Positions 1-64,000 of a DNA stretch of 64,000 nt are shown here, piece after piece. Origin of the DNA: Micromonospora sonchi (lineage in GTDB: Bacteria; Actinomycetota; Actinomycetes; Mycobacteriales; Micromonosporaceae). The first letter of the stretch is position 1. Each line of letters starts with the position of its first letter. The stretch lies in NCBI RefSeq assembly GCF_014646235.1, contig NZ_BMNB01000005.1, forward strand, positions 186,001 through 250,000, read 5' to 3'. A program made the translations under genes and the position numbers. The notes below the pieces were generated by a model. The model worked only from the letters and a program-made list of their open reading frames with translations, did not search any database and had not been told where the DNA came from.

Positions 1-308
1 GGGCGATGCTGGCCACCCTGGAGGCCGGATGCTCCGCTCCGGTCGCCGCCTACGCCGTCGTCGCCGAAGGCGAGCCAACCGGCTCCGGCGCCGAAGGCGA
101 TGTTGTCCAGGAGATCTACCTGCGCGGGGCGGTGATCAGCCCGGACGGCAACCGCGACATCCGGCTGTCCCGCACCGGTACGCCCGCCGATGCGGCGGAG
201 ATCGGCAAGGCACTCGCCGCCGAACTCCTCGACCTCGGCGCCGACTCGATCCTCGGCCCGCACGTACACGACGGCCCGGGGACCCAGCAATTTGGGAGCA
301 CAGAATGA
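1..308 (+). CDS. hemC: Hydroxymethylbilane synthase (porphobilinogen deaminase), C-terminal part
   Basis: The gene is open at the window edge, so only about the last 100 residues are visible. HemC joins four porphobilinogen units into hydroxymethylbilane in the cytoplasm. The visible part is domain 3. It carries the EAGCSAP motif, whose cysteine (codon 30-32) matches the residue that holds the dipyrromethane cofactor in this family. The stop codon TGA at 306-308 overlaps the ATG of the next gene (305) as ATGA, so the two are translationally coupled. The following hemD and hemB make this a tetrapyrrole operon. The family call rests on the motif and the neighbours; the catalytic Asp region lies outside the window. 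Confidence 0.9.
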   Translation, partial: AMLATLEAGCSAPVAAYAVVAEGEPTGSGAEGDVVQEIYLRGAVISPDGNRDIRLSRTGTPADAAEIGKALAAELLDLGADSILGPHVHDGPGTQQFGSTE

Positions 309-1885
309 CCCGCACCCGTAAGCCCGTAGGCCGTATCGCGTTCGTCGGGGCCGGTCCCGGCGACCCGGGCCTGCTGACCCGCCGGGCGCACGACGCCCTG
401 GTCGACGCCGACCAGGTGGTGTACGACCGGGGAGTCCCCGAGTCGCTGCTCGACGTCGTCCGGGCCGAGGCGAAAACCGACACCCAGTTCACCCCCGCCG
501 AAGGCGTGCCGGGCGACGTGGCGAAGGTGTTGATCTCGGCCGCCCGCTCCGGGCAGAACGCGGTGCACCTGGTGACCGGCGACCCGTTCGGCCACGACTC
601 CGTGGTCAAGGAGGTGCAGGCGGTGGCGCGTACCGCCGCGCACTTCGAGGTGGTGCCCGGCGTGGGACAGGCCGAGGGGGTGGCCACCTACGCGGGCGTT
701 CCGCTACCGGGCGTCCGCACCGCCGCCGACGTCGAGGACGTCAGCACCCTGGACTTCGAGGCGCTGGCCGCCGCCGTGCACCGCGGCTCGCTGGCGCTCT
801 CGGTGGACGCCGGTGACCTCGCCGCGATCCGCGACGGGCTGCTCGCCGCCGGGGTGGACGGGGGCACCGACGTCGGGGTGACCGGCGACGGCACCGGGGA
901 GACGCAGTACACCACCACGTCGACCGTGGACTCCTTCGTCGCGGCGGCACTCGGCTTCACCGGCCGGGTCGTGCTGACCGTCGGTGACGGGGTGGGCCAG
1001 CGGGACAAGCTCAGCTGGTGGGAGAACCGGCCGCTGTACGGCTGGAAGGTCCTCGTTCCCCGGACCAAGGAGCAGGCCGGCGTGATGAGCGCCCGGCTGC
1101 GCGCGTACGGGGCGATCCCGTGCGAGGTGCCGACCATCGCGGTGGAGCCGCCGCGTACCCCGGCCCAGATGGAGCGCGCGATCAAGGGCCTGGTCGACGG
1201 CAGGTACGCCTGGGTCATCTTCACCTCGGTCAACGCGGTCCGCGCCGTCTGGGAGAAATTCGCCGAGCACGGCCTGGACGCCCGGCACTTCGGGGGTGTC
1301 AAAATCGCCTGTATAGGGGATGCCACCGCCGACGCGGTCCGCGCCTTCGGCATTCAGCCGGAGCTGATCCCCAGCGGGGAGCAGTCCTCCGAGGGCCTGC
1401 TGGCCGAGTTCTCGCCGCACGACGAGGTGCTCGACCCGGTCGGCCGGGTGTTGCTGCCGCGCGCCGACATCGCCACCGAGACGCTCGCCGCCGGGCTCAC
1501 CGAGCGCGGCTGGGAGGTCGACGACGTGACCGCTTACCGGACGGTCCGGGCGGCTCCGCCGCCCGCGGAGATCCGGGACGCGATCAAGTCGGGCGGGTTC
1601 GACGCGGTGCTGTTCACCTCCTCCTCCACGGTCCGGAACCTGGTCGGCATCGCCGGGAAGCCGCACGCGCGTACCGTGGTTGCCGTCATCGGGCCCAAGA
1701 CGGCGGAGACCGCCACGGAGTTCGGCCTGCGGGTCGACGTCCAGCCGCCGAACGCCTCCGTGCCCGAACTGGTGGAGGCGCTCGCCGGCTACGCCGTCGA
1801 GCTGCGGGAGAAGCTCGCCGTGATGCCGGCGAAGCAGCGCCGCGGCTCGAAGGTGCAGGGCCCGACCGCACTCAGGTTCCGGTAG
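305..1885 (+). CDS. hemD: Fused uroporphyrinogen-III C-methyltransferase-like / uroporphyrinogen-III synthase
   Basis: A 526-residue two-domain protein. Residues about 8-240 resemble the SUMT/tetrapyrrole methylase fold ([11 protein letters not shown] near the N-terminus, VTGDPFGHD and [18 protein letters not shown] further on). Residues about 245-505 are a HemD domain, which cyclises hydroxymethylbilane to uroporphyrinogen III. The fusion is common in actinobacteria. The methylase half is divergent: the usual GDPF-V-FGRGGEE and VPGITSA motifs are altered, so its activity is uncertain, while the HemD half looks intact. Start ATG 305 overlaps the hemC stop. The open frame reaches further upstream inside hemC, but that part is a shadow. 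hemB follows 17 bp downstream. Confidence 0.9.
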
Positions 1886-1902
1886 TCGCCAAGGAGACCC
1901 TC

Positions 1903-2886
1903 ATGCCGTACCCGGAGATCCGGCCCCGCCGGCTGCGCCGCACCGCAGCCGTGCGGCGGCTGGTCGCCGAGACCCGCGTGGACCCGGCCGAGCTGGTCGT
2001 GCCGATGTTCGTCAAGGAAGGGCTGACCGAGCCACGGGCCATCGTCTCGATGCCCGGTGTGCTTCAGCACTCCCGCGACTCGCTGCGTAAGGCCGCGGCG
2101 GAGGCCGTCCAGGCCGGCGTCGGCGGGATCATGCTGTTCGGGGTGCCGGAGTCGCGGGACGAGCGCGGCTCCGGCGGCATCGACCCGGGCGGCATCCTCA
2201 ACGTCGCGATCCGGGACGTGGTCGCCGAGGTGGGCAACGACACAGTGGTGATGAGCGACCTCTGCCTGGACGAGTTCACCTCGCACGGGCACTGTGGGCT
2301 GCTCACTCCGGACGGGTCGGTGGACAACGACGCGACCCTCGCCGCGTACGCCGAGATGGCGGTCGCCCAGGCCGACGCCGGGGTGGCGATGGTCGGGCCG
2401 TCCGGGATGATGGACGGCCAGGTCGGCGCGGTACGCCGGGCGCTGGACGCGGCCGGCCACACCGACGTGGCGGTGCTGGCCTACGCCGTGAAGTACGCCT
2501 CGGCGTTCTTCGGCCCGTTCCGGGACGCGGTGGAGTCGGCGCTCGAGGGCGACCGGCGCACCTACCAGCAGGACCCGGCGAACCTGCGCGAGTCGCTGCG
2601 CGAGGTCGAACTGGACGTGGCCGAGGGCGCCGACCTGGTGATGGTCAAGCCAGCCCTGCCCTACCTCGACGTGGTCTCGGCGGTCCGGGCCGCGGTGGAT
2701 GTCCCGGTCGCCGCCTACCAGGTCTCCGGCGAGTACGCGATGGTCGAGGCAGCCGCCGCGAACGGCTGGATCGACCGGGAGCGGGTGATGCTGGAGACGC
2801 TCACCTCGATCCGCCGTGCGGGCGCCCAGATCATCCTCACCTACTGGGCCGTCGAGGCCGCCCAGCTGCTCCGCCAGCGCTACTGA
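1903..2886 (+). CDS. hemB: Delta-aminolevulinic acid dehydratase (porphobilinogen synthase)
   Basis: 327 residues, the usual HemB length. It condenses two 5-aminolevulinate molecules into porphobilinogen. Two active-site lysines are visible: one in [12 protein letters not shown] (about residue 197) and the Schiff-base lysine in [11 protein letters not shown] (about 249). The metal loop reads [14 protein letters not shown]: the first and third zinc cysteines are kept and the middle one is Asp, intermediate between zinc-type (C-x-C...C) and magnesium-type enzymes. Start ATG 1903 follows an AGGAG six bases upstream. It is the third gene of the hemC-hemD-hemB run and probably its last, since a GNAT gene on the other strand follows. 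Confidence 0.95.
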
Positions 2887-2956
2887 ACCAGGAGGGGCGG
2901 GCGGCTCGCGTGCCGACCGGGAGGCCCGGCGACGGCGCAGCCAGTGGGAGGTACGG

Positions 2957-3013
2957 GTGGCCAAGTATCGCAGCCTCCCACCGCCCCCGGATCCTCGGAC
3001 CTGGGACTACTGA
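2957..3013 (+). CDS. Possible 18-residue peptide after hemB
   Basis: A GTG at 2957 has a GGAGG five bases upstream and opens an 18-codon frame ending in PPPPDPRTWDY. It lies 70 bp after hemB, before the convergent GNAT gene. I recognise no family. The good ribosome site is the only support, and in such GC-rich DNA it could be chance. It could also be the end of a longer frame that overlaps hemB, but no other start exists after the hemB stop. Confidence 0.25.
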   Translation: MAKYRSLPPPPDPRTWDY

Positions 3014-3030
3014 GCGCCGCCCGCCAAGGT

Positions 3031-4050
3031 TCAGCGGGAGTTGTCGAGGCGGTGCACCAGGTCGGCCACGTCGACGCTGTACTCGCACCAGTCTCGATCC
3101 GGGCGATAGCCCAACTCGGCGTTGACCTTGAGCATGGCCTCGTTGGCCTGGGCGTTCCACGTCTGGACCTCGGTGAGCTGCGGCTCGGCCGAGCGCAGCT
3201 CCAGCAGCATCCGGGCCTTGATCGCGCGGTCGATCCCGTAGCCGCGGTGGTCCTGCACCACGATGGTGTCGTACTGATCGGCACGGCTCGGATGCTGGGC
3301 CGGCACCACCACCTCGGTCAGGCCGGCCACCTCGCCCGTCTGTTCATGCAGGGCGAGCACGATGTACGGCTTCATGCCCCGCCGATGCAGGCAGTCCAGG
3401 CTGTCGCGTAGCCGCTCCGGGTCGTACGAGCTGGGCCGCAGCTCGCCGTCCTCGACGTCCCGGAGCTCGGCCTTGGCTCGCGCGTACGCCTCGATCAGCT
3501 CGTCCGGTGGGCCACCCGGGTGGAACTGGACGTGGTAGCCCGTGCCGACGCCGGTGGACATCTCGGCCAACTCGGTCCAGTCGACGCTCGACAGGTCGAG
3601 CACACTGCGAGTCTCCACGTACTCCCGGCTGAAGCCGAGCGACTCGTAGAAGCCGACGGCGGGGGTGTCGCCCACCACCTCGACGCCGATCGACTCGAAG
3701 CCCTCCTGGTAGACCCGGCGAGCGGCGCGCAGGACGAGATCCCGGCCGATGCCGCGGCGGCGGAGGGAGGGGTGCACGAGCACCTCCAGCACGCCGATGT
3801 TGCCGAGCAGCAGCACGTGCACGTGACCCAGGATGGCGCCGGGCGTCCCGTCGGGGGAGGGCTCGGCCTGGGCCACCCACGAGATCCGCCGTTCGCCCGG
3901 CATCACCTCGGCGAGGTATTCGCGCAGGCGACTCTCCCGCCACGGCGGATCCTGCGGGAGATCGGCCGCCAGGACCGCGTTCAGCGTGTCCAGCAGCGAC
4001 GCGATCTCGGCGGACGACGCGGTCCGGGGGCCCCACTCGCGCACCATCAC
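3031..4050 (-). CDS. Double-domain GNAT acetyltransferase
   Basis: 339 residues with two GNAT folds in tandem. The N-terminal domain has the acetyl-CoA loop RRRGIGRDL (about residues 98-106) after a LEVLVHPS strand, and ends in GFYESLGF. The C-terminal half (about 190-335) repeats the fold with VVQDHRGYGIDRAIKARML and ends with NAELGYRPDRDWCEYSVD. This layout is shared with mycothiol-synthase-like and aminoglycoside-type double GNATs in actinobacteria. The substrate cannot be read from sequence. It could start at the first or second of two adjacent ATG codons. It converges on hemB and stands alone. Confidence 0.85.
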   Translation of the reverse strand: MMVREWGPRTASSAEIASLLDTLNAVLAADLPQDPPWRESRLREYLAEVMPGERRISWVAQAEPSPDGTPGAILGHVHVLLLGNIGVLEVLVHPSLRRRGIGRDLVLRAARRVYQEGFESIGVEVVGDTPAVGFYESLGFSREYVETRSVLDLSSVDWTELAEMSTGVGTGYHVQFHPGGPPDELIEAYARAKAELRDVEDGELRPSSYDPERLRDSLDCLHRRGMKPYIVLALHEQTGEVAGLTEVVVPAQHPSRADQYDTIVVQDHRGYGIDRAIKARMLLELRSAEPQLTEVQTWNAQANEAMLKVNAELGYRPDRDWCEYSVDVADLVHRLDNSR

Positions 4051-4119
4051 CCGTCTAGCTTGCCGTCAACCGCAGCCTGGGGGAAGTGTCCAGTTCTCCA
4101 ATGTATGCAGACGATCACT

Positions 4120-5382
4120 TCACGTGCGACTGGCCTGTCCGTATCGGTTGGCGGTGTCGAAGACATCCTGGGCGTACCTACGGACATCGTTGTACGACAG
4201 AATGGCGTTCCACCAGTCACCCGGAATGGTGAGGTTGCGGCCGCCCTTGCAGAGGTACTTTCCGGCGGCGAGGGCGGCGTCGTGAATGTTGTGCGGATCC
4301 TTGCGCCCGTCGCCGTCCGCGTCCGCGCCGATCTCCTGCCAGGTGGTCGGGATGAACTGCATCGGCCCGATCGCCCGGTCGTAGGTGGTGTCCCCGTCCA
4401 GCTCACCCCGATCCGTGTCGGTGATCCGCATCCGGCCGCCCTGCCCGTCCAGCGGCAGGCCGATGATCTCCGGAGTCGCCCGGCCGTCCAGGCCCAGCCG
4501 GGCGTTGTTGAACTGCCCGTGGCGGGACTCGACGAAGCCGATCGCGGCCAGCGTGGTCCAGCTCAGGCCGCAACTGCGCTCGGTCTCGGCGAGCACCAGC
4601 TCGGCATAGCCGTACGCCTGCATGGCGATCGGGTCGATGCCCACCTTGGCGCCGACCTCCCGGGCCCAGCCGGCCAGGGCATCGGAGGGACGCCCGGCGG
4701 CCGGCGCGTCCGTTGGAATCGCGCCCGGCGGCGGTGTGGCGCCCGGCGGCAGCGCCGAGCCCGGCGGCGCGACGGCACCGGGCGGGGGTGCCTCGGCCGA
4801 CGGTGGGTTGTCGCCGGGTGTCGTGAGACCGCTGGCGGTGGCGCCGGCCGCAACCGGCCGCGACGAACCGAGGGTGGCCGGCACCAGCAGCGCACCGGCC
4901 GCCGCGGTCGCCGCCACCAGAGCGAGCAGGAACATCCCCGGCAGGGCCAGCCGTCCGGCGGGCCGCCGGGACCAGGCGCGGGCCGCGCGGGCCACGGCGC
5001 GCGGCCCGGGCATGCGTACGGCGTGCGCGAAGCGCACCCGGCGACGCCGGGCTCCCGGTGGACCGGCGTCCGGTGTGGACCCGGCCGGCTCGCCGTCGGT
5101 CCGGGTGGCGGCGTCGGCCTTGGCGGTGGCCGGTTCATCGGTCTTGGCTGCGGGGCCGTCGCTCCCGGCCGCGGCTGCCGGCTGATCGGTTTCGGCAGCG
5201 GGATCGTCGGTCTTGGCTGCCGGCTCATCGGTCTGGGCTGCGGATCTCAGCCAGCCTCGGCGGGGCCGCGGCAGCCTGATCGCCGGCCCGTCGGGGGCGG
5301 CGTCGGCGGGCGGCGCGGCCGGCCGTAGGGGCCGAAGGGTCCTGCTCTCTTCGCCGTCTGCCACCCGTCGAGTATCACCCAT
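4120..5382 (-). CDS. Membrane-anchored lytic transglycosylase (SLT/MltB-like)
   Basis: 420 residues. An acidic Ala/Pro/Asp-rich cytoplasmic stretch with PAAETDEP-type repeats (about 1-130) is followed by one membrane segment (about 145-168, LALPGMFLLALVAATAAAGALL), a Pro/Gly-rich linker, and a C-terminal transglycosylase domain (about 230-415). The likely catalytic glutamate is in IGFVESRHGQF, followed by the IGPMQFIPTTWQ and LSYNDVRRYAQDV motifs of the family. It should cut glycan strands of peptidoglycan outside the membrane. The N-terminal repeats are low complexity and vary quickly in this family. Divergent from the FmdB gene, with only 38 bp between them. Confidence 0.88.
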   Translation of the reverse strand: MGDTRRVADGEESRTLRPLRPAAPPADAAPDGPAIRLPRPRRGWLRSAAQTDEPAAKTDDPAAETDQPAAAAGSDGPAAKTDEPATAKADAATRTDGEPAGSTPDAGPPGARRRRVRFAHAVRMPGPRAVARAARAWSRRPAGRLALPGMFLLALVAATAAAGALLVPATLGSSRPVAAGATASGLTTPGDNPPSAEAPPPGAVAPPGSALPPGATPPPGAIPTDAPAAGRPSDALAGWAREVGAKVGIDPIAMQAYGYAELVLAETERSCGLSWTTLAAIGFVESRHGQFNNARLGLDGRATPEIIGLPLDGQGGRMRITDTDRGELDGDTTYDRAIGPMQFIPTTWQEIGADADGDGRKDPHNIHDAALAAGKYLCKGGRNLTIPGDWWNAILSYNDVRRYAQDVFDTANRYGQASRT

Positions 5383-5420
5383 CTACCCGCCAACGTCAGG
5401 TCCGGTCGTACCCTGGTGCC

Positions 5421-5639
5421 ATGCCCCGGTACGAGTTCCGTTGCCGCGCCTGCGGCGACACCTTCGAGGTCAACCGCCCAATGGCCCGGGCCGGCGAGCC
5501 GGCTTCCTGTCCACAGGGGCACGCCGACACGGTGAAATTGTTGTCCACGATCGCGATCACCGGACGGGGTGGCGGCGTCAGCGGTGGCGCGCCAGCGCCC
5601 ACCGGCGGCGGTTGCTGCGGCGGTGGTTGCGGCTGCTGA
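5421..5639 (+). CDS. FmdB-family zinc ribbon protein
   Basis: 72 residues. The N-terminus MPRYEFRCRACGDTFE is the FmdB signature. A zinc ribbon is formed by C8-X2-C11 and C30-X3-H34. The C-terminal tail is Gly/Cys-rich (GGGCCGGGCGC), also typical of the family, and could bind metal. FmdB proteins are suspected small regulators, but their exact role is not known. Start ATG 5421 is 38 bp from the divergent transglycosylase start. Confidence 0.9.
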   Translation: MPRYEFRCRACGDTFEVNRPMARAGEPASCPQGHADTVKLLSTIAITGRGGGVSGGAPAPTGGGCCGGGCGC

Positions 5640-5775
5640 GGTGATCGCGGCGGGCCTTGCCCGGAGGCCGATCCCGATGGCACCTTGGGGCGGAGCCGCG
5701 ACCGGCCGTTCCTACGATGCGTGACGATCTGGTTTCGGGAAGTATCACGTTGAGGCCAGGGGGGAGGTTCCACGC

Positions 5776-8601
5776 ATGTCGGCACGGCTCCACCTCCCGA
5801 CCGGCTGGGTGACGTTCGTCTTCACCGACATCGAAGGCTCCACCCGGCTGGCGCAACTGCTCGGTCCCGGTTACCGGCCGGTGCTGGCGGAGCACCACCG
5901 CCTCCTGCGCCGGACGATCGCGGCGACCGAGGGAGCCGAGTTGCTGACCGAGGGCGACTCGTTCTTCCTGGCCTTCGGCGACGCCAGCGCCGCGCTGACC
6001 GCCTGCCTGTCCGCGCAGCGCGCGCTCGCCGATCACGAGTGGCCCACCCCGGAGGCGGCGCCGCGGGTCCGGATGGGCCTGCACACCGGTTGGGCGGAGC
6101 CGCGCGACGGCGAGTACGCCAGCCCCGAGGTGCATCGGGCCGCCCGGGTGGCCGCCGCCGCGCACGGTGGACAGGTGCTCTGCTCCGCCGCCACGGCGTG
6201 GCGTGCCGAACCTCTGCCGGCCGGCGCGTCCCTGCTCGACCTCGGCCTGCACCGGTTGCGTGGCTTCGACGACAGGGAACGACTCTTCCAACTCGTCGCA
6301 CCGGGGTTGGAACGGCAGTTCCCGCGTCCGCGTACCGCCGACGCGGTGGCGCACAACCTGCCGATCCAGGTCACCTCGTTCGTCGGCCGGCAGGCCGAGC
6401 GGGTCGAGTTGCGGCAACTCGTCGCCGGGCACCGGCTGGTCACCGTGCTCGGGGCGGGTGGGGGCGGCAAGACCCGGCTGGCCGTCGAACTCGCCACCGA
6501 CCTGGTCGAGCAGTATCCGGACGGGGTGTGGTTCGTCGACATCGCCGCGGTGACCGACCCCGGGCTGGTGGCCTTCGCGATCGCCGCCGTGCTCGGGCTA
6601 CGTCCCGAGCCGGGGCGGCCGATGGTCGACACGCTGGTGGAGTACGCTGCCGCCCGCCGGATGCTGATCGTGCTCGACACCTGCGATGCCCAGCCGGCGG
6701 CCTGCGCGGACGTGGTCTCCCGGCTGCTCGCCGGTGGAAACGGAGTCCGGGTGCTGGCGACCACCCGGGAGCCGCTGGCACTGCCCGGTGAGGTGGTGTG
6801 GCGGATCCCGCCGTTGTCGGTCGACCCGTCACCCGACGGCACGGAGAGCGACGCGGTCGCGCTGCTGCTGGACCGCACCACGGCGGCCCGGGGTGGCCGG
6901 GAGCCCGATCCCGCCGAGTCGGCGGACCTGCGGCGGGTGGTGCGGCGGCTGGACGGCCTGCCGCTGGCCATCGAGTTGGCCGCCGCCCGCCTGCGGGTGC
7001 TTTCGGTCGGGCAGCTCGCCGAACGCCTCGACGACGTACTCGGCACATTGGACGCCGGGCGGGATGATCCGCAGCCACCGGTCGACCCGGACCAGGCCGA
7101 CAGCCAGCGGGAGCCCGACCCGGCCCCGGCGGCGCCCCGCGCCTCCCCACCCGCCCAGGCGAACCGGGCGGGAACCCGGTCGGCGGCCGAGCGACACCTG
7201 ACCATGCAGGCAACTGTCACCTGGTCGTACCGGACGCTCGGTCCGCGCGCCGCGCGGCTGCTGCGCTGGTTGGCGGTCTTCGCCGGCCCGGTCGAGCTGC
7301 CGACCGTGGAGTGGATGCTCGGCGACGATCCACTCGACCCGCTCTCCGTGCTGGTGGACAAGTCCCTGGTGCTGGCGGAGCCGCAGGTGGCAGGCGGTAC
7401 GTACCGGATGCTCGACCCGATCCGGGCGTACGCGGCCCGCCGGCTCGCGGAGGCCGGTGAGGAGGAAGCCGCCCGTAACCGGCACGTGGCCTGGTCGCAG
7501 CACGCCCTGGAACGGGCGCACCTTGGCCCGAACGGGCAGCCGGTGACCCTCTCGCTGTACGCGCTCGATCCGCTCGCGGGTGAGCTGCGGGCCGCCCTGC
7601 GGTGGTGCGCCACGGGTGGCAGCGCCCGCACCGGCCTGCGGCTGGCCGGTGGGCTGGACCAGTGGTGGCGGGAGCGTGGGCTGGCCCGGGAAGGGCGGCT
7701 CTGGCTGTTCCGGCTCTACGGTCGGCTCGCCGAGACCGGCGAGGCCGTTCCGGAGGGGGAACTGGCGGCCGCGTACCACATGCACTCCCTGCATGCCGGG
7801 GCGGACGGCGAGTTCGCCGAGGAGCTGCGGTACTCGCAGCGGGCGGAGGCTGCGGCCCGGCAGGCCGGCGATGCCGGCCTGTTGGCCCGGGTCCTCGCCG
7901 GGCGCGCGGCCCCCCTGTTCGACATGGGACAGTTCGCCGAAGCCGAGCGGGTCTGCCGGGAGGTCATCGACTGGGCGCACGAGCAGGGCGTCGACTCCGA
8001 GGCACTGTTCGCCGTGCTTCGGCTGGCCGAGCTGCTGTGGCGCCGGGGCGCGTTGGACGAGGCGGCGGAACTGCTCGGGGCGGCACGGCCGGTCGAGGCG
8101 TCCCGGCCGGTCGACCGGGGCCGCCGGTCGGTGGACATGCTGCTCGGCATGGTCGCGTTGGCCCGGGGTGACCTGGTGGCGGCGCATGAGCATCTGCTGG
8201 CGGCGTTGCGTTCGCGGATGAACCACGGCTTCCACGGGCGGGCCTGCGACACGCTGAACGCGATCGCGGTGCGGTGTGCTGCCGGGGGCGAAGCGCTGAC
8301 CGCGGCCCGGCTCTTCGGCGCGGCACAGGCGACCCGGGCGGGCCTGAGGTCGGCCTCCGGCATCTACGACGCCTACTGGGCCGAGCAGCAGACGAGGCTG
8401 CGCCGGGTGCTGGGCGACACCGCCTTCGACGAGGCGTACGGCGAGGGCACCGAGCTGGGGCTGGACGAGGCGGTCGAGCTGGCGCTCGGCGTCGAGCATC
8501 CCGACCTGGCCGCCGATTCGGCCCGGTTCGCGGCCCAGGCCGGCGGCATCGTCCCGCGCCAGCCGACCGCCACCGCGGACCGCCACACCGGGCACGCCTG
8601 A
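5776..8601 (+). CDS. Class III cyclase-like / AAA-type NTPase / TPR regulator
   Basis: 941 residues. An N-terminal class III nucleotide cyclase fold (about 10-175) starts with FVFTDIEGSTRLA, the first metal-binding Asp. An NTPase of the SARP/LuxR-associated type follows, with P-loop GAGGGGKTRLA (about 224-234), LIVLDTCD as Walker B and LATTREPLALPGE. The C-terminal half is helical TPR-like repeats. The cyclase domain is odd: the usual KTxGD reads LTEGD, losing the substrate-choosing Lys, and VNRAAR reads VHRAAR, losing the transition-state Asn. It may be a ligand sensor rather than an active cyclase. No DNA-binding domain is seen. The RBS GGGGAGG lies upstream. A strong hairpin follows at 8623. 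Confidence 0.85.
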   Translation: MSARLHLPTGWVTFVFTDIEGSTRLAQLLGPGYRPVLAEHHRLLRRTIAATEGAELLTEGDSFFLAFGDASAALTACLSAQRALADHEWPTPEAAPRVRMGLHTGWAEPRDGEYASPEVHRAARVAAAAHGGQVLCSAATAWRAEPLPAGASLLDLGLHRLRGFDDRERLFQLVAPGLERQFPRPRTADAVAHNLPIQVTSFVGRQAERVELRQLVAGHRLVTVLGAGGGGKTRLAVELATDLVEQYPDGVWFVDIAAVTDPGLVAFAIAAVLGLRPEPGRPMVDTLVEYAAARRMLIVLDTCDAQPAACADVVSRLLAGGNGVRVLATTREPLALPGEVVWRIPPLSVDPSPDGTESDAVALLLDRTTAARGGREPDPAESADLRRVVRRLDGLPLAIELAAARLRVLSVGQLAERLDDVLGTLDAGRDDPQPPVDPDQADSQREPDPAPAAPRASPPAQANRAGTRSAAERHLTMQATVTWSYRTLGPRAARLLRWLAVFAGPVELPTVEWMLGDDPLDPLSVLVDKSLVLAEPQVAGGTYRMLDPIRAYAARRLAEAGEEEAARNRHVAWSQHALERAHLGPNGQPVTLSLYALDPLAGELRAALRWCATGGSARTGLRLAGGLDQWWRERGLAREGRLWLFRLYGRLAETGEAVPEGELAAAYHMHSLHAGADGEFAEELRYSQRAEAAARQAGDAGLLARVLAGRAAPLFDMGQFAEAERVCREVIDWAHEQGVDSEALFAVLRLAELLWRRGALDEAAELLGAARPVEASRPVDRGRRSVDMLLGMVALARGDLVAAHEHLLAALRSRMNHGFHGRACDTLNAIAVRCAAGGEALTAARLFGAAQATRAGLRSASGIYDAYWAEQQTRLRRVLGDTAFDEAYGEGTELGLDEAVELALGVEHPDLAADSARFAAQAGGIVPRQPTATADRHTGHA

Positions 8602-8622
8602 CCACGATCCGACCTGGCCTGC

Positions 8623-8657
8623 CCGTATGCCCGGCCGGGGGCCGGCCGGGCATACGG
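8623..8657. terminator. 16-bp perfect hairpin between convergent genes
   Basis: Arms 8623-8638 and 8642-8657 pair perfectly around a GGG loop, 21 bp after the regulator stop codon and 14 bp before the stop of the opposite-strand remnant. No T-tract follows, as is common for actinobacterial terminators. It probably works on both strands. Confidence 0.75.
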
Positions 8658-8671
8658 TCCGAGTGCAGCGG

Positions 8672-8986
8672 TCAGGAGCGCGCGAGGCGCTCCGCGTCGA
8701 CCTTCATCCTCGCGGCGCGGTCGATGTCGGACTGTGAAACGGCGGCGACCGAGCCGAAGATGGAGACCGCCTGGTAGTAGGTCCAGGCCAGGCTGAGGCA
8801 CGCCGGCCGGACGACGGCGTTGTACGTGGCGCAGACCCGCTTCAGGTCCTCGTAGAAGGCACTGTCCAGGCGGGACTTGTTGGCGCTGAACTGGCCGACC
8901 GCCTTGTAGTTGCGTTGACATCCTCCTCGCCCTAAGGGACGAATGCCCCGGACGTCCGACGGCGTCCAGGGCTTGCGCAGCGTCAA
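8672..8986 (-). pseudogene. C-terminal remnant of an unknown gene, cut by an IS605-like end
   Basis: About 80 residues from NYKAVGQFSANKSRLDSAFY to the stop read like a genuine soluble protein with normal composition, but the frame upstream of it runs straight into an IS200/IS605-type right end (8916-8950) and then tandem repeats. The apparent first 25 residues therefore come from mobile-element sequence, and the true N-terminal part is missing. I do not recognise the family. The simplest reading is an ancient insertion followed by deletion of both the element body and the 5' half of the gene. Confidence 0.55.
8916..8950 (-). mobile_element. Right-end remnant of an IS200/IS605 (TnpB-type) element
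   Basis: Read on the minus strand, this is GGGGCATTCGTCCCTTAGGG followed by CGAGGAGGATGTCAAC. The imperfect hairpin TCGTCCC-TTA-GGGCGA and the terminal GAGGATGTCAAC resemble right ends of IS605-family elements downstream of tnpB, where the 3' end of the omega RNA forms. No tnpA, tnpB or left end is present. The bases just beyond (minus strand, below 8915) would be the insertion flank and are the remnant coding sequence. Confidence 0.5.
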
Positions 8987-9039
8987 GCGCGTGTAGAGCC
9001 TGCGCGGCTCCGAGCGCGTGTAGAGCCTGCGCGGCTCCA
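8986..9039. repeat. Two-copy 27-bp tandem repeat
   Basis: Units 8986-9012 and 9013-9039 are identical except for the last base and start AGCGCGTGTAGAGCCTGCGC. They sit between the IS605-like end and a 50-bp paired element. The copies are close to perfect, so the duplication is recent. Function unknown. Confidence 0.8.
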
Positions 9040-9042
9040 GGT

Positions 9043-9092
9043 GTTAAAAAGGGGCCCCTATACAACGCCAGGCGTTAACAGGGGGCCCTTCC
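9043..9092 (-). repeat. 50-bp paired-palindrome element, copy 1
   Basis: On the minus strand, two 19-bp half-units (9074-9092 and 9043-9061) related to GGAAGGGCCCCTTNTTAAC flank the 12-bp linker GCCTGGCGTTGT. It begins 6 bp after the stop codon of the minus-strand methyltransferase gene. The same 50-bp layout occurs at 9875, 12443, 51603 and 53854. Confidence 0.85.
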
Positions 9093-9098
9093 TTCAGC

Positions 9099-9824
9099 TC
9101 AGTCGAAGAAGCGGGCCAGGTGGGCGGGGGAGGGGCCGGCGTCGTCGGGGCCGAGCGGGGTGAGATCGGCGAAGATCGAGGCGCCGTCGCTGCCGGCGTG
9201 CAAGGGATACCAGCGTGGCGTGCCCGGCGGGCGCATCACACAGACACCCTTGATGGTCTGTACGTCCAGCAGCCGGACATGGGTCGGGTCGGCCACCGCG
9301 TTGACATGACCCCACCACGGGCTCATCACGTGCAGCACGCCGCCCGGCCGGAGCGCCCGGTGACACTCGTCGAGCAGCGGCAGGAAGTCGAGCAGATGCT
9401 CCAGGATGTGCACCGCGAACAGCACGTCCACCGAGTCGTCCGCCAGCGGCAGGGAACCGGAGAGGTCGGCCACCGCGTCCACGCCCGCCGCCGGGAAGAT
9501 GTCCAGCCCGAGGTTGCCCGGCCACTGCTTGGTGGCGCCGCAGCCGAGGTCGACCACCACCGGGTCGCGGCCGCCCACCCGTACCCGGCACCAGACGCCG
9601 AAGACTCCGGCCAGCCGGCCGACCTGTTCGCGGAGCATCCGTAACTGCCCCGGCTCGTCGACCTCGCCGGTCAGGTGGGCGACGCCCCGGTCGAACCTGA
9701 CCTCGACCGCCAGCGAGCGCAGCCGGTCGTCGTGTTGAACGCGGTCCGCCCACGCCTCGGCGAGGAACCCGTCCACCGCCCGCAGCCGCTCGGCCGAGGG
9801 CGCCGTGTGTGCCATCGCGACCAT
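9099..9824 (-). CDS. BON-domain / SAM-dependent methyltransferase fusion
   Basis: 241 residues. Residues about 30-80 resemble a BON domain (VEVRFDRGVAHLTGEV...LREQVGRLAGV), a fold usually linked to lipid or membrane binding. Residues about 88-200 are a class I methyltransferase: VVDLGCGATKQ (SAM loop), GLDIFP (acidic loop end), DVLFAVHILEHL and LRPGGVLHVMSP. The substrate is unknown. The start could be the first ATG or the one three codons later. A 50-bp repeat follows its stop closely, and another lies upstream of its start (9875-9924). Confidence 0.8.
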   Translation of the reverse strand: MVAMAHTAPSAERLRAVDGFLAEAWADRVQHDDRLRSLAVEVRFDRGVAHLTGEVDEPGQLRMLREQVGRLAGVFGVWCRVRVGGRDPVVVDLGCGATKQWPGNLGLDIFPAAGVDAVADLSGSLPLADDSVDVLFAVHILEHLLDFLPLLDECHRALRPGGVLHVMSPWWGHVNAVADPTHVRLLDVQTIKGVCVMRPPGTPRWYPLHAGSDGASIFADLTPLGPDDAGPSPAHLARFFD

Positions 9825-9874
9825 GCGGCCACCTCCGGCCCGCCGTTACCCCATTCCCCGCCCGGTATGCGAAA

Positions 9875-9924
9875 GGAAGGGCCCCTTCTTAACGCCTCCG
9901 GTATAGGAAGGGCCCCCGCTTAAC
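9875..9924 (+). repeat. 50-bp paired-palindrome element, copy 2
   Basis: Half-units 9875-9893 and 9906-9924 flank the linker GCCTCCGGTATA. The stop codon of the minus-strand ABC-F gene (9920-9922) lies inside the second half-unit, so the element supplies the end of that gene. This is the one copy whose orientation opposes the neighbouring gene. Confidence 0.9.
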
Positions 9925-11557
9925 ACTCGGCAACCCGCCCGGCGGCGACGCGTAGCCGGCGGTCGAGGCGTACGACCTCCAGCATCCGCCGGTCATGGGT
10001 GACCAGCAGCAGCGTGCCCGGGTAGCTCGCCAGCGCCGACTCCAACTGCTCGATGGCCGGCAGATCCAGGTGGTTGGTGGGCTCGTCCAGCACCAGCAGG
10101 TTGACACCGCGCCCCTGCAACAGCGCCAGCGCGGCCCGGGTCCGCTCGCCGGGCGAGAGCGTCGCCGCCGGTCGCAGCACATGCTGGGCGCGCAGGCCGA
10201 ACTTGGCCAGCAGCGTGCGCGCGTCCGCCGGCGACAGTTCCGGTACGGCGGCTCGGAAGGCGTCGAGCAGCGGCACGTCCCCGAGGAAGACGCCCCGGGC
10301 CTGGTCCACCTCGCCGACCACCACCCCGGGGCCGAGCGCGGCCTGGCCGGCGTCCAGCGGCAGCCGGCCGAGCAGGGCGGCCAGCAGGGTCGACTTGCCG
10401 GACCCGTTCGCCCCGGTGATCGCCACCCGGTCGGCCCAATCGATCTGGAGGTTCACCGGGCCGAGGGTGAAGTCGCCCCGGCGTACCACGGCGTCGCGGA
10501 GAGTGGCCACGACGGCGCCGGCGCGGGGCGCGGCGGCGATCTCCATCCGCAGCTCCCACTCCTTGCGCGGCTCCTCGATCGCCTCCAGCCGTTCGATCAG
10601 CCGTTCGGTCTGTCGGGCCTTCGCCGCCTGCTTCTCGGTCGATTCGGACCGTAAGTTGCGGCCGATCTTGTCGTTGTCGGTGGCCTTGCGGCGGGCGTTG
10701 CGGACGCCCTTCTCCATCCAGGCCCGCTGGGTCCGGGCGCGAGCCTCCAACGCGGCCCTCGTCCCGGCGTACTCCTCGTAGTCGGCGCGCGCCTGGTGGC
10801 GGGCCACCTCCCGCTCCTCCAGGTACGCGCTGTAGCCGCCACCGAAGTGGTTGACCTGCTGCTGGTGCAGGTCCAGTTCCAGCACCCGGGTCACCGTGCG
10901 GGCCAGGAACTCCCGGTCGTGGCTGACCAGCACGGTGCCGGCCCGCAGCCCGGTGACGAAGCGTTCGAGCCGGTCCAGGCCGGCCAGGTCCAGGTCGTTG
11001 GTGGGCTCGTCGAGCAGGAAGATGTCGTACCGGCTGAGCAGCAACGAGGCCAGTCCGGCACGGGCGGCCTGGCCGCCGGAGAGCCCCGTCATCTCCCGGT
11101 CGAGGTCGACGGCGAGACCCAACTCGGCGGTCACCTCCTCGGCCCGCTCGTCGAGGTCGGCCCCGCCCAGGCCGAGCCAGCTCTCCAGCGCGCCGGCGTA
11201 GGCGTCGTCGGCGCCGGCTACCCCGGCGGTCAGTGCCTCCGTCGCCGCGGTCAGCGCAACCTCCGCTGCCGCTACCCCGGTGCGCCGGGCCAGGAACTCC
11301 CGGACCGTCTCGCCCGGCCGCCGCTCCGGTTCCTGCGGCAGATGCCCGACGCTCGCGCCGGGCGGGCTCACCGTGACTCTGCCGGCCTCTACCGGAAGCA
11401 ATCCGGCGAGGGTACGCAGCAGCGTCGACTTGCCCGCTCCGTTCGGCCCGACCAGGCCGACCACGTCGCCGGGCGCGACCACCAGGTCCAGCCCGGTGAA
11501 CAAGCTCCGGTCACCGTGTCCTGCGGCGAGGTCCTTGGCGATCAGCGTGGCGCTCAC
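9920..11557 (-). CDS. ABC-F family ATPase (two ABC domains, no membrane part)
   Basis: 545 residues with two ATP-binding cassettes. First: Walker A GPNGAGKST (37-45), signature LSGGQ, Walker B IFLLDEPTND. Second: GANGSGKST, signature LSPGE, LLVLDEPTNH. The linker between them (about 235-320) is Lys/Arg-rich, as in ribosome-acting ABC-F proteins. There are no membrane spans, so it is not a transporter. It may be a translation factor or an antibiotic-resistance ribosome-protection factor; sequence alone does not decide. The stop codon falls in a 50-bp repeat. It diverges from the ROK-like gene, with 132 bp between. Confidence 0.92.
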   Translation of the reverse strand: MSATLIAKDLAAGHGDRSLFTGLDLVVAPGDVVGLVGPNGAGKSTLLRTLAGLLPVEAGRVTVSPPGASVGHLPQEPERRPGETVREFLARRTGVAAAEVALTAATEALTAGVAGADDAYAGALESWLGLGGADLDERAEEVTAELGLAVDLDREMTGLSGGQAARAGLASLLLSRYDIFLLDEPTNDLDLAGLDRLERFVTGLRAGTVLVSHDREFLARTVTRVLELDLHQQQVNHFGGGYSAYLEEREVARHQARADYEEYAGTRAALEARARTQRAWMEKGVRNARRKATDNDKIGRNLRSESTEKQAAKARQTERLIERLEAIEEPRKEWELRMEIAAAPRAGAVVATLRDAVVRRGDFTLGPVNLQIDWADRVAITGANGSGKSTLLAALLGRLPLDAGQAALGPGVVVGEVDQARGVFLGDVPLLDAFRAAVPELSPADARTLLAKFGLRAQHVLRPAATLSPGERTRAALALLQGRGVNLLVLDEPTNHLDLPAIEQLESALASYPGTLLLVTHDRRMLEVVRLDRRLRVAAGRVAEC

Positions 11558-11689
11558 AAGCAGGCGAGCCTACCCGTCGCGGTGTACGGCCGGACCTCCA
11601 TGAACGTCCGTGGGCCGGCGGCGGCCCTGGCGGAGTGGTTGTCGCCGCCCGTCGCGCCCGCCTTCCGAGTACGAGGCAGACTCACGGTC

Positions 11690-12442
11690 GTGCAGACCAC
11701 TCTGGCGATCGACTGCGGTGGGGGCGGGATCAAGGCATCCGTGCTCGACGGCGCGGGCACCATGCGGGCACAACCGCTGCGGATGCCCACGCCGTACCCC
11801 CTGCCACCGGAGCTGTTCGTCAAGACCCTGCTGGAATTGGGTGCCCGGCTGCCGCCGGCGGACCGGGTGACGGTGGGGATGCCGGGCATGATCCGGCACG
11901 GTGTGGTTATCGCCACCCCGCACTACGTGACCCGCTCCGGCCCACGCAGCCGGGTCGACCCGGCGCTGCTCGCCCAGTGGTCGGGCTACGACGCCCGAAA
12001 CGCCCTCGCCGTGGCGTTCGGGCTGCCCACGCTGGTGCTCAACGACGCCGAGGTGCACGGTGCCGGGGTGGTCGCGGGCACCGGCTGCGAGCTGGTCCTG
12101 ACGCTGGGCACCGGGCTGGGCAGCGCGCTCTTCGACGGCGGGGTGCTCGCCCCGCACCTGGAACTGTCGCACGCCCCGGTGCGCTGGGGCACCACCTACG
12201 ACACGTACGTCGGCGAGCCGGAGCGCCGCCGCCTGGGCGACGCGTTCTGGTCCCGCCGGATCCGGCAGGTGGTCGACGGCTTGCGTCCGGTCTTCCGCTG
12301 GGACCGGCTATACCTCGGCGGCGGCAACGCCCGGCTGATCCGTCCCGAGCAGCTCGCCCGGATGGGCGACGACGTGGTGGTGGTCCCCAACAGCGCCGGC
12401 ATAGTAGGCGGCGTCCGCGCCTGGGACCTCGCCCCGGTGTAA
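11690..12442 (+). CDS. ROK-family sugar kinase-like protein (polyphosphate-glucokinase-like)
   Basis: 250 residues from GTG 11690. N-terminal IDCGGGGIKASVLD is the phosphate-binding start of the ASKHA fold. VLNDAEVHGAGVVAGTG and LTLGTGLGSALFDGG are the catalytic Asp and phosphate-2 regions of ROK kinases and polyphosphate glucokinases. YLGGGNARLI is the adenosine-binding motif. The zinc-binding CXCGXXGC of classical ROK proteins is absent, as in polyphosphate glucokinases. The phosphate donor and sugar cannot be assigned. The stop TAA is followed at once by a 50-bp repeat. Confidence 0.82.
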   Translation: MQTTLAIDCGGGGIKASVLDGAGTMRAQPLRMPTPYPLPPELFVKTLLELGARLPPADRVTVGMPGMIRHGVVIATPHYVTRSGPRSRVDPALLAQWSGYDARNALAVAFGLPTLVLNDAEVHGAGVVAGTGCELVLTLGTGLGSALFDGGVLAPHLELSHAPVRWGTTYDTYVGEPERRRLGDAFWSRRIRQVVDGLRPVFRWDRLYLGGGNARLIRPEQLARMGDDVVVVPNSAGIVGGVRAWDLAPV

Positions 12443-12492
12443 GGAAGGGCCCCTTGTTAACGCCTGCGGTATAGGAAGGGCCCCTTATTAAC
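12443..12492 (+). repeat. 50-bp paired-palindrome element, copy 3
   Basis: Half-units 12443-12461 and 12474-12492 with linker GCCTGCGGTATA. The first base follows directly after the TAA stop of the ROK-like gene (12440-12442), so there is no gap between gene and element. Both half-units are near the consensus GGAAGGGCCCCTTNTTAAC. Confidence 0.92.
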
Positions 12493-12621
12493 AGCGGTTG
12501 ACAGCCCGGCACCCGGCGCGGGGATGTGCGTCCCGCCAGAAAAGCGCTCGGGAACAGTCGCGGTACGGCCGGTGTTGTGCCAGCGTCGGGAGAGTGGTGC
12601 GACACGGAGGGGGTGGGCGGA

Positions 12622-13002
12622 ATGGATCTTCTGGCCGAGTACCGGCGGGCGACCCTGTTCTTCGAGACCGGGGACCCGATCGGCGCGGCCCGGCTGCTCG
12701 AACCGATCGTCGAGGCCGAGCCCGACAACGCCGCGGTACGGCAGCTGCTGGCCCGGGCGTACTACCAGTCGGCCCAACTCAGCCGGGCCGAGCAGCAACT
12801 GCGGGAGCTGGTCGACCGCAACCCCAGCGACCACTACGCCCACCACGTGCTGGGCCGGACGCTGGAGCGGCTGAACCGGCACACGGACGCCCTGCGGCAC
12901 CTGCGCATCGCGGCGGCCATGCACAGCTCCGAGAACGACGACAACGACTACACGACCGCCCTGCGGCGGGTTGAGACCAGGGTCGGCGGCGGTGGCCGCT
13001 GA
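12622..13002 (+). CDS. Small TPR protein
   Basis: 126 residues made almost wholly of three TPR-like helix pairs: GAARLLEPIVEAEPDNAAVR, RAEQQLRELVDRNPSDHYAH and HVLGRTLERLNRHTDALRHL. TPRs bind other proteins; no enzyme domain is present. Start ATG 12622 was chosen because the repeats begin there; the frame is open upstream but that part is not repeat-like. A strong hairpin follows at 13041, so it is a single-gene unit. Partner unknown. Confidence 0.8.
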   Translation: MDLLAEYRRATLFFETGDPIGAARLLEPIVEAEPDNAAVRQLLARAYYQSAQLSRAEQQLRELVDRNPSDHYAHHVLGRTLERLNRHTDALRHLRIAAAMHSSENDDNDYTTALRRVETRVGGGGR

Positions 13003-13040
13003 GGCCATCCCGGCGGTGTTGATCGCCGAAGCGTGACGCG

Positions 13041-13076
13041 CGACGAGGGGAAGCCCATCCGGGCTTCCCCTCGTCG
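13041..13076. terminator. 16-bp perfect hairpin after the TPR gene
   Basis: Arms 13041-13056 and 13061-13076 pair fully around ATCC, 38 bp past the stop. Likely intrinsic terminator. Confidence 0.8.
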
Positions 13077-13169
13077 TCTCAGCGGAGGGTGGACCGTACG
13101 GGCTGCCGGAGCCGCCGGCCGGCGTGCCTACCATGGCCGCATGGGAGCCGACCGGACGGTGGACGCGGC

Positions 13170-13424
13170 ATGAAGCTGAAGCTGGACCTGCACGACATCT
13201 TCAACAAGGGCCACGACATCGACCGGGCGCTACGGGGGATCATGGACGAGGCAATGGCGAAGAAGGCCACCCTCGTCGAGATCATCCCCGGCAAGGGTTC
13301 CGGCCAGTTGAAGAAGCGGGTGCTGCGCTTCCTCGACCAGAAGGACGTCAAGCAGCTCTACCACCGGGTGGAGAAGGACTCCAAGAACTTCGGTCGCGTC
13401 TTCGTACATTTCCGCTGGAAATAA
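13170..13424 (+). CDS. Smr-like small protein
   Basis: 84 residues, close to a lone Smr domain. LDLHDIF near the N-terminus matches the LDLHG strand, and VEIIPGKGSGQLKKRVLRFL matches the GxGxG nucleic-acid loop of the Smr (small MutS-related) family. Smr domains nick or bind branched DNA or RNA. The usual LDLHG glycine is Asp here, so nuclease activity is uncertain. ATG 13170 was chosen because the domain begins at once. It stands alone between two likely transcription signals. Confidence 0.75.
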   Translation: MKLKLDLHDIFNKGHDIDRALRGIMDEAMAKKATLVEIIPGKGSGQLKKRVLRFLDQKDVKQLYHRVEKDSKNFGRVFVHFRWK

Positions 13425-13623
13425 GAGCCCCAGCCTTCGGACCTCCCACGAGATCCCCTGCACGCTGCTGAGCTGCTCAGACGCCTCCCGTCATTTTCCG
13501 CCGCCGTTCGCCGGCTACTCGGGCTCGGTTGTCCGGCGCTGCCGCGTGTCGCGGGTGCAGGTCTGACCGCCATCCAGTTCGTAGCGGGGCAACGCGCGGC
13601 GTGGGCCGTCGCGCAGGGGTGAT

Positions 13624-13650
13624 GCAACCTTCGTGGACGACCCGTCCGTC
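13624..13650 (+). promoter_or_regulatory. Likely SigE/ECF-type promoter of the sigma factor gene
   Basis: GCAACC (13624-13629), 17 bp, CGTC (13647-13650), ending 37 bp before the sigma-factor ATG. The same spacing and bases are found upstream of the second SigE-family gene (60221-60247). This fits self-activation. Inferred from pattern only. Confidence 0.5.
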
Positions 13651-13687
13651 GTACGACCGTGATGGTCACCAGAGAGAAAAGACCGCG

Positions 13688-14179
13688 ATGAGGCGGGCCG
13701 ACGCGGACGACTTCGAGGCCTTCGTCGCAGACCGGATGGACCGCTGGCGACGTAGCGCCTTCCTGCTGTGTCAGGACTGGCACAGTGCCGACGACATCGT
13801 CTCGGTCACGGTCGCGAGGCTCTACCGGAGTTGGCGCACGGTGAGTCGGGCGGACAACCGCGACGCGTACGCGCAGCGGGTTCTGACCCGCTGCTGGCTC
13901 GACGAGCGGCGCCGGCCCTGGAGCAACCGGGAACAGTCGTGGGCGGAGGTGCCGGACATGGCGGCCGCGGTGCCGGAGGTGGTGACCGACCGGGACGGGC
14001 TCGCCGCGTTGCTGCGCTCGCTCGCCCCGAAGCAGCGGGCGGTGCTCGTCCTGCGCTTCTACCTCGACTACTCCGTGGAAGAGACCGCTCGGATGCTCGG
14101 CATCTCCGCCGGCACCGTCAAGAGCCAGTCCGCACGCGGGCTGGCGACCCTGCGCACCATCGCCAGTGGACAGGTCTGA
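13688..14179 (+). CDS. SigE-family (ECF-like) RNA polymerase sigma factor
   Basis: 163 residues. Region 2 runs from FEAFVADRMDRWRRSAFLL to VARLYRSWR (core and -10 binding). Region 4 is LAPKQRAVLVLRFYLDYSVEETARMLGISAGTVKSQSARGL-type, with the recognition helix GTVKSQS (-35 binding). Length and the FLLCQDWHSADD stretch fit the actinobacterial SigE family. The membrane protein gene follows 16 bp later with its own GAGGAG, which is the usual sigma/regulator pair. Upstream lies a GCAACC-17-CGTC promoter-like site. Confidence 0.92.
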   Translation: MRRADADDFEAFVADRMDRWRRSAFLLCQDWHSADDIVSVTVARLYRSWRTVSRADNRDAYAQRVLTRCWLDERRRPWSNREQSWAEVPDMAAAVPEVVTDRDGLAALLRSLAPKQRAVLVLRFYLDYSVEETARMLGISAGTVKSQSARGLATLRTIASGQV

Positions 14180-14195
14180 GAGAGGAGTGCACCAG

Positions 14196-15035
14196 ATGAG
14201 CCATCAGTTGTTCGACGAGTTGATCGGTACCCCACCGCCGCCGGCGGTCGATGTTCGAGGCATCGTCCGGCGGGAACGGCGGGCCAGGGCCGCCCGGCGG
14301 CTCGGCGGCTCGTTGGCCGCCGTGCTGGCCGTGGCGATTGCCGGCGGCGTCAGCATCTCCGTACGCGATCAGCAGCCCGGCGGGGCGCTGGCCACGCCGC
14401 AGGCCGCTGCCTCCTCGTCCGCCGCGGACACCCGGTTCCGCCTGGTCTTCAGCACGAGTGAGACGACCGGCGCCACCGCCAAACGCCTCGCCAAGGAGCT
14501 GGACCGGGCGCTCCGAAAGGTGGCGCCGGGCGCGACGTGGATCTGGATGCCGGAGTACATCGGCGAGCCTCGCAAGCCGGACGGGCAACCGCCGGCGTTC
14601 ACCCACCAGAGAGAGGACAACTCAGACTTCGTCTATGGCTCCTCCGGCATCTCCTACCAGGGACGCAAGGGCTCCCTGGGCCTGTCGATCACCCCTGACG
14701 TGCACCCCGACACGTCCGCCGAACCGGCCGGGATCCACTGGCCGTGCCAGCTCCCGGCGGACATCCAGGAGGACACGCGTTACCGGAGGGTGTGCGAGGA
14801 GGGCACGACCCCGAGTGGCGCCAAGATGAGGATCGAAACCTACACCGGCAAGCGGCAGCAGAGCGTGCAGCACCTCGTCTTGATCCAGTTGCCCGACAAC
14901 CGGGCGCTCGAGGTGGGCGTGCTGAACATGGTCGGGGTCGACGAGTCGGCGGTTCCCGCGCAGCCGGAGTCTCCACTCTCCGTGGAGCAGGTGAAGGCCA
15001 TCGCCTTGGAGATCGCCGAGCAGGTCAAGGCCTGA
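14196..15035 (+). CDS. Single-pass membrane protein paired with the sigma factor
   Basis: 279 residues. A short cytoplasmic start with PPPPAVDVRGIVRRERRARAARR is followed by one membrane segment (about 45-62, LGGSLAAVLAVAIAGGVSI) and an extracellular part of about 215 residues with no recognised domain. The position straight after sigma, and the cytoplasmic DVRGIVRRERR stretch, resemble partners of SigE-family sigma factors. No zinc-binding anti-sigma motif (HxxxCxxC) is present. Start ATG 14196 has GAGGAG eight bases upstream. Its role as an anti-sigma factor is inference. Confidence 0.7.
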   Translation: MSHQLFDELIGTPPPPAVDVRGIVRRERRARAARRLGGSLAAVLAVAIAGGVSISVRDQQPGGALATPQAAASSSAADTRFRLVFSTSETTGATAKRLAKELDRALRKVAPGATWIWMPEYIGEPRKPDGQPPAFTHQREDNSDFVYGSSGISYQGRKGSLGLSITPDVHPDTSAEPAGIHWPCQLPADIQEDTRYRRVCEEGTTPSGAKMRIETYTGKRQQSVQHLVLIQLPDNRALEVGVLNMVGVDESAVPAQPESPLSVEQVKAIALEIAEQVKA

Positions 15036-15096
15036 CAGCCGTCGAGGCGGGTGGGGCAGAGGGCGGGGCGGGGTTGAGGGCGGGGCGGGGGCGGGG

Positions 15097-17514
15097 CTAG
15101 AGGGGGTAGGTGTGGGCTACGGCGAGCAGGTCGGAGGTGTGGGAGCCGGCGATGCCGACGTGGGGTGGGCGGGGGCGGAATCCGGGCAGCTCGTCGAGGC
15201 CGTCGCTGGCGTCCATCGCGCGTAGCGCGACCCGCTCCGCCCTCGGCTCGACGGTCAGAGTGATCTCGATTCCCTCGGGCGGTGGGGCGTGGAAGACCAC
15301 CCCGAAGCCCCACCGGCCGTCGCGCGGCTCGACCGGCACCGGGCGTCCCGCCACCTGGGCGGTGCGGACCGTCGCGGTCGCCGTGTCGACGTGCAGGGTG
15401 ATCAGGCGTACCGGGCGTTGCGGGGTGAGCCGCAGCCGCAGGGTGCGCTCGCCGGCCGTGGTGGTGTCGGCCAGCACGTCCAGCCGGGGCGCGGGCAGCT
15501 CGGTGGCCTGCGCCGGGCCGCCGAGCAACTCGGCGCGGCCGATGCCGGGGAAGTCGTCGGCGACGGAGACCGGCCCGGCCACGTAGCCGGCGGTCCAGGG
15601 CTGTGGCGCGGACTCGCGGCTGAGCCAGCGGGCCTGGCCGGTGCCGGTGTCCAGCGCGTACATCAGGTGGCTGGACGCGGGGTGGGCGGCGTCGAACCGG
15701 TCGACGGCGAGGCCGATCCCGGCGCACACCACCGCCGCCAGCGCGGCGGCGCCGGCCGGCAGGGCGCCGAGCCGGCGGGCCCGCAGCGCCACCATGCCCC
15801 GCTGGCCACCGGCCTGCGGATGCAGCAGGTCGACCACCGGCAGCACGGCCAGGCCGAGCAGCACCGCGAAGAGCGCCGCGACGCCGCCCATCGCCATGCC
15901 CAGCGCCGGGAAGAGCAGCACCACGGTCGGCAGCAGCACGACCACCGCCACCGCGGCGGCGGCGGTCGCCGCGATCACCGGCACCGGGCCGTCCAGACGA
16001 CCGGCCATCGCCACCAGCCCGGCCAGCGCCCCGGCCAGGGCCGGCAGGGTCGCGAGGTACGCGCCGCCGGGCACCAGGACCGCCAGCAGTACGCCGAGCA
16101 GCGCCAACCAGGCCAGCCCGCCGATGGCCAGCGCGGCCGGACCGACCCGTCGACGGGTCAGCGCGTACCAGGCGCAGAGGACCGCGGCGGCGATCGCCAG
16201 CACGGCCAGCCGGTACCAGGTGGGCCGGTACGGGTCGAGCAGCTCGGCGTAGCCCGGCCGGACGGCGGTGATCCCCGCCCAGAACAGCTGCGCGCCGAGC
16301 GGGGCCACCACGATCGGCATCAGGGCCAGCCCGAACCCGGCGACCAGCCGACCGACGGTGACCCGGCCCCGGCGCCGGGCCAGCCAGCCCAGGACCAGCA
16401 CGCCGGCCAGCGCCAGCAGCGCCAACGGCAGCACCAACACCCCGGGGTAGCGGGCCAGTCCGCCGGGGACCGGGAAGTAGGTGGCGTCCTGGCCGGCGCG
16501 CAGGGTGCCCAGGTCGGTCCGGCCGAACTCGCGTACCAGGCCCAGCGCGTTGTCCCCGTGGTGCTGGAGGCTGGCCCGGTCCATCGACTCCGGGGTGTCC
16601 AGCGGGGTGTGGTAGATCGCACCGCCGTCGAGGTACGCCGAGTTCAGCCCGACGAACCCGGCGTCGAGGAAGGCGGTGAAGTCGGTGTCGTTGGGCAGCG
16701 CGCGGTAGACCTCCACCGCGAACGAGGTGCCCACCGGGTGCGGCGCGCCGCGACCGAAGACTTCGACCAGCGCGGCGTTCTTCGGCGACGTCTCGAACAT
16801 GATCACCGGGCCGGTGCGGCCCCGCGCCTCCAGGTTGAGCACCACCCCCCTGCCGGCGGCGAGCGGATGGTCGGAGGCGAAGGCCGACGCGCCGCACAGG
16901 CACGCCTCCTCCGCGTCGGTGAGCAGCAGCACGACGTCGTTGCGGAGTCGGGGTCCGCTGGTCAGCGCCCGTGCCACCTCCAGGATGGTGCCCACCCCGG
17001 CACCGTTGTCGTTACCGCCCGGCCCGCTCTGCACCGAGTCGTAGTGGGCGACCAGGAACACGGTGCCGGTGGGGTCGGTGCCGGGCAGCCGGGTCACCAG
17101 GTTGCGGACCCGGGCCAGGGTGGCGCCGCCGGCCGCGCCGGTGAGCTGACCGGCCTCCTCGGCCACGGTGTCCTGCACCTCGGTCTCCAGGCCGAGGCCG
17201 CGCAGCACCGCCTCCAGGTGGGCGCGGACCGCGTCGTTCGCCGGGCTGCCCGCCGGATGGATCCGCTCGGCGATGTGCTGTACGTGCGCGTACGCTCGCG
17301 GGGCGCTGAACTCCTCGGCCGGCGCGTCGGCCGGCCGGGGTGCCGGCGGGCGCAGGTCGAACAGCACAGCCGCGCCGACGGCGACGAGCGCCACCAGCGC
17401 TGCCAGCGCGGCGAGGGGACGCCGGCGGGGCCGGGCGAGGGCACGGTCGGCGGCGGGGCTGGGGGGTGCGCCCACGGGTGGCTCCTCGGGGGTGGGAACT
17501 GGGTGGGTAATCAT
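15097..17514 (-). CDS. M28-family membrane metallopeptidase
   Basis: 805 residues. One membrane span near residues 30-50 is followed by an M28 peptidase domain (about 60-320): FLVAHYDSVQSGPGGNDNGAG (metal His/Asp), LLLTDAEEACLCGASAF (catalytic Glu pair) and NDTDFTAFLDAGFVGLNSAYLDGG with IYHTPLDTPE (last metal His). A long C-terminal half holds about eight hydrophobic spans and an extracytoplasmic tail. The layout matches bacterial relatives of endoplasmic aminopeptidases such as Fxna/ERMP1. It should cleave peptides outside the cell membrane. Start ATG 17514 was chosen at the beginning of the Pro-rich N-terminus; the frame is open far upstream but there overlaps the divergent regulator. Confidence 0.88.
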   Translation of the reverse strand: MITHPVPTPEEPPVGAPPSPAADRALARPRRRPLAALAALVALVAVGAAVLFDLRPPAPRPADAPAEEFSAPRAYAHVQHIAERIHPAGSPANDAVRAHLEAVLRGLGLETEVQDTVAEEAGQLTGAAGGATLARVRNLVTRLPGTDPTGTVFLVAHYDSVQSGPGGNDNGAGVGTILEVARALTSGPRLRNDVVLLLTDAEEACLCGASAFASDHPLAAGRGVVLNLEARGRTGPVIMFETSPKNAALVEVFGRGAPHPVGTSFAVEVYRALPNDTDFTAFLDAGFVGLNSAYLDGGAIYHTPLDTPESMDRASLQHHGDNALGLVREFGRTDLGTLRAGQDATYFPVPGGLARYPGVLVLPLALLALAGVLVLGWLARRRGRVTVGRLVAGFGLALMPIVVAPLGAQLFWAGITAVRPGYAELLDPYRPTWYRLAVLAIAAAVLCAWYALTRRRVGPAALAIGGLAWLALLGVLLAVLVPGGAYLATLPALAGALAGLVAMAGRLDGPVPVIAATAAAAVAVVVLLPTVVLLFPALGMAMGGVAALFAVLLGLAVLPVVDLLHPQAGGQRGMVALRARRLGALPAGAAALAAVVCAGIGLAVDRFDAAHPASSHLMYALDTGTGQARWLSRESAPQPWTAGYVAGPVSVADDFPGIGRAELLGGPAQATELPAPRLDVLADTTTAGERTLRLRLTPQRPVRLITLHVDTATATVRTAQVAGRPVPVEPRDGRWGFGVVFHAPPPEGIEITLTVEPRAERVALRAMDASDGLDELPGFRPRPPHVGIAGSHTSDLLAVAHTYPL

Positions 17515-17658
17515 CCCCGATGCCGGCCCAGGGCATCCCGTCGTGTTGTGTGCGAACGTTGTGTAATACAGGATCAGCAGGGCAGCCGGAAGGAGCCCGA
17601 CATCACCAGCGATCTCCCGCCCGTCGCGGCGGCGACCTGGCCGCACCGGGGGACCGGT

Positions 17659-18873
17659 ATGACCGGTCCCTCCGTCGTGTCGTGGCCCTACCCCCAGGGC
17701 GGCAGCCTGAACCTGCCGCCCGGTGAGCGGCTGCGGGTGCTGCTGGTCGAGGACGACGAGGGTGACGCCTTCCTCGTCGGCGAACTGCTGGCCGAGACGA
17801 ATTCGGGGATCGAGCTGCTGGTCGCCACGAGCCTGAGTGAGGCCCGCCAGCGGGTTGCCGGCGTGGACTGCGTCCTGCTCGACCTCGGCCTGCCCGACGC
17901 GCAGGGGCTGGACGGTCTGCGGCAGGTGCTGGAGATGTCCGGCAGCGCGGCGGTCTGCGTGCTGACCGGCCGCTCCGACGAGCATCTGGGCATCGTCGCG
18001 GTCGCCGAGGGCGCCCAGGACTACCTGGTCAAGGGCCAGGTGGACGGAGTGTTGCTGACCCGGGCGCTGCGCTACGCGGTGGAGCGCAAGCGGGCCGACG
18101 AGAACGCCCGCAGGCTGCGCGAGGTGGAGCTGCGCCAGGCCGAGTCCGCCCGCCTGGAGCGCGGCCTGCTGCCCCAGCCGCTGATGTCCACCGAGCAGAT
18201 CGCGGTGCACACCTTCTACCGGCCGGGCCGGCACGCCGCCCTGATCGGCGGTGACTTCTACGACGTGGTGCAGACCCGTCCCGACCGGGTCGACCTGATC
18301 GTCGGGGACGTCTGCGGGCACGGCGTGGACGAGGCGGCGCTCGGCGTCGAGCTTCGGGTGGCCTGGCGGGCCCTGATCCTCGCCGGGGTGCCGGACGACG
18401 AGGTGCTGCCCGCGCTGGAGCAGGTGCTGATGAGCGAGCGCCGGCTCCAGGAGATCTTTGCCACCGTGGCGACGGTCCGGCTGGACCTCGGCGCCAACCG
18501 GGCAACCGTACGGCTGGCCGGTCACCCGCCGCCCGTCCTGCTCGCCGGCGGCCGGGTGGCCCCGGTGGCGGCGCCGGGCGGCCTGCTGCTCGGCGTACGC
18601 CCCCGTCGGCCCGTCGCCTTCGACCTGAAGTTCGACACCGATGACTGGTCCCTGCTGATGTACACCGACGGCCTGATCGAGGGCCGGATCGGCGACGGCG
18701 ACGAGCGCCTCGACGTGCCCGGCCTGACCCGCCTGCTCGACGAACCGGCCAGCCGGGCCGTCCCGCTGCCCGAGCTGCCGGCCTGGCTGGTCGGGCGGGC
18801 GGAGGAGCTCAACGATGGCCCGTTCGCCGACGACGTGGCGATGCTGCTGGTCTCCCGGGGCGGTGGCCGATGA
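17659..18873 (+). CDS. Response regulator with PP2C-type phosphatase output (RsbU-like)
   Basis: 404 residues. Receiver domain (about 27-145) with EDDEGD, phosphoacceptor Asp75 in LLDLGLPD, CVLTGRSD and the conserved VKG lysine. A short coiled coil (ERKRADENARRLREVELRQ) links to a PP2C/SpoIIE phosphatase domain (about 185-400): IGGDFYDV, VGDVCGHGVDEA and FADDVAMLLV hold metal residues. Such proteins dephosphorylate anti-anti-sigma factors. ATG 17659 has a weak GGGGGA upstream. An AAGGAG six bases before an in-frame ATC at 17602 leaves an earlier unusual start possible. The stop overlaps the histidine kinase start (ATGA). Confidence 0.9.
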   Translation: MTGPSVVSWPYPQGGSLNLPPGERLRVLLVEDDEGDAFLVGELLAETNSGIELLVATSLSEARQRVAGVDCVLLDLGLPDAQGLDGLRQVLEMSGSAAVCVLTGRSDEHLGIVAVAEGAQDYLVKGQVDGVLLTRALRYAVERKRADENARRLREVELRQAESARLERGLLPQPLMSTEQIAVHTFYRPGRHAALIGGDFYDVVQTRPDRVDLIVGDVCGHGVDEAALGVELRVAWRALILAGVPDDEVLPALEQVLMSERRLQEIFATVATVRLDLGANRATVRLAGHPPPVLLAGGRVAPVAAPGGLLLGVRPRRPVAFDLKFDTDDWSLLMYTDGLIEGRIGDGDERLDVPGLTRLLDEPASRAVPLPELPAWLVGRAEELNDGPFADDVAMLLVSRGGGR

Positions 18874-20615
18874 AGCCCGGGACGAGCCGGTGGACGTGGA
18901 CCCTGCGCAGTCGGGTGCTGGCGCTGCTCGGCGTCGTCGGCGCGATGCTGCTCAGCGTCGCGGTGGCCGAGGCGGTGGTCGCCACGAAGAACCGCGAGTA
19001 CACCGATGTGCTGTTGGTGCAGGTCGGGCCACTGCGGGTGCAGGGCGAGGAGCTGCTCAGCGCGCTGCTCGACCAGGAGACCGGGGTCCGCGGGTACGCG
19101 GTGACCGCCGATCCCGAGGACCTCGCCTCGTACGAGGGGGGCATGGCGCGGGAGCGGGCGACCGCAACGCGGATCCGGGAGTTGGCCGCCCGCTATCCCG
19201 CCATCGAGGCGGAACTGCGCACGGTCGAGCGGCTGGCCGACGAGTGGCGGCGGGACGTCGCCCAGCCGGTGATCGACACGACCGACGTCCGTGGCACCGC
19301 GGCCGGGCAGGCGCTGCTGACCGACGAGAGCCGGGGGCGCTTCGACGAACTGCGTACCGGGGTGGGCGTGCTGCAGGAGGAGATCCTGACCGCCCGGGAA
19401 GCCACCGCCCGGGACGTGGAGCGGGCCGGGAACCTTCTGGTCGTACTCCTCGTGGTTGCCGGCCTGGTGGTCGCGCTGGCCGGTATCGCGCTGCTGCTCT
19501 CGCTGGACCGGATGGTGCTGCGTCCGTTGACGGCCCTGGCCGGGCAGATCCGCCAGGTCGCCACCGGCGACTACGGTCACCGGGTCGCCGGCACCGGCCC
19601 GCCGGAGTTCCAGCGCCTCGGCGAGGACGTGGACGCGATGCGCCAGAAGATCGCGGCGGACCTGGCCGAGGTACGCGAGGCGCGGGAGCGGATCGAGTGG
19701 GTCAACTCTCAGTTGCAGAAGCAGGCCGAGGAGCTGACCCGGTCCAACCGTGACCTGGAGCAGTTCGCCTACGTCGCCTCCCACGACCTCCAGGAGCCGC
19801 TGCGGAAGGTGGCCAGCTTCTGCCAGTTGCTGCAACGCCGGTACGCGGGCCGGCTCGACGAGCGGGCCGACCAGTACATCGCCTTCGCGGTGGACGGCGC
19901 GCAGCGGATGCAGCGGCTGATCAACGACCTGCTGGCGTTCTCCCGGATCGGCCGGATCACCGCCGGCTTCACCGACGTCGACCTGAACCGGCTGATGGCC
20001 GAGGTCGCCGAGCAGACCGAGCCGGCCCGCCAGTACGCCGACGCGGAGCTGACCTGGGGCGACCTGCCGGTGATCCGGGGCGAGGAACCGCTGCTGACCA
20101 ACCTGCTGGTGAACCTGGTCAGCAACTCGGTCAAGTTCCGCCGCCCGGATGTGCCGCCGAGGGTGCACGTCTCCGCCCGGCTGGTCGGCGACGAGTGGGA
20201 GATCACCTGCCAGGACAACGGCATCGGGATCGAGCCGGAGTACGCCGACAAGATTTTCGTGATCTTCCAGCGGTTGCACGCGAAGGACGCGTACCCCGGG
20301 ACGGGGATCGGGCTGGCCATCGTGAAGAAGATCGTGGAATACCACGGTGGGCGGATCTGGGTGGACACCGATGTGCCTGAGGGCACCGCGATCCGGTTCA
20401 CCCTGCCGGCGTTGCCCACCGAAATCGGGGGTACGACGACCGCCGACGGAACGGACGGCCTGGCCACCGGTGTCGGCGGTGCGCAGGAACTCGCCGACCA
20501 CCCGGTGGACGGTTCGCCCGGCGGCGACGGGTCCGGAGCCGGCGAGGTCGGCGCGGGTGCCGTCGACGCGCCGGACAGCGGTGGCACAGGTGGCACGAAG
20601 GAGGCGGTGAGATGA
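18870..20615 (+). CDS. CHASE3/HAMP sensor histidine kinase
   Basis: 581 residues. Two membrane spans (about 10-32 and 190-215) border a CHASE3-like extracellular helical sensor containing [26 protein letters not shown] domain ([20 protein letters not shown]) and coiled coil follow. The phosphoacceptor is His305 in [14 protein letters not shown], the phytochrome-type HisKA, then N-box [14 protein letters not shown]1 DNGIGIEP and G2 [12 protein letters not shown]. The last 65 residues are Gly/Asp/Thr-rich and disordered. It overlaps both neighbours by four bases, so all three are made together; the receivers on either side are the likely partners. Confidence 0.93.
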
Positions 20616-21064
20616 CTGCGCCGACGGACGGCAGCAGCCCGATCGAGGTCCTGCTGGTCGAGGACGACCCGGGCGACGTGCTGATGACCCGGGAGGCGTT
20701 CGAGGAGCACAAGCTGCGCAATCGGCTGAACGTCGTCTCCGACGGGACCGAGGCGCTCGCCTACCTGCGCCGCGAGGGCCAGCACGCGGACGCGGTGCTT
20801 CCGGATCTGATCCTGCTCGACCTGAACCTGCCCCGCCGGGACGGCCGGGAGGTGCTCGAGGAGATCAAGAAGGACGAGCAGCTCTGCCGGATTCCGGTGG
20901 TGGTGCTGACCACCTCCGAGGCCCACGAGGACATCCTGCGCAGCTACCAGTTGCACGCGAACGCGTACGTGACCAAGCCGGTGGACTTCGAGCGGTTCAT
21001 CACGGTGGTCCGGCAGATCGACGAGTTCTTCGTCAGCGTGGTGAAGCTGCCGCCACGTGGTTGA
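20612..21064 (+). CDS. Single-domain response regulator (Rcp1-like)
   Basis: 150 residues, a receiver only. EDDPGD acidic pocket, phosphoacceptor Asp70 in [25 protein letters not shown] and [12 protein letters not shown] with the conserved lysine. This is the form found with phytochrome-type kinases such as Rcp1, fitting the kinase just upstream (ATGA overlap). It has no output domain, so it likely acts as a phosphate relay or by protein contact, perhaps competing with the receiver-PP2C protein for phosphate. Confidence 0.93.
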
Positions 21065-21887
21065 CACTTTGCTTGACGATGTCGCCGGGCTGCTGCGGGA
21101 GACCGCGGCCCGGGTCGTACTGCCGTTCTTCCGCCGCCTCGACGAGGCCGACGTGGCCGAGAAGGCCCCTGGTGAACTGGTCACCGTCGCCGACCGCAAG
21201 GCCGAGGAGATGATCACGGACGGGTTGCGCCGGCTGCGGCCGGGTTCGGTCGTGGTCGGCGAGGAGGCGGTGGCGGACGATCCTGACCTGCTACGCCATC
21301 TGCGCGGCGGGGGCGACGTGTGGCTCGTCGACCCGATCGACGGTACGGCGAACTTCGCGGCGGGGCGCTGCCCGTTCGCGCTGATGGTCTCCCTGCACAC
21401 CGACGGCGAGCCGGTGGCCGCCTGGGTGTACGACCCGCTGGCCGGGACGCTGGCCACCGCCCGGCTCGGCGAGGGCGCCTACCTGGACGGCCGCCCGCTG
21501 CGGCTGCCGCCCGCGCCGCCGATCGGCGAGCTGCGCGGCGTCGCGATGACGAAGTTCCTTCCGCCGGCCGCGCGCCGGACGGTCGAGTCCGGCGGACGAC
21601 TGGTCGGCGAGTTGCTGCCGGGTCAGCACTGCGCCGGCCGCGAGTATCTCGACCTGCTCACCGGCCGGCAGCAGTTCGCCATCTTCTGGCGCACCCTGCC
21701 CTGGGACCACGGCCCCGGCACGCTGCTGGTCCGGGCTGCCGGCGGCGTCGCCCGCCGTTTCGACGGCACCGACTACCACCCCACCGACTACCACCCCACC
21801 ACCACCCACCACGGCCTCCTGGTAGCCGTCACCCCCGACGTCTGGACCCAGGTCCGCCAGGCCCTCCTCCCGACCTTCGCGCGTTGA
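21057..21887 (+). CDS. Inositol monophosphatase-family phosphatase
   Basis: 276 residues. Motifs of the lithium-sensitive phosphatase family are present: GEEAVADD (metal Glu), [15 protein letters not shown] (metal Asp and catalytic Thr) and [17 protein letters not shown] (third metal Asp). The exact substrate (inositol phosphate, histidinol phosphate, PAP or a sugar phosphate) cannot be told. GTG 21057 overlaps the receiver gene by eight bases, so it belongs to the signalling operon, which is unusual. The stop codon (21885-21887) is inside the left arm of a 27-bp inverted repeat, and the last codons before it carry [14 protein letters not shown], rich in CCACCCC-like DNA. Confidence 0.9.
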
Positions 21888-21946
21888 TCATGAGGTTAGC
21901 GGCAGTTTGAAGATCGACGACTGCCGCTAACCTCATGATCAACGCG
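21880..21946. repeat. Perfect 27-bp inverted repeat over a stop codon
   Basis: Arms 21880-21906 and 21920-21946 match exactly around a 13-bp loop. The core arm GTTGATCATGAGGTTAGCGG recurs in the 63781-63843 hairpin. The stop codon of the phosphatase gene lies in the left arm. G-rich DNA follows (21950-22020). It may end transcription, but the long shared arms suggest a copied or mobile element. Confidence 0.92.
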
Positions 21947-22079
21947 GGATGGTGTGCGGAGGGTGAGGTGGGGGTTGCGGGGGGTGGAGAAGGGGAGGGT
22001 GGGGGACTGGGTTGGGGCGGTGGTTCCGGTATCGTGACCGGCGGTTTTGCCAGCAGGCCGCCGACGGAAGGATGCCTTC

Positions 22080-23096
22080 GTGCGCAGGTCCATCTCCATC
22101 CGGCGGCGGATCCACCGGCCGCTGATCGCCCTGCTCGCCGCTGTGGCGCTGCTGCTCGGGGTCGGTGCCGTGCCGGCGTACGCCGAGCCCAACGAGGGTG
22201 GCAGCAAAAAGCTGCGGGACGCCCTGGAGGCCACCGCCAAGGCGCACATCGAGGCCAAGCGCAAGCTCGACGGCTCCAAGAAGCGGCAGAAGCAGCTCGG
22301 CGTCGAGTTGGCCGCGGTGGAGGATCGCCTGGTCGAGCTGACCGTCCTGGTCGGCGAGGTGGCGGCACAGTCCTACCGGGTCGGCCGGCTGAGCGCCACC
22401 GCCGCGCTGCTGGACAGCGTCACCCCGGAGGCGTTCGTGCAGCGGGCTGCCAGCCTCGACATGATGGCCCAGCGGGACAGCCGTCGGGTGCGCGAGCTGA
22501 CCGAGGCACGCGAGCAGGCCCGGCAGGCGAAGCTCGCGATCAACGCCGAGGTCCGCGAGCAGCAGAAGCAGGTCGCGGTGATGGCGAAGAAGAAGCGGGA
22601 GGCCGAGGCCGCACTGGCGGCGGTCAGCTCGGGCAGCAGCGGCGGGTTCAGCGGTGCCAACTCCACCTCGGCGAGGCCGGCGCCGCGCAACTCCGACGGC
22701 TCGTGGCCGGGCGAGTCGTGCTCGGTGAACGACCCGACCACCTCCGGCTGCATCACGCCCCGCACCCTGCACGCCCTCCAGCAGACCCAGGCCGCCGGGT
22801 ACAAGCGGCACGTCTCCTGCTACCGCAGCGGCGGCTCGGGCGAGCACCCGAAGGGTCGGGCCTGCGACTTCTCGGCGGCCACCAACGGCTTCGAGGACCG
22901 CACCGCCACCGGCGGCGACAAGACGTACGGAGACAGCCTGGCCGCCTGGCACGTGCGTAACGCCGACCGGCTCGGTGTGTTGTACGTCATCTGGTACCGG
23001 CAGATCTGGCACCCGGGCACCGGATGGCGGGCGTACAGCGGCAGCGGCAGCCCCGCCGCGGACCACACGAACCATGTTCATCTCTCGATGTACTGA
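22080..23096 (+). CDS. Secreted coiled-coil protein with C-terminal cell-wall-type domain
   Basis: 338 residues from GTG 22080, chosen for the GGAAGGA seven bases upstream. Signal peptide: RRSISIRRR, hydrophobic LIALLAAVALLLGVGA, cleavage after AYA (about 35). Residues 40-200 are Lys/Glu/Ala-rich coiled coil. The C-terminal part (about 225-338) has CYRSGGSGEHPKGRACDFS and ADHTNHVHLSMY, which resemble the actinobacterial ARB_07466-type/D-Ala-D-Ala peptidase-like fold with His/Asp metal sites. The coiled coil plus hydrolase-like layout resembles RipA-type wall proteins. Enzyme activity is not shown by sequence. Confidence 0.8.
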   Translation: MRRSISIRRRIHRPLIALLAAVALLLGVGAVPAYAEPNEGGSKKLRDALEATAKAHIEAKRKLDGSKKRQKQLGVELAAVEDRLVELTVLVGEVAAQSYRVGRLSATAALLDSVTPEAFVQRAASLDMMAQRDSRRVRELTEAREQARQAKLAINAEVREQQKQVAVMAKKKREAEAALAAVSSGSSGGFSGANSTSARPAPRNSDGSWPGESCSVNDPTTSGCITPRTLHALQQTQAAGYKRHVSCYRSGGSGEHPKGRACDFSAATNGFEDRTATGGDKTYGDSLAAWHVRNADRLGVLYVIWYRQIWHPGTGWRAYSGSGSPAADHTNHVHLSMY

Positions 23097-23132
23097 CCTG
23101 CGGCCGGGGGATCGCTGCGTACGATCGCCACG

Positions 23133-24686
23133 ATGAACTCGCCATCGTCCGACGTGTCGGTCCCACCCGCACCGCCCGAGCCGCAGGCCGCTCGGGCCCT
23201 GCCCAACGGGCTCGCCGCGTTCCTGGTCTTCTACGCCAGTGGCGCCGTCCTGGTCCTGGAGACCGCCGCGCTGCGCCTGGTCGGGCCGTACGTGGGCGTC
23301 ACCCTCCAGGTGACCAGCTCGGTCATCGGCATCGCGCTGGCCGCGATCGCGTACGGAGCGTGGGCGGGCGGCTGGCTCGCCGACCGGCGTAACCCGCGCA
23401 TCCTGCTCGCGCCGGCACTGGTGCTCGCCGGCATCGCCACCGCGATCACCCTGCCCGCGGTGCGCTACGCCGGTGAGGTGCTGCGCGGCGGCGCGGCCAG
23501 CGCCATCCTGCTGCTGGTCGCGGTCGCGGTGTTCGCGCCCGCGATGCTGCTGTCCGCCGTCACCCCGCTGGTGGTCAAGCTGCAACTGGCCGACCTGCGC
23601 CGCACCGGCCAGGTGGTCGGCCGGCTCTCCAGCATCGGCACGCTGGGTGCCGTCACGGCCACCCTGGTCACCGGCTTCGTGCTGGTCGCCGCCCTGCCCA
23701 GCACCGTCATCCTGTTCGGGCTGGCCGGCTCGCTCGGCATCGTCGGCGTCGGGCTCTGGGTCTATCTGCGCCGGCAGGACCGCGCGGCGCTGCCCGGTCC
23801 GGCCCGGCTCAAGTCCGCCCTGGCGGCGCTCGGCCTGATCGGGGCCGGACTGACCGTGATCGCGCCGAACCCGTGCGACGTGGAGACGGCGTACCACTGC
23901 GCCCGGGTCGAGGCCGATGCCGTCCGGCCCGGCGGGCGTACGCTGCTGCTCAACTCGGCCCAGCACTCGTACGTCGACCTGGCCGACCCGACCCACCTGG
24001 AGTACGCGTACACCCGGTGGATCGGTGCGGTGGCCGACGTCATCGCGCCGCCCGGGCAGCGGCTCGACGCGCTGCATCTGGGCGGCGGCGGGTTCACCGT
24101 GCCCCGCTATCTGACCGCCACCCGCGCCGGCACCGACAACCTGGTCTTCGAGATCGACGGCGGGCTGGTCGAGCTGGGCGAACGGCAGCTCGGTGTGACG
24201 CAGGGGCCCGACCTGCGGGCGGTGGTGGGGGACGCCCGGATACTGGTGGCCGCCGAGGCGACCGACAGCCGGGACTTCGTGGTCGGTGACGCGTTCGGGC
24301 ATCTGGTGGTGCCCTGGCACCTGGCCACCCGGGAGATGGCCGCCGAGATCCGGCGGGTCGCCCGGCCCGGCGGCGTGTACGTGCAGAACGTCATCGACTA
24401 CCCCCCGCTGCGGTTCATCACCAGCGAGGTGGCCACCGTCGCCGCCGAGTTCCGGCACGTGGCGGTGATCGCCCCGCCGGAGGCGCTGGCCGGCGCGCGG
24501 GGCGCCAACTTCCTGATCGTCGCCTCCGACGCGCCGCTGCCGTTGGCGGCCGTGCGGGCCCGCCTGGACGCCGACAACGAGCCGGCCAGCCTGCTCTCCG
24601 GTGGCGACCTGACCGACTTCATCGGCGCGGCGCTGGTGCTGACCGACGATTACGCGCCGGTGGACCAACTGCTGGCCACCGCCTGA
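23133..24686 (+). CDS. Membrane protein fused to a spermidine-synthase-like domain
   Basis: 517 residues. About seven membrane spans occupy residues 25-220 (AFLVFYASGAVLVLETAALRLVGPYVG is the typical opening). The soluble C-terminal half (about 255-515) has a methyltransferase/spermidine-synthase fold: LDALHLGGGGFTVPRYL, VFEIDGGLVELGERQLG, VVGDARILV and DFVVGDAFGHLVVPWHL. Such fused transporter/spermidine synthases are common in actinobacteria and their real substrate is unknown. The catalytic Asp of true spermidine synthases is not clearly present. Start ATG 23133 is 36 bp after the previous stop, so co-transcription is likely. Confidence 0.85.
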   Translation: MNSPSSDVSVPPAPPEPQAARALPNGLAAFLVFYASGAVLVLETAALRLVGPYVGVTLQVTSSVIGIALAAIAYGAWAGGWLADRRNPRILLAPALVLAGIATAITLPAVRYAGEVLRGGAASAILLLVAVAVFAPAMLLSAVTPLVVKLQLADLRRTGQVVGRLSSIGTLGAVTATLVTGFVLVAALPSTVILFGLAGSLGIVGVGLWVYLRRQDRAALPGPARLKSALAALGLIGAGLTVIAPNPCDVETAYHCARVEADAVRPGGRTLLLNSAQHSYVDLADPTHLEYAYTRWIGAVADVIAPPGQRLDALHLGGGGFTVPRYLTATRAGTDNLVFEIDGGLVELGERQLGVTQGPDLRAVVGDARILVAAEATDSRDFVVGDAFGHLVVPWHLATREMAAEIRRVARPGGVYVQNVIDYPPLRFITSEVATVAAEFRHVAVIAPPEALAGARGANFLIVASDAPLPLAAVRARLDADNEPASLLSGGDLTDFIGAALVLTDDYAPVDQLLATA

Positions 24687-24757
24687 TCGGGTGACATCGC
24701 TGACCGAATCTGACCAGAAAGGTGTAGCCGGCCTCGTGTCGGGCAACAACGCCGACC

Positions 24758-26452
24758 ATGGGTGGAGGGGTACACGGTGGCGCACAGTTGCTCGGTGAGC
24801 GGTACCGGCTGATCGAGCAACTCGGCGCGGGCGGGATGTCGGTGGTCTGGCGCGGCTACGACGAGGTGCTCGGCCGCCAGGTCGCGGTCAAGGTCCTGGC
24901 CTCCCGGCTGGCCAGCGACCGGGCGTTCCGGCATCGGATCCGCAGCGAGGCCCAGGCCTCCGCGCGGCTCTGCCACCCCAACATCACCAACGTGTACGAC
25001 TACGGGGAGTCCGAACAGGTCGGGCTGACCGTGCCGTACGTGGTGATGGAGTTGATCGACGGCGCCCCGCTGACCGCGCGGCTCGCCTGCGACCGCCACC
25101 TGCCGTGGCGGGAGGCGGTGACGGTCGCCGCGGAGGTCGCCTCCGCGCTGGCCGCCGCGCATGCCCGGGGCGTGGTGCACCGTGACGTCACGCCCGGCAA
25201 CGTGATGCTCACCCCGACCGGCGTGAAGGTGGTCGACTTCGGCATCTCGGCGCTGGTCGGCGAGAGCGAGCAGGGGCCGGACGGCACGCTGCTCGGCACA
25301 CCCGCCTATCTCGCCCCGGAACGGCTCGACAACGGCCAGGTCAGCCCGGCCACCGACGTGTACGCGGTGGGGCTGCTGCTCTACCGGATGCTCACCGGAC
25401 GGCTGCCCTGGCAGGCCGACACCACCACGCAGATGCTGCGGGCGCACATGTACCGCGAGCCCGAACCGATGCCGTCGGTGTCGGGCCTGCCCACCGAGGT
25501 CGCCGACCTGGTCCACCGCTGCCTGGCGAAGCGACCGGCGGACCGGCCGGCCACCACCGAGCTGGCCCGGACCCTCGCGCTGGCCGCTGGCAGGTCGCCG
25601 GCGGTGCCCGCCGGTGTGGCACGGGCCGAGCCGTTGCGGCTGTCCAGCGCCAGCACCACGATCCTGTCCTGGTCCGCCGCGACCGACGCGTTGCCCTTCG
25701 CCGGCCTGCGGACCCGTCGGACGATGGACCGCCGCCGCCGCATCGAGGCGGGGGTGGCCGCCGCAACGCTGATGGCCGTGACGGCGGGAGTGTGGGGGGT
25801 CACCTCGCGCAGCCCGGCCAGCGGCGGCATCGACCAGCCGGCCCAGGCCCGCATCGGCGGCGAGCAGCAGTTCCCGTGCCAGGTGTCGTACACGCTGCGC
25901 AAGGACTCCGGCAAGGACTTCACCGCCGAGGTACGCCTGACCAACACCGGCGACCGCGAGTTGCGTGACTGGACGGTGCGCTTCGCCTTCCCGGGTGAGC
26001 AGAAGGTGACCGGGGCGACCCCGGCGCCGGTGCGCCAACAGGGGCGGGCGGTGGTCGTGCAGCCCGATCAGCAGCGCCCCCCGTTGGCTCCGGGCGCCAC
26101 CGAGAAGCTGAGCCTGTCCGGCACGTACACCGGGTCGAACCCGCTGCCGGTGGAGTTCCGGGTGGGCGACGAGATGTGCGGTGTGCAGGTCGCCGGAGTG
26201 GCCGGTGCCGCGCCGAGCACCAAACCGGCCCCGAAACCGGTGCGGGCCGCGGCCGGCAAGGCCGGCTCCGGTGGTGCCGGTGGCACCAAGGCCAAGCCGG
26301 AGTCGAAGCCGAAGAAGAGCCAACCGGGCAAGGGCAAGCCGAAGAAGGGCAAGCCAGAGCACGCCCAGCTGGCGAAGGGCACGAAGGGCAAGTCGGAGAA
26401 GGCCAGGGGTGGGAAGAAGGGCAACCCGGGCAAAGGCCAGCCAAAAGGGTGA
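24758..26452 (+). CDS. Ser/Thr protein kinase with extracellular CBM2-like domain
   Basis: 564 residues. Kinase domain about 14-275: Gly loop LGAGGMSVVW, ATP-binding Lys45 in VAVKVL, catalytic Asp143 in HRDVTPGN, then VVDFGIS and GTPAYLAPE. The usual HRDxKPxN lysine is Thr. One membrane span (about 330-350) leads to a 120-residue domain (about 370-485) with two cysteines, TAEVRLTNTGDRELRDWTVRF and APGATEKLSLSGTY, which resembles family 2 carbohydrate-binding modules. The last 75 residues are a Lys/Gly/Pro tail. The kinase may sense polysaccharide or cell wall. No PASTA repeats. The start ATG 24758 has no clear ribosome site. Confidence 0.9.
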   Translation: MGGGVHGGAQLLGERYRLIEQLGAGGMSVVWRGYDEVLGRQVAVKVLASRLASDRAFRHRIRSEAQASARLCHPNITNVYDYGESEQVGLTVPYVVMELIDGAPLTARLACDRHLPWREAVTVAAEVASALAAAHARGVVHRDVTPGNVMLTPTGVKVVDFGISALVGESEQGPDGTLLGTPAYLAPERLDNGQVSPATDVYAVGLLLYRMLTGRLPWQADTTTQMLRAHMYREPEPMPSVSGLPTEVADLVHRCLAKRPADRPATTELARTLALAAGRSPAVPAGVARAEPLRLSSASTTILSWSAATDALPFAGLRTRRTMDRRRRIEAGVAAATLMAVTAGVWGVTSRSPASGGIDQPAQARIGGEQQFPCQVSYTLRKDSGKDFTAEVRLTNTGDRELRDWTVRFAFPGEQKVTGATPAPVRQQGRAVVVQPDQQRPPLAPGATEKLSLSGTYTGSNPLPVEFRVGDEMCGVQVAGVAGAAPSTKPAPKPVRAAAGKAGSGGAGGTKAKPESKPKKSQPGKGKPKKGKPEHAQLAKGTKGKSEKARGGKKGNPGKGQPKG

Positions 26453-26532
26453 ATCGTCTCCGCGTCGCATCACATGTCTGCCCGGGGCTCGTTGATCTCG
26501 GCGTCAATGAGGCTTCACGACACGGGGATGAC

Positions 26533-27954
26533 ATGAGCAGACTTGTACCATCTGGACGGGCAGGTGCGTGGGCCCGTCTGGCCGCTGGCACCCTGCTGGT
26601 CGGCGCGATGCTGGTGGTGGGCGCCTCGCCGGCCATGGCCGACACGGAGATCAGCATCAACCCGGGGAACGTCCCGACGACGGCGGCCGACTTCACCCAG
26701 AACTGCGATCCGAACCTGGGTGGCGGACCGTATCCGAACGAGGACGTCTGGGTCTTCGACCTGCCCGGCAGCAATCCGCCCACCGACGAGTTCGTGACGG
26801 TCACGGGCACCTGGAGCACGCCCAGCGGCACCGTCACCAGGACGATTCCCGCCGCCCAGGACAGCGCGCTGGTCAACGACATGGGCACCAGCAAGGCGTG
26901 GATCCGGCTTCCGGCCGGCTGGACGCTGACCGGGGCGACGGCGGTGGTCACGGGCACGGAGAGGTTCTTCGTCCTCACCAGCACCTGCGCCGCCTCGAAC
27001 CCTGAGGTGCGCCCGCGCCTGTCGCTGGCCAAGAAGGGTGCGCCGGCCAGTGGGCTGAAGGCCGGTGACGTGGTGACGTACACGTACACGGTGACGAACA
27101 CGAGTACGGGTACGACGTCTCCGATCACGGGTATCACCGTGAAGGACGACACGGTCACGGGCATCACCTGCGTGGCGACGTCGTTGGCGCCGGGGGCGAG
27201 TACGACGTGTACGGGTAAGTACACGGTGACCGCTGCCGACGCGGCCAAGGGCAAGATCGTGAACGTGGCGCAGGCCAGTGGTTTCTTCAGCGAGCAGACC
27301 GTGCGCTCCAACGAGGCGACGTTCACCGTCACGACCCAGACGCCGCAGGCCAGCTTGTCGATCGACAAGAAGGCGCGGATCGATTCGAACTGCCGGGACA
27401 AGTGTGAGAACGACGGCTACGCGGCCAAGGGCGACAAGATCCACTACACCTACCGGGTGACCAACACCGGCACGGTGACGATCACCGACGTCGCGGTCGA
27501 CGACCCGACCGCAGGAGCGGTGGTCTGCAACAGCACCACGCTGGCGCCGGGCACCTCGACCGACTGCCACGCCGTGAAGCCGTACGTCGTGACTCGGTCC
27601 GACGTCAAGCACGGCAAGGTGGTCAACACCGCCCGGGCGACCGGCAAGTTCGGCAGCCGGACCGTGGTCTCCGACCCGGCCACCGTCACGATCTGCATCC
27701 GGCACGGCAAGCACGATCACCGCAAGGACCACGGCAAGGACCACGGCAAGGACCACGGCAAGGACCACGGCAAGGACCACGACAAGGACCATGGCAAGGG
27801 CCACGGCAAGGACCATGGCAAGGGCCACGACAAGCTCCCGGTGACGGGCGACGACACCGGCGGCGCACTCGCCCTGGGTGGCGGCCTGCTGGCCGCTGGC
27901 AGCCTGCTGCTCGGCGCCTCGCGGTTCCGCCGCAGGGCTGGCTCCACCCTCTGA
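26533..27954 (+). CDS. Sortase-anchored wall protein with DUF11-like repeats and KDHG tail
   Basis: 473 residues. Signal peptide (hydrophobic AGTLLVGAMLVVGASPAMA, cleavage about 36), then an N-terminal domain of about 130 residues. Two DUF11/CARDB-like beta domains follow (about 160-270 and 280-390; GDVVTYTYTVTNTSTG and GDKIHYTYRVTNTGTV), the sort that bridge cell walls. A tail of nine KDHG-like repeats sits before the sortase motif LPVTG (435-439), a hydrophobic span and RRR. So it is exported and linked to peptidoglycan. The His/Asp/Lys tail could hold metal ions. Upstream is the Ser/Thr kinase, 80 bp away. Confidence 0.9.
   Translation: MSRLVPSGRAGAWARLAAGTLLVGAMLVVGASPAMADTEISINPGNVPTTAADFTQNCDPNLGGGPYPNEDVWVFDLPGSNPPTDEFVTVTGTWSTPSGTVTRTIPAAQDSALVNDMGTSKAWIRLPAGWTLTGATAVVTGTERFFVLTSTCAASNPEVRPRLSLAKKGAPASGLKAGDVVTYTYTVTNTSTGTTSPITGITVKDDTVTGITCVATSLAPGASTTCTGKYTVTAADAAKGKIVNVAQASGFFSEQTVRSNEATFTVTTQTPQASLSIDKKARIDSNCRDKCENDGYAAKGDKIHYTYRVTNTGTVTITDVAVDDPTAGAVVCNSTTLAPGTSTDCHAVKPYVVTRSDVKHGKVVNTARATGKFGSRTVVSDPATVTICIRHGKHDHRKDHGKDHGKDHGKDHGKDHDKDHGKGHGKDHGKGHDKLPVTGDDTGGALALGGGLLAAGSLLLGASRFRRRAGSTL
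27724..27831 (+). repeat. Nine 12-bp tandem units coding KDHG
   Basis: Units of AAGGACCACGGC, some with T or G changes (AAGGGCCACGGC, AAGGACCATGGC), run 27724-27831 inside the wall-protein gene. They encode the tail K-D/G-H-G/D. Such short perfect arrays change length easily by slippage. Confidence 0.95.
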
Positions 27955-27965
27955 CCCGTACGCCA

Positions 27966-28003
27966 GAACGCTCCGGGCACCGCACGCGATGCCCGGAGCG
28001 TTC
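27966..28003. terminator. 14-bp perfect hairpin between convergent genes
   Basis: Arms 27966-27979 and 27990-28003 around a 10-base loop, 11 bp after the wall-protein stop and 15 bp before the potassium-regulator stop. Likely a two-way terminator. Confidence 0.8.
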
Positions 28004-28018
28004 GTGGTACGCGCACGG

Positions 28019-28690
28019 TCAGGTCAGGGTGGAGAAACGCTGGACCTGCTCGATGGCTCCCTCCACGATGATGATGTCGTCCGGGCAGAGTTCCAGCCCC
28101 TCCGAGACGTAATGGAACCGGTCTTCGGTTGTCCGCTTGACCCCGACCACCCGTACGCCGTGGCGGTTCAGCAGCCATGCCTCGGTGATCGCGCCACCGA
28201 CCAGTGGCTGGGGCACCCGCATCTTGGCGATGGCGAAGGCACCCTCGAACTCCACGAAGTCGAGCATCCGGCTGACGATCAGATGAGCCAGCCGTTCGCC
28301 CGTTTCCGCCTCCGGAAAGATCACGTGTTGGGCGCCGACCGCTTCGAGGATCTTCGCGTGTTGGGTGGAGGTGGCTCGGGCCCAGATCTGCGGTACGCCG
28401 AGCTCGACCAGGGCGAGCACGGTGAGCACGCTGGCCTCCACCGAGGCGCCGATGGCCACCACCACCCGTGGCAGTTCCGCCACGCCGAGCTGGCGCAGTG
28501 CCTCCCCGTTGGTGGAGTCGGCCTGCGCCACCTGGGCGAGCTGCGCCGACCACTTCTGCACCTGCTGCGGGTTGTCGTCGATCGCCAGCACCTCGTGGCC
28601 GAGTGCGTTGAGCGACTCGGCGAGGTGGCTGCCGAACCGACCTAGCCCGATCACGACGACGCCGTCGGAGTCGGCGTTCCTATCCGACAA
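28019..28690 (-). CDS. Potassium-uptake regulatory subunit (KtrA/TrkA-type RCK protein)
   Basis: 223 residues. RCK_N domain (about 10-140) with GLGRFGSHLAESL, the Rossmann NAD/ATP loop, ending in GAQHVIFPEAETGERLAHLI. RCK_C domain (about 150-220) with VVGVKR and PDDIIIVEG. KtrA proteins form a ring on the membrane subunit and gate potassium flow by nucleotide binding. Its start overlaps the 3' end of the membrane subunit gene by 11 bases, so the two are one unit. RCK_C domains of this kind often bind c-di-AMP; that is family knowledge only. Confidence 0.92.
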   Translation of the reverse strand: MSDRNADSDGVVVIGLGRFGSHLAESLNALGHEVLAIDDNPQQVQKWSAQLAQVAQADSTNGEALRQLGVAELPRVVVAIGASVEASVLTVLALVELGVPQIWARATSTQHAKILEAVGAQHVIFPEAETGERLAHLIVSRMLDFVEFEGAFAIAKMRVPQPLVGGAITEAWLLNRHGVRVVGVKRTTEDRFHYVSEGLELCPDDIIIVEGAIEQVQRFSTLT

Positions 28691-30014
28691 TGGGTTGCTC
28701 CTCTGCGTAGCGATAGAGCCGGTGCCGGGTGTTCAGGGCGATCGCCGAGCCGAGGGTGAGTGGCCCGACCCGGCCGATGTACATCAGCGCGATCAGCAGG
28801 AGGTGCCCGGCGTCGGAGAGCGCCGACGCCACGCCGACCGTGAGTCCGGTGGTGCTGAAGGCCGAGGTGATCTCGAAGAGGGCGGCCTGGAAGGGCAGGT
28901 GGTTGGTCATCGCGATGAGCAGGGTCGCGGCAACGGCCACGATCGCGACACTCAGCAGTGCGACGGTGAGTGCCTGTCGTTGGCTGGCGGTGGCGACCCG
29001 CCGATGCCCGACCGTCACGTCGGGCTCGCCGCGGACCTCCGCCCAGATGACGAAGGCGAGCAGGAAGAAGGTGGAGACCTTGATCCCACCGGCGGTGCTG
29101 GCGCTGCCGCCGCCGATGAACATCAAACCGATCAGCAGCGGATAGCTTTCCTCGCGGAGCGCGCTGACCGGCACCAGCTCGATCCCGCCGGTCCGGGCCA
29201 GCGCGATCTGGCCGAACGCGGCGAGCAGCTTGTCCGCGACGGAGTACTGCCCGATGGTCCACCGGTTGGCCCACTCGACGGCCAGGAACACCATGGTGCC
29301 GACAGCGACCAGGATGAGGCTGCCCCAGATGCTCAGCTTGGTGGCGACCGCCCAGCGCCGCGGCTGTCGCCATTGGCGGGCCGCCTCGAACAGCGCTGGG
29401 AAGCCGAGCCCACCGACGATGCCGCCGAGGGCCAGCGGCAGGGTGACCCAGGGGTCTTGGGAGAAGCCTCGTAGCCCGTCGGGGTAGAGCGAGAAGCCGG
29501 AGTTGTTGAACGTTTGTACGGAGTGGAAGCCGCCCGACCAGAGCGCGCGGCCCAGTGAGTAGTCGTAGTCCAGCCAGAGCCGTCCGCTGACGATGATCGT
29601 CATCAGCGTCTCGCAGACCAGCACCGTGGCGCCGATGTGCAGCAGCAGCCGGCGGATGTTGCCAAGCCCGTACTCCAGCGTCTCGGCCTGGACCAGCAGT
29701 CGATTGTGCAGGCCGAGCCGCCGGGAGACGGTCAGGATCACCAGCGCGGCGCCGGTCAGGATGCCGAGGCCGCCGATCTGGGTGAGCACGGCGATCACCA
29801 CCAGACCGGAGGTGGACCAGTAGGTCGGGGTGCTGACGACGGCCAGACCGGTGACCGAGATCGCCGAAGTGCTGGTGAACAGCGCGGTGAGGAAGGACGG
29901 GTGCCGAGGCTCGACCGCCATCGGGGGCAGCATCAGCAGGCCGGTGCCGAGCAGGATCGCCACCAGGAAGCCGATCGGCACGAGCCGGACGGGGTGACGG
30001 AAGAACCGGCGCAT
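28680..30014 (-). CDS. Potassium-uptake membrane subunit (KtrB/TrkH-type)
   Basis: 444 residues from ATG 30014. There are about ten hydrophobic segments. Repeats of the potassium-filter pattern are visible: FTSTSAISVTGLAV, FNNSGFSLYPDG, FIGGGSASTAGGIKV and FSTTGLTVG. It forms the sodium- or proton-coupled potassium channel-like transporter with the KtrA partner. An upstream in-frame TTG at 30062 would add 16 residues, but ATG 30014 has GGAAGA in the right place. The 222 bp upstream are shared with the divergent small TPR-like gene and hold no riboswitch that I can see. Confidence 0.93.
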   Translation of the reverse strand: MRRFFRHPVRLVPIGFLVAILLGTGLLMLPPMAVEPRHPSFLTALFTSTSAISVTGLAVVSTPTYWSTSGLVVIAVLTQIGGLGILTGAALVILTVSRRLGLHNRLLVQAETLEYGLGNIRRLLLHIGATVLVCETLMTIIVSGRLWLDYDYSLGRALWSGGFHSVQTFNNSGFSLYPDGLRGFSQDPWVTLPLALGGIVGGLGFPALFEAARQWRQPRRWAVATKLSIWGSLILVAVGTMVFLAVEWANRWTIGQYSVADKLLAAFGQIALARTGGIELVPVSALREESYPLLIGLMFIGGGSASTAGGIKVSTFFLLAFVIWAEVRGEPDVTVGHRRVATASQRQALTVALLSVAIVAVAATLLIAMTNHLPFQAALFEITSAFSTTGLTVGVASALSDAGHLLLIALMYIGRVGPLTLGSAIALNTRHRLYRYAEEQPIVG

Positions 30015-30236
30015 CAGACAATCTTCCGATTCCGTCCCTTTCTCGGGAGTCGAATACGCCAATCCCGAGGATTCATCGGACGGTCAGGCAGCGACCAACT
30101 GCCGGTCAGCCCGGCCCGGTCTGCTGAGGCGGATCCCTGAGGAGAAGGAGACCGCCTTGCGGCGAAGGAGCGGCTGCCGCAGTGATCATCCAACGATCCA
30201 TGTCGTCGTCGCTGACCGGGTCGGGTAGGAGAGCCG

Positions 30237-30503
30237 ATGATTACCGATGCAACGCTCGCCCGCATCAACCAAGGGGTGCAGTTGCATCATCATCAAGGCC
30301 AGCGTGCGGCTGCTCGCGACCTGTTCGCACAGATCTGGGACGAGACCGGCGGGACCGAAGCCCGCAAGATCGGCGATCTCGGCCGGGCTCGCGAGCACCT
30401 CCAGCGTGCGGAGGCGGGAATCGGCGCGCTCGGCGATGACGAGTACGGGCAGCTGATCAAGGGCGGCCTGGACCGGCTGGCCCAGCAGTTGACGTCCGAG
30501 TAG
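30237..30503 (+). CDS. Small TPR-related protein, probably shortened
   Basis: 88 residues. The N-terminus MITDATLARINQGVQLHHHQGQ and the end GDLGRAREHLQRAEAGIGALGDDEYGQLIKGGLDRL both resemble a longer actinobacterial TPR protein of about 150 residues. The middle part, where I would expect a further helix pair, is missing, and the joint lies near TGGTEARKIGD. The frame is intact, so an internal deletion in phase is likely; it may still be expressed. ATG 30237 has GGAGA nine bases upstream. Recalled from the family, without alignment. Confidence 0.55.
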   Translation: MITDATLARINQGVQLHHHQGQRAAARDLFAQIWDETGGTEARKIGDLGRAREHLQRAEAGIGALGDDEYGQLIKGGLDRLAQQLTSE

Positions 30504-30557
30504 GCGCTGCCGCAGACACCGGGTAGCCGGTGGGAGCACTACTCGTTGGCTGCGTTG

Positions 30558-30589
30558 TTTCACGGTGAAATATTTATGTCTGTGTGAAA
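30558..30589. promoter_or_regulatory. AT-rich inverted TTTCAC / GTGAAA sites
   Basis: TTTCAC (30558-30563) and GTGAAA (30565-30570) form a near-perfect inverted repeat, and a third GTGAAA lies at 30584-30589. They sit in an AT-rich patch, unusual here, between the small TPR gene and the convergent GntR gene. It may be a terminator or a binding site for the GntR protein. Confidence 0.35.
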
Positions 30590-30595
30590 TGACGC

Positions 30596-30871
30596 CTATT
30601 CGAAGCTGTGGCCTCCGGCCTCGGCCCGCTCAACCAGGTGCTGACCGTCAGTGCGCTCGGCGACGAAGGTGCCCCGTCCGGGCTGACCGGTGATCAGCTT
30701 GCGGTCGTGCAACAGCGACAGGGCGCGGGACACCGTGTTCATGTGGACGTTGTACGACTCGGCGATCTCTCGCGTTGACGGGAGCTTGTCGCCGGGCTTG
30801 AGTTCGCCGCTCTTGATCTTCGCGGCGATGTCGTTGGCGATGCGGTGGTATGGGGCTTCTGCTGTTGGCAT
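30596..30871 (-). CDS. GntR-family transcription regulator (DNA-binding domain only)
   Basis: 91 residues. A winged helix-turn-helix: YHRIANDIAAKIKSGELKPG, LPSTREIAESYNVHMNTVSRAL (recognition helix) and LHDRKLITGQPGRGTFVAE. There is no sensor domain, so it resembles the short YtrA-like or mini-GntR proteins in actinobacteria. A small gene lies divergently 51 bp away and may be its target. The TTTCAC inverted repeats downstream of its own stop are another candidate site. Confidence 0.85.
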   Translation of the reverse strand: MPTAEAPYHRIANDIAAKIKSGELKPGDKLPSTREIAESYNVHMNTVSRALSLLHDRKLITGQPGRGTFVAERTDGQHLVERAEAGGHSFE

Positions 30872-30922
30872 GGGAGGACTCCGGTTGGTTCGGCGAGCCC
30901 GGTTCACGCCGGAGGGGCGGCG

Positions 30923-31258
30923 ATGAGCACCGGTCCTTTCGTGGTGCACCTGCCGGTGCGGGTCACCAGTCTGGCCGCCGCGAAGCGGTTCGCCCGGGCG
31001 GTCACCCGCGCGCTGCGCAGCGGTGATCGGCCCCCGTTCCGGCGGAATGGCGGTATCCGGCGGCGGTGGTTGCCGCCACTTCGGCGAAACGGAGTTGATC
31101 AAGAGGCAACGTGTCCGGGGCCGACACACGAGCGGGCTGGAGGGTGGGGGTGGTCGCCGCCCGGGCGCGGTGGCGCGATCGCCGAGGCCGGCTGCTTGTC
31201 AAGGCTGGCCACTCCATCCTGGCTACTTGTGTGTTGCCGCCACATAGCCCGTGGGTGA
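30923..31258 (+). CDS. Small unknown protein divergent from GntR, perhaps frame-damaged
   Basis: ATG 30923 has GGAGG seven bases upstream. The first 35 residues (STGPFVVHLPVRVTSLAAAK and RFARAVTRALRSG) look like real protein and recall small conserved proteins next to mini-GntR genes. After about residue 37 the sequence is Arg/Pro-rich, then Trp/Cys-rich, and looks like shifted or non-coding DNA up to the stop at 31258. So the gene may be a broken 5' end. No function can be given. If only the first part is coding, about 290 bp up to the transporter have no gene. Confidence 0.4.
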   Translation: MSTGPFVVHLPVRVTSLAAAKRFARAVTRALRSGDRPPFRRNGGIRRRWLPPLRRNGVDQEATCPGPTHERAGGWGWSPPGRGGAIAEAGCLSRLATPSWLLVCCRHIARG

Positions 31259-31323
31259 CGTCACTTCTAGCGTGAGCCGACACATAAGGTTTCTCTTCCT
31301 CTGAGTCCTCACGTGGAGTCGCT

Positions 31324-32529
31324 ATGACGGTCCGGACGACACGACGGGTGTTCCTGTCCACCGCCACGATGATGGCCGCGGCGCTCGCGGCCACGGCGTG
31401 TGGCAGTCCGCAGGACACCGCCAGCGGCGGTGGCGACGGCGCCGCGCCGGTGAAGGTTGGTCTGGTCTACTCCCAGTCGGGAGCGTTGGCCAGTTACGGA
31501 AAGCAGTACATCGAAGGGTTCCGGGCGGGTCTGGACTTCGCCACGAACGGCACCAACAAGGTGGGTGACCGGGCGATCGAGATCACCGAGGTCGACGACG
31601 CCGGTGACCCGGCGAAGGCGGTCTCCGCGGCCAAGGACCTGATCGGCAAGGGCAACAAGATCATCGCGGGCTCGACGGCCTCCGGGGTGGCGCTCCAGGT
31701 GGCTCCGATCGCGGCCCAGAACAAGGTGCTGTTCATCTCCGGGCCGGCCGCCACCGACGCGGTGACCGGCGCGAACAAGTACACGTTCCGTTCCGGCCGG
31801 CAGTCGTACCAGGACGTGGTGACCGCAAAATCGTTCATCGGTGACCCGGCCGGCAAGAAGGTTGTGGTCTTCGCCCAGGACGGCGCGTTCGGTGACGCCA
31901 ACGAGGCGGCGGTCAAGGAGGTCATCGGCGGTGCCGGGGCCACCGTCAGCGCGGTCCGGGCACCGGCCAGCGCCACCGAGTTCACCCCGTTCGCCAGCCA
32001 GATCAAGTCCGCCAAGCCGGACCTGCTCTTCGTCGCCTGGGCCGGCACCACCGCCCCGGCGATGTGGCAGACCCTCGACCAGCAGGGCGTACTCACCTCC
32101 ACCACGGTCGTCACCGGCCTGGACATCCGCGCCTCCTGGCCCACCTTCGGCGCGGCCGGCAGCAAGATCTCCTTCCTGTCGCACTACTTCGACGGGGCCA
32201 GTGACACCGAGGCGGCCGAGGCCGCGAAGGCCAAGGTTCCCGGCGGCACCCTCGACCTGTTCCACCCGGACGGCTTCGCCGCCGCGCAGATGGTGGTCCG
32301 GGCCGTTCAGGAGGGCGGCGACGACGTGGACAAGATGGTCTCCGCGCTGGAGGGCTGGAGCTTCGAGGGCGTGAAGGGCACGATGACCATCCGCGCCGAG
32401 GACCACGCCCTGCTCCAGCCGATGTACCAGGCCAACCTGACCGGCAGCGGGGAGAACTTCACCGCGACCGCGCAGAAGGCGCTCACCGGCGAGGAGACCG
32501 CACCGCCGGTCCAGGCGATGAAGGGCTGA
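31324..32529 (+). CDS. Branched-chain-amino-acid-type ABC substrate-binding lipoprotein
   Basis: 401 residues. N-terminal RRVFLSTATMMAAALAATAC: twin-arginine-like start, hydrophobic core and lipobox LAATAC, so it is lipid-anchored outside the membrane. The rest is a periplasmic-binding fold of the Leu/Ile/Val type: KVGLVYSQSGALASYGKQY, AVSAAKDLIGKGNKIIAGS, VVVFAQDGAFG and HPDGFAAAQMVVRA. It opens a five-gene operon with two ATPases and two permeases. The ligand could be an amino acid, amide or urea. A TGACGTCA palindrome lies at 31256-31263 upstream. Confidence 0.93.
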   Translation: MTVRTTRRVFLSTATMMAAALAATACGSPQDTASGGGDGAAPVKVGLVYSQSGALASYGKQYIEGFRAGLDFATNGTNKVGDRAIEITEVDDAGDPAKAVSAAKDLIGKGNKIIAGSTASGVALQVAPIAAQNKVLFISGPAATDAVTGANKYTFRSGRQSYQDVVTAKSFIGDPAGKKVVVFAQDGAFGDANEAAVKEVIGGAGATVSAVRAPASATEFTPFASQIKSAKPDLLFVAWAGTTAPAMWQTLDQQGVLTSTTVVTGLDIRASWPTFGAAGSKISFLSHYFDGASDTEAAEAAKAKVPGGTLDLFHPDGFAAAQMVVRAVQEGGDDVDKMVSALEGWSFEGVKGTMTIRAEDHALLQPMYQANLTGSGENFTATAQKALTGEETAPPVQAMKG

Positions 32530-32537
32530 GGTTCGCC

Positions 32538-33281
32538 ATGCTCGCCACCCGCGGTCTGACCTGGCGGATCGGTGAGGTCGCCATCGTCGACTCCGTTCAC
32601 CTCGACCTGGCGCCCGGGGAGTTCCTCGGCGTGATCGGGCCCAACGGCGCCGGCAAGACCTCACTGTTCAACCTGATCACCGGCCTGCGTCGGCCCACCG
32701 AGGGAAACGTCACCCTGGACGGGCGGGACATCTCCGCCCTGCCGCCGCACCGGCGGGCCCGGCTCGGGCTGGGGCGTACCTTCCAGGCGTCCTCGGTCTT
32801 CGGCTCGCTGAGCGTGCGGGAGAACGTCCGGCTCGCCGTGCAGGCACAACGCGGGGGCTCGATGAAGCTGTGGCGGCGGGCGGCGGCCGACCGGGAGGTG
32901 GCCGCCGCCGCCGACGCGGCGCTCGACCGGGTCGGCCTGGCCCACCGGGGTACGGCGTTGGCCGGCACCCTCGCCCACGGCGAGAAACGCAAGCTGGAGA
33001 TCGCGCTGCTGCTGGCCGGCGAGCCGCGGGTGATGCTGCTGGACGAGCCGATGGCCGGGGTCAGCGCCGAGGACGTGCCGGAACTGGTGCGCGTGATCCG
33101 GTCGTTGACCGGCGACAGCGGCCGTTCGGTGCTGATGGTCGAGCACCACATGGACGTGATCCTGGAGCTGGCCGACCGGATCGCCGTGATGCACCACGGC
33201 GCTCTGCTCGCCTGCGACACCCCGGAGACGGTGATGGCCAACCCGACCGTGCAAGAGGCATACCTGGGTGAGGAGCTATGA
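32538..33281 (+). CDS. livG: ABC transporter ATPase, LivG-type
   Basis: 247 residues. Walker A GPNGAGKTS, the family-specific FQASSVFGSLSVRENVRL, signature LAHGEKRKLEIA and Walker B VMLLDEPMAGVS, then HHMDVILELADRIAVMHHG. It powers the import of the substrate caught by the upstream lipoprotein. The start is 8 bp after that gene, and its stop overlaps the LivF gene (ATGA). The signature is LAHGE rather than LSGGQ, as often in LivG. Confidence 0.92.
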   Translation: MLATRGLTWRIGEVAIVDSVHLDLAPGEFLGVIGPNGAGKTSLFNLITGLRRPTEGNVTLDGRDISALPPHRRARLGLGRTFQASSVFGSLSVRENVRLAVQAQRGGSMKLWRRAAADREVAAAADAALDRVGLAHRGTALAGTLAHGEKRKLEIALLLAGEPRVMLLDEPMAGVSAEDVPELVRVIRSLTGDSGRSVLMVEHHMDVILELADRIAVMHHGALLACDTPETVMANPTVQEAYLGEEL

Positions 33282-34072
33282 CTGAGCCGGTGCTGACGGT
33301 AGAGGACCTGTCGGTGCGGATCGCCGGACTGCACATCCTCCAGGGGGTGTCCTTCACGGTCGCGCCGACCGGCGTCACCGTGCTGCTCGGACGCAACGGC
33401 GTCGGCAAGACCACCACCCTGCGCGCGATCGTCGGCCTCACCCCGCGGAACGGGGAGGTCCGCGGCACGGTGCGGATGAGCACCCGGAGCCTGCTGGAGC
33501 AGCCCACCCACCGGCTGGTCCGCGGCGGGCTCGGCTACGTGCCGGAGGACCGTTGCGTCTTCGCCGGGCTCACCGTCGCGGAGAACCTGCGGCTCGCCGA
33601 GCGGCGGGGCACCACTGCAGCGTACGACCGGGTGTTCGCGCTCTTTCCCGAGCTGGACCGGCGGTCCCGGCAGCGGGCCGGCTCGCTGTCCGGCGGGCAG
33701 CAGCAGATGCTCGCCATCGGCCGGGTGCTGCTCAACGACAACCAGCTGTTGCTGGTCGACGAGCCGACCAAGGGGTTGGCGCCAAAGGTGGTGACCGAGG
33801 TGGCCGAGGTGCTGGAACGGGTGGCCGAATCCGTGCCGGTGCTGCTGGTCGAGCAGAACCTGGCCGTGGTCCGGCGGCTGGCCCACGACGCGGTGGTGCT
33901 CGCCGCCGGCCGGGTCGCCTGGACCGGTGACGCCCAGGAACTGCTGTCGGCGACCGCGCTGACCAAGTCGCTGCTCGGCGTCGGCTCGGCGCAGGGCGAG
34001 CACCACGGGGCCGGCACGGAGCCGGGGGCACCCGCCAGCACGCCGGGCCCGGCGCGGGAGGACGGCAGCTGA
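33278..34072 (+). CDS. livF: ABC transporter ATPase, LivF-type
   Basis: 264 residues. Walker A GRNGVGKTT, GLGYVPEDRCVFAGLTVAEN (typical of LivF), signature LSGGQQQMLAIGR and Walker B LLLVDEPTKGLAPKV. It pairs with LivG as a heterodimer. The C-terminal 25 residues are Gly/Ala/Pro-rich and beyond the usual domain. The stop codon shares a base with the start of the first permease. Confidence 0.92.
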   Translation: MTEPVLTVEDLSVRIAGLHILQGVSFTVAPTGVTVLLGRNGVGKTTTLRAIVGLTPRNGEVRGTVRMSTRSLLEQPTHRLVRGGLGYVPEDRCVFAGLTVAENLRLAERRGTTAAYDRVFALFPELDRRSRQRAGSLSGGQQQMLAIGRVLLNDNQLLLVDEPTKGLAPKVVTEVAEVLERVAESVPVLLVEQNLAVVRRLAHDAVVLAAGRVAWTGDAQELLSATALTKSLLGVGSAQGEHHGAGTEPGAPASTPGPAREDGS

Positions 34073-34962
34073 TGGACACGATCATTCTGCTGACGCTGAC
34101 CGGGCTCGGCCTGGCGGCGCTGTACTTCCTGGTGGCCTCCGGGCTGTCGCTGGTCTTCGGCCTGGCCGACGTGCTCAACTTCGCGCACGGGCTCTTCCTC
34201 GGCGTCGGCGCGTACGCCACGTGGTGGGCGGCGGGGAACCTGCCCGGTGCCGGGCCGGACGGCCTCGGCTTCGTGGTCGCGGTCGCCTTCGGGGTGGCCG
34301 CCGGCACGCTGATGGCGGTGCTGGTCGAGCTGGTGCTGATCCGGCCGCTCTACTCCCGCACCATCGAGCAGGTGCTGGTCACGGTGGGTCTCTCCCTGGC
34401 CGGGGTGGCGCTGCTGCAGGCCACCTGGGGCGCGGACGCGCGACCGTTCCCGCGCCCGGAGTGGACCCGGCAGGTGACCTCGATCCTGGGCGCGCAGGTG
34501 CCCAACGGCGGCCTGCTGCTGATCATCGCAGCGGTGCTGGTGCTCGCCGCGATCCTGGCCTTCCTCCAGTGGACCCGCTACGGCCTGATCATCCGGGCCG
34601 GGGTGGAGAACCGGGAGATGGTCACCGCGTTGGGCATCGACGTACGCAAAGCGTTCACCCTGGTCTTCGCGATCGGTGGGGCGGCGGCGGCGCTGGCCGG
34701 CGCGCTGGGCAGCGTCTACTTCGGCACCGTCTCGCCCCAGCAGGGCGGCTCGCTGCTGATCTTCGCGTTCATCGTGGTGGTCATCGGCGGCATGGGCTCG
34801 GTGGTCGGGTCCGCGTACGCGGCGGTCGCGGTCGGGCTGCTGCAACAGTTCGTGAACTACTACGGCACCTCCGGGCTGGGCGACATCTGCGTGGTCGCGC
34901 TGCTCGCCGTGGTGCTGCTGCTGCGCCCGCAGGGCATCGCCGGAAAGGTGGCAACGGCATGA
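34072..34962 (+). CDS. livH: ABC permease, LivH-type
   Basis: 296 residues, about eight membrane spans. The first part LGLAALYFLVASGLSLVFGLADVLNFAHG is the family mark; ENREMVTALGIDVRKAFTLVFAIGGAAAALAG is the coupling loop that touches the ATPases. It forms half of the import channel. The first codon overlaps the livF stop by one base; the end overlaps livM by four. Confidence 0.93.
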   Translation: MDTIILLTLTGLGLAALYFLVASGLSLVFGLADVLNFAHGLFLGVGAYATWWAAGNLPGAGPDGLGFVVAVAFGVAAGTLMAVLVELVLIRPLYSRTIEQVLVTVGLSLAGVALLQATWGADARPFPRPEWTRQVTSILGAQVPNGGLLLIIAAVLVLAAILAFLQWTRYGLIIRAGVENREMVTALGIDVRKAFTLVFAIGGAAAALAGALGSVYFGTVSPQQGGSLLIFAFIVVVIGGMGSVVGSAYAAVAVGLLQQFVNYYGTSGLGDICVVALLAVVLLLRPQGIAGKVATA

Positions 34963-36083
34963 CCGAGGTCAAGAGCCCCGAGCTTCCCGCGCCCCCGGCG
35001 GCGGTGCCGACCGAGTCGACCCCGGGCCGTTTCAACCGGCTGCGCCCCTACCTGCCGCTGGTGGTGCTGGCCGTGGCGGTGATCCTGCCGTACTCGACGC
35101 TGCACCTGCCGGGCATCTTCGAGGGGACGCTGAACTCGCCGGGCACCCTGCAACTGCTCGCCGTCTGCCTGGTCTTCGGCGGCCTGGCTGCCGGCTACGA
35201 CCTGCTGTTCGGGCGGACCGGGATGCTCTCCTTCGGGCACGCCCTCTACTTCGCCGCCGGGGTGTACGGCACCGACATCCTGATCACACGGGCCGGGCTG
35301 CCGCTGTGGCAGGCCGCGCCGCTGGCGATCGTCGGTGGGGCGACCCTCGCCGGCCTGATCGGGGCGGTGGCACTGCGTACCATTGGCATCGCTTTCGCCA
35401 TGGTGACGCTGGCCTTCGCCCAGGTCGGAGCGATCCTGGTGGCTCGCGACTTCGGCGGGCTCACCGGCGGCGAGGAGGGGCTGCCGCTGGACGTCGCCGG
35501 GCTGCCCGCCGGTCTGGTCGGCGTCGCCAACACGGTCAACCTGTACTGGCTGGCCCTGGCGTACCTGGTCGCGGTGGTGTTCGTGGTGCACCGGGTCGCT
35601 GCCTCGCCGACCGGGCGGGTGCTGGCCGGGGTACGCGACGACGAACGCCGCATCGGGGTGCTCGGGCTGGATCCGTACCGCTTCAAGCTGGTCGCCTTCA
35701 CGCTGTCGGGCGGTCTGGCGGCGGCGGGCGGAACGGTCTACTGCCTGATCGTCGGCGGCGCTTCGCCGCACATCACCAGCAGCGAGCTGACCCTGTCACT
35801 GCTGGTGATGGTGGTGCTCGGCGGGCCGGGCACCCGCTGGGGCCCGGTGCTGGGCGGCATCCTCTACATGTACCTGGACCACCGCCTGGTCTCCTTCGGC
35901 AGCTCCGACGCGGTGAGCGCGCTGCCGGCCTTCCTCAGCCGCCCGCTCTCCGAGCCGCTCTTCGTCCTGGGCACCGTCTTCATCCTGGCCGTCTACTTCT
36001 TCCCCGGCGGCCTGGCCAGCCTGGCCCCCCGCCTGGCCCTGCTCCGCAACGCCCTGCGCCTCGGTCCACGTCGGCCGGGCTGA
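34959..36083 (+). CDS. livM: ABC permease, LivM-type
   Basis: 374 residues, about ten membrane spans after a 25-residue Pro-rich start. LLFGRTGMLSFGHALYFAAGVYG matches LivM, and RDDERRIGVLGLDPYRFKLVAFTLSG is the ATPase-coupling loop. It completes the importer with LivH. ATG 34959 (ATGA overlap) was chosen; the frame is open upstream only as a shadow of livH. A hairpin follows the stop six bases later and ends the operon. Confidence 0.93.
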   Translation: MTEVKSPELPAPPAAVPTESTPGRFNRLRPYLPLVVLAVAVILPYSTLHLPGIFEGTLNSPGTLQLLAVCLVFGGLAAGYDLLFGRTGMLSFGHALYFAAGVYGTDILITRAGLPLWQAAPLAIVGGATLAGLIGAVALRTIGIAFAMVTLAFAQVGAILVARDFGGLTGGEEGLPLDVAGLPAGLVGVANTVNLYWLALAYLVAVVFVVHRVAASPTGRVLAGVRDDERRIGVLGLDPYRFKLVAFTLSGGLAAAGGTVYCLIVGGASPHITSSELTLSLLVMVVLGGPGTRWGPVLGGILYMYLDHRLVSFGSSDAVSALPAFLSRPLSEPLFVLGTVFILAVYFFPGGLASLAPRLALLRNALRLGPRRPG

Positions 36084-36088
36084 TCACC

Positions 36089-36118
36089 GGCGGGCGGCAC
36101 AGCGGCGTGCCGCCCGCC
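36089..36118. terminator. 12-bp hairpin ending the importer operon
   Basis: Arms 36089-36100 and 36107-36118 around AGCGGC, 5 bp after livM and 20 bp before the convergent lipoprotein stop. Two-way terminator likely. Confidence 0.78.
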
Positions 36119-36138
36119 AACCTCACGAGTGGCCGACG

Positions 36139-36942
36139 TCAGCCGTTGTTGAGCATGTCGTACGCCGCCTTCGGCGCAGGCTTCGCCTCGTCACCGACGA
36201 AGGCGACGATCTCCGGGGCGGTGCCGAAGTCGGAGTACTCCACGACGTACTTCGACGCCTTCTGCTTACCGAGTGCCGGGATCGCCAGGGTGAGCGAGGT
36301 GAGGTTGCCGTCCGGGCCGACGACGGCGGTGAGCGGAACCGGCTCGGCGGCGTCGCCGAGAGGCGCCACGCCCGCCATGGCCTCCACCAGCTCCGGCTCG
36401 GTGGAGAAGTCGACCACACCCGTGTACGTCCCGTCCTCGCCGGCCTGGACGTCGGTGGCCGCGCGAATGATCACCTCGGCGTTGCCCGGGTCGGTGCCCT
36501 CGTACGTGGGCATCTCGTCGGCCCCCTCGACCTTCGTCCGATCCAGCTCCATCCAGGTGGTCGGCAGCTTCATCAACTTCTGGATGTCCCGATCGCCCTT
36601 GAACCTCACCTTCATCCAGGTGCGTGACTCGACGAACCGGAAGGACATCTCCAGGGTGAAATCCTTCTCCTTGCCGACGATCTTCATCTCCATGCCGCGG
36701 TTGGTCGGGTCGATCACGCCCGAGACGTCACCCGAGGCGTCGCTGGTGATGAAACGGAAGGCCGGGTCCTCGTCGTCGGGCACCGCCGTCAGCAGTTCCT
36801 GCTTCGGGTCCGGTGGCGGTGGGGCCGCCTGCGGGCTGGCATCCTTGTCGTTGCAGCCGGCCAACAGAGTCGCAGCCAGCAGGGCGACCGCGGTGGCCGC
36901 GAACCGCCGGGTGGTGGCGGTGGTGCCGGTTCGCTGAGTCAT
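36139..36942 (-). CDS. Lipoprotein of LppX/LprG-like type
   Basis: 267 residues. Signal with RRFAATAVALLAATLLAGC (lipobox LLAGC, Cys about 30), so it is anchored outside the membrane. The mature part (about 50-260) has FTLEMSFRFVESRTWMKVRF, TWMELDR and YTGVVDFST, a pattern of half-barrel strands seen in LppX/LprAFG lipoproteins that carry lipids. That likeness is from the pattern and is not certain. It converges on livM and is divergent from the RecQ-like gene, with 107 bp between. Confidence 0.7.
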   Translation of the reverse strand: MTQRTGTTATTRRFAATAVALLAATLLAGCNDKDASPQAAPPPPDPKQELLTAVPDDEDPAFRFITSDASGDVSGVIDPTNRGMEMKIVGKEKDFTLEMSFRFVESRTWMKVRFKGDRDIQKLMKLPTTWMELDRTKVEGADEMPTYEGTDPGNAEVIIRAATDVQAGEDGTYTGVVDFSTEPELVEAMAGVAPLGDAAEPVPLTAVVGPDGNLTSLTLAIPALGKQKASKYVVEYSDFGTAPEIVAFVGDEAKPAPKAAYDMLNNG

Positions 36943-37049
36943 TTCGTCTCTCTCCCGGATCGAACGAGAACCGTACGACTCTAGACGAGGCGGCGGCCGG
37001 GTTGTCGGTGGCCGTGAACCCGGCGGCCGGACGCTGGTAGAAAGGCCGG

Positions 37050-39173
37050 ATGAGCCAGGAACGGACGGCGGTGCGGCAGCGGGCCGAGGCGGTGCTGCGG
37101 CGGCTGGCGGGCGAGGACGCCCGGCTCCGCGAGGACCAGTGGCGGGCGATCGAGGCCCTGGTGATCGACGAGCGGCGGGTGCTCTGCGTGCAGCGCACCG
37201 GGTGGGGCAAGTCGGCGGTCTACTTCGTGGCCACCGCCCTGCTGCGCGAGCGCGCGGAGGCGACCGGCCCCACGGTGATCGTCTCTCCCCTGCTGGCGTT
37301 GATGCGCAACCAGGTCGAGGCGGCCGGACGGGCCGGGATCCGGGCCCGCACCATCAACTCGGCCAACCTCGACGAGTGGGACGAGATCACTGCCGACATC
37401 CACGCCGGCGTGGTGGACGTGCTGCTGATCAGTCCGGAACGGCTCAACAACCCGGACTTCCGGGACAGCGTGCTGCCGAAGCTGGCCGCCACCACCGGCC
37501 TGCTGGTGGTCGACGAGGCGCACTGCGTGTCGGACTGGGGGCACGACTTCCGGCCGGACTACCGCCGGCTGCGTACCTTCCTCGGCAACCTGCCCGAGCG
37601 CACGCCGGTGCTGGCCACCACCGCCACCGCCAACGCCCGGGTGACGCAGGACGTGGCCGAACAACTCGGCGACGCCCTGGTGCTGCGCGGCAGCCTGGAC
37701 CGCGAGTCGCTGCGACTGGCCGTGCTCGACCTGCCGAGCCCGGCGCACCGGCTCGGCTGGCTCGCCGACCACCTGGACCGGCTGCCCGGCTCGGGCATCG
37801 TCTACACGCTGACCGTCGCCGCGGCGACCGAGACCGCCGAGTTCCTCCGATCGCGGGGCTGGTCGGTGGCCGCGTACACCGGGCAGGCGGAGGACGCCGA
37901 CCGCCGCGCCGCCGAGCAGGACCTGCTCGACAACAAGATCAAGGCGCTGGTCGCCACCAGCGCCCTCGGCATGGGTTTCGACAAGCCGGACCTCGGTTTC
38001 GTGGTGCACCTGGGCGCGCCGCCCTCGCCGATCGCCTACTACCAGCAGGTCGGCCGGGCCGGCCGGGCCGTCGAGCACGCCGAGGTGCTGCTGCTGCCCG
38101 GCGTCGAGGACGCGGCCATCTGGCGGTACTTCGCCTCGCTCGCCTTCCCGCCCGAGGAGCAGGTCCGCGCGGTGCTCGCCGCCCTGCACACCGACCGGCC
38201 GCTCTCCACCCAGGCCCTGGAACCCCTGGTCGACCTGCGCCGGGCCCGACTGGAGCTGATGCTCAAGGTGCTCGACGTGGACGGCGCGGTCCGCCGGGTG
38301 CGCGGCGGCTGGCTCGCCACCGGCGAGCCCTGGGTCTACGACGCGGCCCGGTTGCGCCGTGTCGCCGCCGCCCGCGCCGCCGAGCAGCAGGCCATGCTCG
38401 GGTACGCCTCGACGACCGACTGCCGGATGCGCTATCTGCGCGAGTGCCTGGACGACGCGGAGGCGGCCGACTGCGGCCGGTGTGACCGCTGTGCCCGGCC
38501 GCTCTTCTCGCCGGAGGTGTCGCCGGCCGCGCTGACCGCCGCGCAGACCTTCCTCGGCCGCCCCGGCGTCCAGATTGCGCCGAAGAAGCTCTGGCCGACC
38601 GGGTTGGCGGCGGTCGGCGTACCGCTGAAGGGGCGCATCGCCCCGGCGGAGCAGGCGCTGCCCGGCCGCGCCGTCGGCCGGCTCTCCGACCTCGGTTGGG
38701 GTGGCCGGCTGCGGAACCTGGTCGGGCCGGGCACACCGGACGGCCCGTTGCCCGACGACGTGGCCGCCGCCGTCATCGAGGTGCTCAAGGCGTGGGCGCA
38801 CGGCGACGACCGGTGGCCCGCCCGCCCGGTCGGCGTGGTCGCGGTCGACTCGCGTACCCACCCGGTGCTGATCGGTTCGCTGGCCGAGCGGATCTCCACC
38901 GTCGGGCGGCTACCGCTGCTCGGTCGGGTCACCTCGGCCGGGCCGGTGGGCGGCGACGGGCCGCGCGGCAACAGCGCCCAGCGGGTACGCGCCCTGCACG
39001 GAAACCTCACCGTGCCCGAGGCACTGGCCGACGCCCTGGCCGGACTGGACGGCCCGGTGCTGCTGGTCGACGACCTGGTCGACTCCGGCTGGACCATGAC
39101 CCTCGCGGCCCGCGCCCTCCGCCACGCCGGCGCCCCCGCAGTCCTCCCCCTGACCCTAGCCCTGGCAGCCTGA
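37050..39173 (+). CDS. RecQ-family helicase fused to a phosphoribosyltransferase-like domain
   Basis: 707 residues. Helicase motifs: Q-motif region LREDQWRAIE, Walker A QRTGWGKS (48-55, usually PTGGGKS), DEAH with VVDEAHCVSDWGHDFR (about 153-168), TATAN, then ALGMGFDKPD and YYQQVGRAGR. A zinc cluster follows (CRMRYLRECLDD...CGRCDRC). The C-terminal part (about 585-707) has VGVVAVDSRTHP and VLLVDDLVDSGWTMT, the PRPP-binding loop of type I phosphoribosyltransferases. The fusion of an ATP helicase and a PRTase-like domain is known in actinobacteria, with unknown purpose. An HRDC domain is missing. Confidence 0.9.
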   Translation: MSQERTAVRQRAEAVLRRLAGEDARLREDQWRAIEALVIDERRVLCVQRTGWGKSAVYFVATALLRERAEATGPTVIVSPLLALMRNQVEAAGRAGIRARTINSANLDEWDEITADIHAGVVDVLLISPERLNNPDFRDSVLPKLAATTGLLVVDEAHCVSDWGHDFRPDYRRLRTFLGNLPERTPVLATTATANARVTQDVAEQLGDALVLRGSLDRESLRLAVLDLPSPAHRLGWLADHLDRLPGSGIVYTLTVAAATETAEFLRSRGWSVAAYTGQAEDADRRAAEQDLLDNKIKALVATSALGMGFDKPDLGFVVHLGAPPSPIAYYQQVGRAGRAVEHAEVLLLPGVEDAAIWRYFASLAFPPEEQVRAVLAALHTDRPLSTQALEPLVDLRRARLELMLKVLDVDGAVRRVRGGWLATGEPWVYDAARLRRVAAARAAEQQAMLGYASTTDCRMRYLRECLDDAEAADCGRCDRCARPLFSPEVSPAALTAAQTFLGRPGVQIAPKKLWPTGLAAVGVPLKGRIAPAEQALPGRAVGRLSDLGWGGRLRNLVGPGTPDGPLPDDVAAAVIEVLKAWAHGDDRWPARPVGVVAVDSRTHPVLIGSLAERISTVGRLPLLGRVTSAGPVGGDGPRGNSAQRVRALHGNLTVPEALADALAGLDGPVLLVDDLVDSGWTMTLAARALRHAGAPAVLPLTLALAA

Positions 39174-39196
39174 CCCCACCCCCACCCCCACCCCGG

Positions 39197-39265
39197 CGAT
39201 CTTGCACTTTTGGTCGGGGTAAAAGGGGTGAATGATCTGTATCGGCGACACAAAGTGCAAGATCG
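39197..39265. repeat. 14-bp inverted repeat with C/G-tract flanks
   Basis: Arms 39197-39210 (CGATCTTGCACTTT) and 39252-39265 enclose a 41-bp loop. A CCCCACCCC tract lies upstream (39173-39195) and a GGGGTGGGGT tract downstream (39275-39310), so the complementary region extends outward imperfectly. It begins 24 bp after the RecQ-like stop. It has the same plan as the 63781-63843 element, but a different arm sequence. Confidence 0.85.
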
Positions 39266-39334
39266 GCGAAGGATCGGGGGTGGGGTGGGGTGGGGTGGGA
39301 GGGGACGGGGAGGGGCGGCGATACGGTGGGGACC

Positions 39335-40336
39335 ATGGGTGAGCAGGACCTCGACGCGTTGGCGCTCGGGTCGGTGCGGAGGGTCGAGCGATCGGCGGCG
39401 GGGGACGGCGCCGATCCCGAAGGGGTCTCCGCGGTGCCGGATCGGGCCACGGTCCGGCTGGCTCTGGTGGTCGGCGGGCTCGTTCTCGCCGTGCTGCTCG
39501 GGTTCGGGCTCGGCCGGATCAACGGCGGTGGGCCGGCGGCGGGTGGGGCGGTGGACAGCGCGTTGGCCGACCACGTCCACGCGCCCGGGATCGGCGCGCA
39601 CTCGCACGGCGCGGGGCAGGCCGAGGCGGCCGAGGCGGGGGGGCTGGCGGTCAGCCGGGACGGCTACACGCTCACCCCGGCGTCCGCCGAGTTCACCGCC
39701 GGGCGCGCCGGGGAGCTGCGGTTCCAGATTCGGGACGAGCAACGCCGGGCGGTGACCCGCTTCGCGGTGGTGCACGACAAGCCGATGCATCTGATCGTGG
39801 TGCGCCGCGACCTGACCGGCTACCAGCACCTGCACCCGACCATGGCGGCGGACGGGACCTGGTCGGTGCCGCTCACGCTGCCGGAGCCGGGCGTCTGGCG
39901 GGCGTACGCCGACTTCACGGCGCTCGCCGACGACGGCCGGCAGACGGCGACGACCCTCGGCGTGGACCTGGTGGCACCGGGCGGGTACGCCCCCCGGGCC
40001 CTGCCCGCACCGGCGACCACGGCCACGGTCGACGGGTTCACCGTCGGCTACCACGGCACACCCGAGCCTGGCCTGACCGTGCCGCTGGTCTTCCGGGTCA
40101 CCGCGGGCGACGGCACCGGCCCAGCGCTGGAGCGCTACCTCGGGGCGTACGGCCACCTCGTCGTGCTGCGCGAGGGCGATCTCGGCTACCTGCACGTGCA
40201 TCCCGAGCCGGAGCTGGTGGATGGTGCGATCCAGTTCTGGTTGGCCACTCCCGCATCCGGGCGGTACCGCCTCTATCTGGACTTCGCCACCGGCGGCGAG
40301 GCGCGGACCGCCGAGTTCACGGCGGCGGTGCCGTAG
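39335..40336 (+). CDS. Single-pass membrane protein with histidine-rich extracellular part
   Basis: 333 residues. One span about 42-64 (LALVVGGLVLAVLLGFGLG) leaves a C-terminal extracytoplasmic part of 270 residues. Just after the span is DHVHAPGIGAHSHGAG. The motifs VVHDKPMHLIVVRRDLTGYQHLHPTM and YGHLVVLREGDLGYLHVHPEPE suggest two beta domains with His/Met metal sites, the kind found in copper-handling proteins. No known enzyme signature. Whether it binds copper is inference. The start ATG 39335 lies just after a G-tract with a possible ribosome site. Confidence 0.75.
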   Translation: MGEQDLDALALGSVRRVERSAAGDGADPEGVSAVPDRATVRLALVVGGLVLAVLLGFGLGRINGGGPAAGGAVDSALADHVHAPGIGAHSHGAGQAEAAEAGGLAVSRDGYTLTPASAEFTAGRAGELRFQIRDEQRRAVTRFAVVHDKPMHLIVVRRDLTGYQHLHPTMAADGTWSVPLTLPEPGVWRAYADFTALADDGRQTATTLGVDLVAPGGYAPRALPAPATTATVDGFTVGYHGTPEPGLTVPLVFRVTAGDGTGPALERYLGAYGHLVVLREGDLGYLHVHPEPELVDGAIQFWLATPASGRYRLYLDFATGGEARTAEFTAAVP

Positions 40337-40394
40337 CCGGGGCGAAGGTCAGCCGAACACGGCGGCGGGCCCCCGCCGGCCGGCGAATGCAGCG

Positions 40395-40814
40395 TCAGCC
40401 GGCCCGACGGATCGGGCGACGGGCGAGGTAGCGCAGCAGATCGCGGATGTGGTGCTTCTCCTCGGCGGGCACCGTCGGATCCGCCAGCCGTTGCAGGATC
40501 ACCCGGACGTCGGCCTCGACCGGGCTGTCGTCCCTGCCACGCCGCGACGGCCCCGGGCCGGCGTCGGGCAGGCCGAGCGCGCGGAAGGCCGCCGCCACCG
40601 GGAGGTCCAGCGCGGCACAGAAGCCGCGAACCTTGGCCAGTTCGGGGTAGTCCTGCCAGTCGCCGGCCAGCCAGCGGAAGACGGTCGAGCGGCCGACGCC
40701 GGTGTGCGAGGCCAGGTCTCTGACCGTCCATCCGTGCTCTTCGCGGGCCTCGTCGATGGCCTGGCGCACGAAGCGCGCGAAGGCCATCTGTGGCGAAACC
40801 TCTGCCGATCCCAT
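40395..40814 (-). CDS. XRE-family DNA-binding protein
   Basis: 139 residues. Helix-turn-helix: EHGWTVRDLASHTGVGRSTVFRWLAGDW (about 26-53), followed by a dimerisation-type stretch ELAKVRGFCAALDLPVAAAFRALGL. The end (about 105-139) is charged, including EEKHHIRDLLRYLARRPIRR. It is likely a regulator whose targets are unknown. It stands alone, converging on the histidine-rich membrane gene. Confidence 0.85.
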   Translation of the reverse strand: MGSAEVSPQMAFARFVRQAIDEAREEHGWTVRDLASHTGVGRSTVFRWLAGDWQDYPELAKVRGFCAALDLPVAAAFRALGLPDAGPGPSRRGRDDSPVEADVRVILQRLADPTVPAEEKHHIRDLLRYLARRPIRRAG

Positions 40815-40932
40815 CCGGTGGGTGGTCCCTCCCGACCGGCACCCCGCGGTGCGCTCTCCGAGAGTAGTACGGCGGCGGAGAGAAAGAACTGACTGACCGA
40901 CCAGGCGGCCCCGGCGGTGAGACCGGGATCGG

Positions 40933-42102
40933 TCAGCGATCCGGCTCGGAGGGCTTGAGCAGGGTCTCCAGACGGGGGGTGAGCTGCCACTGCGCGACCA
41001 ACTCGCGATATTCCGTTCGCTGCCCCTCGGTCGGTTCGGCATCCGTACGACGAGCGCGGATGAGCAGGTTGCGTGGGGTGTGCGCGGAGTCGACGAACTC
41101 GACCACCTCGGCCCGGTAGCCGTGCAGCCGCAGCAGGGCGGCGCGCAGCGCGTCGGTGAGGACGTCCGCGAAGCGCTCCCGGAGGATGCCCTGCCGGGTC
41201 AGCAGGTCGTACGGCCGGGCAGCCGGCTGGGCGCGCAACTGCGCCGCGATGTCGTGGTGGCAGCACGGCGCGGCGAGCACCCAACGGGCGCCCCAGCGCA
41301 CCGCGCGGGCCAGCGCCTCGTCGGTTGCGGTGTCGCAGGCGTGCAGCGCGAGCACCAGATCGGGAGCTGGTTCGACGTCGGCGTCGGCGATGGTGCCGGC
41401 CACGAACCGCACCCGGTGGGCCCAACCCAGCCGTTCGGCCAGTTCGGTGTTGCGGCGGCGCTGGTCCTCGCGGACGTCCACGCCGACCAGCTCGACGTCG
41501 AGGCCGAGCTGCGACAGGTACCGGTAGGCGGCGAAGGTCAGGTACGCGTTGCCGCAGCCCAGATCCACCACGCGCAACGGGCCGGGCAGGTTCCGGGCCG
41601 GCTCGACGGGCAGGGTGGCCGCCAGCGCTCGCAGGAACGCGTCGACCTGCCGCCGCTTCGCCGCCGAACCACCGATCTCGGCGAAAATCGGGTCGCCGGG
41701 ATCGAGCAGGTACTCCTTGACCCGGTCGTGCCCGGCCGGCGCGACGGCCGGGCGGGCGGCCGTCGTCCGGTGGACCTGCGCCTCGCCCGACTTGGTGACC
41801 CGCAGTTGCAGCGTGCGGTCGGTGGTCTCCACGTGCCAGTTGCCGAACGGTTCGGCCAGCAGCGCTTCGACCGCGGCGTCCGCCTCCGGACCCGGTGCGA
41901 CGTTGCGGGTGTACGGCCGGGCCCCGTCGGAGGTGGCGATCTGCAATCGCGGGCCGGCCTTGAGCGCGACCGGCCGCAACTCGGCCCGCACCACCGAGGG
42001 ATGTTGACCACGCCGGCGCCCCGCGGCCACGGCCCGGGTCAGCGCGGGATTGAGGAGCATCGAGCGCACCTCGGCCAGGGCCGAGTCCAAGGGTTCGGGC
42101 AT
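40933..42102 (-). CDS. METTL25-like SAM-dependent methyltransferase
   Basis: 389 residues from ATG 42102. After an N-terminal 150-residue part with RPYTRNVAPGPEAD, the methyltransferase core (about 185-315) has VVDLGCGNAYLTFAAYRYL, LVGVDVREDQRRRN, FVAGTIADADV and LVLALHACDTATDEALA, then LAAPCCHHDIAAQL. The APCCHH pattern is typical of the METTL25/RRNAD1-like branch. The substrate may be an RNA or a ribosomal protein; that is open. The gene could also start 20 codons earlier, but ATG 42102 has the normal N-terminus. Confidence 0.83.
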   Translation of the reverse strand: MPEPLDSALAEVRSMLLNPALTRAVAAGRRRGQHPSVVRAELRPVALKAGPRLQIATSDGARPYTRNVAPGPEADAAVEALLAEPFGNWHVETTDRTLQLRVTKSGEAQVHRTTAARPAVAPAGHDRVKEYLLDPGDPIFAEIGGSAAKRRQVDAFLRALAATLPVEPARNLPGPLRVVDLGCGNAYLTFAAYRYLSQLGLDVELVGVDVREDQRRRNTELAERLGWAHRVRFVAGTIADADVEPAPDLVLALHACDTATDEALARAVRWGARWVLAAPCCHHDIAAQLRAQPAARPYDLLTRQGILRERFADVLTDALRAALLRLHGYRAEVVEFVDSAHTPRNLLIRARRTDAEPTEGQRTEYRELVAQWQLTPRLETLLKPSEPDR

Positions 42103-42248
42103 CGCTCCATCTTCCCAGGTCCGCCCGCCACACCATCGTCGCGGCATGGCTGGAGGTGACAAGGCCCTCGCTACCCGGGTGTGTCGCCCGGCCGCCTATC
42201 GCCGGGGCCGGGCCGAAGCGGACCGCGGGGTGGGGTGGGCGGGTGCTG

Positions 42249-43946
42249 TCAGTCGGCGGTGGCCTCGGCGGGCGTACCGCTGCTGCCGGCGCCGCCACGG
42301 CGTCGGCGTCGGCGTGGGCGAGGTGTCTCACCGGCAGCGCCCGGGGCGGTCTCGGCGGGCAGGCCGTTGCTGGCCTTCGGGGCCGCGTCGGTGCCGGCCA
42401 TCGCCTCACCGGCCACCAGTTCGCCGGCCCGGCGGCGTCGACGGCGGCGGGGGGTACGCATTGCCTCGCCCGTCGTGGCCTCGGCGGCGTCCGGCCCGCT
42501 GTCGCCGACCGGCTCTCGACTGCCCTCGGCGCGCCCGCGACCGCCGCGAGCGCTTTCGCCCCGGCCCCGGCCGCGGCCCCGGTCACGGTCGCGGGAACCG
42601 CCGCGTGGCTCGCTTCGGCGGGACCGGCCGCCGCCCAGGTCTTCCTCGACCTCGGCCGCGAGACCGGCGCGGGTGCGCTCGGCGGTCGGCAGGGTGCTGG
42701 TGACCTCCGGCGGGATGTGCAGGTCCGTGTAGAGGTGCGGGGAGGTGTGGTACGTCTCCAGCGGCTCCGGCATGTCCAGCCCGAGCGTCTTGTCGATGAT
42801 CCGCCAGCGGGGCATGTCGTCCCAGTCGACGAAGGTCACCGCCACGCCGCTCGCGCCGGCCCGGCCGGTACGGCCGATCCGGTGGGTGTAGGTGTCCTGG
42901 TCTTCCGGGCAGTCGTAGTTGATGACGTGGGTGACGCCGCTGACGTCGATGCCCCGTGCGGCGACGTCGGTGGCGACCAAGGTGTCGATCTTGCCAGCCC
43001 GGAACGCCCGCAGCGCCCGCTCGCGGGCACCCTGGCCGAGGTCACCGTGCACCGCCGCCACGGCGAAGCCGCGGAAGTCGAGGTCCTCGGACACCCGGTC
43101 GGCGGCCCGCTTGGTGCGCGTGAAGATCATCGTCAGCCCGCGGCTCTCCGCCTGGAGGATCCGGGCGACGATCTCGATCTTGTTCATCGAGTGCGTGCGG
43201 TAGACGAACTGCTCCGTCTGCGGCGACGGACCGGTCTCCGCCGTGTGCCCGGCGTGGATCGTGATCGGGTGGCGCAGGAACCGCCGGGACAGCGTCACGA
43301 TCGGGTCGGGCATGGTCGCGGAGAACAGCATGGTCTGCCGGTCCTCCGGCAGCATCGCCAGGATCCGCTCGACGTCGTCGAGGAAGCCCAGGTCGAGCAT
43401 GCGGTCCGCCTCGTCCAGCACCAGCGCACGCACCCCGTGCAGGCGCAGGTGCTTCTGCTTGGCGAGGTCCAGCAACCGGCCCGGGGTGCCGACCAGGATC
43501 TCCACGCCCTTGCGGAGCGCCTCGATCTGCGGCTCGTACGCCACACCGCCGTAGATCGGCAGCACGCGTACGCCCCGGGTGCGGCCGGCCGCCGCGATGT
43601 CCTTGGCGACCTGGATGCCCAGTTCGCGGGTTGGTACGACGACCAGGGCCTGGGGCAGGCCGTCGCAACCCTCGTCGGGCGCGAAGACCCGCTCCAGCAG
43701 CGGCACGCCGAAACCGAGGGTCTTGCCGGTGCCGGTCGGGGCCTGCCCGATCAGGTCGGCGCCACGCAGCGCGATCGGGAGCGCGTACTCCTGGATGGCG
43801 AAGGCGCGGATGATGCCGGCCGCGGCCAGCGCGTCGACCGTCTCGGCGCGCGCGCCGAGCTCGGCGAAGGTCGGCGCCTCCGGCCGAACCGGGGCGGTCG
43901 GGGCCAGTTCCTGGCCGTCTGTGAGGTCTTGAGTCAGCTCACTCAT
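42249..43946 (-). CDS. DEAD-box RNA helicase
   Basis: 565 residues. Helicase core about 20-400: Q-motif FAIQEYALPIAL, Walker A APTGTGKT, PTRELG, TPGRLLD, DEAD in VLDEADRMLDLG, SATMPD, then ARGIDVSGVTHVINYD and HRIGRTGRAG. The C-terminal 160 residues are disordered with Arg/Gly-rich SRRSEPRGGSRDRDRGRGRG and GRRRRRRAG-like patches that bind RNA. It should unwind RNA in ribosome assembly or cold. The 5' leader is long (376 bp to the next gene) and may hold regulation. Typical actinobacterial neighbours follow (DUF3107, TetR, MoeZ). Confidence 0.93.
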   Translation of the reverse strand: MSELTQDLTDGQELAPTAPVRPEAPTFAELGARAETVDALAAAGIIRAFAIQEYALPIALRGADLIGQAPTGTGKTLGFGVPLLERVFAPDEGCDGLPQALVVVPTRELGIQVAKDIAAAGRTRGVRVLPIYGGVAYEPQIEALRKGVEILVGTPGRLLDLAKQKHLRLHGVRALVLDEADRMLDLGFLDDVERILAMLPEDRQTMLFSATMPDPIVTLSRRFLRHPITIHAGHTAETGPSPQTEQFVYRTHSMNKIEIVARILQAESRGLTMIFTRTKRAADRVSEDLDFRGFAVAAVHGDLGQGARERALRAFRAGKIDTLVATDVAARGIDVSGVTHVINYDCPEDQDTYTHRIGRTGRAGASGVAVTFVDWDDMPRWRIIDKTLGLDMPEPLETYHTSPHLYTDLHIPPEVTSTLPTAERTRAGLAAEVEEDLGGGRSRRSEPRGGSRDRDRGRGRGRGESARGGRGRAEGSREPVGDSGPDAAEATTGEAMRTPRRRRRRRAGELVAGEAMAGTDAAPKASNGLPAETAPGAAGETPRPRRRRRRGGAGSSGTPAEATAD

Positions 43947-44272
43947 GTGAATTTGGGGGTGCCCTCTCGTGGGTGCGCCCCGTCATGTCATCAGGGCGCG
44001 ATCGGTATGGCGCGGGCCACACGGTCGGCGGCAGAAGGCCGAGCGGACCGGGCCGCACGCGCGCCGCGGGTCGGACTTCGACCGGAACTCGATTGGGATT
44101 CCGGCCGGCTCAGCACCTACGGCAACTTCTTCATGCTACCTGAACGGGCCAGACCACGTCCCGATTCCCGAGCGACTGAACGCTACGGCGAAGGCAGAAG
44201 TGTGACGTGTGTCACCACTGGGCGTTGGCGGCCCTGGTGAGCGAGGGGGTGAGACGGGGTCGCCTCGGGCGG
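43947..44272. other. Gene-free stretch upstream of the DEAD-box helicase
   Basis: 326 bp between the helicase start and a terminator hairpin. It holds the helicase promoter and leader on the minus strand. TAGCAT (minus strand of about 44136-44141) is a possible -10 site, without a convincing -35. A 78-codon plus-strand frame (43969-44205) lacks protein-like composition and I do not count it. A long leader would fit post-transcriptional control, as for cold-shock helicases elsewhere, but nothing here proves it. Confidence 0.45.
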
Positions 44273-44303
44273 GGCGGCCGCCCGCATCACGCGGGTGGCC
44301 GCC
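44273..44303 (-). terminator. 13-bp hairpin after the DUF3107 gene
   Basis: Arms 44273-44285 and 44291-44303 with one G-T pair, loop ATCAC, 19 bp beyond the DUF3107 stop on the minus strand. Confidence 0.65.
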
Positions 44304-44322
44304 GGCCGTAACGACTGATTCG

Positions 44323-44550
44323 TCAGCGGACGGTGAAGCCGACCGCCCGGGGAGACGCCTCCGCGATCTCGACGTAGGCGACCTTGCCGACCGGCACGAT
44401 GATCCGCCGGCCCTTCTCGTCGGTCAGGGAGAGCGTGCCCTCGCCCCTGGCGACGGCGTCGGTCACGATCCGCTCGATCTCGGCCGGCGACTGCGCGCTC
44501 TCCAGGACCAGTTCGCGCGGTGCGTACTGCACGCCGATCTTGACCTCCAC
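44323..44550 (-). CDS. DUF3107 family protein
   Basis: 75 residues from GTG 44550, with GGGAGG four bases upstream. VEVKIGVQYAPRELVLES, the middle stretch AEIERIVTDAVARGEGTLSLTDEKG and VPVGKVAYVEI match the small conserved actinobacterial family DUF3107. It is probably a soluble alpha/beta domain and its role is unknown. The gene lies between the TetR gene and the DEAD helicase on the same strand, 64 bp after TetR, a neighbourhood that is kept in many actinobacteria. Confidence 0.85.
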   Translation of the reverse strand: MEVKIGVQYAPRELVLESAQSPAEIERIVTDAVARGEGTLSLTDEKGRRIIVPVGKVAYVEIAEASPRAVGFTVR

Positions 44551-44614
44551 TGTGCCTCCCTCGTCGGGCGAAAATGACCGCCGTGCGAAGGCTATCCGAT
44601 CACATGGTGTTGGT

Positions 44615-45253
44615 TCAGGCTGACTCACCTTGCAACGGGAAGCTGGCGATGCCGCGCCAGGAGAGCGCGGCCACCAGTGCCTCCGCTTCGGCCTTGGGCA
44701 CCTGACGCCCGCCGGCCAGCCAGAACTGTGCGGCGGTCTCGGCCGCGCCCACCAGGCCGGAGGCGAGCAACTCGGCGTTTTCCCGGCTGATTCCGGTGTC
44801 GGAGATGATCGTGTCGGTGATGGCCGCGATGCAGCCCTGCCCGACCCGCTCCACGCGCTGCCGTACGGCCGGGTCGTTGCGCAGGTCCGACTCGAAGACC
44901 AGGCGGAAGGCTTCACTCTCGTGATCGACGAAGTCGAAGTACGCCCGCACCGAGGCGCTGACCCGTTCCTTGTTGTCGGTGGTGCTCGCCATGGCGTCGT
45001 GCACCTTTGCGACGATCGCGTCACAGTGCGTGTCGAGCAGTGCGAGGTAGAGCTCCATCTTGCCGGGGAAGTGCTGGTACAGCACGGGTTTTGAGACCCC
45101 GGCGCGCTCGGCGATGTCGTCCATTGCCGCAGCGTGATAGCCCTGCGCGACGAACACCTCCTGAGCTGCGGCGAGCAGCTGCTTGCGGCGCGCCGACCGG
45201 GGAAGGCGGGTGGGCCGGCCGGCGGTCTGGGCGCCGTTCCCAACAGTGGTCAT
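44615..45253 (-). CDS. TetR-family transcription regulator
   Basis: 212 residues from ATG 45253 (GGAGG six bases upstream). The N-terminal DNA-binding domain has RKQLLAAAQEVFVAQGYHAA and MDDIAERAGVSKPVLYQHFPGKMELYLAL (about 23-70). The C-terminal ligand domain is all-helical. The KPVLYQHF recognition helix is typical of fatty-acid and general stress TetR proteins. It is divergent from the large disordered-protein gene, with 146 bp between, which is a natural place for its operator. Confidence 0.9.
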   Translation of the reverse strand: MTTVGNGAQTAGRPTRLPRSARRKQLLAAAQEVFVAQGYHAAAMDDIAERAGVSKPVLYQHFPGKMELYLALLDTHCDAIVAKVHDAMASTTDNKERVSASVRAYFDFVDHESEAFRLVFESDLRNDPAVRQRVERVGQGCIAAITDTIISDTGISRENAELLASGLVGAAETAAQFWLAGGRQVPKAEAEALVAALSWRGIASFPLQGESA

Positions 45254-45399
45254 GGGAACCTCCGAGGTTGTCGTACGGGCCGGCATTTCACCCGAACCGG
45301 TCGGGGCCCGGAAACCCCGCACGGAATTGGCCCGCCGCTGTAACTTATCGCCACTGTCGCCACACGGTAGCCTCAGCGGGGGCGACCAAGGAGCGCGCG

Positions 45400-48303
45400 G
45401 TGAGTGAAACAGGGCAACCCGGTGCCGCCACCCCGGGAGAGCACGGCGACGGGACGGGTCAGCGGGATGACCTGGCCCGTTCCGGCAGCGGGTGGACACC
45501 GTCGGCCCCTGACTGGACGTGGGGTGGCGACGACGCCGCCGCGACCTGGCGCCACCCCGGGGCACCCTCCGGATGGGCCACCGCCGCGCCGCGCCGCGCC
45601 GACCTGCCCGCCCCGTTCGGTGAGCCGACCGGGCCCGAGCAGCCTGTCCGGGTCAACGGGCACCACGTCAACGGCGTGCACCACCCGGAGGAGCCTTCCG
45701 TCGGCCAGCACGCCCCGGTGAGCGCCCCGCCCGGGCCGCGCGAATCCGGCCACGGTCCGGGCCACGATCCGGGCCACGATCCGGGCCGGGATCCGGGCCA
45801 CGATCCGGGCCGGGACCGGCTGGTGGTACCCGCCCCGCGTCCCGGGCCGCCCGCCGAACAGCCCGCAGCCGGGAGCACGGGCCTGCCGACCTCCGCGCCA
45901 CCGGCCGTGCAGGTGCCGCCCGTCGGCACCGCCGCCTCCGGCTTCGAGATGCCACCCGGCCTGCACGCCCCCACCGCCGCCTCCGGCTTCGAGATGCCAC
46001 CCGGCCTGCACGCCCCCACCGCCGAGCGTTCGGGCGGCGGGCCGGTGGGCGGTCAGCCACCCGAGTGGGAGGACACGTTTCCGCCGGAGCCGAGGCCCGA
46101 GGCCCGGCCCGCGTTTCCCGGCAGCGGCCGTACCGCCGACCGGCCGCCGGTGCCCGGCCCCGATGCCGGCGGGCAGCCTCCGGCCGAGCCGCCGCCGGCT
46201 GAGCCCGAGCGCGCGAGCTGGGCCCGGTCCGGCACGGCCAGTGACTGGGCCCCCTCCTGGGCGCGCGGCGACGCGTCGTCCTGGGCCCGTGACGACGGCG
46301 AACCGACCGACCGGCGGTCGCGCGAGACACCGGCCCAGGGCTGGGCCAGCGAGCCCAATCGGCCGTACGAGCCGGTGCGCGCCGAACCGACGCGCCCCTA
46401 CGAGGCGGTACCCGTCGAGCCGTCCCGCCCGTACGAGCCGTCCCGATCGGAGGCCCGGCCCGGCCCGGAGCAGGAGCCCGCGGCCGAGCCCGAGCCGGTC
46501 GAGCGGCCGGCGTGGGCGACTGAGTCGGCCGAGCGGCCGGCGTGGGCGACCGAGCCGCACCGCGCTCCGCCGAGCCCGGAACGCCCGTCGTGGGCCGCCC
46601 GGTCGACCGGTGGACCGGCCGGAGAGCACCCCTCCTGGGGGACGCCCCCGGTCAGTGGCGCCCCCGCCGACGAGACGTTGCCGTGGGGCACCCGAACCGA
46701 CGAGTCTCCGTCATGGGCAGGCCGAGCCGCCGCCCAGTCGCCCGGCGAGGAACGCCTGCCGTGGGCTCTCGGCCCGGCCAGCGCCCCGCCGGTCAGCGCC
46801 CCGCCGGTCAGCGCCCCGCCGGTCAGCGTGCCGCCGGCCAGCGCCCCGCCGAACAGCGCCCCGCCGTTCGCCCGGGAGGCCCCGCCCGAACCGGGGTCGG
46901 CGTTGCCGGTGGCCGAGGCCGGGCCGGCGTCCGACCTGCCGGCCTACCGGCCGTTCCGGCTTCGTTCGGTGCCCAGTGAGCCGGCCGCGCCCCAGCCCGC
47001 TCCGGAGCCGGCCGTGCCCGGCCCCACCTCGGTGCCGACCGATACGGCGGATGGTGCGTCCGCCGGCGGGCCCGGCCGCCGTGAGCGCACCCCCACCGCG
47101 CCCGTTCCGACGAGCGCAGCCCCCTACGCGGCACGCCGATCCGCGCCTGATCCGGTGCTGCCCGGTGAGCAGCCGCCGGACAGCACCTCGGCGGTGTTGC
47201 CGCAGCGCGTCCCCGCCGAACCGGACGTGCCCGTCGTGCCGGAGCCGCCAGCCGTGGACCCAGCCGCCGAAACTCCGGAACTCGCCCGGATCGCCACCCA
47301 TCTGCGTCGGGAGGACGAGTCGGCACCGTTGCGCGATCGGCCCGAGGGCTTCGACGTCAATGCGATCCTCAGCGCCGTACGCGGTGTCGATGGGGTGCGC
47401 GACGCGTCCCTGCGCCGTACCCCGGCCGGTGCCCACAGCCTGCGTCTCGACCTCGCCGACGGCGCCGATTCCGCCGAGGTGAGTCGGCAGGTCGCCCGCC
47501 TGCTCCAGGAACGCATGGGGCTGGCCGCCGCGCCGCATGCCATGCCGGGAACGCCGGTCGCGCCGGTGCGCCGACGGTCCGCCGAGAACCGGGGCGGCGA
47601 CGCCGGCGAGCCCCGACCCACCGGCGAGCCCCGCCGTCCGGTCAACCGACCCGCGGGTACCCGGGCGGAGGCCATCGCCGCCCGGCCGGCCGATTCGCGC
47701 CAGGGACGGCAGCCCGAGCCGGCGGCGGACCCCTCGAGGCGGCGCCGGCCGGCGCCGGCCACCGGCCGGAGCCGGGCCACCACGGAGGAAGCGGTCCCGC
47801 CGGGCAGCCCCGCCACCCTCGGCGCCTCCTATTCCGGCGGGCAGCTGACCACCACGGAGTCCGCGCCGTCCCGGCCGCTGAACACCGGCGGTACGCCCGG
47901 CCCCCGAGTGGTGCTCGACCACGTCCAGGTGAGCACCTTCGGGCTGGACGCCACGGTCGAGGTCCGGCTGATCGCCGAGGAGCAGGACGCGGCCGGTTAC
48001 GCCACCGGACCCGCCGTGGACGGCTACGTGCTGCGACTCTGCGCGGTGGCCGCGGCGGCCGCGATCGACGAGCTGCTGCACGGCACCGGCGTCACCGCCG
48101 ACCGGGGCCGGTGCTTCGTGGAGCACGCCGCTGTGGTGCCGTTCGGCAACTGTGAGGTGGCCACCGTCGTGGTGCTGCTGGTCTGCGACGGATGGGTCGA
48201 GCAACTCGCCGGCTCCGCCCTCGTCGCCGGTGACCCCCGGCAGGCGGTGGTGCGGGCCACCCTGGCTGCGGTGAATCGGCGGCTCGAAGCGCTGTTGGCC
48301 TGA
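45400..48303 (+). CDS. Large disordered Pro/Ala-rich protein with conserved C-terminal domain
   Basis: 967 residues from GTG 45400 (AAGGAG upstream). Residues 1 to about 620 are low complexity with repeats: GHDPGHDPGRD, two perfect SGFEMPPGLHAPTA copies, RPAWATESAERPAWATE and APPVSAPPVSAPP. A helical piece around 625-710 includes LRDRPEGFDVNAILSAVRGVDGVRDASLRRT. The last 120 residues (from LDHVQVSTFGLDATVEVRLI to AAVNRRLEALLA) are an ordered, conserved-looking domain. No membrane span or signal peptide. It may be a scaffold or a condensate-forming protein. The function is unknown; the amount of repeat DNA points to fast evolution. Confidence 0.8.
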   Translation: MSETGQPGAATPGEHGDGTGQRDDLARSGSGWTPSAPDWTWGGDDAAATWRHPGAPSGWATAAPRRADLPAPFGEPTGPEQPVRVNGHHVNGVHHPEEPSVGQHAPVSAPPGPRESGHGPGHDPGHDPGRDPGHDPGRDRLVVPAPRPGPPAEQPAAGSTGLPTSAPPAVQVPPVGTAASGFEMPPGLHAPTAASGFEMPPGLHAPTAERSGGGPVGGQPPEWEDTFPPEPRPEARPAFPGSGRTADRPPVPGPDAGGQPPAEPPPAEPERASWARSGTASDWAPSWARGDASSWARDDGEPTDRRSRETPAQGWASEPNRPYEPVRAEPTRPYEAVPVEPSRPYEPSRSEARPGPEQEPAAEPEPVERPAWATESAERPAWATEPHRAPPSPERPSWAARSTGGPAGEHPSWGTPPVSGAPADETLPWGTRTDESPSWAGRAAAQSPGEERLPWALGPASAPPVSAPPVSAPPVSVPPASAPPNSAPPFAREAPPEPGSALPVAEAGPASDLPAYRPFRLRSVPSEPAAPQPAPEPAVPGPTSVPTDTADGASAGGPGRRERTPTAPVPTSAAPYAARRSAPDPVLPGEQPPDSTSAVLPQRVPAEPDVPVVPEPPAVDPAAETPELARIATHLRREDESAPLRDRPEGFDVNAILSAVRGVDGVRDASLRRTPAGAHSLRLDLADGADSAEVSRQVARLLQERMGLAAAPHAMPGTPVAPVRRRSAENRGGDAGEPRPTGEPRRPVNRPAGTRAEAIAARPADSRQGRQPEPAADPSRRRRPAPATGRSRATTEEAVPPGSPATLGASYSGGQLTTTESAPSRPLNTGGTPGPRVVLDHVQVSTFGLDATVEVRLIAEEQDAAGYATGPAVDGYVLRLCAVAAAAAIDELLHGTGVTADRGRCFVEHAAVVPFGNCEVATVVVLLVCDGWVEQLAGSALVAGDPRQAVVRATLAAVNRRLEALLA
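45934..46023 (+). repeat. Perfect 45-bp tandem duplication inside the disordered-protein gene
   Basis: Units 45934-45978 and 45979-46023 are identical and in frame, giving ASGFEMPPGLHAPTA twice. Neighbouring 12-bp GATCCGGGCCAC-like units (about 45758-45820) and 15-bp AGCGCCCCGCCGGTC units (about 46790-46860) show the same kind of growth. Confidence 0.95.
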
Positions 48304-48326
48304 GCCGGCCCGGGCAGACTGAAACG

Positions 48327-49271
48327 GTGAAGCCCGCTACCCTCTGGCCGGATCAGCTGCTACCTGCCCACTCGGTTCCGCCGCCGTGGCCCGGCCGAAA
48401 GGTACGCCTCGACGGCCTGGTCACCTACGTGCGGGAGACGCCGGCCACCGGGCCCGACGCGGAACCAGCGCTCTACGTTCACGGGCTGGGTGGTTCGTCG
48501 CAGAACTGGACCGACCTGGCCGGTCTGCTCGCCGACCGGCTGGACGGCCAGGCGATCGACCTGCCGGGCTTCGGCCGCAGCGAGCCGGGCCAGCGCTACA
48601 CCGTGCCGGTCTTCGCGCAGCGGGTGATCCGCTGGATCGAGCACTCCGGCCGGGGAGCGGTGCACCTGTTCGGCAATTCGCTGGGCGGGGCGATCTCGGT
48701 GCGGGTGGCGGCCCTACGGCCGGACCTGGTCCGGACGCTGACCCTGGTCTCGCCGGCCCTGCCGTTCCTCGACTTCCGCCGGTCGTTGCAGGGTCGGATG
48801 CTGCCCCTGCTGGCGATCCCCCAGGGTGAGCGGCTGGCCGCCTGGCGGCTGGCCCAGGTGGCGCCGGAGGTGATGGCCAAGGAGGTGATGGAGGCGTGTG
48901 TGGCCGATCTCAGCCGGATCTGCGACCAGCGCCGGCGGGAGGCGTTGGAGGAGATCCAGGTGCGCTACCAGGCGGAGCACCACGCGGCGGCGTACGTCCG
49001 GACCTTCCGCGGCCTGGTCTCCAGCTTCCTCCGGTCGTACCTGCCGGGCTCGGGTTCGCTGTGGCGGATGGCCGGTGCGGTGCAGGCGCCGACGCTGGTC
49101 GTCGGGGGTCGGCAGGACCGGCTGGTCGACGTGCGGGTGGCGCCGCAGACCGCCCGGGTGATCCCGGACAGCCGGCTGTTGATGCTCGACGGCGTCGGTC
49201 ACGTGGCGCAGCTGGAGGTTCCGCGACTGGTGGCCCGGGCCGTGGTCGGGCTGCTCACCGAAACGGGGTAG
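48327..49271 (+). CDS. Alpha/beta hydrolase
   Basis: 314 residues from GTG 48327. YVHGLGGSSQNWTDL is the oxyanion loop, LFGNSLGGAISVRVAAL holds the nucleophile Ser (GNSLGG), VVGGRQDRLVDVRVA the Asp and LDGVGHVAQLEVP the His. A cap domain sits between strands 6 and 7. It is likely a lipase or esterase; the substrate is not predictable. It begins 23 bp after the disordered-protein gene and may be in the same transcript, followed by the DUF3152 gene 34 bp on. Confidence 0.9.
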   Translation: MKPATLWPDQLLPAHSVPPPWPGRKVRLDGLVTYVRETPATGPDAEPALYVHGLGGSSQNWTDLAGLLADRLDGQAIDLPGFGRSEPGQRYTVPVFAQRVIRWIEHSGRGAVHLFGNSLGGAISVRVAALRPDLVRTLTLVSPALPFLDFRRSLQGRMLPLLAIPQGERLAAWRLAQVAPEVMAKEVMEACVADLSRICDQRRREALEEIQVRYQAEHHAAAYVRTFRGLVSSFLRSYLPGSGSLWRMAGAVQAPTLVVGGRQDRLVDVRVAPQTARVIPDSRLLMLDGVGHVAQLEVPRLVARAVVGLLTETG

Positions 49272-49305
49272 CGCGGCCGCCGGATCGACCTGGCAGGATG
49301 GCCGG

Positions 49306-50232
49306 GTGTCACTCCCTCACAGCCATCGCCGGTGCCCCGGCCGGCATGTCCGCCCGAGGAATTCGGCAGCACCAGGTGCCGGTGGCGCGCGCGGCAAGCC
49401 GCCCCGGCGGCGGCCCGAGGTGGTCCTACGGACGATCGTGGTGCTGGCGGCGGTCGGTGCGGCGGTGATGCTGGTCGCCGGGGGCGGCGAATGGCTGCGC
49501 GGGGCGGCCGGCGCCGGTGAGGTGAACGCTTCCGCCCCATCGGCGTCGACGGTGGTGGCCGCGCCGCCGTCGGTGGCCCCGTCTTCCGTGTCACCCTCGG
49601 CGAGCCCGTCGCCCGAGCCTCCGATGCTGCGGCAGCCCGGGCCGGTCCCATCGGCGGGGCGGGGCAGCTTCGAGATCGACGACCGGAGGGGCCCGGTGCT
49701 GGGCACTGCCGGCCGGGTGCGGAGTTACCGGGTCGCGGCCGAGGTCGGCTCCGGTGTCGAGCCGGGCGAGTTCGCCCTGGCGGTGCAGGAGGCGCTGACC
49801 GGCCCCGGCAGTTGGGTGGACAGCGGCCGGCTGAGGTTGCGGCAGGTCCCCGAGGGGTCCGCGTACGACTTCACCGTGTATCTGGCGACGGCGCGGACGG
49901 CGGGCCGGATGTGCGCCGCCGGCGGCGTGGACATCCGGATCGGTGGGCGGCCGTACACCTCCTGCCGCGCCCCGGGCAAGGCGATCATCAATCTGGAGCG
50001 GTGGCGGTTGTCGGTGCCGCACTACGTCGAGGCGAAGGTGCCGCTGACCGTCTACCGCACCTACGTGGTCAACCACGAGGTCGGACACGAGCTGGGTCAC
50101 CGGCACGAGCGCTGCCCGGGCAAGGGCAAGCCGGCGCCGGTGATGATGCAGCAGACGCTCTTCCTGAACGGCTGCGTCGCGAATCCCTGGCCGTACCTCG
50201 ACGGCCGGCGTTACGCCGGACCGCCACTCTGA
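49306..50232 (+). CDS. DUF3152 membrane-anchored metalloprotease-like protein
   Basis: 308 residues from GTG 49306. One membrane span (about 42-62) and a Ser/Pro linker lead to a C-terminal domain (about 130-305) with VVNHEVGHELGHRHERCPG, an extended HExxHxxGH zinc motif like metzincins, and MMQQTL downstream. DUF3152 is a widespread actinobacterial family; protease activity is suspected and unproven. The lone Met-containing turn after the motif supports a metzincin-like fold. It should sit outside the membrane. Confidence 0.88.
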   Translation: MSLPHSHRRCPGRHVRPRNSAAPGAGGARGKPPRRRPEVVLRTIVVLAAVGAAVMLVAGGGEWLRGAAGAGEVNASAPSASTVVAAPPSVAPSSVSPSASPSPEPPMLRQPGPVPSAGRGSFEIDDRRGPVLGTAGRVRSYRVAAEVGSGVEPGEFALAVQEALTGPGSWVDSGRLRLRQVPEGSAYDFTVYLATARTAGRMCAAGGVDIRIGGRPYTSCRAPGKAIINLERWRLSVPHYVEAKVPLTVYRTYVVNHEVGHELGHRHERCPGKGKPAPVMMQQTLFLNGCVANPWPYLDGRRYAGPPL

Positions 50233-50415
50233 CCCGATTGGGCGTCGGTGCGCCGCCTGCCCGACCTGCCGGGGTGATCCTGCGCACCGCGCGGTCCGGG
50301 CGACCGGTTATTCCCGTTCTCGCATGCCGGGCGACGTGTGCCTGCTCATGGTCGATGGACGCCTCGGCGAGCAACAATGGCGGTTACCTGTCACATCGAT
50401 TCCGGGGAGTTCACC

Positions 50416-51597
50416 GTGTCGCTGCCCCCGCTCGTCGAACCCGCCGCCGAGCTGACCGTTGACGAGATCCGCCGCTACTCGCGCCACCTGATCATTCCCG
50501 ATGTCGGGGTGGACGGCCAGAAGCGGCTGAAGAACGCCCGGGTGCTCTGTGTCGGTGCCGGGGGCCTCGGCTCGCCGGCGTTGCTGTACCTGGCCGCCGC
50601 CGGGGTCGGCACACTCGGCATCATCGACTTCGACACCGTCGACGAGTCCAACCTTCAGCGGCAGATCATCCATGGCGTCTCCGACATCGGCCGCCCCAAG
50701 GCCGAGTCTGCCGCGGCGAGCATCCGCGAGATCAATCCGCTGGTCGACGTCGTGATCCACAACACCGTGCTGGACCGGGAGAACGTCCGCGAGATCTTCG
50801 CCCAGTACGACCTGATCCTCGACGGCACCGACAACTTCGCCACCCGTTACATGGTCAACGACGCGGCGGTGCTGCTCGGCAAGCCGTACGTCTGGGGGTC
50901 GATCTACCGCTTCGACGGCCAGGCGTCGGTGTTCTGGTCCGAGCACGGTCCCTGCTACCGCTGCCTCTACCCGGAGCCCCCGCCGCCCGGCATGGTCCCC
51001 TCCTGCGCCGAGGGTGGCGTGCTCGGCGTGCTCTGCGCCTCGATCGGGTCGATCCAGGTCAACGAGGCGATCAAGCTGCTCACCGGCATCGGCGAGCCGC
51101 TGGTCGGCCGGCTGATGGTCTACGACGCCCTGGAGATGAGCTACCGCAAGATCAAGGTACGCAAGGACCCGAACTGCGTGCTCTGCGGCGAGAACGCCAC
51201 GCTGACCGACCTGATGGAGGACTACGAGGACTTCTGCGGCGCGGTGTCGGTCGAGGCGCAGGAGGCGGTGGTCGACGCGACCATCACCGCGGCCGAGCTG
51301 AAGGAGTGGCAGGACGCCGAGAAGGACATCTTCCTCGTCGACGTGCGGGAAGCGGCCGAGTACGAGATCGTTCGCATCCCCGGGTCGACCCTGATCCCCA
51401 AGAACGAGATCCTCTCCGGTGCGGCGCTGGCCAAGCTGCCGCAGGACAAGCAGATCGTGCTGCACTGCAAGTCCGGCGTCCGCTCCGCCGAGGCGCTCGC
51501 CGCGCTGAAGGCGGCCGGCTTCCGCGACGCGGTCCACGTCCAGGGCGGCGTGCTCTCCTGGATCAAGCAGATCGACCCCTCCCTCCCCGAGTACTGA
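50416..51597 (+). CDS. moeZ: Adenylyltransferase/sulfurtransferase MoeZ
   Basis: 393 residues. N-terminal ThiF/MoeB domain (about 1-260): RYSRHLIIPDVGVDGQKRL, ATP loop GAGGLGSPALLY, DTVDESNLQRQ, two CxxC pairs (CYRC and CVLC) for zinc. C-terminal rhodanese domain (about 290-393) with the persulfide Cys in VLHCKSGVRSAEAL. It activates the C-terminus of sulfur carrier proteins for molybdopterin, thiamine-like or thioamide-type sulfur transfer. GTG 50416 was chosen since MoeZ proteins start SLPPLVEPAAEL and CGGGGAG lies upstream; ATG 50377 is an alternative. A 50-bp repeat follows the stop. Confidence 0.93.
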   Translation: MSLPPLVEPAAELTVDEIRRYSRHLIIPDVGVDGQKRLKNARVLCVGAGGLGSPALLYLAAAGVGTLGIIDFDTVDESNLQRQIIHGVSDIGRPKAESAAASIREINPLVDVVIHNTVLDRENVREIFAQYDLILDGTDNFATRYMVNDAAVLLGKPYVWGSIYRFDGQASVFWSEHGPCYRCLYPEPPPPGMVPSCAEGGVLGVLCASIGSIQVNEAIKLLTGIGEPLVGRLMVYDALEMSYRKIKVRKDPNCVLCGENATLTDLMEDYEDFCGAVSVEAQEAVVDATITAAELKEWQDAEKDIFLVDVREAAEYEIVRIPGSTLIPKNEILSGAALAKLPQDKQIVLHCKSGVRSAEALAALKAAGFRDAVHVQGGVLSWIKQIDPSLPEY

Positions 51598-51602
51598 TGC
51601 AA

Positions 51603-51652
51603 GGAAGGGCCCCTTCTTAACGCCTGCGGTAGAGAAGGGGCCCCTTCTTGAC
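51603..51652 (+). repeat. 50-bp paired-palindrome element, copy 4
   Basis: Half-units 51603-51621 and 51634-51652 with linker GCCTGCGGTAGA, starting 5 bp after the moeZ stop codon. The first half-unit is a perfect consensus copy. Confidence 0.92.
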
Positions 51653-51762
51653 GCCCAGCCTTGGCCTGCCGCCTCGACGCCCTGCGCAACCCCGCCGACG
51701 GGCCGGTCCACCTGCCCAAAGAACCGAGGCGGATCGGCGTTTCCGCCGGTAGCCTGGCCGCC

Positions 51763-52584
51763 GTGGTCGACATCGACGCCGCGATCGGGTTCGTGGTGGC
51801 GCACGGAGATGCGGTGGAGCGTGCCCGCCTCTCCTGGTTGCGCACCGGCACCCCGCCGCCGCCCGCGGTGCTCGACAGCGCGGAGGTCGGCCAGACCCTC
51901 GGCGGCGGCTGGCCGGCGACCTGGGGCGACGAGGTCGCCTCCGTGGACGCGACCTGCTTCCGCCTCACCGAGCTGGACGACCTCGGCGGCCTGGGCCGTC
52001 CGGCCGCCCGTCGGGCGTTGGACTGGCTGGCCGCCTCCCAGCAGCGCGACGGCTGCTGGGAGGAGGACGCGGCGCTTGCTGACAGCGCCCCCGAATGGGC
52101 CCGCCCGGGCAGTCCGGAGGCCCGGCTCTACCTGACCGCCAACGCCGCGTTCTGGCTCACCGTGGCCGGCCTGGATGCCCGGGCCGCCGGCCCGCTCGAC
52201 CACCGGGTCGGCGGGGCGTACGCCGGGGTGGTCCAGGCCGCCGGCCAGGCGCTCGCCGCCCAGCTGCGTCCCGACGGCAGTTGGCCGTCCTTCCTGGCCG
52301 CCGGCTGGCTGAGCGCGGCGGTGCTGCACCGGCAGCAGATGTTCTACGAGTCGGCGCGGATCAAGGCGGTCCTCGCCGAGCGGATCCCGCAGGCGGCGCC
52401 GGCCGACGCCGCGTGGCTGGCCTCGACGCTGCGCCGGGTCGGCGTCGACGAGCAGGAGTGGACGCTGGTGGCGGCCCGCCGCCGGCTGGCCGAGACGCAG
52501 CGCACCGACGGCGGTTGGAGCAGCGACGACGGCCACCAGTTCGACGTCCACGCCACCCTGGCCGTGATCCGCGCCTTCCGCTGA
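51763..52584 (+). CDS. Terpenoid cyclase/prenyltransferase-like repeat protein
   Basis: 273 residues from GTG 51763. Helical alpha-alpha toroid pattern: ALDWLAASQQRDGCWEED, LAAQLRPDGSWPSFLAAG and LAETQRTDGGWSSDDGHQFD are QW-like repeats of squalene-cyclase and protein prenyltransferase folds. It is about half the length of active cyclases and lacks the DxDD acid motif, so it may bind rather than cyclise a lipid. The start is not firmly fixed; the frame runs back to about 51661. Convergent with proA, with only 8 bp between the two stops. Confidence 0.75.
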   Translation: MVDIDAAIGFVVAHGDAVERARLSWLRTGTPPPPAVLDSAEVGQTLGGGWPATWGDEVASVDATCFRLTELDDLGGLGRPAARRALDWLAASQQRDGCWEEDAALADSAPEWARPGSPEARLYLTANAAFWLTVAGLDARAAGPLDHRVGGAYAGVVQAAGQALAAQLRPDGSWPSFLAAGWLSAAVLHRQQMFYESARIKAVLAERIPQAAPADAAWLASTLRRVGVDEQEWTLVAARRRLAETQRTDGGWSSDDGHQFDVHATLAVIRAFR

Positions 52585-52592
52585 AACCCTGA

Positions 52593-53837
52593 TCAGCCGC
52601 GCAGGTGGGCGTCGCCGGTGACGACGTACTTGGTGCTGGTCAGTTCGGGCAGACCCATCGGGCCGCGGGCGTGCAGCTTCTGGGTGGAGATGCCGATCTC
52701 GGCGCCGAAGCCGAACTCGCCGCCGTCGGTGAAGCGGGTCGAGGCGTTCACCATCACGGCCGCCGAGTCGACCCGGGCCACGAACTCCCGGGCCGCCGAC
52801 TGCGAGTCGGTGACGATCGCGTCGGTGTGGCCGCTGCCGTACCGCCGGATGTGTCCGACCGCCGCGTCGAGCGAGTCGACGACGGCGACGGCGATGTCCG
52901 CGGAGAGGTACTCGGTGGCGAAGTCCTCGTCGGTGGCGGCGACCACCGCGTCGGAGTACGCGGCCACCCGGGCGTCGCCGTGCACGGTGACCCCGGCCTC
53001 GGCGAAGGCGGCGAGCACCGGCGGCAGGAACGCGTCGGCGATTCCCGCGTGCACCAGCAGCGACTCGGCGGTGTTGCAGGTCGACAGCCGCTGCGTCTTG
53101 GCGTTGAGCGTGATCGCGGCGGCCTTGCCGACGTCGGCGGCGGCATCCACGTACACGTGGCAGTTGCCCACCCCGGTCTCGATCACCGGCACGGTCGACT
53201 CCTCGACCACGGTCCGGATCAGCGACGCGCCGCCGCGCGGGATCAGCACGTCCACCAGGCCCCGGGCCCGCATCAACTCCTTGACCGAGTCGCGGGTGGT
53301 GGCGTCGAGCAACTGCACGGCGTCCGCCGGCAGGCCGGCGCCGGCGATCGCGTCCCGCAGCACCGCCACCAGCGCCGCGTTGGAGTGCGCGGCCGATGAG
53401 GAGCCACGCAGCAGCGCCGCGTTGCCGGACTTCAGGCAGATGCCGGCGGCGTCCACGGTGACGTTCGGCCGGGCCTCGTAGATGATGCCGACCACGCCGA
53501 ACGGCACCCGGATCTGCCGCAGCTCCAGCCCGTTGGGCAGGGTCGAGCCGCGGAGCACCTCGCCCACCGGGTCGGGCAGCCCGGCCATCTCGCGCAGCGC
53601 CTCGGCGATCCCGGCGACCCGGCCCTCGTCGAGGGCGAGCCGGTCCAGGATGGCCGCGCTCAGCCCGGCCTCGCGTCCGGCCGCCAGGTCCGCGCCGTTC
53701 GCGGCCACGATCTCCGGGGTACGCGCCACCAGCGCGTCGGCCATCGCGTGCAGCGCGGCGTCCTTGGCGGTACGCGTCGCCACGGCCAGCGCCTCCGCCG
53801 CCGTACGCGCTCGGCGGGCCTGCTCGGTCACGCTCAT
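52593..53837 (-). CDS. proA: Gamma-glutamyl phosphate reductase
   Basis: 414 residues, full ProA length. It reduces glutamyl-5-phosphate with NADPH in proline synthesis. [17 protein letters not shown] holds the catalytic Cys. Other family motifs: [38 protein letters not shown] and [29 protein letters not shown]-type. Upstream is proB on the same strand; a 50-bp repeat occupies the 67-bp gap between the two genes, which is unusual because proBA is often tightly coupled. Confidence 0.95.
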
Positions 53838-53853
53838 CCCATGCTCCTCACGG

Positions 53854-53903
53854 TGTTAGGAGGGGACCCTTTCAATGCACCAGGCGTTAAAAGGGGGCCC
53901 CTG
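53854..53903 (-). repeat. 50-bp paired-palindrome element, copy 5, between proB and proA
   Basis: Minus-strand half-units 53885-53903 and 53854-53872 around linker GCCTGGTGCATT. It starts directly after the proB TAA (53905-53907 on the plus map; one base lies between) and ends 16 bp before the proA start. The second half-unit is the most altered of the set. Confidence 0.85.
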
Positions 53904-53904
53904 C

Positions 53905-55014
53905 TTACAGCAGTACCAGGTCGTCGCGGTGGACGACCTCTCGTTCGTACGCCGGGCCGAGCGCCGCGGCGAGGTCGGTGGTGGAGCGCCCGAGCAGACC
54001 GGGCAGCTCGACCGCGTCGTAGTTGACCAGCCCTCGGGCCACCGGTGCGCCGGAGGTGTCGACCAGGTCGACCGGGTCCCCGGCGGTGAACGCCCCGTCC
54101 ACGGCGGTGATCCCGGCCGGCAGCAGCGACTTGCGCCGGTCCACCACGGCGGCGACCGCACCGGGATCGAGGTGCAGCCGCCCCCGGGGCGAGGTGGCGT
54201 GGGCGAGCCAGAACAGCCGGGCGGCCGGGCGGCGGGGGCTGGGGTGGAAGAAGGTGCCGACCGGCTCGCCGGCCAGCGCCGCGACGGCCTGGGCGGCGGA
54301 GGTGAGCACCACCGGGATGCCGAACCCGGTGGCGATCCGGGCCGCCTCGACCTTGGTCACCATGCCACCGGTGCCGACCCCGGACCGGCCGGTGCCGCCG
54401 ACGTCGACGCCGGCCAGGTCGGCCTCGTCGCGTACCTCGGCGATGCGGCGGGAGCCGGGGCGGGCCGGGTCGCCCGTCCAGAGCGCGTCGACGTCGGAGA
54501 GGAGCACCAGCAGGTCGGCGTCGACCAGCGCGGCCACCAGCGCGGCCAGCCGGTCGTTGTCGCCGAACCGGATCTCCTCGGTGGCGACCGTGTCGTTCTC
54601 GTTGACGATCGGCACCGCCCGCAGGTCGAGCAGCTTGCGCAGGGTGCGGTACGCGTTGCGGTAGTGCGCCCGCCGGGTCACGTCGTCGACGGTGAGCAGC
54701 ACCTGGCCGACGGTACGGCCGTGCCGGGCGAAGGCCGCGGCGTACCGCCCGATCAGCAGCCCCTGGCCGACGCTGGCGGCGGCCTGCTGGGTGGCCAGGT
54801 CACGCGGTCGTCGAACCAGGCCGAGCGGGGCCAGGCCGGCGGCGATCGCCCCGGAGGAGACGAGCACCACCTCGCGCCCGTCGGCGGAGCGGGCGCCGAG
54901 GGCGTCGACGAGCACGTCGAGCCGCTCGTCGTCCAGCCCGCCGGTGGCGGTGGTCAACGAGGATGATCCGATCTTGACGACGACCCGCCGGGCCGTCGTG
55001 ACTGCGTCGCGCAC
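53905..55014 (-). CDS. proB: Glutamate 5-kinase
   Basis: 369 residues from GTG 55014. Amino-acid kinase domain (about 1-260) with RVVVKIGSSSLT, VLVSSGAIAAG, NENDTVA, FGDNDRLAALVA and GTGGMVTKVEAA. A PUA domain follows (about 275-369). It phosphorylates glutamate for proline synthesis; product inhibition by proline is known for the family. The gene ends at the 50-bp repeat. Only 61 bp separate its start from the divergent alkyltransferase-like gene, so both promoters must be there. Confidence 0.95.
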   Translation of the reverse strand: MRDAVTTARRVVVKIGSSSLTTATGGLDDERLDVLVDALGARSADGREVVLVSSGAIAAGLAPLGLVRRPRDLATQQAAASVGQGLLIGRYAAAFARHGRTVGQVLLTVDDVTRRAHYRNAYRTLRKLLDLRAVPIVNENDTVATEEIRFGDNDRLAALVAALVDADLLVLLSDVDALWTGDPARPGSRRIAEVRDEADLAGVDVGGTGRSGVGTGGMVTKVEAARIATGFGIPVVLTSAAQAVAALAGEPVGTFFHPSPRRPAARLFWLAHATSPRGRLHLDPGAVAAVVDRRKSLLPAGITAVDGAFTAGDPVDLVDTSGAPVARGLVNYDAVELPGLLGRSTTDLAAALGPAYEREVVHRDDLVLL

Positions 55015-55075
55015 CCGCCTATTCTGCGTCGTCACCGCGGCGACCCCCGCCTCCCCTCCCATACTCTGGCCAGCT

Positions 55076-55390
55076 GTGACACCTGACGAGTACGTCGAGG
55101 CGGTGCTGGAACTGGTTGAGCGGATCCCACCGGGGCAGGCGATGTCGTACGGCGCGGTGGCCGACGCGCTGGCCGAGCGCTCCGGCCGGGCCTCCGCCCG
55201 GCTGGTCGGGGCCATCATGTCCCGACATGGCAGCGGCGTGCCCTGGCATCGGGTGGTCAACGCCTCCGGCGGCATGCCCCCCGCGCTCGCGGCCGAGGCG
55301 CGGGCGCGATGGCTCGCCGAGGGTACGCCGTTGCGCCAGGACCGGGTGGACATGCGGGCGGCCGGTTGGTGGCCCGGTGAGGGGATGTGA
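55076..55390 (+). CDS. Alkyltransferase-like DNA repair protein (ATL)
   Basis: 104 residues from GTG 55076. It is the DNA-binding half of O6-alkylguanine-DNA alkyltransferase: PPGQAMSYGAVADALAERSG, RLVGAIMSRHGSGVPWHRVVN. The active Cys of MGMT (PCHRV) is Trp (PWHRV), which defines ATL proteins. They flag alkylated guanine for excision repair and cannot remove the alkyl group themselves. The transporter gene follows 32 bp later and may be co-transcribed. The start lies 61 bp from the divergent proB start. Confidence 0.9.
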   Translation: MTPDEYVEAVLELVERIPPGQAMSYGAVADALAERSGRASARLVGAIMSRHGSGVPWHRVVNASGGMPPALAAEARARWLAEGTPLRQDRVDMRAAGWWPGEGM

Positions 55391-55422
55391 CCGACGGCAT
55401 AACGTGAGTAGCATCCGGCTCC

Positions 55423-56868
55423 ATGGGCGCGCCGCCGGGTGGATCCGGCTCACCACCACCCGCCGCCGCGCCGGGGGTGCTGCCGCGCGGGGTGCACGTC
55501 GGATACTCCCTCGGCTCGCTGGCCACCGGTGCGTTCGGCACCGTGCCGGGGCTGTTGCTGCTGCCGTACCTCACCGACACCCTCGGCGTGGCCGCCGGGA
55601 TGGCGGCCCTGCTGGTGCTGCTGCCGAAGGCGTGGGACGTGCTGGTCAACCCGGTGGCCGGGCGGATCTCCGACCGCACCCGCTCCCGCTGGGGTGCCCG
55701 CCGGCCGTACCTGCTGATCGGTGGGCTGGCGCTGGCCGGGCTGTTCGGGTCGATCTTCGCCGCGCCGTTCGGCGCCGGACCCGCCGCCGCCGCGTACGTG
55801 GCGGTCGCCTTCCTGGCCACCGCCACCGCGTTCGCCTTCTTCCAGGTCCCGTACGTGGCGATGCCGGCCGAGCTGACCAGCGACTACGCCGAACGTACCC
55901 GGATGATGACCTGGCGGATCGCGGTGCTGGCGCTGGCCATCCTGGTCTCCGGGGCGGTGGCCCCGCTGGTGCGCGACGCGGCCGGCGGGGGCGTGCCGGG
56001 ACACCGCTGGATGGGGCTGTTCGTCGCGGCACTGATCGCGCTCGGCGCGGTCGGGGCCTTCCTCGGCACCCGGTCCGCCCCGCAGGGCACCACCGGGGAG
56101 AGCGAGCCCAGCCTGCGTGCCCAGCTCGCGGTGGCCGGCCGCAACCGGCCGTTCCGGGCGTTGCTGCTCTGCTTCGTGGTGCAGTCCGCCGGGGTGGCGA
56201 CGATCCTCGCCGGGGTCCAGTACTTCGCCGACCAGATCCTGGGCGACTCGACGACCGGGCCCACCCTGCTGTTCGTCTGTTTCGTCGGCCCGGCCCTGGT
56301 GGTGATGCCGCTGTGGTCCCGGGTCGGCGCCCGGCTGGGCAAGCTCGCCGGCCTGGTGGCCGCGTCGCTGATCCTGGCCGCCGGCGGGCTGGCCCTGGTC
56401 GCCGCGCCGGTGCTGCCCGCGCCCGTGATCTACCTGCTGGTCGCGTCGGTCGGCGTCGGGTACGCCGGGCAGCAGGTCTTCGCGCTGGCCATGCTGCCGG
56501 ACTGCATCGCGTACGACACGGCGCGCACCGGGCGTCGACAGGCCGGCGTCTTCACCGGGCTGTGGACGGCCGGCGAGACCTTCGGGCTGGCCCTCGGCCC
56601 GGGCATCTACGGGTTGGTGCTCGCCCTCACCGGATACGTCTCCTCCACCACCGGCACGGCCGCCGCCCAGTCCGACACCGCCCGCCTCGGCGTGCTGCTC
56701 GGCTTCACCGTGCTACCCGCCCTCCTCGTGGCCCTGGCCATCCTCCTTCTCCGCCCCTACGACCTCACCGAGGCCCGCCTCGCCACCCTCACCACCGCCG
56801 CCGATCATGGAGTTGTGGTCGGGACAAAAGCCGCTAATCAGCACGCAAAGGGGACCACAAGTCCATGA
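55423..56868 (+). CDS. MFS transporter (GPH sugar/cation symporter type)
   Basis: 481 residues, 12 predicted membrane spans. SDRTRSRWGARRPYLLIG is the GPH/MFS loop 2-3 motif; MPAELTSDYAERTRMMTWR is also typical of the GPH branch. It should import a sugar or glycoside with a cation, substrate unknown. The final 22 residues (ADHGVVVGTKAANQHAKGTT and two more) come from an inverted repeat at 56802-56871, so the natural C-terminus may have been replaced. The stop overlaps the decarboxylase start (ATGA). Confidence 0.88.
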   Translation: MGAPPGGSGSPPPAAAPGVLPRGVHVGYSLGSLATGAFGTVPGLLLLPYLTDTLGVAAGMAALLVLLPKAWDVLVNPVAGRISDRTRSRWGARRPYLLIGGLALAGLFGSIFAAPFGAGPAAAAYVAVAFLATATAFAFFQVPYVAMPAELTSDYAERTRMMTWRIAVLALAILVSGAVAPLVRDAAGGGVPGHRWMGLFVAALIALGAVGAFLGTRSAPQGTTGESEPSLRAQLAVAGRNRPFRALLLCFVVQSAGVATILAGVQYFADQILGDSTTGPTLLFVCFVGPALVVMPLWSRVGARLGKLAGLVAASLILAAGGLALVAAPVLPAPVIYLLVASVGVGYAGQQVFALAMLPDCIAYDTARTGRRQAGVFTGLWTAGETFGLALGPGIYGLVLALTGYVSSTTGTAAAQSDTARLGVLLGFTVLPALLVALAILLLRPYDLTEARLATLTTAADHGVVVGTKAANQHAKGTTSP

Positions 56869-56871
56869 TCG
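56802..56871. repeat. 19-bp inverted repeat spanning the MFS stop and the decarboxylase start
   Basis: Arms 56802-56820 and 56853-56871 pair at 18 of 19 positions around a 32-bp loop. The left arm and loop encode the end of the MFS protein, and the right arm holds both its stop and the next gene's ATG (56865). It shares its plan with the other stop-codon hairpins, though the arm sequence differs. Confidence 0.88.
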
Positions 56872-58340
56872 ACGAAGACCGGGCGGCGCTGCCCGCGCAC
56901 GGGGTGTCCGCCGAGCGGGTGTTGGGGGAGATCCGGGAGTTGCGGGGGTTGGATCGGCCCACGCATGGCGGGCGGCTGTTCGCGTATGTGTACGACCCGG
57001 GAGTGGCGGGGCTGGACGAGCTCGCGGCCGCCGCGTACGCCGAAAGTGCGCACGTCAACGGGCTCGATCCGACCGCCTTCCCCTCGCTGCTGGCGATGGA
57101 GAACGCGCTGGTCGGTGCGGCTGCGCGGGTGCTCGGCGGCGGGCCCGGCACGAGCGCGCCGGAGGCGGTCGGCAGCGTCACCAGTGGCGGCACCGAGTCG
57201 CTCATCCTGGCCGTCAAGGCGGCCCGGGACGCCCGGCCGGAGATCGACGCCCCCCGGGTCGTGGTGCCGGCCAGTGCCCACGCCGCGTTCGCCAAGGCGG
57301 CGCACTACCTGCGGGTGGAACTCGACGCGGTGCCCCTGGACCCGGTGACGCTGCGGCCGGCGGTCGCCGACGTGGCCGCCGCGATCCGGCCGGAGGCGGT
57401 CCTGGTGGCCTGCTCCGCGCCGTCGTACGCGCACGGCGTGGTCGACCCCGTCGAGCAGATCGCACAGGTGGCCGCCGCAGCCGGGGTGCGGTGCCACGTG
57501 GACGCCTGCTTCGGCGGCTGGACCCTGTCGTATCTGCGCCGCCTCGGCGTGCCGGTGCCCGCGTTCGACTTCGCCGTACCCGGGGTCACCTCGATCTCCG
57601 TCGACCTGCACAAGTACGCGTACGCCCCGAAGGGCGTCTCGGTGCTGCTGCACCGCGATGCCGGGCTGCGGGCGCCGCAGTACTTCGCGTACGCCGACTG
57701 GCCTGGCTACACCATGGTCAACCCGGTGATCTCCTCCACCCGCTCCGGCGGCCCGATCGCCGCCGCGTACGCCACCCTGCGACACCTCGGCGACGACGGC
57801 TACCTGGAGCTGACCCGCCGAACCTGGGCGGCGGTGCGGGCCCTGGCCGACGCGGTGCGCGGCGTCGACGGGCTGCGGCTGGTCGCCGAGCCGGAGTCGA
57901 CCGTCGTCTGCCTCACCTCGACCGATCCGGATCTGGACCTCTTCGTGCTGGTCGACGAGCTGACCGCACGCGGCTGGCACACCCAGCCCCAGCTCGCGTA
58001 CGCCGGGCTGCCGCGCAGCGTGCACCTGACGGTGACCGCCGCGGTAGCGCCCCGGGTGGCGGAGTTCGGGACGGCCCTCGCCGAGGCGGCGGCCGGGGCG
58101 CGGGCCACCGGTCCGGTGGTGCTGCCACCGGAACTGCTGGCGCTCGCCGGCAGCCTCACCCCGCAGGCGCTCACCCCGCAACTGGTCGCCGAGCTGGCCG
58201 ACGGGCTCGGCCTGGTCGGCCGGCCCGGGCCACCGGACCGGATGGCGGTGGTGAACACCCTGCTCGACGCCGCCCCGGTGCCGCTGCGGGAACGGCTGTT
58301 GGTGGAGTTCGTCGGGCTGCTGCAACGCCCGACCTGGTAG
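56865..58340 (+). CDS. PLP-dependent decarboxylase/lyase (group II, sphingosine-1-phosphate-lyase-like)
   Basis: 491 residues. VTSGGTESLILAVKAARDA binds the cofactor phosphate; HVDACFGGWTLSYLRR holds the cofactor Asp; SVDLHKYAYAPKGVSVLL holds the Schiff-base Lys. The overall pattern is that of the glutamate-decarboxylase/S1P-lyase group. Substrate unknown. ATG 56865 lies in the right arm of the inverted repeat, which could hide the ribosome site (AAAGGGGA in the loop, about 56846-56853). It overlaps the MFS gene by four bases and is followed by a strong hairpin. Confidence 0.88.
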   Translation: MIDEDRAALPAHGVSAERVLGEIRELRGLDRPTHGGRLFAYVYDPGVAGLDELAAAAYAESAHVNGLDPTAFPSLLAMENALVGAAARVLGGGPGTSAPEAVGSVTSGGTESLILAVKAARDARPEIDAPRVVVPASAHAAFAKAAHYLRVELDAVPLDPVTLRPAVADVAAAIRPEAVLVACSAPSYAHGVVDPVEQIAQVAAAAGVRCHVDACFGGWTLSYLRRLGVPVPAFDFAVPGVTSISVDLHKYAYAPKGVSVLLHRDAGLRAPQYFAYADWPGYTMVNPVISSTRSGGPIAAAYATLRHLGDDGYLELTRRTWAAVRALADAVRGVDGLRLVAEPESTVVCLTSTDPDLDLFVLVDELTARGWHTQPQLAYAGLPRSVHLTVTAAVAPRVAEFGTALAEAAAGARATGPVVLPPELLALAGSLTPQALTPQLVAELADGLGLVGRPGPPDRMAVVNTLLDAAPVPLRERLLVEFVGLLQRPTW

Positions 58341-58364
58341 CTCCGGCGCCGAGGTCGACGGCAG

Positions 58365-58402
58365 CCGGCGCGGCGGCCCGGCACCCCGGGCCGCCGCGCC
58401 GG
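58365..58402. terminator. 17-bp perfect hairpin between convergent genes
   Basis: Arms 58365-58381 and 58386-58402 around CACC, 24 bp after the decarboxylase stop and 4 bp before the stop of the opposite gene. Likely two-way terminator. Confidence 0.85.
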
Positions 58403-58406
58403 TCGA

Positions 58407-59615
58407 TCAGCGGCTGCCAGGCAGGTCGACGGAGTTGTCCCGCGGTTTCCGATCCTTCAGGTGCCGGTCCCGGCCGTCGAAGTGGACGACCAGCAGGCTC
58501 GGCATGGGCGCCATCTCGGCCGGGTCGGTCAGGAAGCGGAAGGTGTAGCTGCGCCGTGCGCCGGACGGTAGGCCGTCCAGCAGGCAGGTCTCGGTCCCGG
58601 ACATGGTGACTATCCGGCACCGGGACAGATCGCCCCCGGCCCGCTCGCCCAGCGTGAAGTAGTGGCCGAAGCCGAGCCGGGGCACGTCGACCGGACCCTT
58701 GTTGGTCACCGTGACGGTGAACGAAGCGAGCCGCTTGCCATCGCCGTCGGGTGGGTCCAGCACCAGCGGACTCGCGGTCAGGGTGAGATCGGTCAGCCGG
58801 GGATCGACGCCGAACGCCGTCGGTCCGCCCGTCTGCTTGAACCGGTCGCCGGTCCACGCGTACGTCCGCCGCTGCCGCTGTGGCCACCAGTCAGGGATGT
58901 CGCAGCAGGGCTGGATGTCGGCGACGTCCACCCGGATCTGCCCGTCGGAGGCCACCGCGACCTCCGTGATGTCGTCCATTCCCTCTCGGGTGCCGACCAC
59001 CCGGCCGAGGGTGACGATCCGACCGGTGTCGTCCCGCGAGAAAACGACCACCTGCTTGGCCAAAGCCTCCCCGTACCGGCAGGCGACCAGGGCGATCGTG
59101 TCGGTGCCGCCATCGCCGTTCACGTCGCCGTAGCGGAGTTCGCCGCCCAGCTCCGGCCGCTGCTCCGGCTGCGGTTCACGCAGCCGGACGTTGTCGGTGG
59201 TGCAGGTCGCCGGAGCGTACGACGGCCAGACCGGCAGGTCGACGCGCGCCGCGAGAAGCTGGGCCCGGCTGATCCGCCCGTCCGGCCCGGCCGAGGTCGG
59301 GCTGGCCGTGCTCGGCGTCGTCATCGGGGTGGTCGGTGCCGGTGCCGACGTCGGTGTCGGTGTCGCCGGGGGCGTCGGTTCGGCGGTCTGTCCCGGCACC
59401 GGCGACGGGTCGGAACGGTTCAGGGCCGCGTGCGCGCCCATCGGGACGACGACGGCGAGCACCACGGCCGCCGCGGTGGCCACCGCCGCCCGCTGGCGCC
59501 GTCGACGGACCGTGAGCCGTACGGCGTTTGTCCCGGCCGGTCGCACCGCCGGGGCGTACGCCGCCCGGAACGCGGCGAACTCGCCGCTGACGAGGATCTC
59601 CTCCGGTTCAGTCAT
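58407..59615 (-). CDS. Single-pass membrane protein paired with the second sigma factor
   Basis: 402 residues. The cytoplasmic start has FAAFRAAYAPAVRPAGTNAVRLTVRRRRQRAA-like residues, then one span (about 43-62), a Thr/Pro-rich linker and a 280-residue extracellular part. LGGELRYGDVNGDGGTDTIAL is an FG-GAP/EF-hand-like repeat that may bind calcium, and CRYGEALAKQVVVFSRD follows. It overlaps the sigma gene by eight bases, so it is probably that sigma factor's partner. No classical anti-sigma zinc motif. Its regulatory role is inference. Confidence 0.72.
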   Translation of the reverse strand: MTEPEEILVSGEFAAFRAAYAPAVRPAGTNAVRLTVRRRRQRAAVATAAAVVLAVVVPMGAHAALNRSDPSPVPGQTAEPTPPATPTPTSAPAPTTPMTTPSTASPTSAGPDGRISRAQLLAARVDLPVWPSYAPATCTTDNVRLREPQPEQRPELGGELRYGDVNGDGGTDTIALVACRYGEALAKQVVVFSRDDTGRIVTLGRVVGTREGMDDITEVAVASDGQIRVDVADIQPCCDIPDWWPQRQRRTYAWTGDRFKQTGGPTAFGVDPRLTDLTLTASPLVLDPPDGDGKRLASFTVTVTNKGPVDVPRLGFGHYFTLGERAGGDLSRCRIVTMSGTETCLLDGLPSGARRSYTFRFLTDPAEMAPMPSLLVVHFDGRDRHLKDRKPRDNSVDLPGSR

Positions 59616-60168
59616 GGCCGTTCACCTCCCTGGTGCTGGTCAGTTGCGCGGCCAGTGCCAACCGGCCCCGGTGCAGCCAGGACTTGACCGTGCCCTCCGG
59701 CACCTCTTCCTGCTGCGCGATCTGCGTGACGGAGAGATCCGCCAGGTAGTGCAGCACCACCGCCCTGCGCTGGGTGGGCGGCAGTTGGGCCAGGGCGGCG
59801 GTGAGCGCCACCCGGTCCGGTTCGGGCCCCGCCACGTGCTCCTGCCGCTGCCGGCGCAGCCAGGACTGGGCGGTCCGCACCCGTCGCCAACGGCTGGCGG
59901 CGAGGTTCCAGGCGACCCGGCGGACCCAGCCCACCGGGTCGTCGTACCGGGACAGCCGTGACCAGCGGGCATAGGCCCGGCAGAACGCCTCCTGGACCAG
60001 GTCCTGCGCCTGCGACAGGTCACCGCAGTACGCGGCGAGCTGAAGCGTCAGGGATCGGAAGTGGGTGTGGTAGAGCTTGTCGAAGTCGACCCCCTCGGCC
60101 GGCTCCGGAAACTCTGTCGGCTGGTCCGGAGGTGGCTCCCCGAGTCGTGGCTTTCCGGTCACCATCAT
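59608..60168 (-). CDS. SigE-family (ECF-like) sigma factor, second copy
   Basis: 186 residues from ATG 60168, chosen because GGGGAGGACGC precedes it. Region 2: FDKLYHTHFRSLTLQLAAYCG, LVQEAFCRAYARWSRLSRYDDP. Region 4: LPPTQRRAVVLHYLADLSVTQIAQQEEVPEGTVKSWLHRGRLAL-type, with helix GTVKSWLHRGR. The N-terminal 25 residues are Pro-rich. The membrane partner overlaps downstream. The same (G/C)CAACC-17-CGTC site precedes it as for the first SigE-family gene. Confidence 0.93.
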   Translation of the reverse strand: MMVTGKPRLGEPPPDQPTEFPEPAEGVDFDKLYHTHFRSLTLQLAAYCGDLSQAQDLVQEAFCRAYARWSRLSRYDDPVGWVRRVAWNLAASRWRRVRTAQSWLRRQRQEHVAGPEPDRVALTAALAQLPPTQRRAVVLHYLADLSVTQIAQQEEVPEGTVKSWLHRGRLALAAQLTSTREVNGHD

Positions 60169-60220
60169 GCGTCCTCCCCGTCTGCTCCCCGTCGCGCGGT
60201 CGACGCCCTTCACACGCCTC

Positions 60221-60247
60221 GACGCGGGCGAGGGTTGCGGAGGTTGG
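60221..60247 (-). promoter_or_regulatory. Likely SigE/ECF-type promoter of the second sigma factor
   Basis: On the minus strand: CCAACC (60242-60247), 17 bp, CGTC (60221-60224), 53 bp before the ATG at 60168. Matches the upstream site of the first sigma gene in sequence and spacing. Confidence 0.5.
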
Positions 60248-60302
60248 CAGCCGTGGTGCTGTGATTGACTGTCACATCGGGGACAGATGAGGGGGGCTCG
60301 AG

Positions 60303-60881
60303 GTGCAGTTGCCGGCAGTGCTCGGTGAGCCGATCCGGTTCGTGCTCAACTGGGGCCGGCGTTACTCGCTCTGGGTCTTCAACTTCGGGCTGGCCTGCTG
60401 CGCCATCGAGTTCATCGCGACCAGCATGTCCCGACACGACTTCATGCGGCTCGGCGTGATCCCGTTCGCGCACGGGCCACGGCAGGCCGACCTGATGGTG
60501 GTCTCCGGCACGGTCACCGACAAGATGGCCCCGGCGATCAAGCGGCTCTACGACCAGATGCCCGAGCCGAAGTACGTCATCTCGTTCGGCGCCTGCTCCA
60601 ACTGCGGCGGCCCGTACTGGGACTCGTACTCGGTGACCAAGGGCGTCGACCAGCTCATCCCGGTCGACGTCTACGTGCCGGGCTGTCCGCCCCGGCCAGA
60701 GGCGCTGCTGCACGGCATCCTCCGGTTGCAGGAGAAGATCGCCGCCGAGCAGTCCGGCGTCGGCGGCGTGTCCCGCCCGGACCTGCTCGCCCCGCCGACC
60801 GACGCCCCGCCCAGCGACGGCGCGTCACCCCGCTCGGCCGCCTCGCTCACCGCACCACCCGTGCGCCCACCGACCGCCTGA
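60303..60881 (+). CDS. nuoB: NADH-quinone oxidoreductase subunit B-like protein
   Basis: 192 residues from GTG 60303. All ligand positions for the N2 4Fe-4S cluster are present: LACCAIEF (two Cys), [10 protein letters not shown] and [12 protein letters not shown]. The fold and [21 protein letters not shown] are typical NuoB. A 40-residue Pro/Ser/Ala tail follows the usual end. It is the first of a small, incomplete set (B, C, H) at this end of the window, probably a second complex I-like system. Its stop is 6 bp from the convergent dehydrogenase stop. Confidence 0.92.
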
Positions 60882-60895
60882 GCCGGCTCAGGCGG
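60874..60895. terminator. 22-bp perfect palindrome holding two convergent stop codons
   Basis: CCGCCTGAGCC and its complement form a 22-bp palindrome (60874-60895). It contains the nuoB TGA and the dehydrogenase TGA, so it can fold on both transcripts. Confidence 0.65.
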
Positions 60896-61934
60896 TGAAG
60901 TCGAGGACCACCTTGATGTCCTCCGGGCCGGGGGAGTACGCCCTGGCGTAGTCCGACAGCGGCACCCGGCGGGTGATCAGCGAGCCGAGCCAGGCATGGT
61001 CGGCCCGAGCCAGCGCGTCGGCGGCGGCGTCCCAGTGTCGCCGGTTGGCATTGACCGAACCGAAGACGACGTTGTTCTCCAGCACCAGGGTCCGGTTGAG
61101 GGCGCCCGCGTCGAAGTCGATGGTCCGCCCGCCGGTGGAGACGCCGGTCAGGCAGACGATCCCGTTGAGAGCGACCTTGCACATCGCCTCCAGCACGACG
61201 ACCGGCGCGCCGGTGCACTCGACGATGATGTCCGGCTCGAAGTCGAGTTGGTCGACCGGCACCGAGTGGTACGTCGCGCCGAGCGCACCGGCCAGCGCGG
61301 GCTTCGGGCCGTCGGTCGCCAGGTCGAGCACGTGCACGGCGAGTCCCCGCTGACTGGCCAGCAGCGCGGCCAGCAGACCGATCGGCCCGGCGCCGGTGAT
61401 CAACGCGGTACGCGGTTGCCACTCCGCCCGCTGGCCGATCCGGTCGATGTGCTCCCATGCCTTGGCCACCACACTGGTCGGTTCCAGCAGCACACCGACC
61501 TCGTGCAGCGCCGGGTGGAGCCCGACGGCGAAGCGCGGCTGAACCCGCCACCGCTGGCGAGCGAAGCCGGGCAGCGCTTTGATGCCGTGCTCGGTGAACA
61601 TGCCGTTGCGGCACATGTCCCACTCGCCGACCGCGCAGTTCGGGCACGGCAGCGGATCGGGGTGTCGGACGATCCCGGCCACCAGGTCGCCGGGCTGCAA
61701 GGTGCCGGTCGGATCCTCCAGGACCCGACCCAGCGACTCGTGCCCGAGCACCAGGTGGTCGGTGCCGGGTGGCGCCTCGCCGTAGTGCCCCTCGATGATC
61801 TCGATGTCGGTGCCGCAGATCCCCACCGCGAGGGCCTCCACCAGGATGGCTCCCTCGTCGGAGGCCGGCTCCGGGTAGTCGTCGAGCAGCCGCAGCGAAC
61901 CCGATACCCCGGGAATGACAGTCACAGCGCGCAC
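60888..61934 (-). CDS. Zinc-type alcohol/glucose dehydrogenase
   Basis: 348 residues from GTG 61934. N-terminal catalytic zinc part with AVGICGTDIEIIEGHYGEAP, LVLGHESLGRVLE, and CPNCAVGEWDMC (three of the usual four structural-zinc Cys). The NAD(P) Rossmann part has ALITGAGPIGLLAALLASQ and LDLATDGPKPALA. The pattern resembles archaeal-type glucose dehydrogenases, e.g. the missing fourth Cys. The substrate is likely a sugar. It interrupts the nuoB-nuoC gap on the opposite strand, so it is not part of that complex. Confidence 0.9.
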   Translation of the reverse strand: MRAVTVIPGVSGSLRLLDDYPEPASDEGAILVEALAVGICGTDIEIIEGHYGEAPPGTDHLVLGHESLGRVLEDPTGTLQPGDLVAGIVRHPDPLPCPNCAVGEWDMCRNGMFTEHGIKALPGFARQRWRVQPRFAVGLHPALHEVGVLLEPTSVVAKAWEHIDRIGQRAEWQPRTALITGAGPIGLLAALLASQRGLAVHVLDLATDGPKPALAGALGATYHSVPVDQLDFEPDIIVECTGAPVVVLEAMCKVALNGIVCLTGVSTGGRTIDFDAGALNRTLVLENNVVFGSVNANRRHWDAAADALARADHAWLGSLITRRVPLSDYARAYSPGPEDIKVVLDFTA

Positions 61935-62067
61935 CGTTCCATCCTGACGACCAGCGCCGGCCACCACCGGCAAAGCGCACATCTCCACCCGCCCGCGTAC
62001 GTCCGACCGCCGCTCGGCGCGCCCCGGGCCGCCGCGTTCCGCCGTGGTCGGCCATAGGATCAGCGGC

Positions 62068-62769
62068 ATGACACCGGAAGAGGTCGGCCAGCGGCTCGTC
62101 GCGCTGCTCGCGCCCGTCGAGGCCACCGCGACGGTCTCCGGCGGTCAGGCCCACTCCCGAGCCACCGTCGACGTACCTGCGCAGGGCTGGCGCGCGGCGC
62201 TGCTGGCCGCGCGCGACGACGCCGAGCTGGCCTGCGACTACTTCGACTGGCTCTCCGCGGTCGACGAGTTGGCCGACGGCTTCGACGTGGTCGCCCACCT
62301 CTGGTCCACCCGGCACCGGCACGGCGTGTTGCTGCGTGCGCGGATACCGCGCGAGACGCCGACGGTCGAGTCCGTGGTGGACGTGTTCCCGGGTGCCGCC
62401 TGGCACGAGCGGGAGACCCACGAGATGTTCGGCATCGACTTCGCCGGGCACGCCGACCTGCGGCCGTTGCTGCTGCCACCGGAGTTCGAGGGGCATCCGC
62501 TGCGCAAGGAGTTCGTGCTCGCCTCGCGGGTGGCCAAGCCCTGGCCGGGGGCGAAGGAACCAGGCGAGTCGGAGGCCGGTGGCGGCCGACGGCCGATCCG
62601 GCCGCCGGGCGTGCCCGCGCCGGGCGAGTGGGGCACGACGCCCACGCCGGCGGGGGCGGGCGGCGTCGGGGAGGGGCCACGCGGCGGGGTGCCGGCCCGC
62701 CCGGCCCGCGAGCGGCCCGCCCGCCCGGCCGGGGAAGGGTCCGCCCCGACGGACGGAGGTACGCCCTGA
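62068..62769 (+). CDS. nuoC: NADH-quinone oxidoreductase subunit C-like protein
   Basis: 233 residues from ATG 62068. The 30-kDa-subunit signature is GAAWHERETHEMFGIDFAGHADLRPLLLP. YFDWLSAVDELADGFDVVAHL is the upstream domain. The last 75 residues are Pro/Gly/Ala-rich and not part of the core. Normally NuoD follows NuoC; here the next gene is nuoH, overlapping by one base (TGATG), so nuoD is absent from this spot. Confidence 0.9.
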   Translation: MTPEEVGQRLVALLAPVEATATVSGGQAHSRATVDVPAQGWRAALLAARDDAELACDYFDWLSAVDELADGFDVVAHLWSTRHRHGVLLRARIPRETPTVESVVDVFPGAAWHERETHEMFGIDFAGHADLRPLLLPPEFEGHPLRKEFVLASRVAKPWPGAKEPGESEAGGGRRPIRPPGVPAPGEWGTTPTPAGAGGVGEGPRGGVPARPARERPARPAGEGSAPTDGGTP

Positions 62770-63731
62770 TGCCGCTGTGGCTGGAGCTGGTGATCCGGAT
62801 CGGCGGGGTGCTGGCCGCCTTTCTCGTCCTTCCGCTGCTGGTCGGGCAGGCCGAGCACAAGGTGATGGCGCACATGCAGGGCCGGCTCGGACCGATGTAC
62901 GCGGGCGGCTTCCACGGCTGGGCGCAGCTGATCGCTGACGGGGTGAAGTTCGTTCAGAAGGAGGACATCACCCCACGGGCAGCGGACCGGCCGGTGTTCC
63001 GGCTGGCGCCGGCGGTGGCGCTGCTGCCGTACCTGCTGGTCCTGCTGGTCATCCCGCTCGGCCCGAACGACCTGGTCGGACAGCCGTTGGACATCGGCCT
63101 GTTCTTCGTGCTGGCGGTGGTCGGCGTGGGCGTGCTGGCGGTGCTGATGTCGGCCTGGGCCTCGGCCAACAAGTACAGCCTGCTCGGCGGGCTGCGCGGT
63201 GCCGCCCAGCTGCTCGGCTACGAGCTGCCGCTGGTGCTGGCCGCCGCGTCGGTGGCGATGGCCGCCGGCACGCTGAGCCTCTCCGGCATCGTCGAGGCGT
63301 GGCGGCCCTGGTGGCTGATCTGGCAGGCCCCGGCGATGGTGGTCTTCTTCCTGGCCGGCCTGGCCGAGATTCGTCGGCCGCCGTTCGACATGCCGGTGGC
63401 CGATTCGGAGCTGGTCTTCGGATACCTGACCGAGTACACCGGCCTGCGTTTCGCCTTCCTGCTGCTGGCCGAGTACGTCGGCATCGTGGTGATCGCCGCG
63501 CTGACCACGGTGCTCTTCCTCGGTGGTTGGCAGGGTCCCTTCGCCGACGCCCAGCTCGGTTGGCTCTGGACCCTGCTCAAGGTGGCCGCCGTCAGCTTCC
63601 TGATCATCTGGCTCCGGGTCTCCTACCCCCGCCTCCGTGCGGACCAGCTCCAACGCCTCTGCTGGCTCGTCCTGGTCCCCACCGCCCTGGCCCAACTAGT
63701 CCTCACCGCCGCCGTCCGGGTGGCCCTCTAA
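62769..63731 (+). CDS. nuoH: NADH-quinone oxidoreductase subunit H-like protein
   Basis: 320 residues, about eight membrane spans. Signature GRLGPMYAGGFHGWAQLIADGVKFVQKEDITP, then SKYSLLGGLRGAAQLLGYE-like (NKYSLLGG) and RRPPFDMPVADSELVFGYLTEYTGLRF. It is the quinone-site membrane subunit of complex I. It directly follows nuoC without nuoD. After the stop come a C-tract and the hairpin at 63781, so the transcript probably ends there. Confidence 0.93.
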   Translation: MPLWLELVIRIGGVLAAFLVLPLLVGQAEHKVMAHMQGRLGPMYAGGFHGWAQLIADGVKFVQKEDITPRAADRPVFRLAPAVALLPYLLVLLVIPLGPNDLVGQPLDIGLFFVLAVVGVGVLAVLMSAWASANKYSLLGGLRGAAQLLGYELPLVLAAASVAMAAGTLSLSGIVEAWRPWWLIWQAPAMVVFFLAGLAEIRRPPFDMPVADSELVFGYLTEYTGLRFAFLLLAEYVGIVVIAALTTVLFLGGWQGPFADAQLGWLWTLLKVAAVSFLIIWLRVSYPRLRADQLQRLCWLVLVPTALAQLVLTAAVRVAL

Positions 63732-63780
63732 CCACCCCCCCCACCCCACCCCACCCCACCCCCACCCCACCCCTGACCTC

Positions 63781-63843
63781 CGTTGATCATGAGGTTAGCG
63801 GCAGTTAAGGAGATCGACTTCGCCGCTAACCTCATGATCAACG
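63781..63843. repeat. Perfect 22-bp inverted repeat with C-tract and G-tract flanks
   Basis: Arms 63781-63802 and 63822-63843 match exactly, loop 63803-63821. The arm shares GTTGATCATGAGGTTAGCGG with the 21880-21946 element, and both loops contain AGATCGAC. C-runs lie upstream (63734-63775) and G-runs downstream (63844-63897), which extends the complementarity outward. Confidence 0.93.
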
Positions 63844-64000
63844 CGGGCGGGGGGTGGGGTGGGTGGGTGGGTGGGGGGGGTGGGGGGTGTCCCTATGACC
63901 TTTGTCAAGGAGACGCCCGCAGCAGGGCGATCCACTGGTGATGTGCAGGACGGGTTGGGTGTCGGACAGGGGATGAGTGTCGGATCGGCTGCGGCTTTTC
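63844..64000. other. G-rich tail and possible start of a new gene
   Basis: After the hairpin comes a run of GGGTGGGT-like DNA (63844-63897) that could form a G-quadruplex. A plus-strand frame opens with ATG 63897 (TFVKETPAAGRSTGDVQDGL) and is still open at the window edge; another ATG at 63973 is possible. I cannot identify it; a nuo subunit such as nuoI would fit the context but the visible residues do not show it. Confidence 0.3.

Follow-up and report, generated by a model that had tools for sequence, protein, structure and literature searches.

The window, the whole 64,000-nucleotide stretch of Micromonospora sonchi DNA that we analysed, contains a transporter gene and a decarboxylase gene whose open reading frames overlap as ATGA, with a palindromic repeat lying across the overlap. 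Two models of the repeat are used below: R1 was built from 13 other copies in the same genome (G000) with the junction copy excluded, and R2 from 44 junction hairpins; the E-values of both are rough. The features are as follows.

55423..56868, + strand: GPH/MFS-type transporter gene (Pfam MFS_2, 1.2e-90, residues 27-450)
56865..58340, + strand: PLP-dependent decarboxylase gene (Pfam Pyridoxal_deC, 5.3e-18)
56799..56874, + strand: whole 76-nt palindromic repeat unit (R1 end-to-end match and inverted repeat)
56799..56820, + strand: 5′ arm, coding for ADHGVVV, the start of the repeat-coded transporter tail
56821..56852, + strand: loop, its first part like the dispersed copies (GGGACAAAAGCCGC after the arm; R1 consensus, alignments A1 and A2)
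56847..56853, + strand: AAAGGGG, resembling a Shine-Dalgarno sequence, 11 nt ahead of the ATG and largely within the loop (read from the sequence)
56853..56874, + strand: 3′ arm, containing the decarboxylase ATG (56865-56867) and the transporter TGA (56866-56868)
39194..39268, + strand: second R1-family copy in the window (R1, 72.8 bits), between two tandem genes

The start of the transporter is uncertain, a simple codon-usage caller placing it at 55477, and the protein also matches TIGR00792 over residues 26-456 with a score under the cut-off of that model. Matches to the decarboxylase were found in 94 of the 101 genomes of the genus.

The original prediction of an inverted repeat at this junction was borne out by an inverted-repeat search, which returned two 22-nt arms, 91% complementary (20 of 22 positions paired) and separated by a 32-nt loop, at 56799-56874. 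This is the same repeat as had been placed at 56802-56871, although each of those ends falls 3 nt inside the true limits. When the upstream regions of 90 orthologues were shuffled letter by letter, 20 times each (1,800 in total), no 22-mer at any position formed more than 17 pairs. The predicted RNA fold of positions 56780-56900 (121 nt) has an energy of -47.7 kcal/mol (z = -2.65; one of 200 shuffles as good) and that of the 76-nt unit alone -35.3 kcal/mol, and a search of Rfam gave only two chance miRNA matches, below the gathering score. Read against the two open reading frames, the unit takes in the final 22 codons of the transporter, the ATGA and then TCGACG, so the last 22 residues of the transporter and the first codons of the decarboxylase do lie within it, as had been proposed. 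It had further been claimed that the repeat replaced the C-terminus of the transporter. The repeat does code for part of the tail, but "replaced" is too strong a word, because the conserved transporter domain finishes near residue 450-456, with the repeat-coded tail beyond it, and the tail past the domain is highly variable among orthologues, whether they carry the repeat or not.

The junction hairpin is one copy of a dispersed family of 76-nt palindromes. R1 matched the junction over positions 1-76 of 76 with 72.3 bits, the loop stretch CGGGACAAAAGCCGC included, and this end-to-end match upholds the earlier proposal that a repeat joined an old gene junction. A first search of the M. sonchi genome with the junction unit returned 22 matches, and many of those fetched were hairpins with GATC-containing arms and a loop similar to that of the junction; R1 found at least 79 distinct places in this genome. 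In a test of R1 on junctions from 42 sources, the window and all 24 hairpin-bearing orthologues matched (22-69 bits for the orthologues), as against none of the 17 hairpin-less orthologues at E below 0.01. Across the genus, where stricter filters were applied, R1 had matches at E 1e-10 in at least 70 and R2 in at least 66 of the 101 genomes, and at the looser E of 1e-6 R1 had matches in 23 of 61 genomes and 17 of 44 genera of the sampled taxonomic family. The arm type varies by genome: among the copies read, it was GCACTTT in G000 and GGAGTTGTGGTG in G093, and both GCACTTT and GCAGTTGTGGC arms were present in G058. No description of the repeat family was found in the literature searched (listings and passages); in PMC5765111, "palindromic" is used solely for CRISPR.

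Genomic placement was examined for 56 of the 78 or more other places in the M. sonchi genome, with genes from the simple codon-usage caller. Since 54 of these 56 copies overlap no called gene (L009 and L013 each overlap one), the position of the junction copy within two coding genes is unusual. Classed by their nearest called genes, 30 copies (L009 and L013 among them) lay between convergent genes, 18 between tandem and 6 between divergent genes, with 2 at an edge, whereas the adjacent gaps without a copy were convergent in 8 cases, tandem in 51 and divergent in 10. Convergent placement was enriched among the copies both against all adjacent gaps (30 of 54 with edges excluded versus 8 of 69, Fisher p = 2e-7) and against gaps of at least 40 nt (30 of 54 versus 5 of 49, p = 1e-6). 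The second copy in the window, at 39194-39268, sits in C-rich/G-rich flanks. R1 finds the unit in the corresponding loci of 4 of 13 relatives, and 7 have the gap without the unit; the site in L198 retains the C-rich and G-rich flanks alone, and in G036 the locus is interrupted, the halves lying apart with a separate match between them. Filled and empty sites differ by the unit plus the C-rich and G-rich flanks, and comparing them by eye revealed no evident target-site duplication of the kind expected of a MITE.

In several respects the family resembles REP and REPIN sequences, which in PMC3733652 and PMC3116915 are likewise described as high-copy palindromes, mostly outside genes with some inside, often between convergent genes and with families that differ between lineages. 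As defined in PMC3733652, REPs of the GTAG and CGTC super-families are palindromes of 20-40 bp that carry an unpaired tag, GTAG or CGTC, at one of their ends, the CGTC type having a stem of 8-9 bp and a loop of 4-5 bp. The unit here is longer (76 nt, with 22-nt arms and a loop of about 32 nt) and has no unpaired GTAG or CGTC tag, its CGTC-type end being symmetric with its CGACG-type end, and membership of these super-families was rejected on unit, arm and loop length and on the tag; the same text mentions untagged REP-like families for other bacteria. Mobilisation of the REPIN/RAYT kind was also rejected as a candidate: a search for Y1_Tnp in five genomes found the domain in two, with none in the copy-rich genomes G093 and G058, and no R1 match lay near the six Y1 loci examined (of 15 matches listed). 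Palindromic repeats read in frame inside genes are described in PMC2229807 for the Rickettsia palindromic elements and other MITE-type repeats. The likeness is that of a palindromic repeat translated within a host protein and tolerated; the difference is that the unit here joins two overlapping genes and pairs the start codon of the second.

We read 90 orthologous junctions from the 94 genus genomes with the decarboxylase, scoring a hairpin where at least 16 of 22 pairs formed at a fixed offset. By this rule the hairpin is in the same place in 44 of the 90, and in 45 with L087, which was added by hand for a one-base deletion in an arm; L095, with 16 pairs at the right offset, 11 of them Watson-Crick, and no family likeness, was excluded by hand, and L117 duplicates L075. 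In the four unfetched orthologues (G008, G071, G086 and G094), R2 matches the projected start or a place close to it. Position is identical, and length nearly so, in all 44 aligned hairpins. Among the 45 hairpin orthologues, the transporter stop falls at the ATGA in 20, in the loop 27 nt upstream in 23 and elsewhere in 2. The ATGA overlap is nevertheless independent of the repeat, because it is shared by 20 of the 45 hairpin-less orthologues (one as GTGA) and by two loci of another genus, L121 and L126. Of 27 outgroup loci, 4 (L121, L123, L126 and L127) have ATGATCGACG close to where the start is projected and 8 have ATGATCGA there, so that the ATGATCGACG start is probably, though not certainly, older than the repeat. 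The idea that the repeat made the junction finds no support in these shared overlaps and outgroup starts. Within the genus, ATGATCGA marks the start in 44 of the 45 orthologues with a hairpin versus 17 of 45 others, the latter a count in which one large hairpin-less clade weighs.

In a protein tree of the decarboxylase that included outgroup genera (a quick search with several weakly supported branches, from which outgroup loci L136-L144 and those with no transporter match, L130, L133 and L137, were excluded), the hairpin is scattered over the genus, with at least 16 state changes. Half-decayed hairpins are visible by eye in L034, L040, L050, L072, L079 and L109. Given the identical position, the near-identical length and these half-decayed forms, we favour one early gain of the hairpin followed by many losses, and infer a capture event and a single origin; no clean empty junction site was found just below the gain on the tree. 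An orthologue with the same tail and overlap in the absence of the hairpin would count against the original prediction, and L034 is in part such a case, keeping the loop-coded tail GTKAAEPHGKGTTTP and the ATGA with the 5′ arm gone. It is surrounded by hairpin species on the tree, however, and is therefore probably a loss. Over the 90 orthologues, a junction hairpin and at least three family rows in the genome occurred together in 40, family rows only in 20, the hairpin only in 5 and neither in 25, an association that was not significant on independent pairs, which are too few for power.

That the repeat pairs the decarboxylase start region, as originally proposed, agrees with the predicted fold, which closes the start codon. 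The mean predicted probability of the start codon being unpaired is 0.14 in the 45 hairpin orthologues versus 0.48 in 43 others (L090 and L098 were dropped for want of a usable start where one was projected), and the median predicted opening cost is 16.1 versus 6.6 kcal/mol (21.8 for the window), a contrast that is partly built in, as the hairpin group was selected by pairing. AAGG precedes the start by 13 nt in 39 of the 45 orthologues with a hairpin versus 11 of 43 others.

In one form of translational coupling, a downstream start is hidden in a stem that is opened by the upstream ribosome. The junction studied here is similar in combining an ATGA overlap with a predicted stem over the downstream start. 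It differs from known couplers in that a dispersed repeat supplies the stem and in that only about half of the orthologues have it. We consider it fairly probable that a dispersed REP-like 76-nt repeat was captured early at this junction and has been inherited with losses, with coupling as a side effect. The palindrome would have become part of the boundary between the two genes early in the history of the genus, with its right end coinciding with the ATGATCGACG start of the decarboxylase, and would mostly have been inherited in place, with sequence drift and many losses. In the mRNA, the hairpin would close the decarboxylase start codon and leave AAAGGGG mostly in the loop. Ribosomes translating the transporter would traverse the 5′ arm and then reach a stop codon, which is in the ATGA in one class of species and 27 nt further upstream, within the loop, in another, and a ribosome stopped at either place may hold the stem open, so that translation of the decarboxylase would be coupled to that of the transporter. 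Such coupling is most likely to be a by-product that is tolerated, not a switch that selection has favoured, since about half of the species do without the hairpin.

The hairpin could instead be a selected cis-regulatory device that blocks translation of the decarboxylase in the absence of transporter translation and that is maintained for this role, a reading we regard as rather unlikely. The predicted closure of the start in the 45 hairpin orthologues relative to the 43 others, the constant place and near-constant length of the 44 aligned hairpins and the near-universal ATGATCGA start among the hairpin orthologues (44 of 45 versus 17 of 45) are all consistent with such a device, but 45 of 90 orthologues are without the hairpin and the tree requires at least 16 state changes. 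Pairing over the 44 hairpins was 86.4% versus 85.9% in shuffles in which the 3′ letters were redealt (36 of 500 as high), which speaks against maintenance, whereas the covariation score was 0.097 versus 0.086 (11 of 500 as high), a point in its favour; further pair types numbered 19 versus 16.6 (12 of 500) and pairs in which both sides had changed 5 versus 2.9 (25 of 500), and sequence relatedness alone can raise such scores without structure. The pair was kept in 25 of 53 stem transitions (Watson-Crick pairs with the partner unchanged; p = 0.78 versus one half), divided as 17 of 22 in the 3′ arm and 8 of 31 in the 5′ arm, two arms that differ in base make-up so that only the summed test is fair. 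Disfavoured codons are retained in the 5′ arm, as a selected device would lead one to expect (GAT for Asp in 41 of 43 versus 4.8% in the gene body; GTT for Val in 33 of 40 versus 0.8%), yet its wobble sites have changed at ordinary rates (3, 9, 6, 7 and 4 changes versus a mean of 6.1 at 156 four-fold sites), and for this reason codon retention was rejected as a sign of constraint. Covariation was likewise rejected as proof of selection, the shuffle results being mixed and the event-based test neutral. On balance, the comparison of sequences is mixed and would seem neither to establish selection for pairing nor to rule it out. The translational control suggested in the original prediction is thus possible on structure, but the comparison does not establish that pairing is kept by selection.

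Other histories of the arms were weighed against early capture followed by inheritance. The junction arms of G093 and G058 resemble the dispersed copies of their own genomes, but those of G000 do not, and it is possible from these likenesses that junction arms have been renewed by conversion from other copies rather than plainly inherited. In L043 (G055), both junction arms depart from those of their neighbours toward the GCACTTT type of the dispersed family, which is the expected outcome of conversion from another copy. That the palindrome latches translation in roughly half of the genus, with its arms in some lineages recopied from the genome's own repeats, appears improbable to us; if true, it would mean persistence through copying and not through base-pair covariation. 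We find it very hard to credit a local origin of the hairpin, for instance through inverted copying of the native start, with its likeness to the family due to convergence on GATCATG arms. The 3′ half of the hairpin, comprising the ribosome-binding region and start, does have counterparts without a 5′ arm (L098, L105, L108, L111 and L114), and ATGATCGACG starts the gene in the four outgroup loci named above, but copying of a start would not yield an R1 likeness that runs end to end through the loop, and the unit has the same length as the dispersed copies. The unit might instead act, like other copies, chiefly on the 3′ end of the upstream transcript, either terminating transcription or stabilising the mRNA. 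This would suit the enrichment of those copies between convergent genes (30 of 54 versus 8 of 69 adjacent gaps), yet it strikes us as the least plausible of these readings: no T run follows the 3′ arm, and termination would cut off the decarboxylase, which starts inside that arm. An intrinsic terminator was rejected on the missing T run, and a terminator scan, which allows loops of 3-8 and is blind to a loop of 32 nt, found none.

A scattered palindrome can become the coding ends of two proteins and a start-codon hairpin at once, and the 45 junctions with the hairpin, the 45 without it and the several half-decayed forms provide a natural series for testing its effect on translation. The repeat family spans many genera of its taxonomic family and merits a catalogue of its own. 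Palindromes of other types were also seen in this genome. At 21880-21946 of the window lies a different palindrome, GTTGATCATGAGGTTAGCGGCAG..CTGCCGCTAACCTCATGATCAAC; the gene called at 21069-21887 has its stop codon in the left arm, and a sister copy of the palindrome was found in L010 near 611-665. A short perfect hairpin, GGTTGATCATGGAGTTGTTGCC.., is present at 1453-1490 of L024, also from the M. sonchi genome, and is perhaps a third palindrome type with GATCATG ends.
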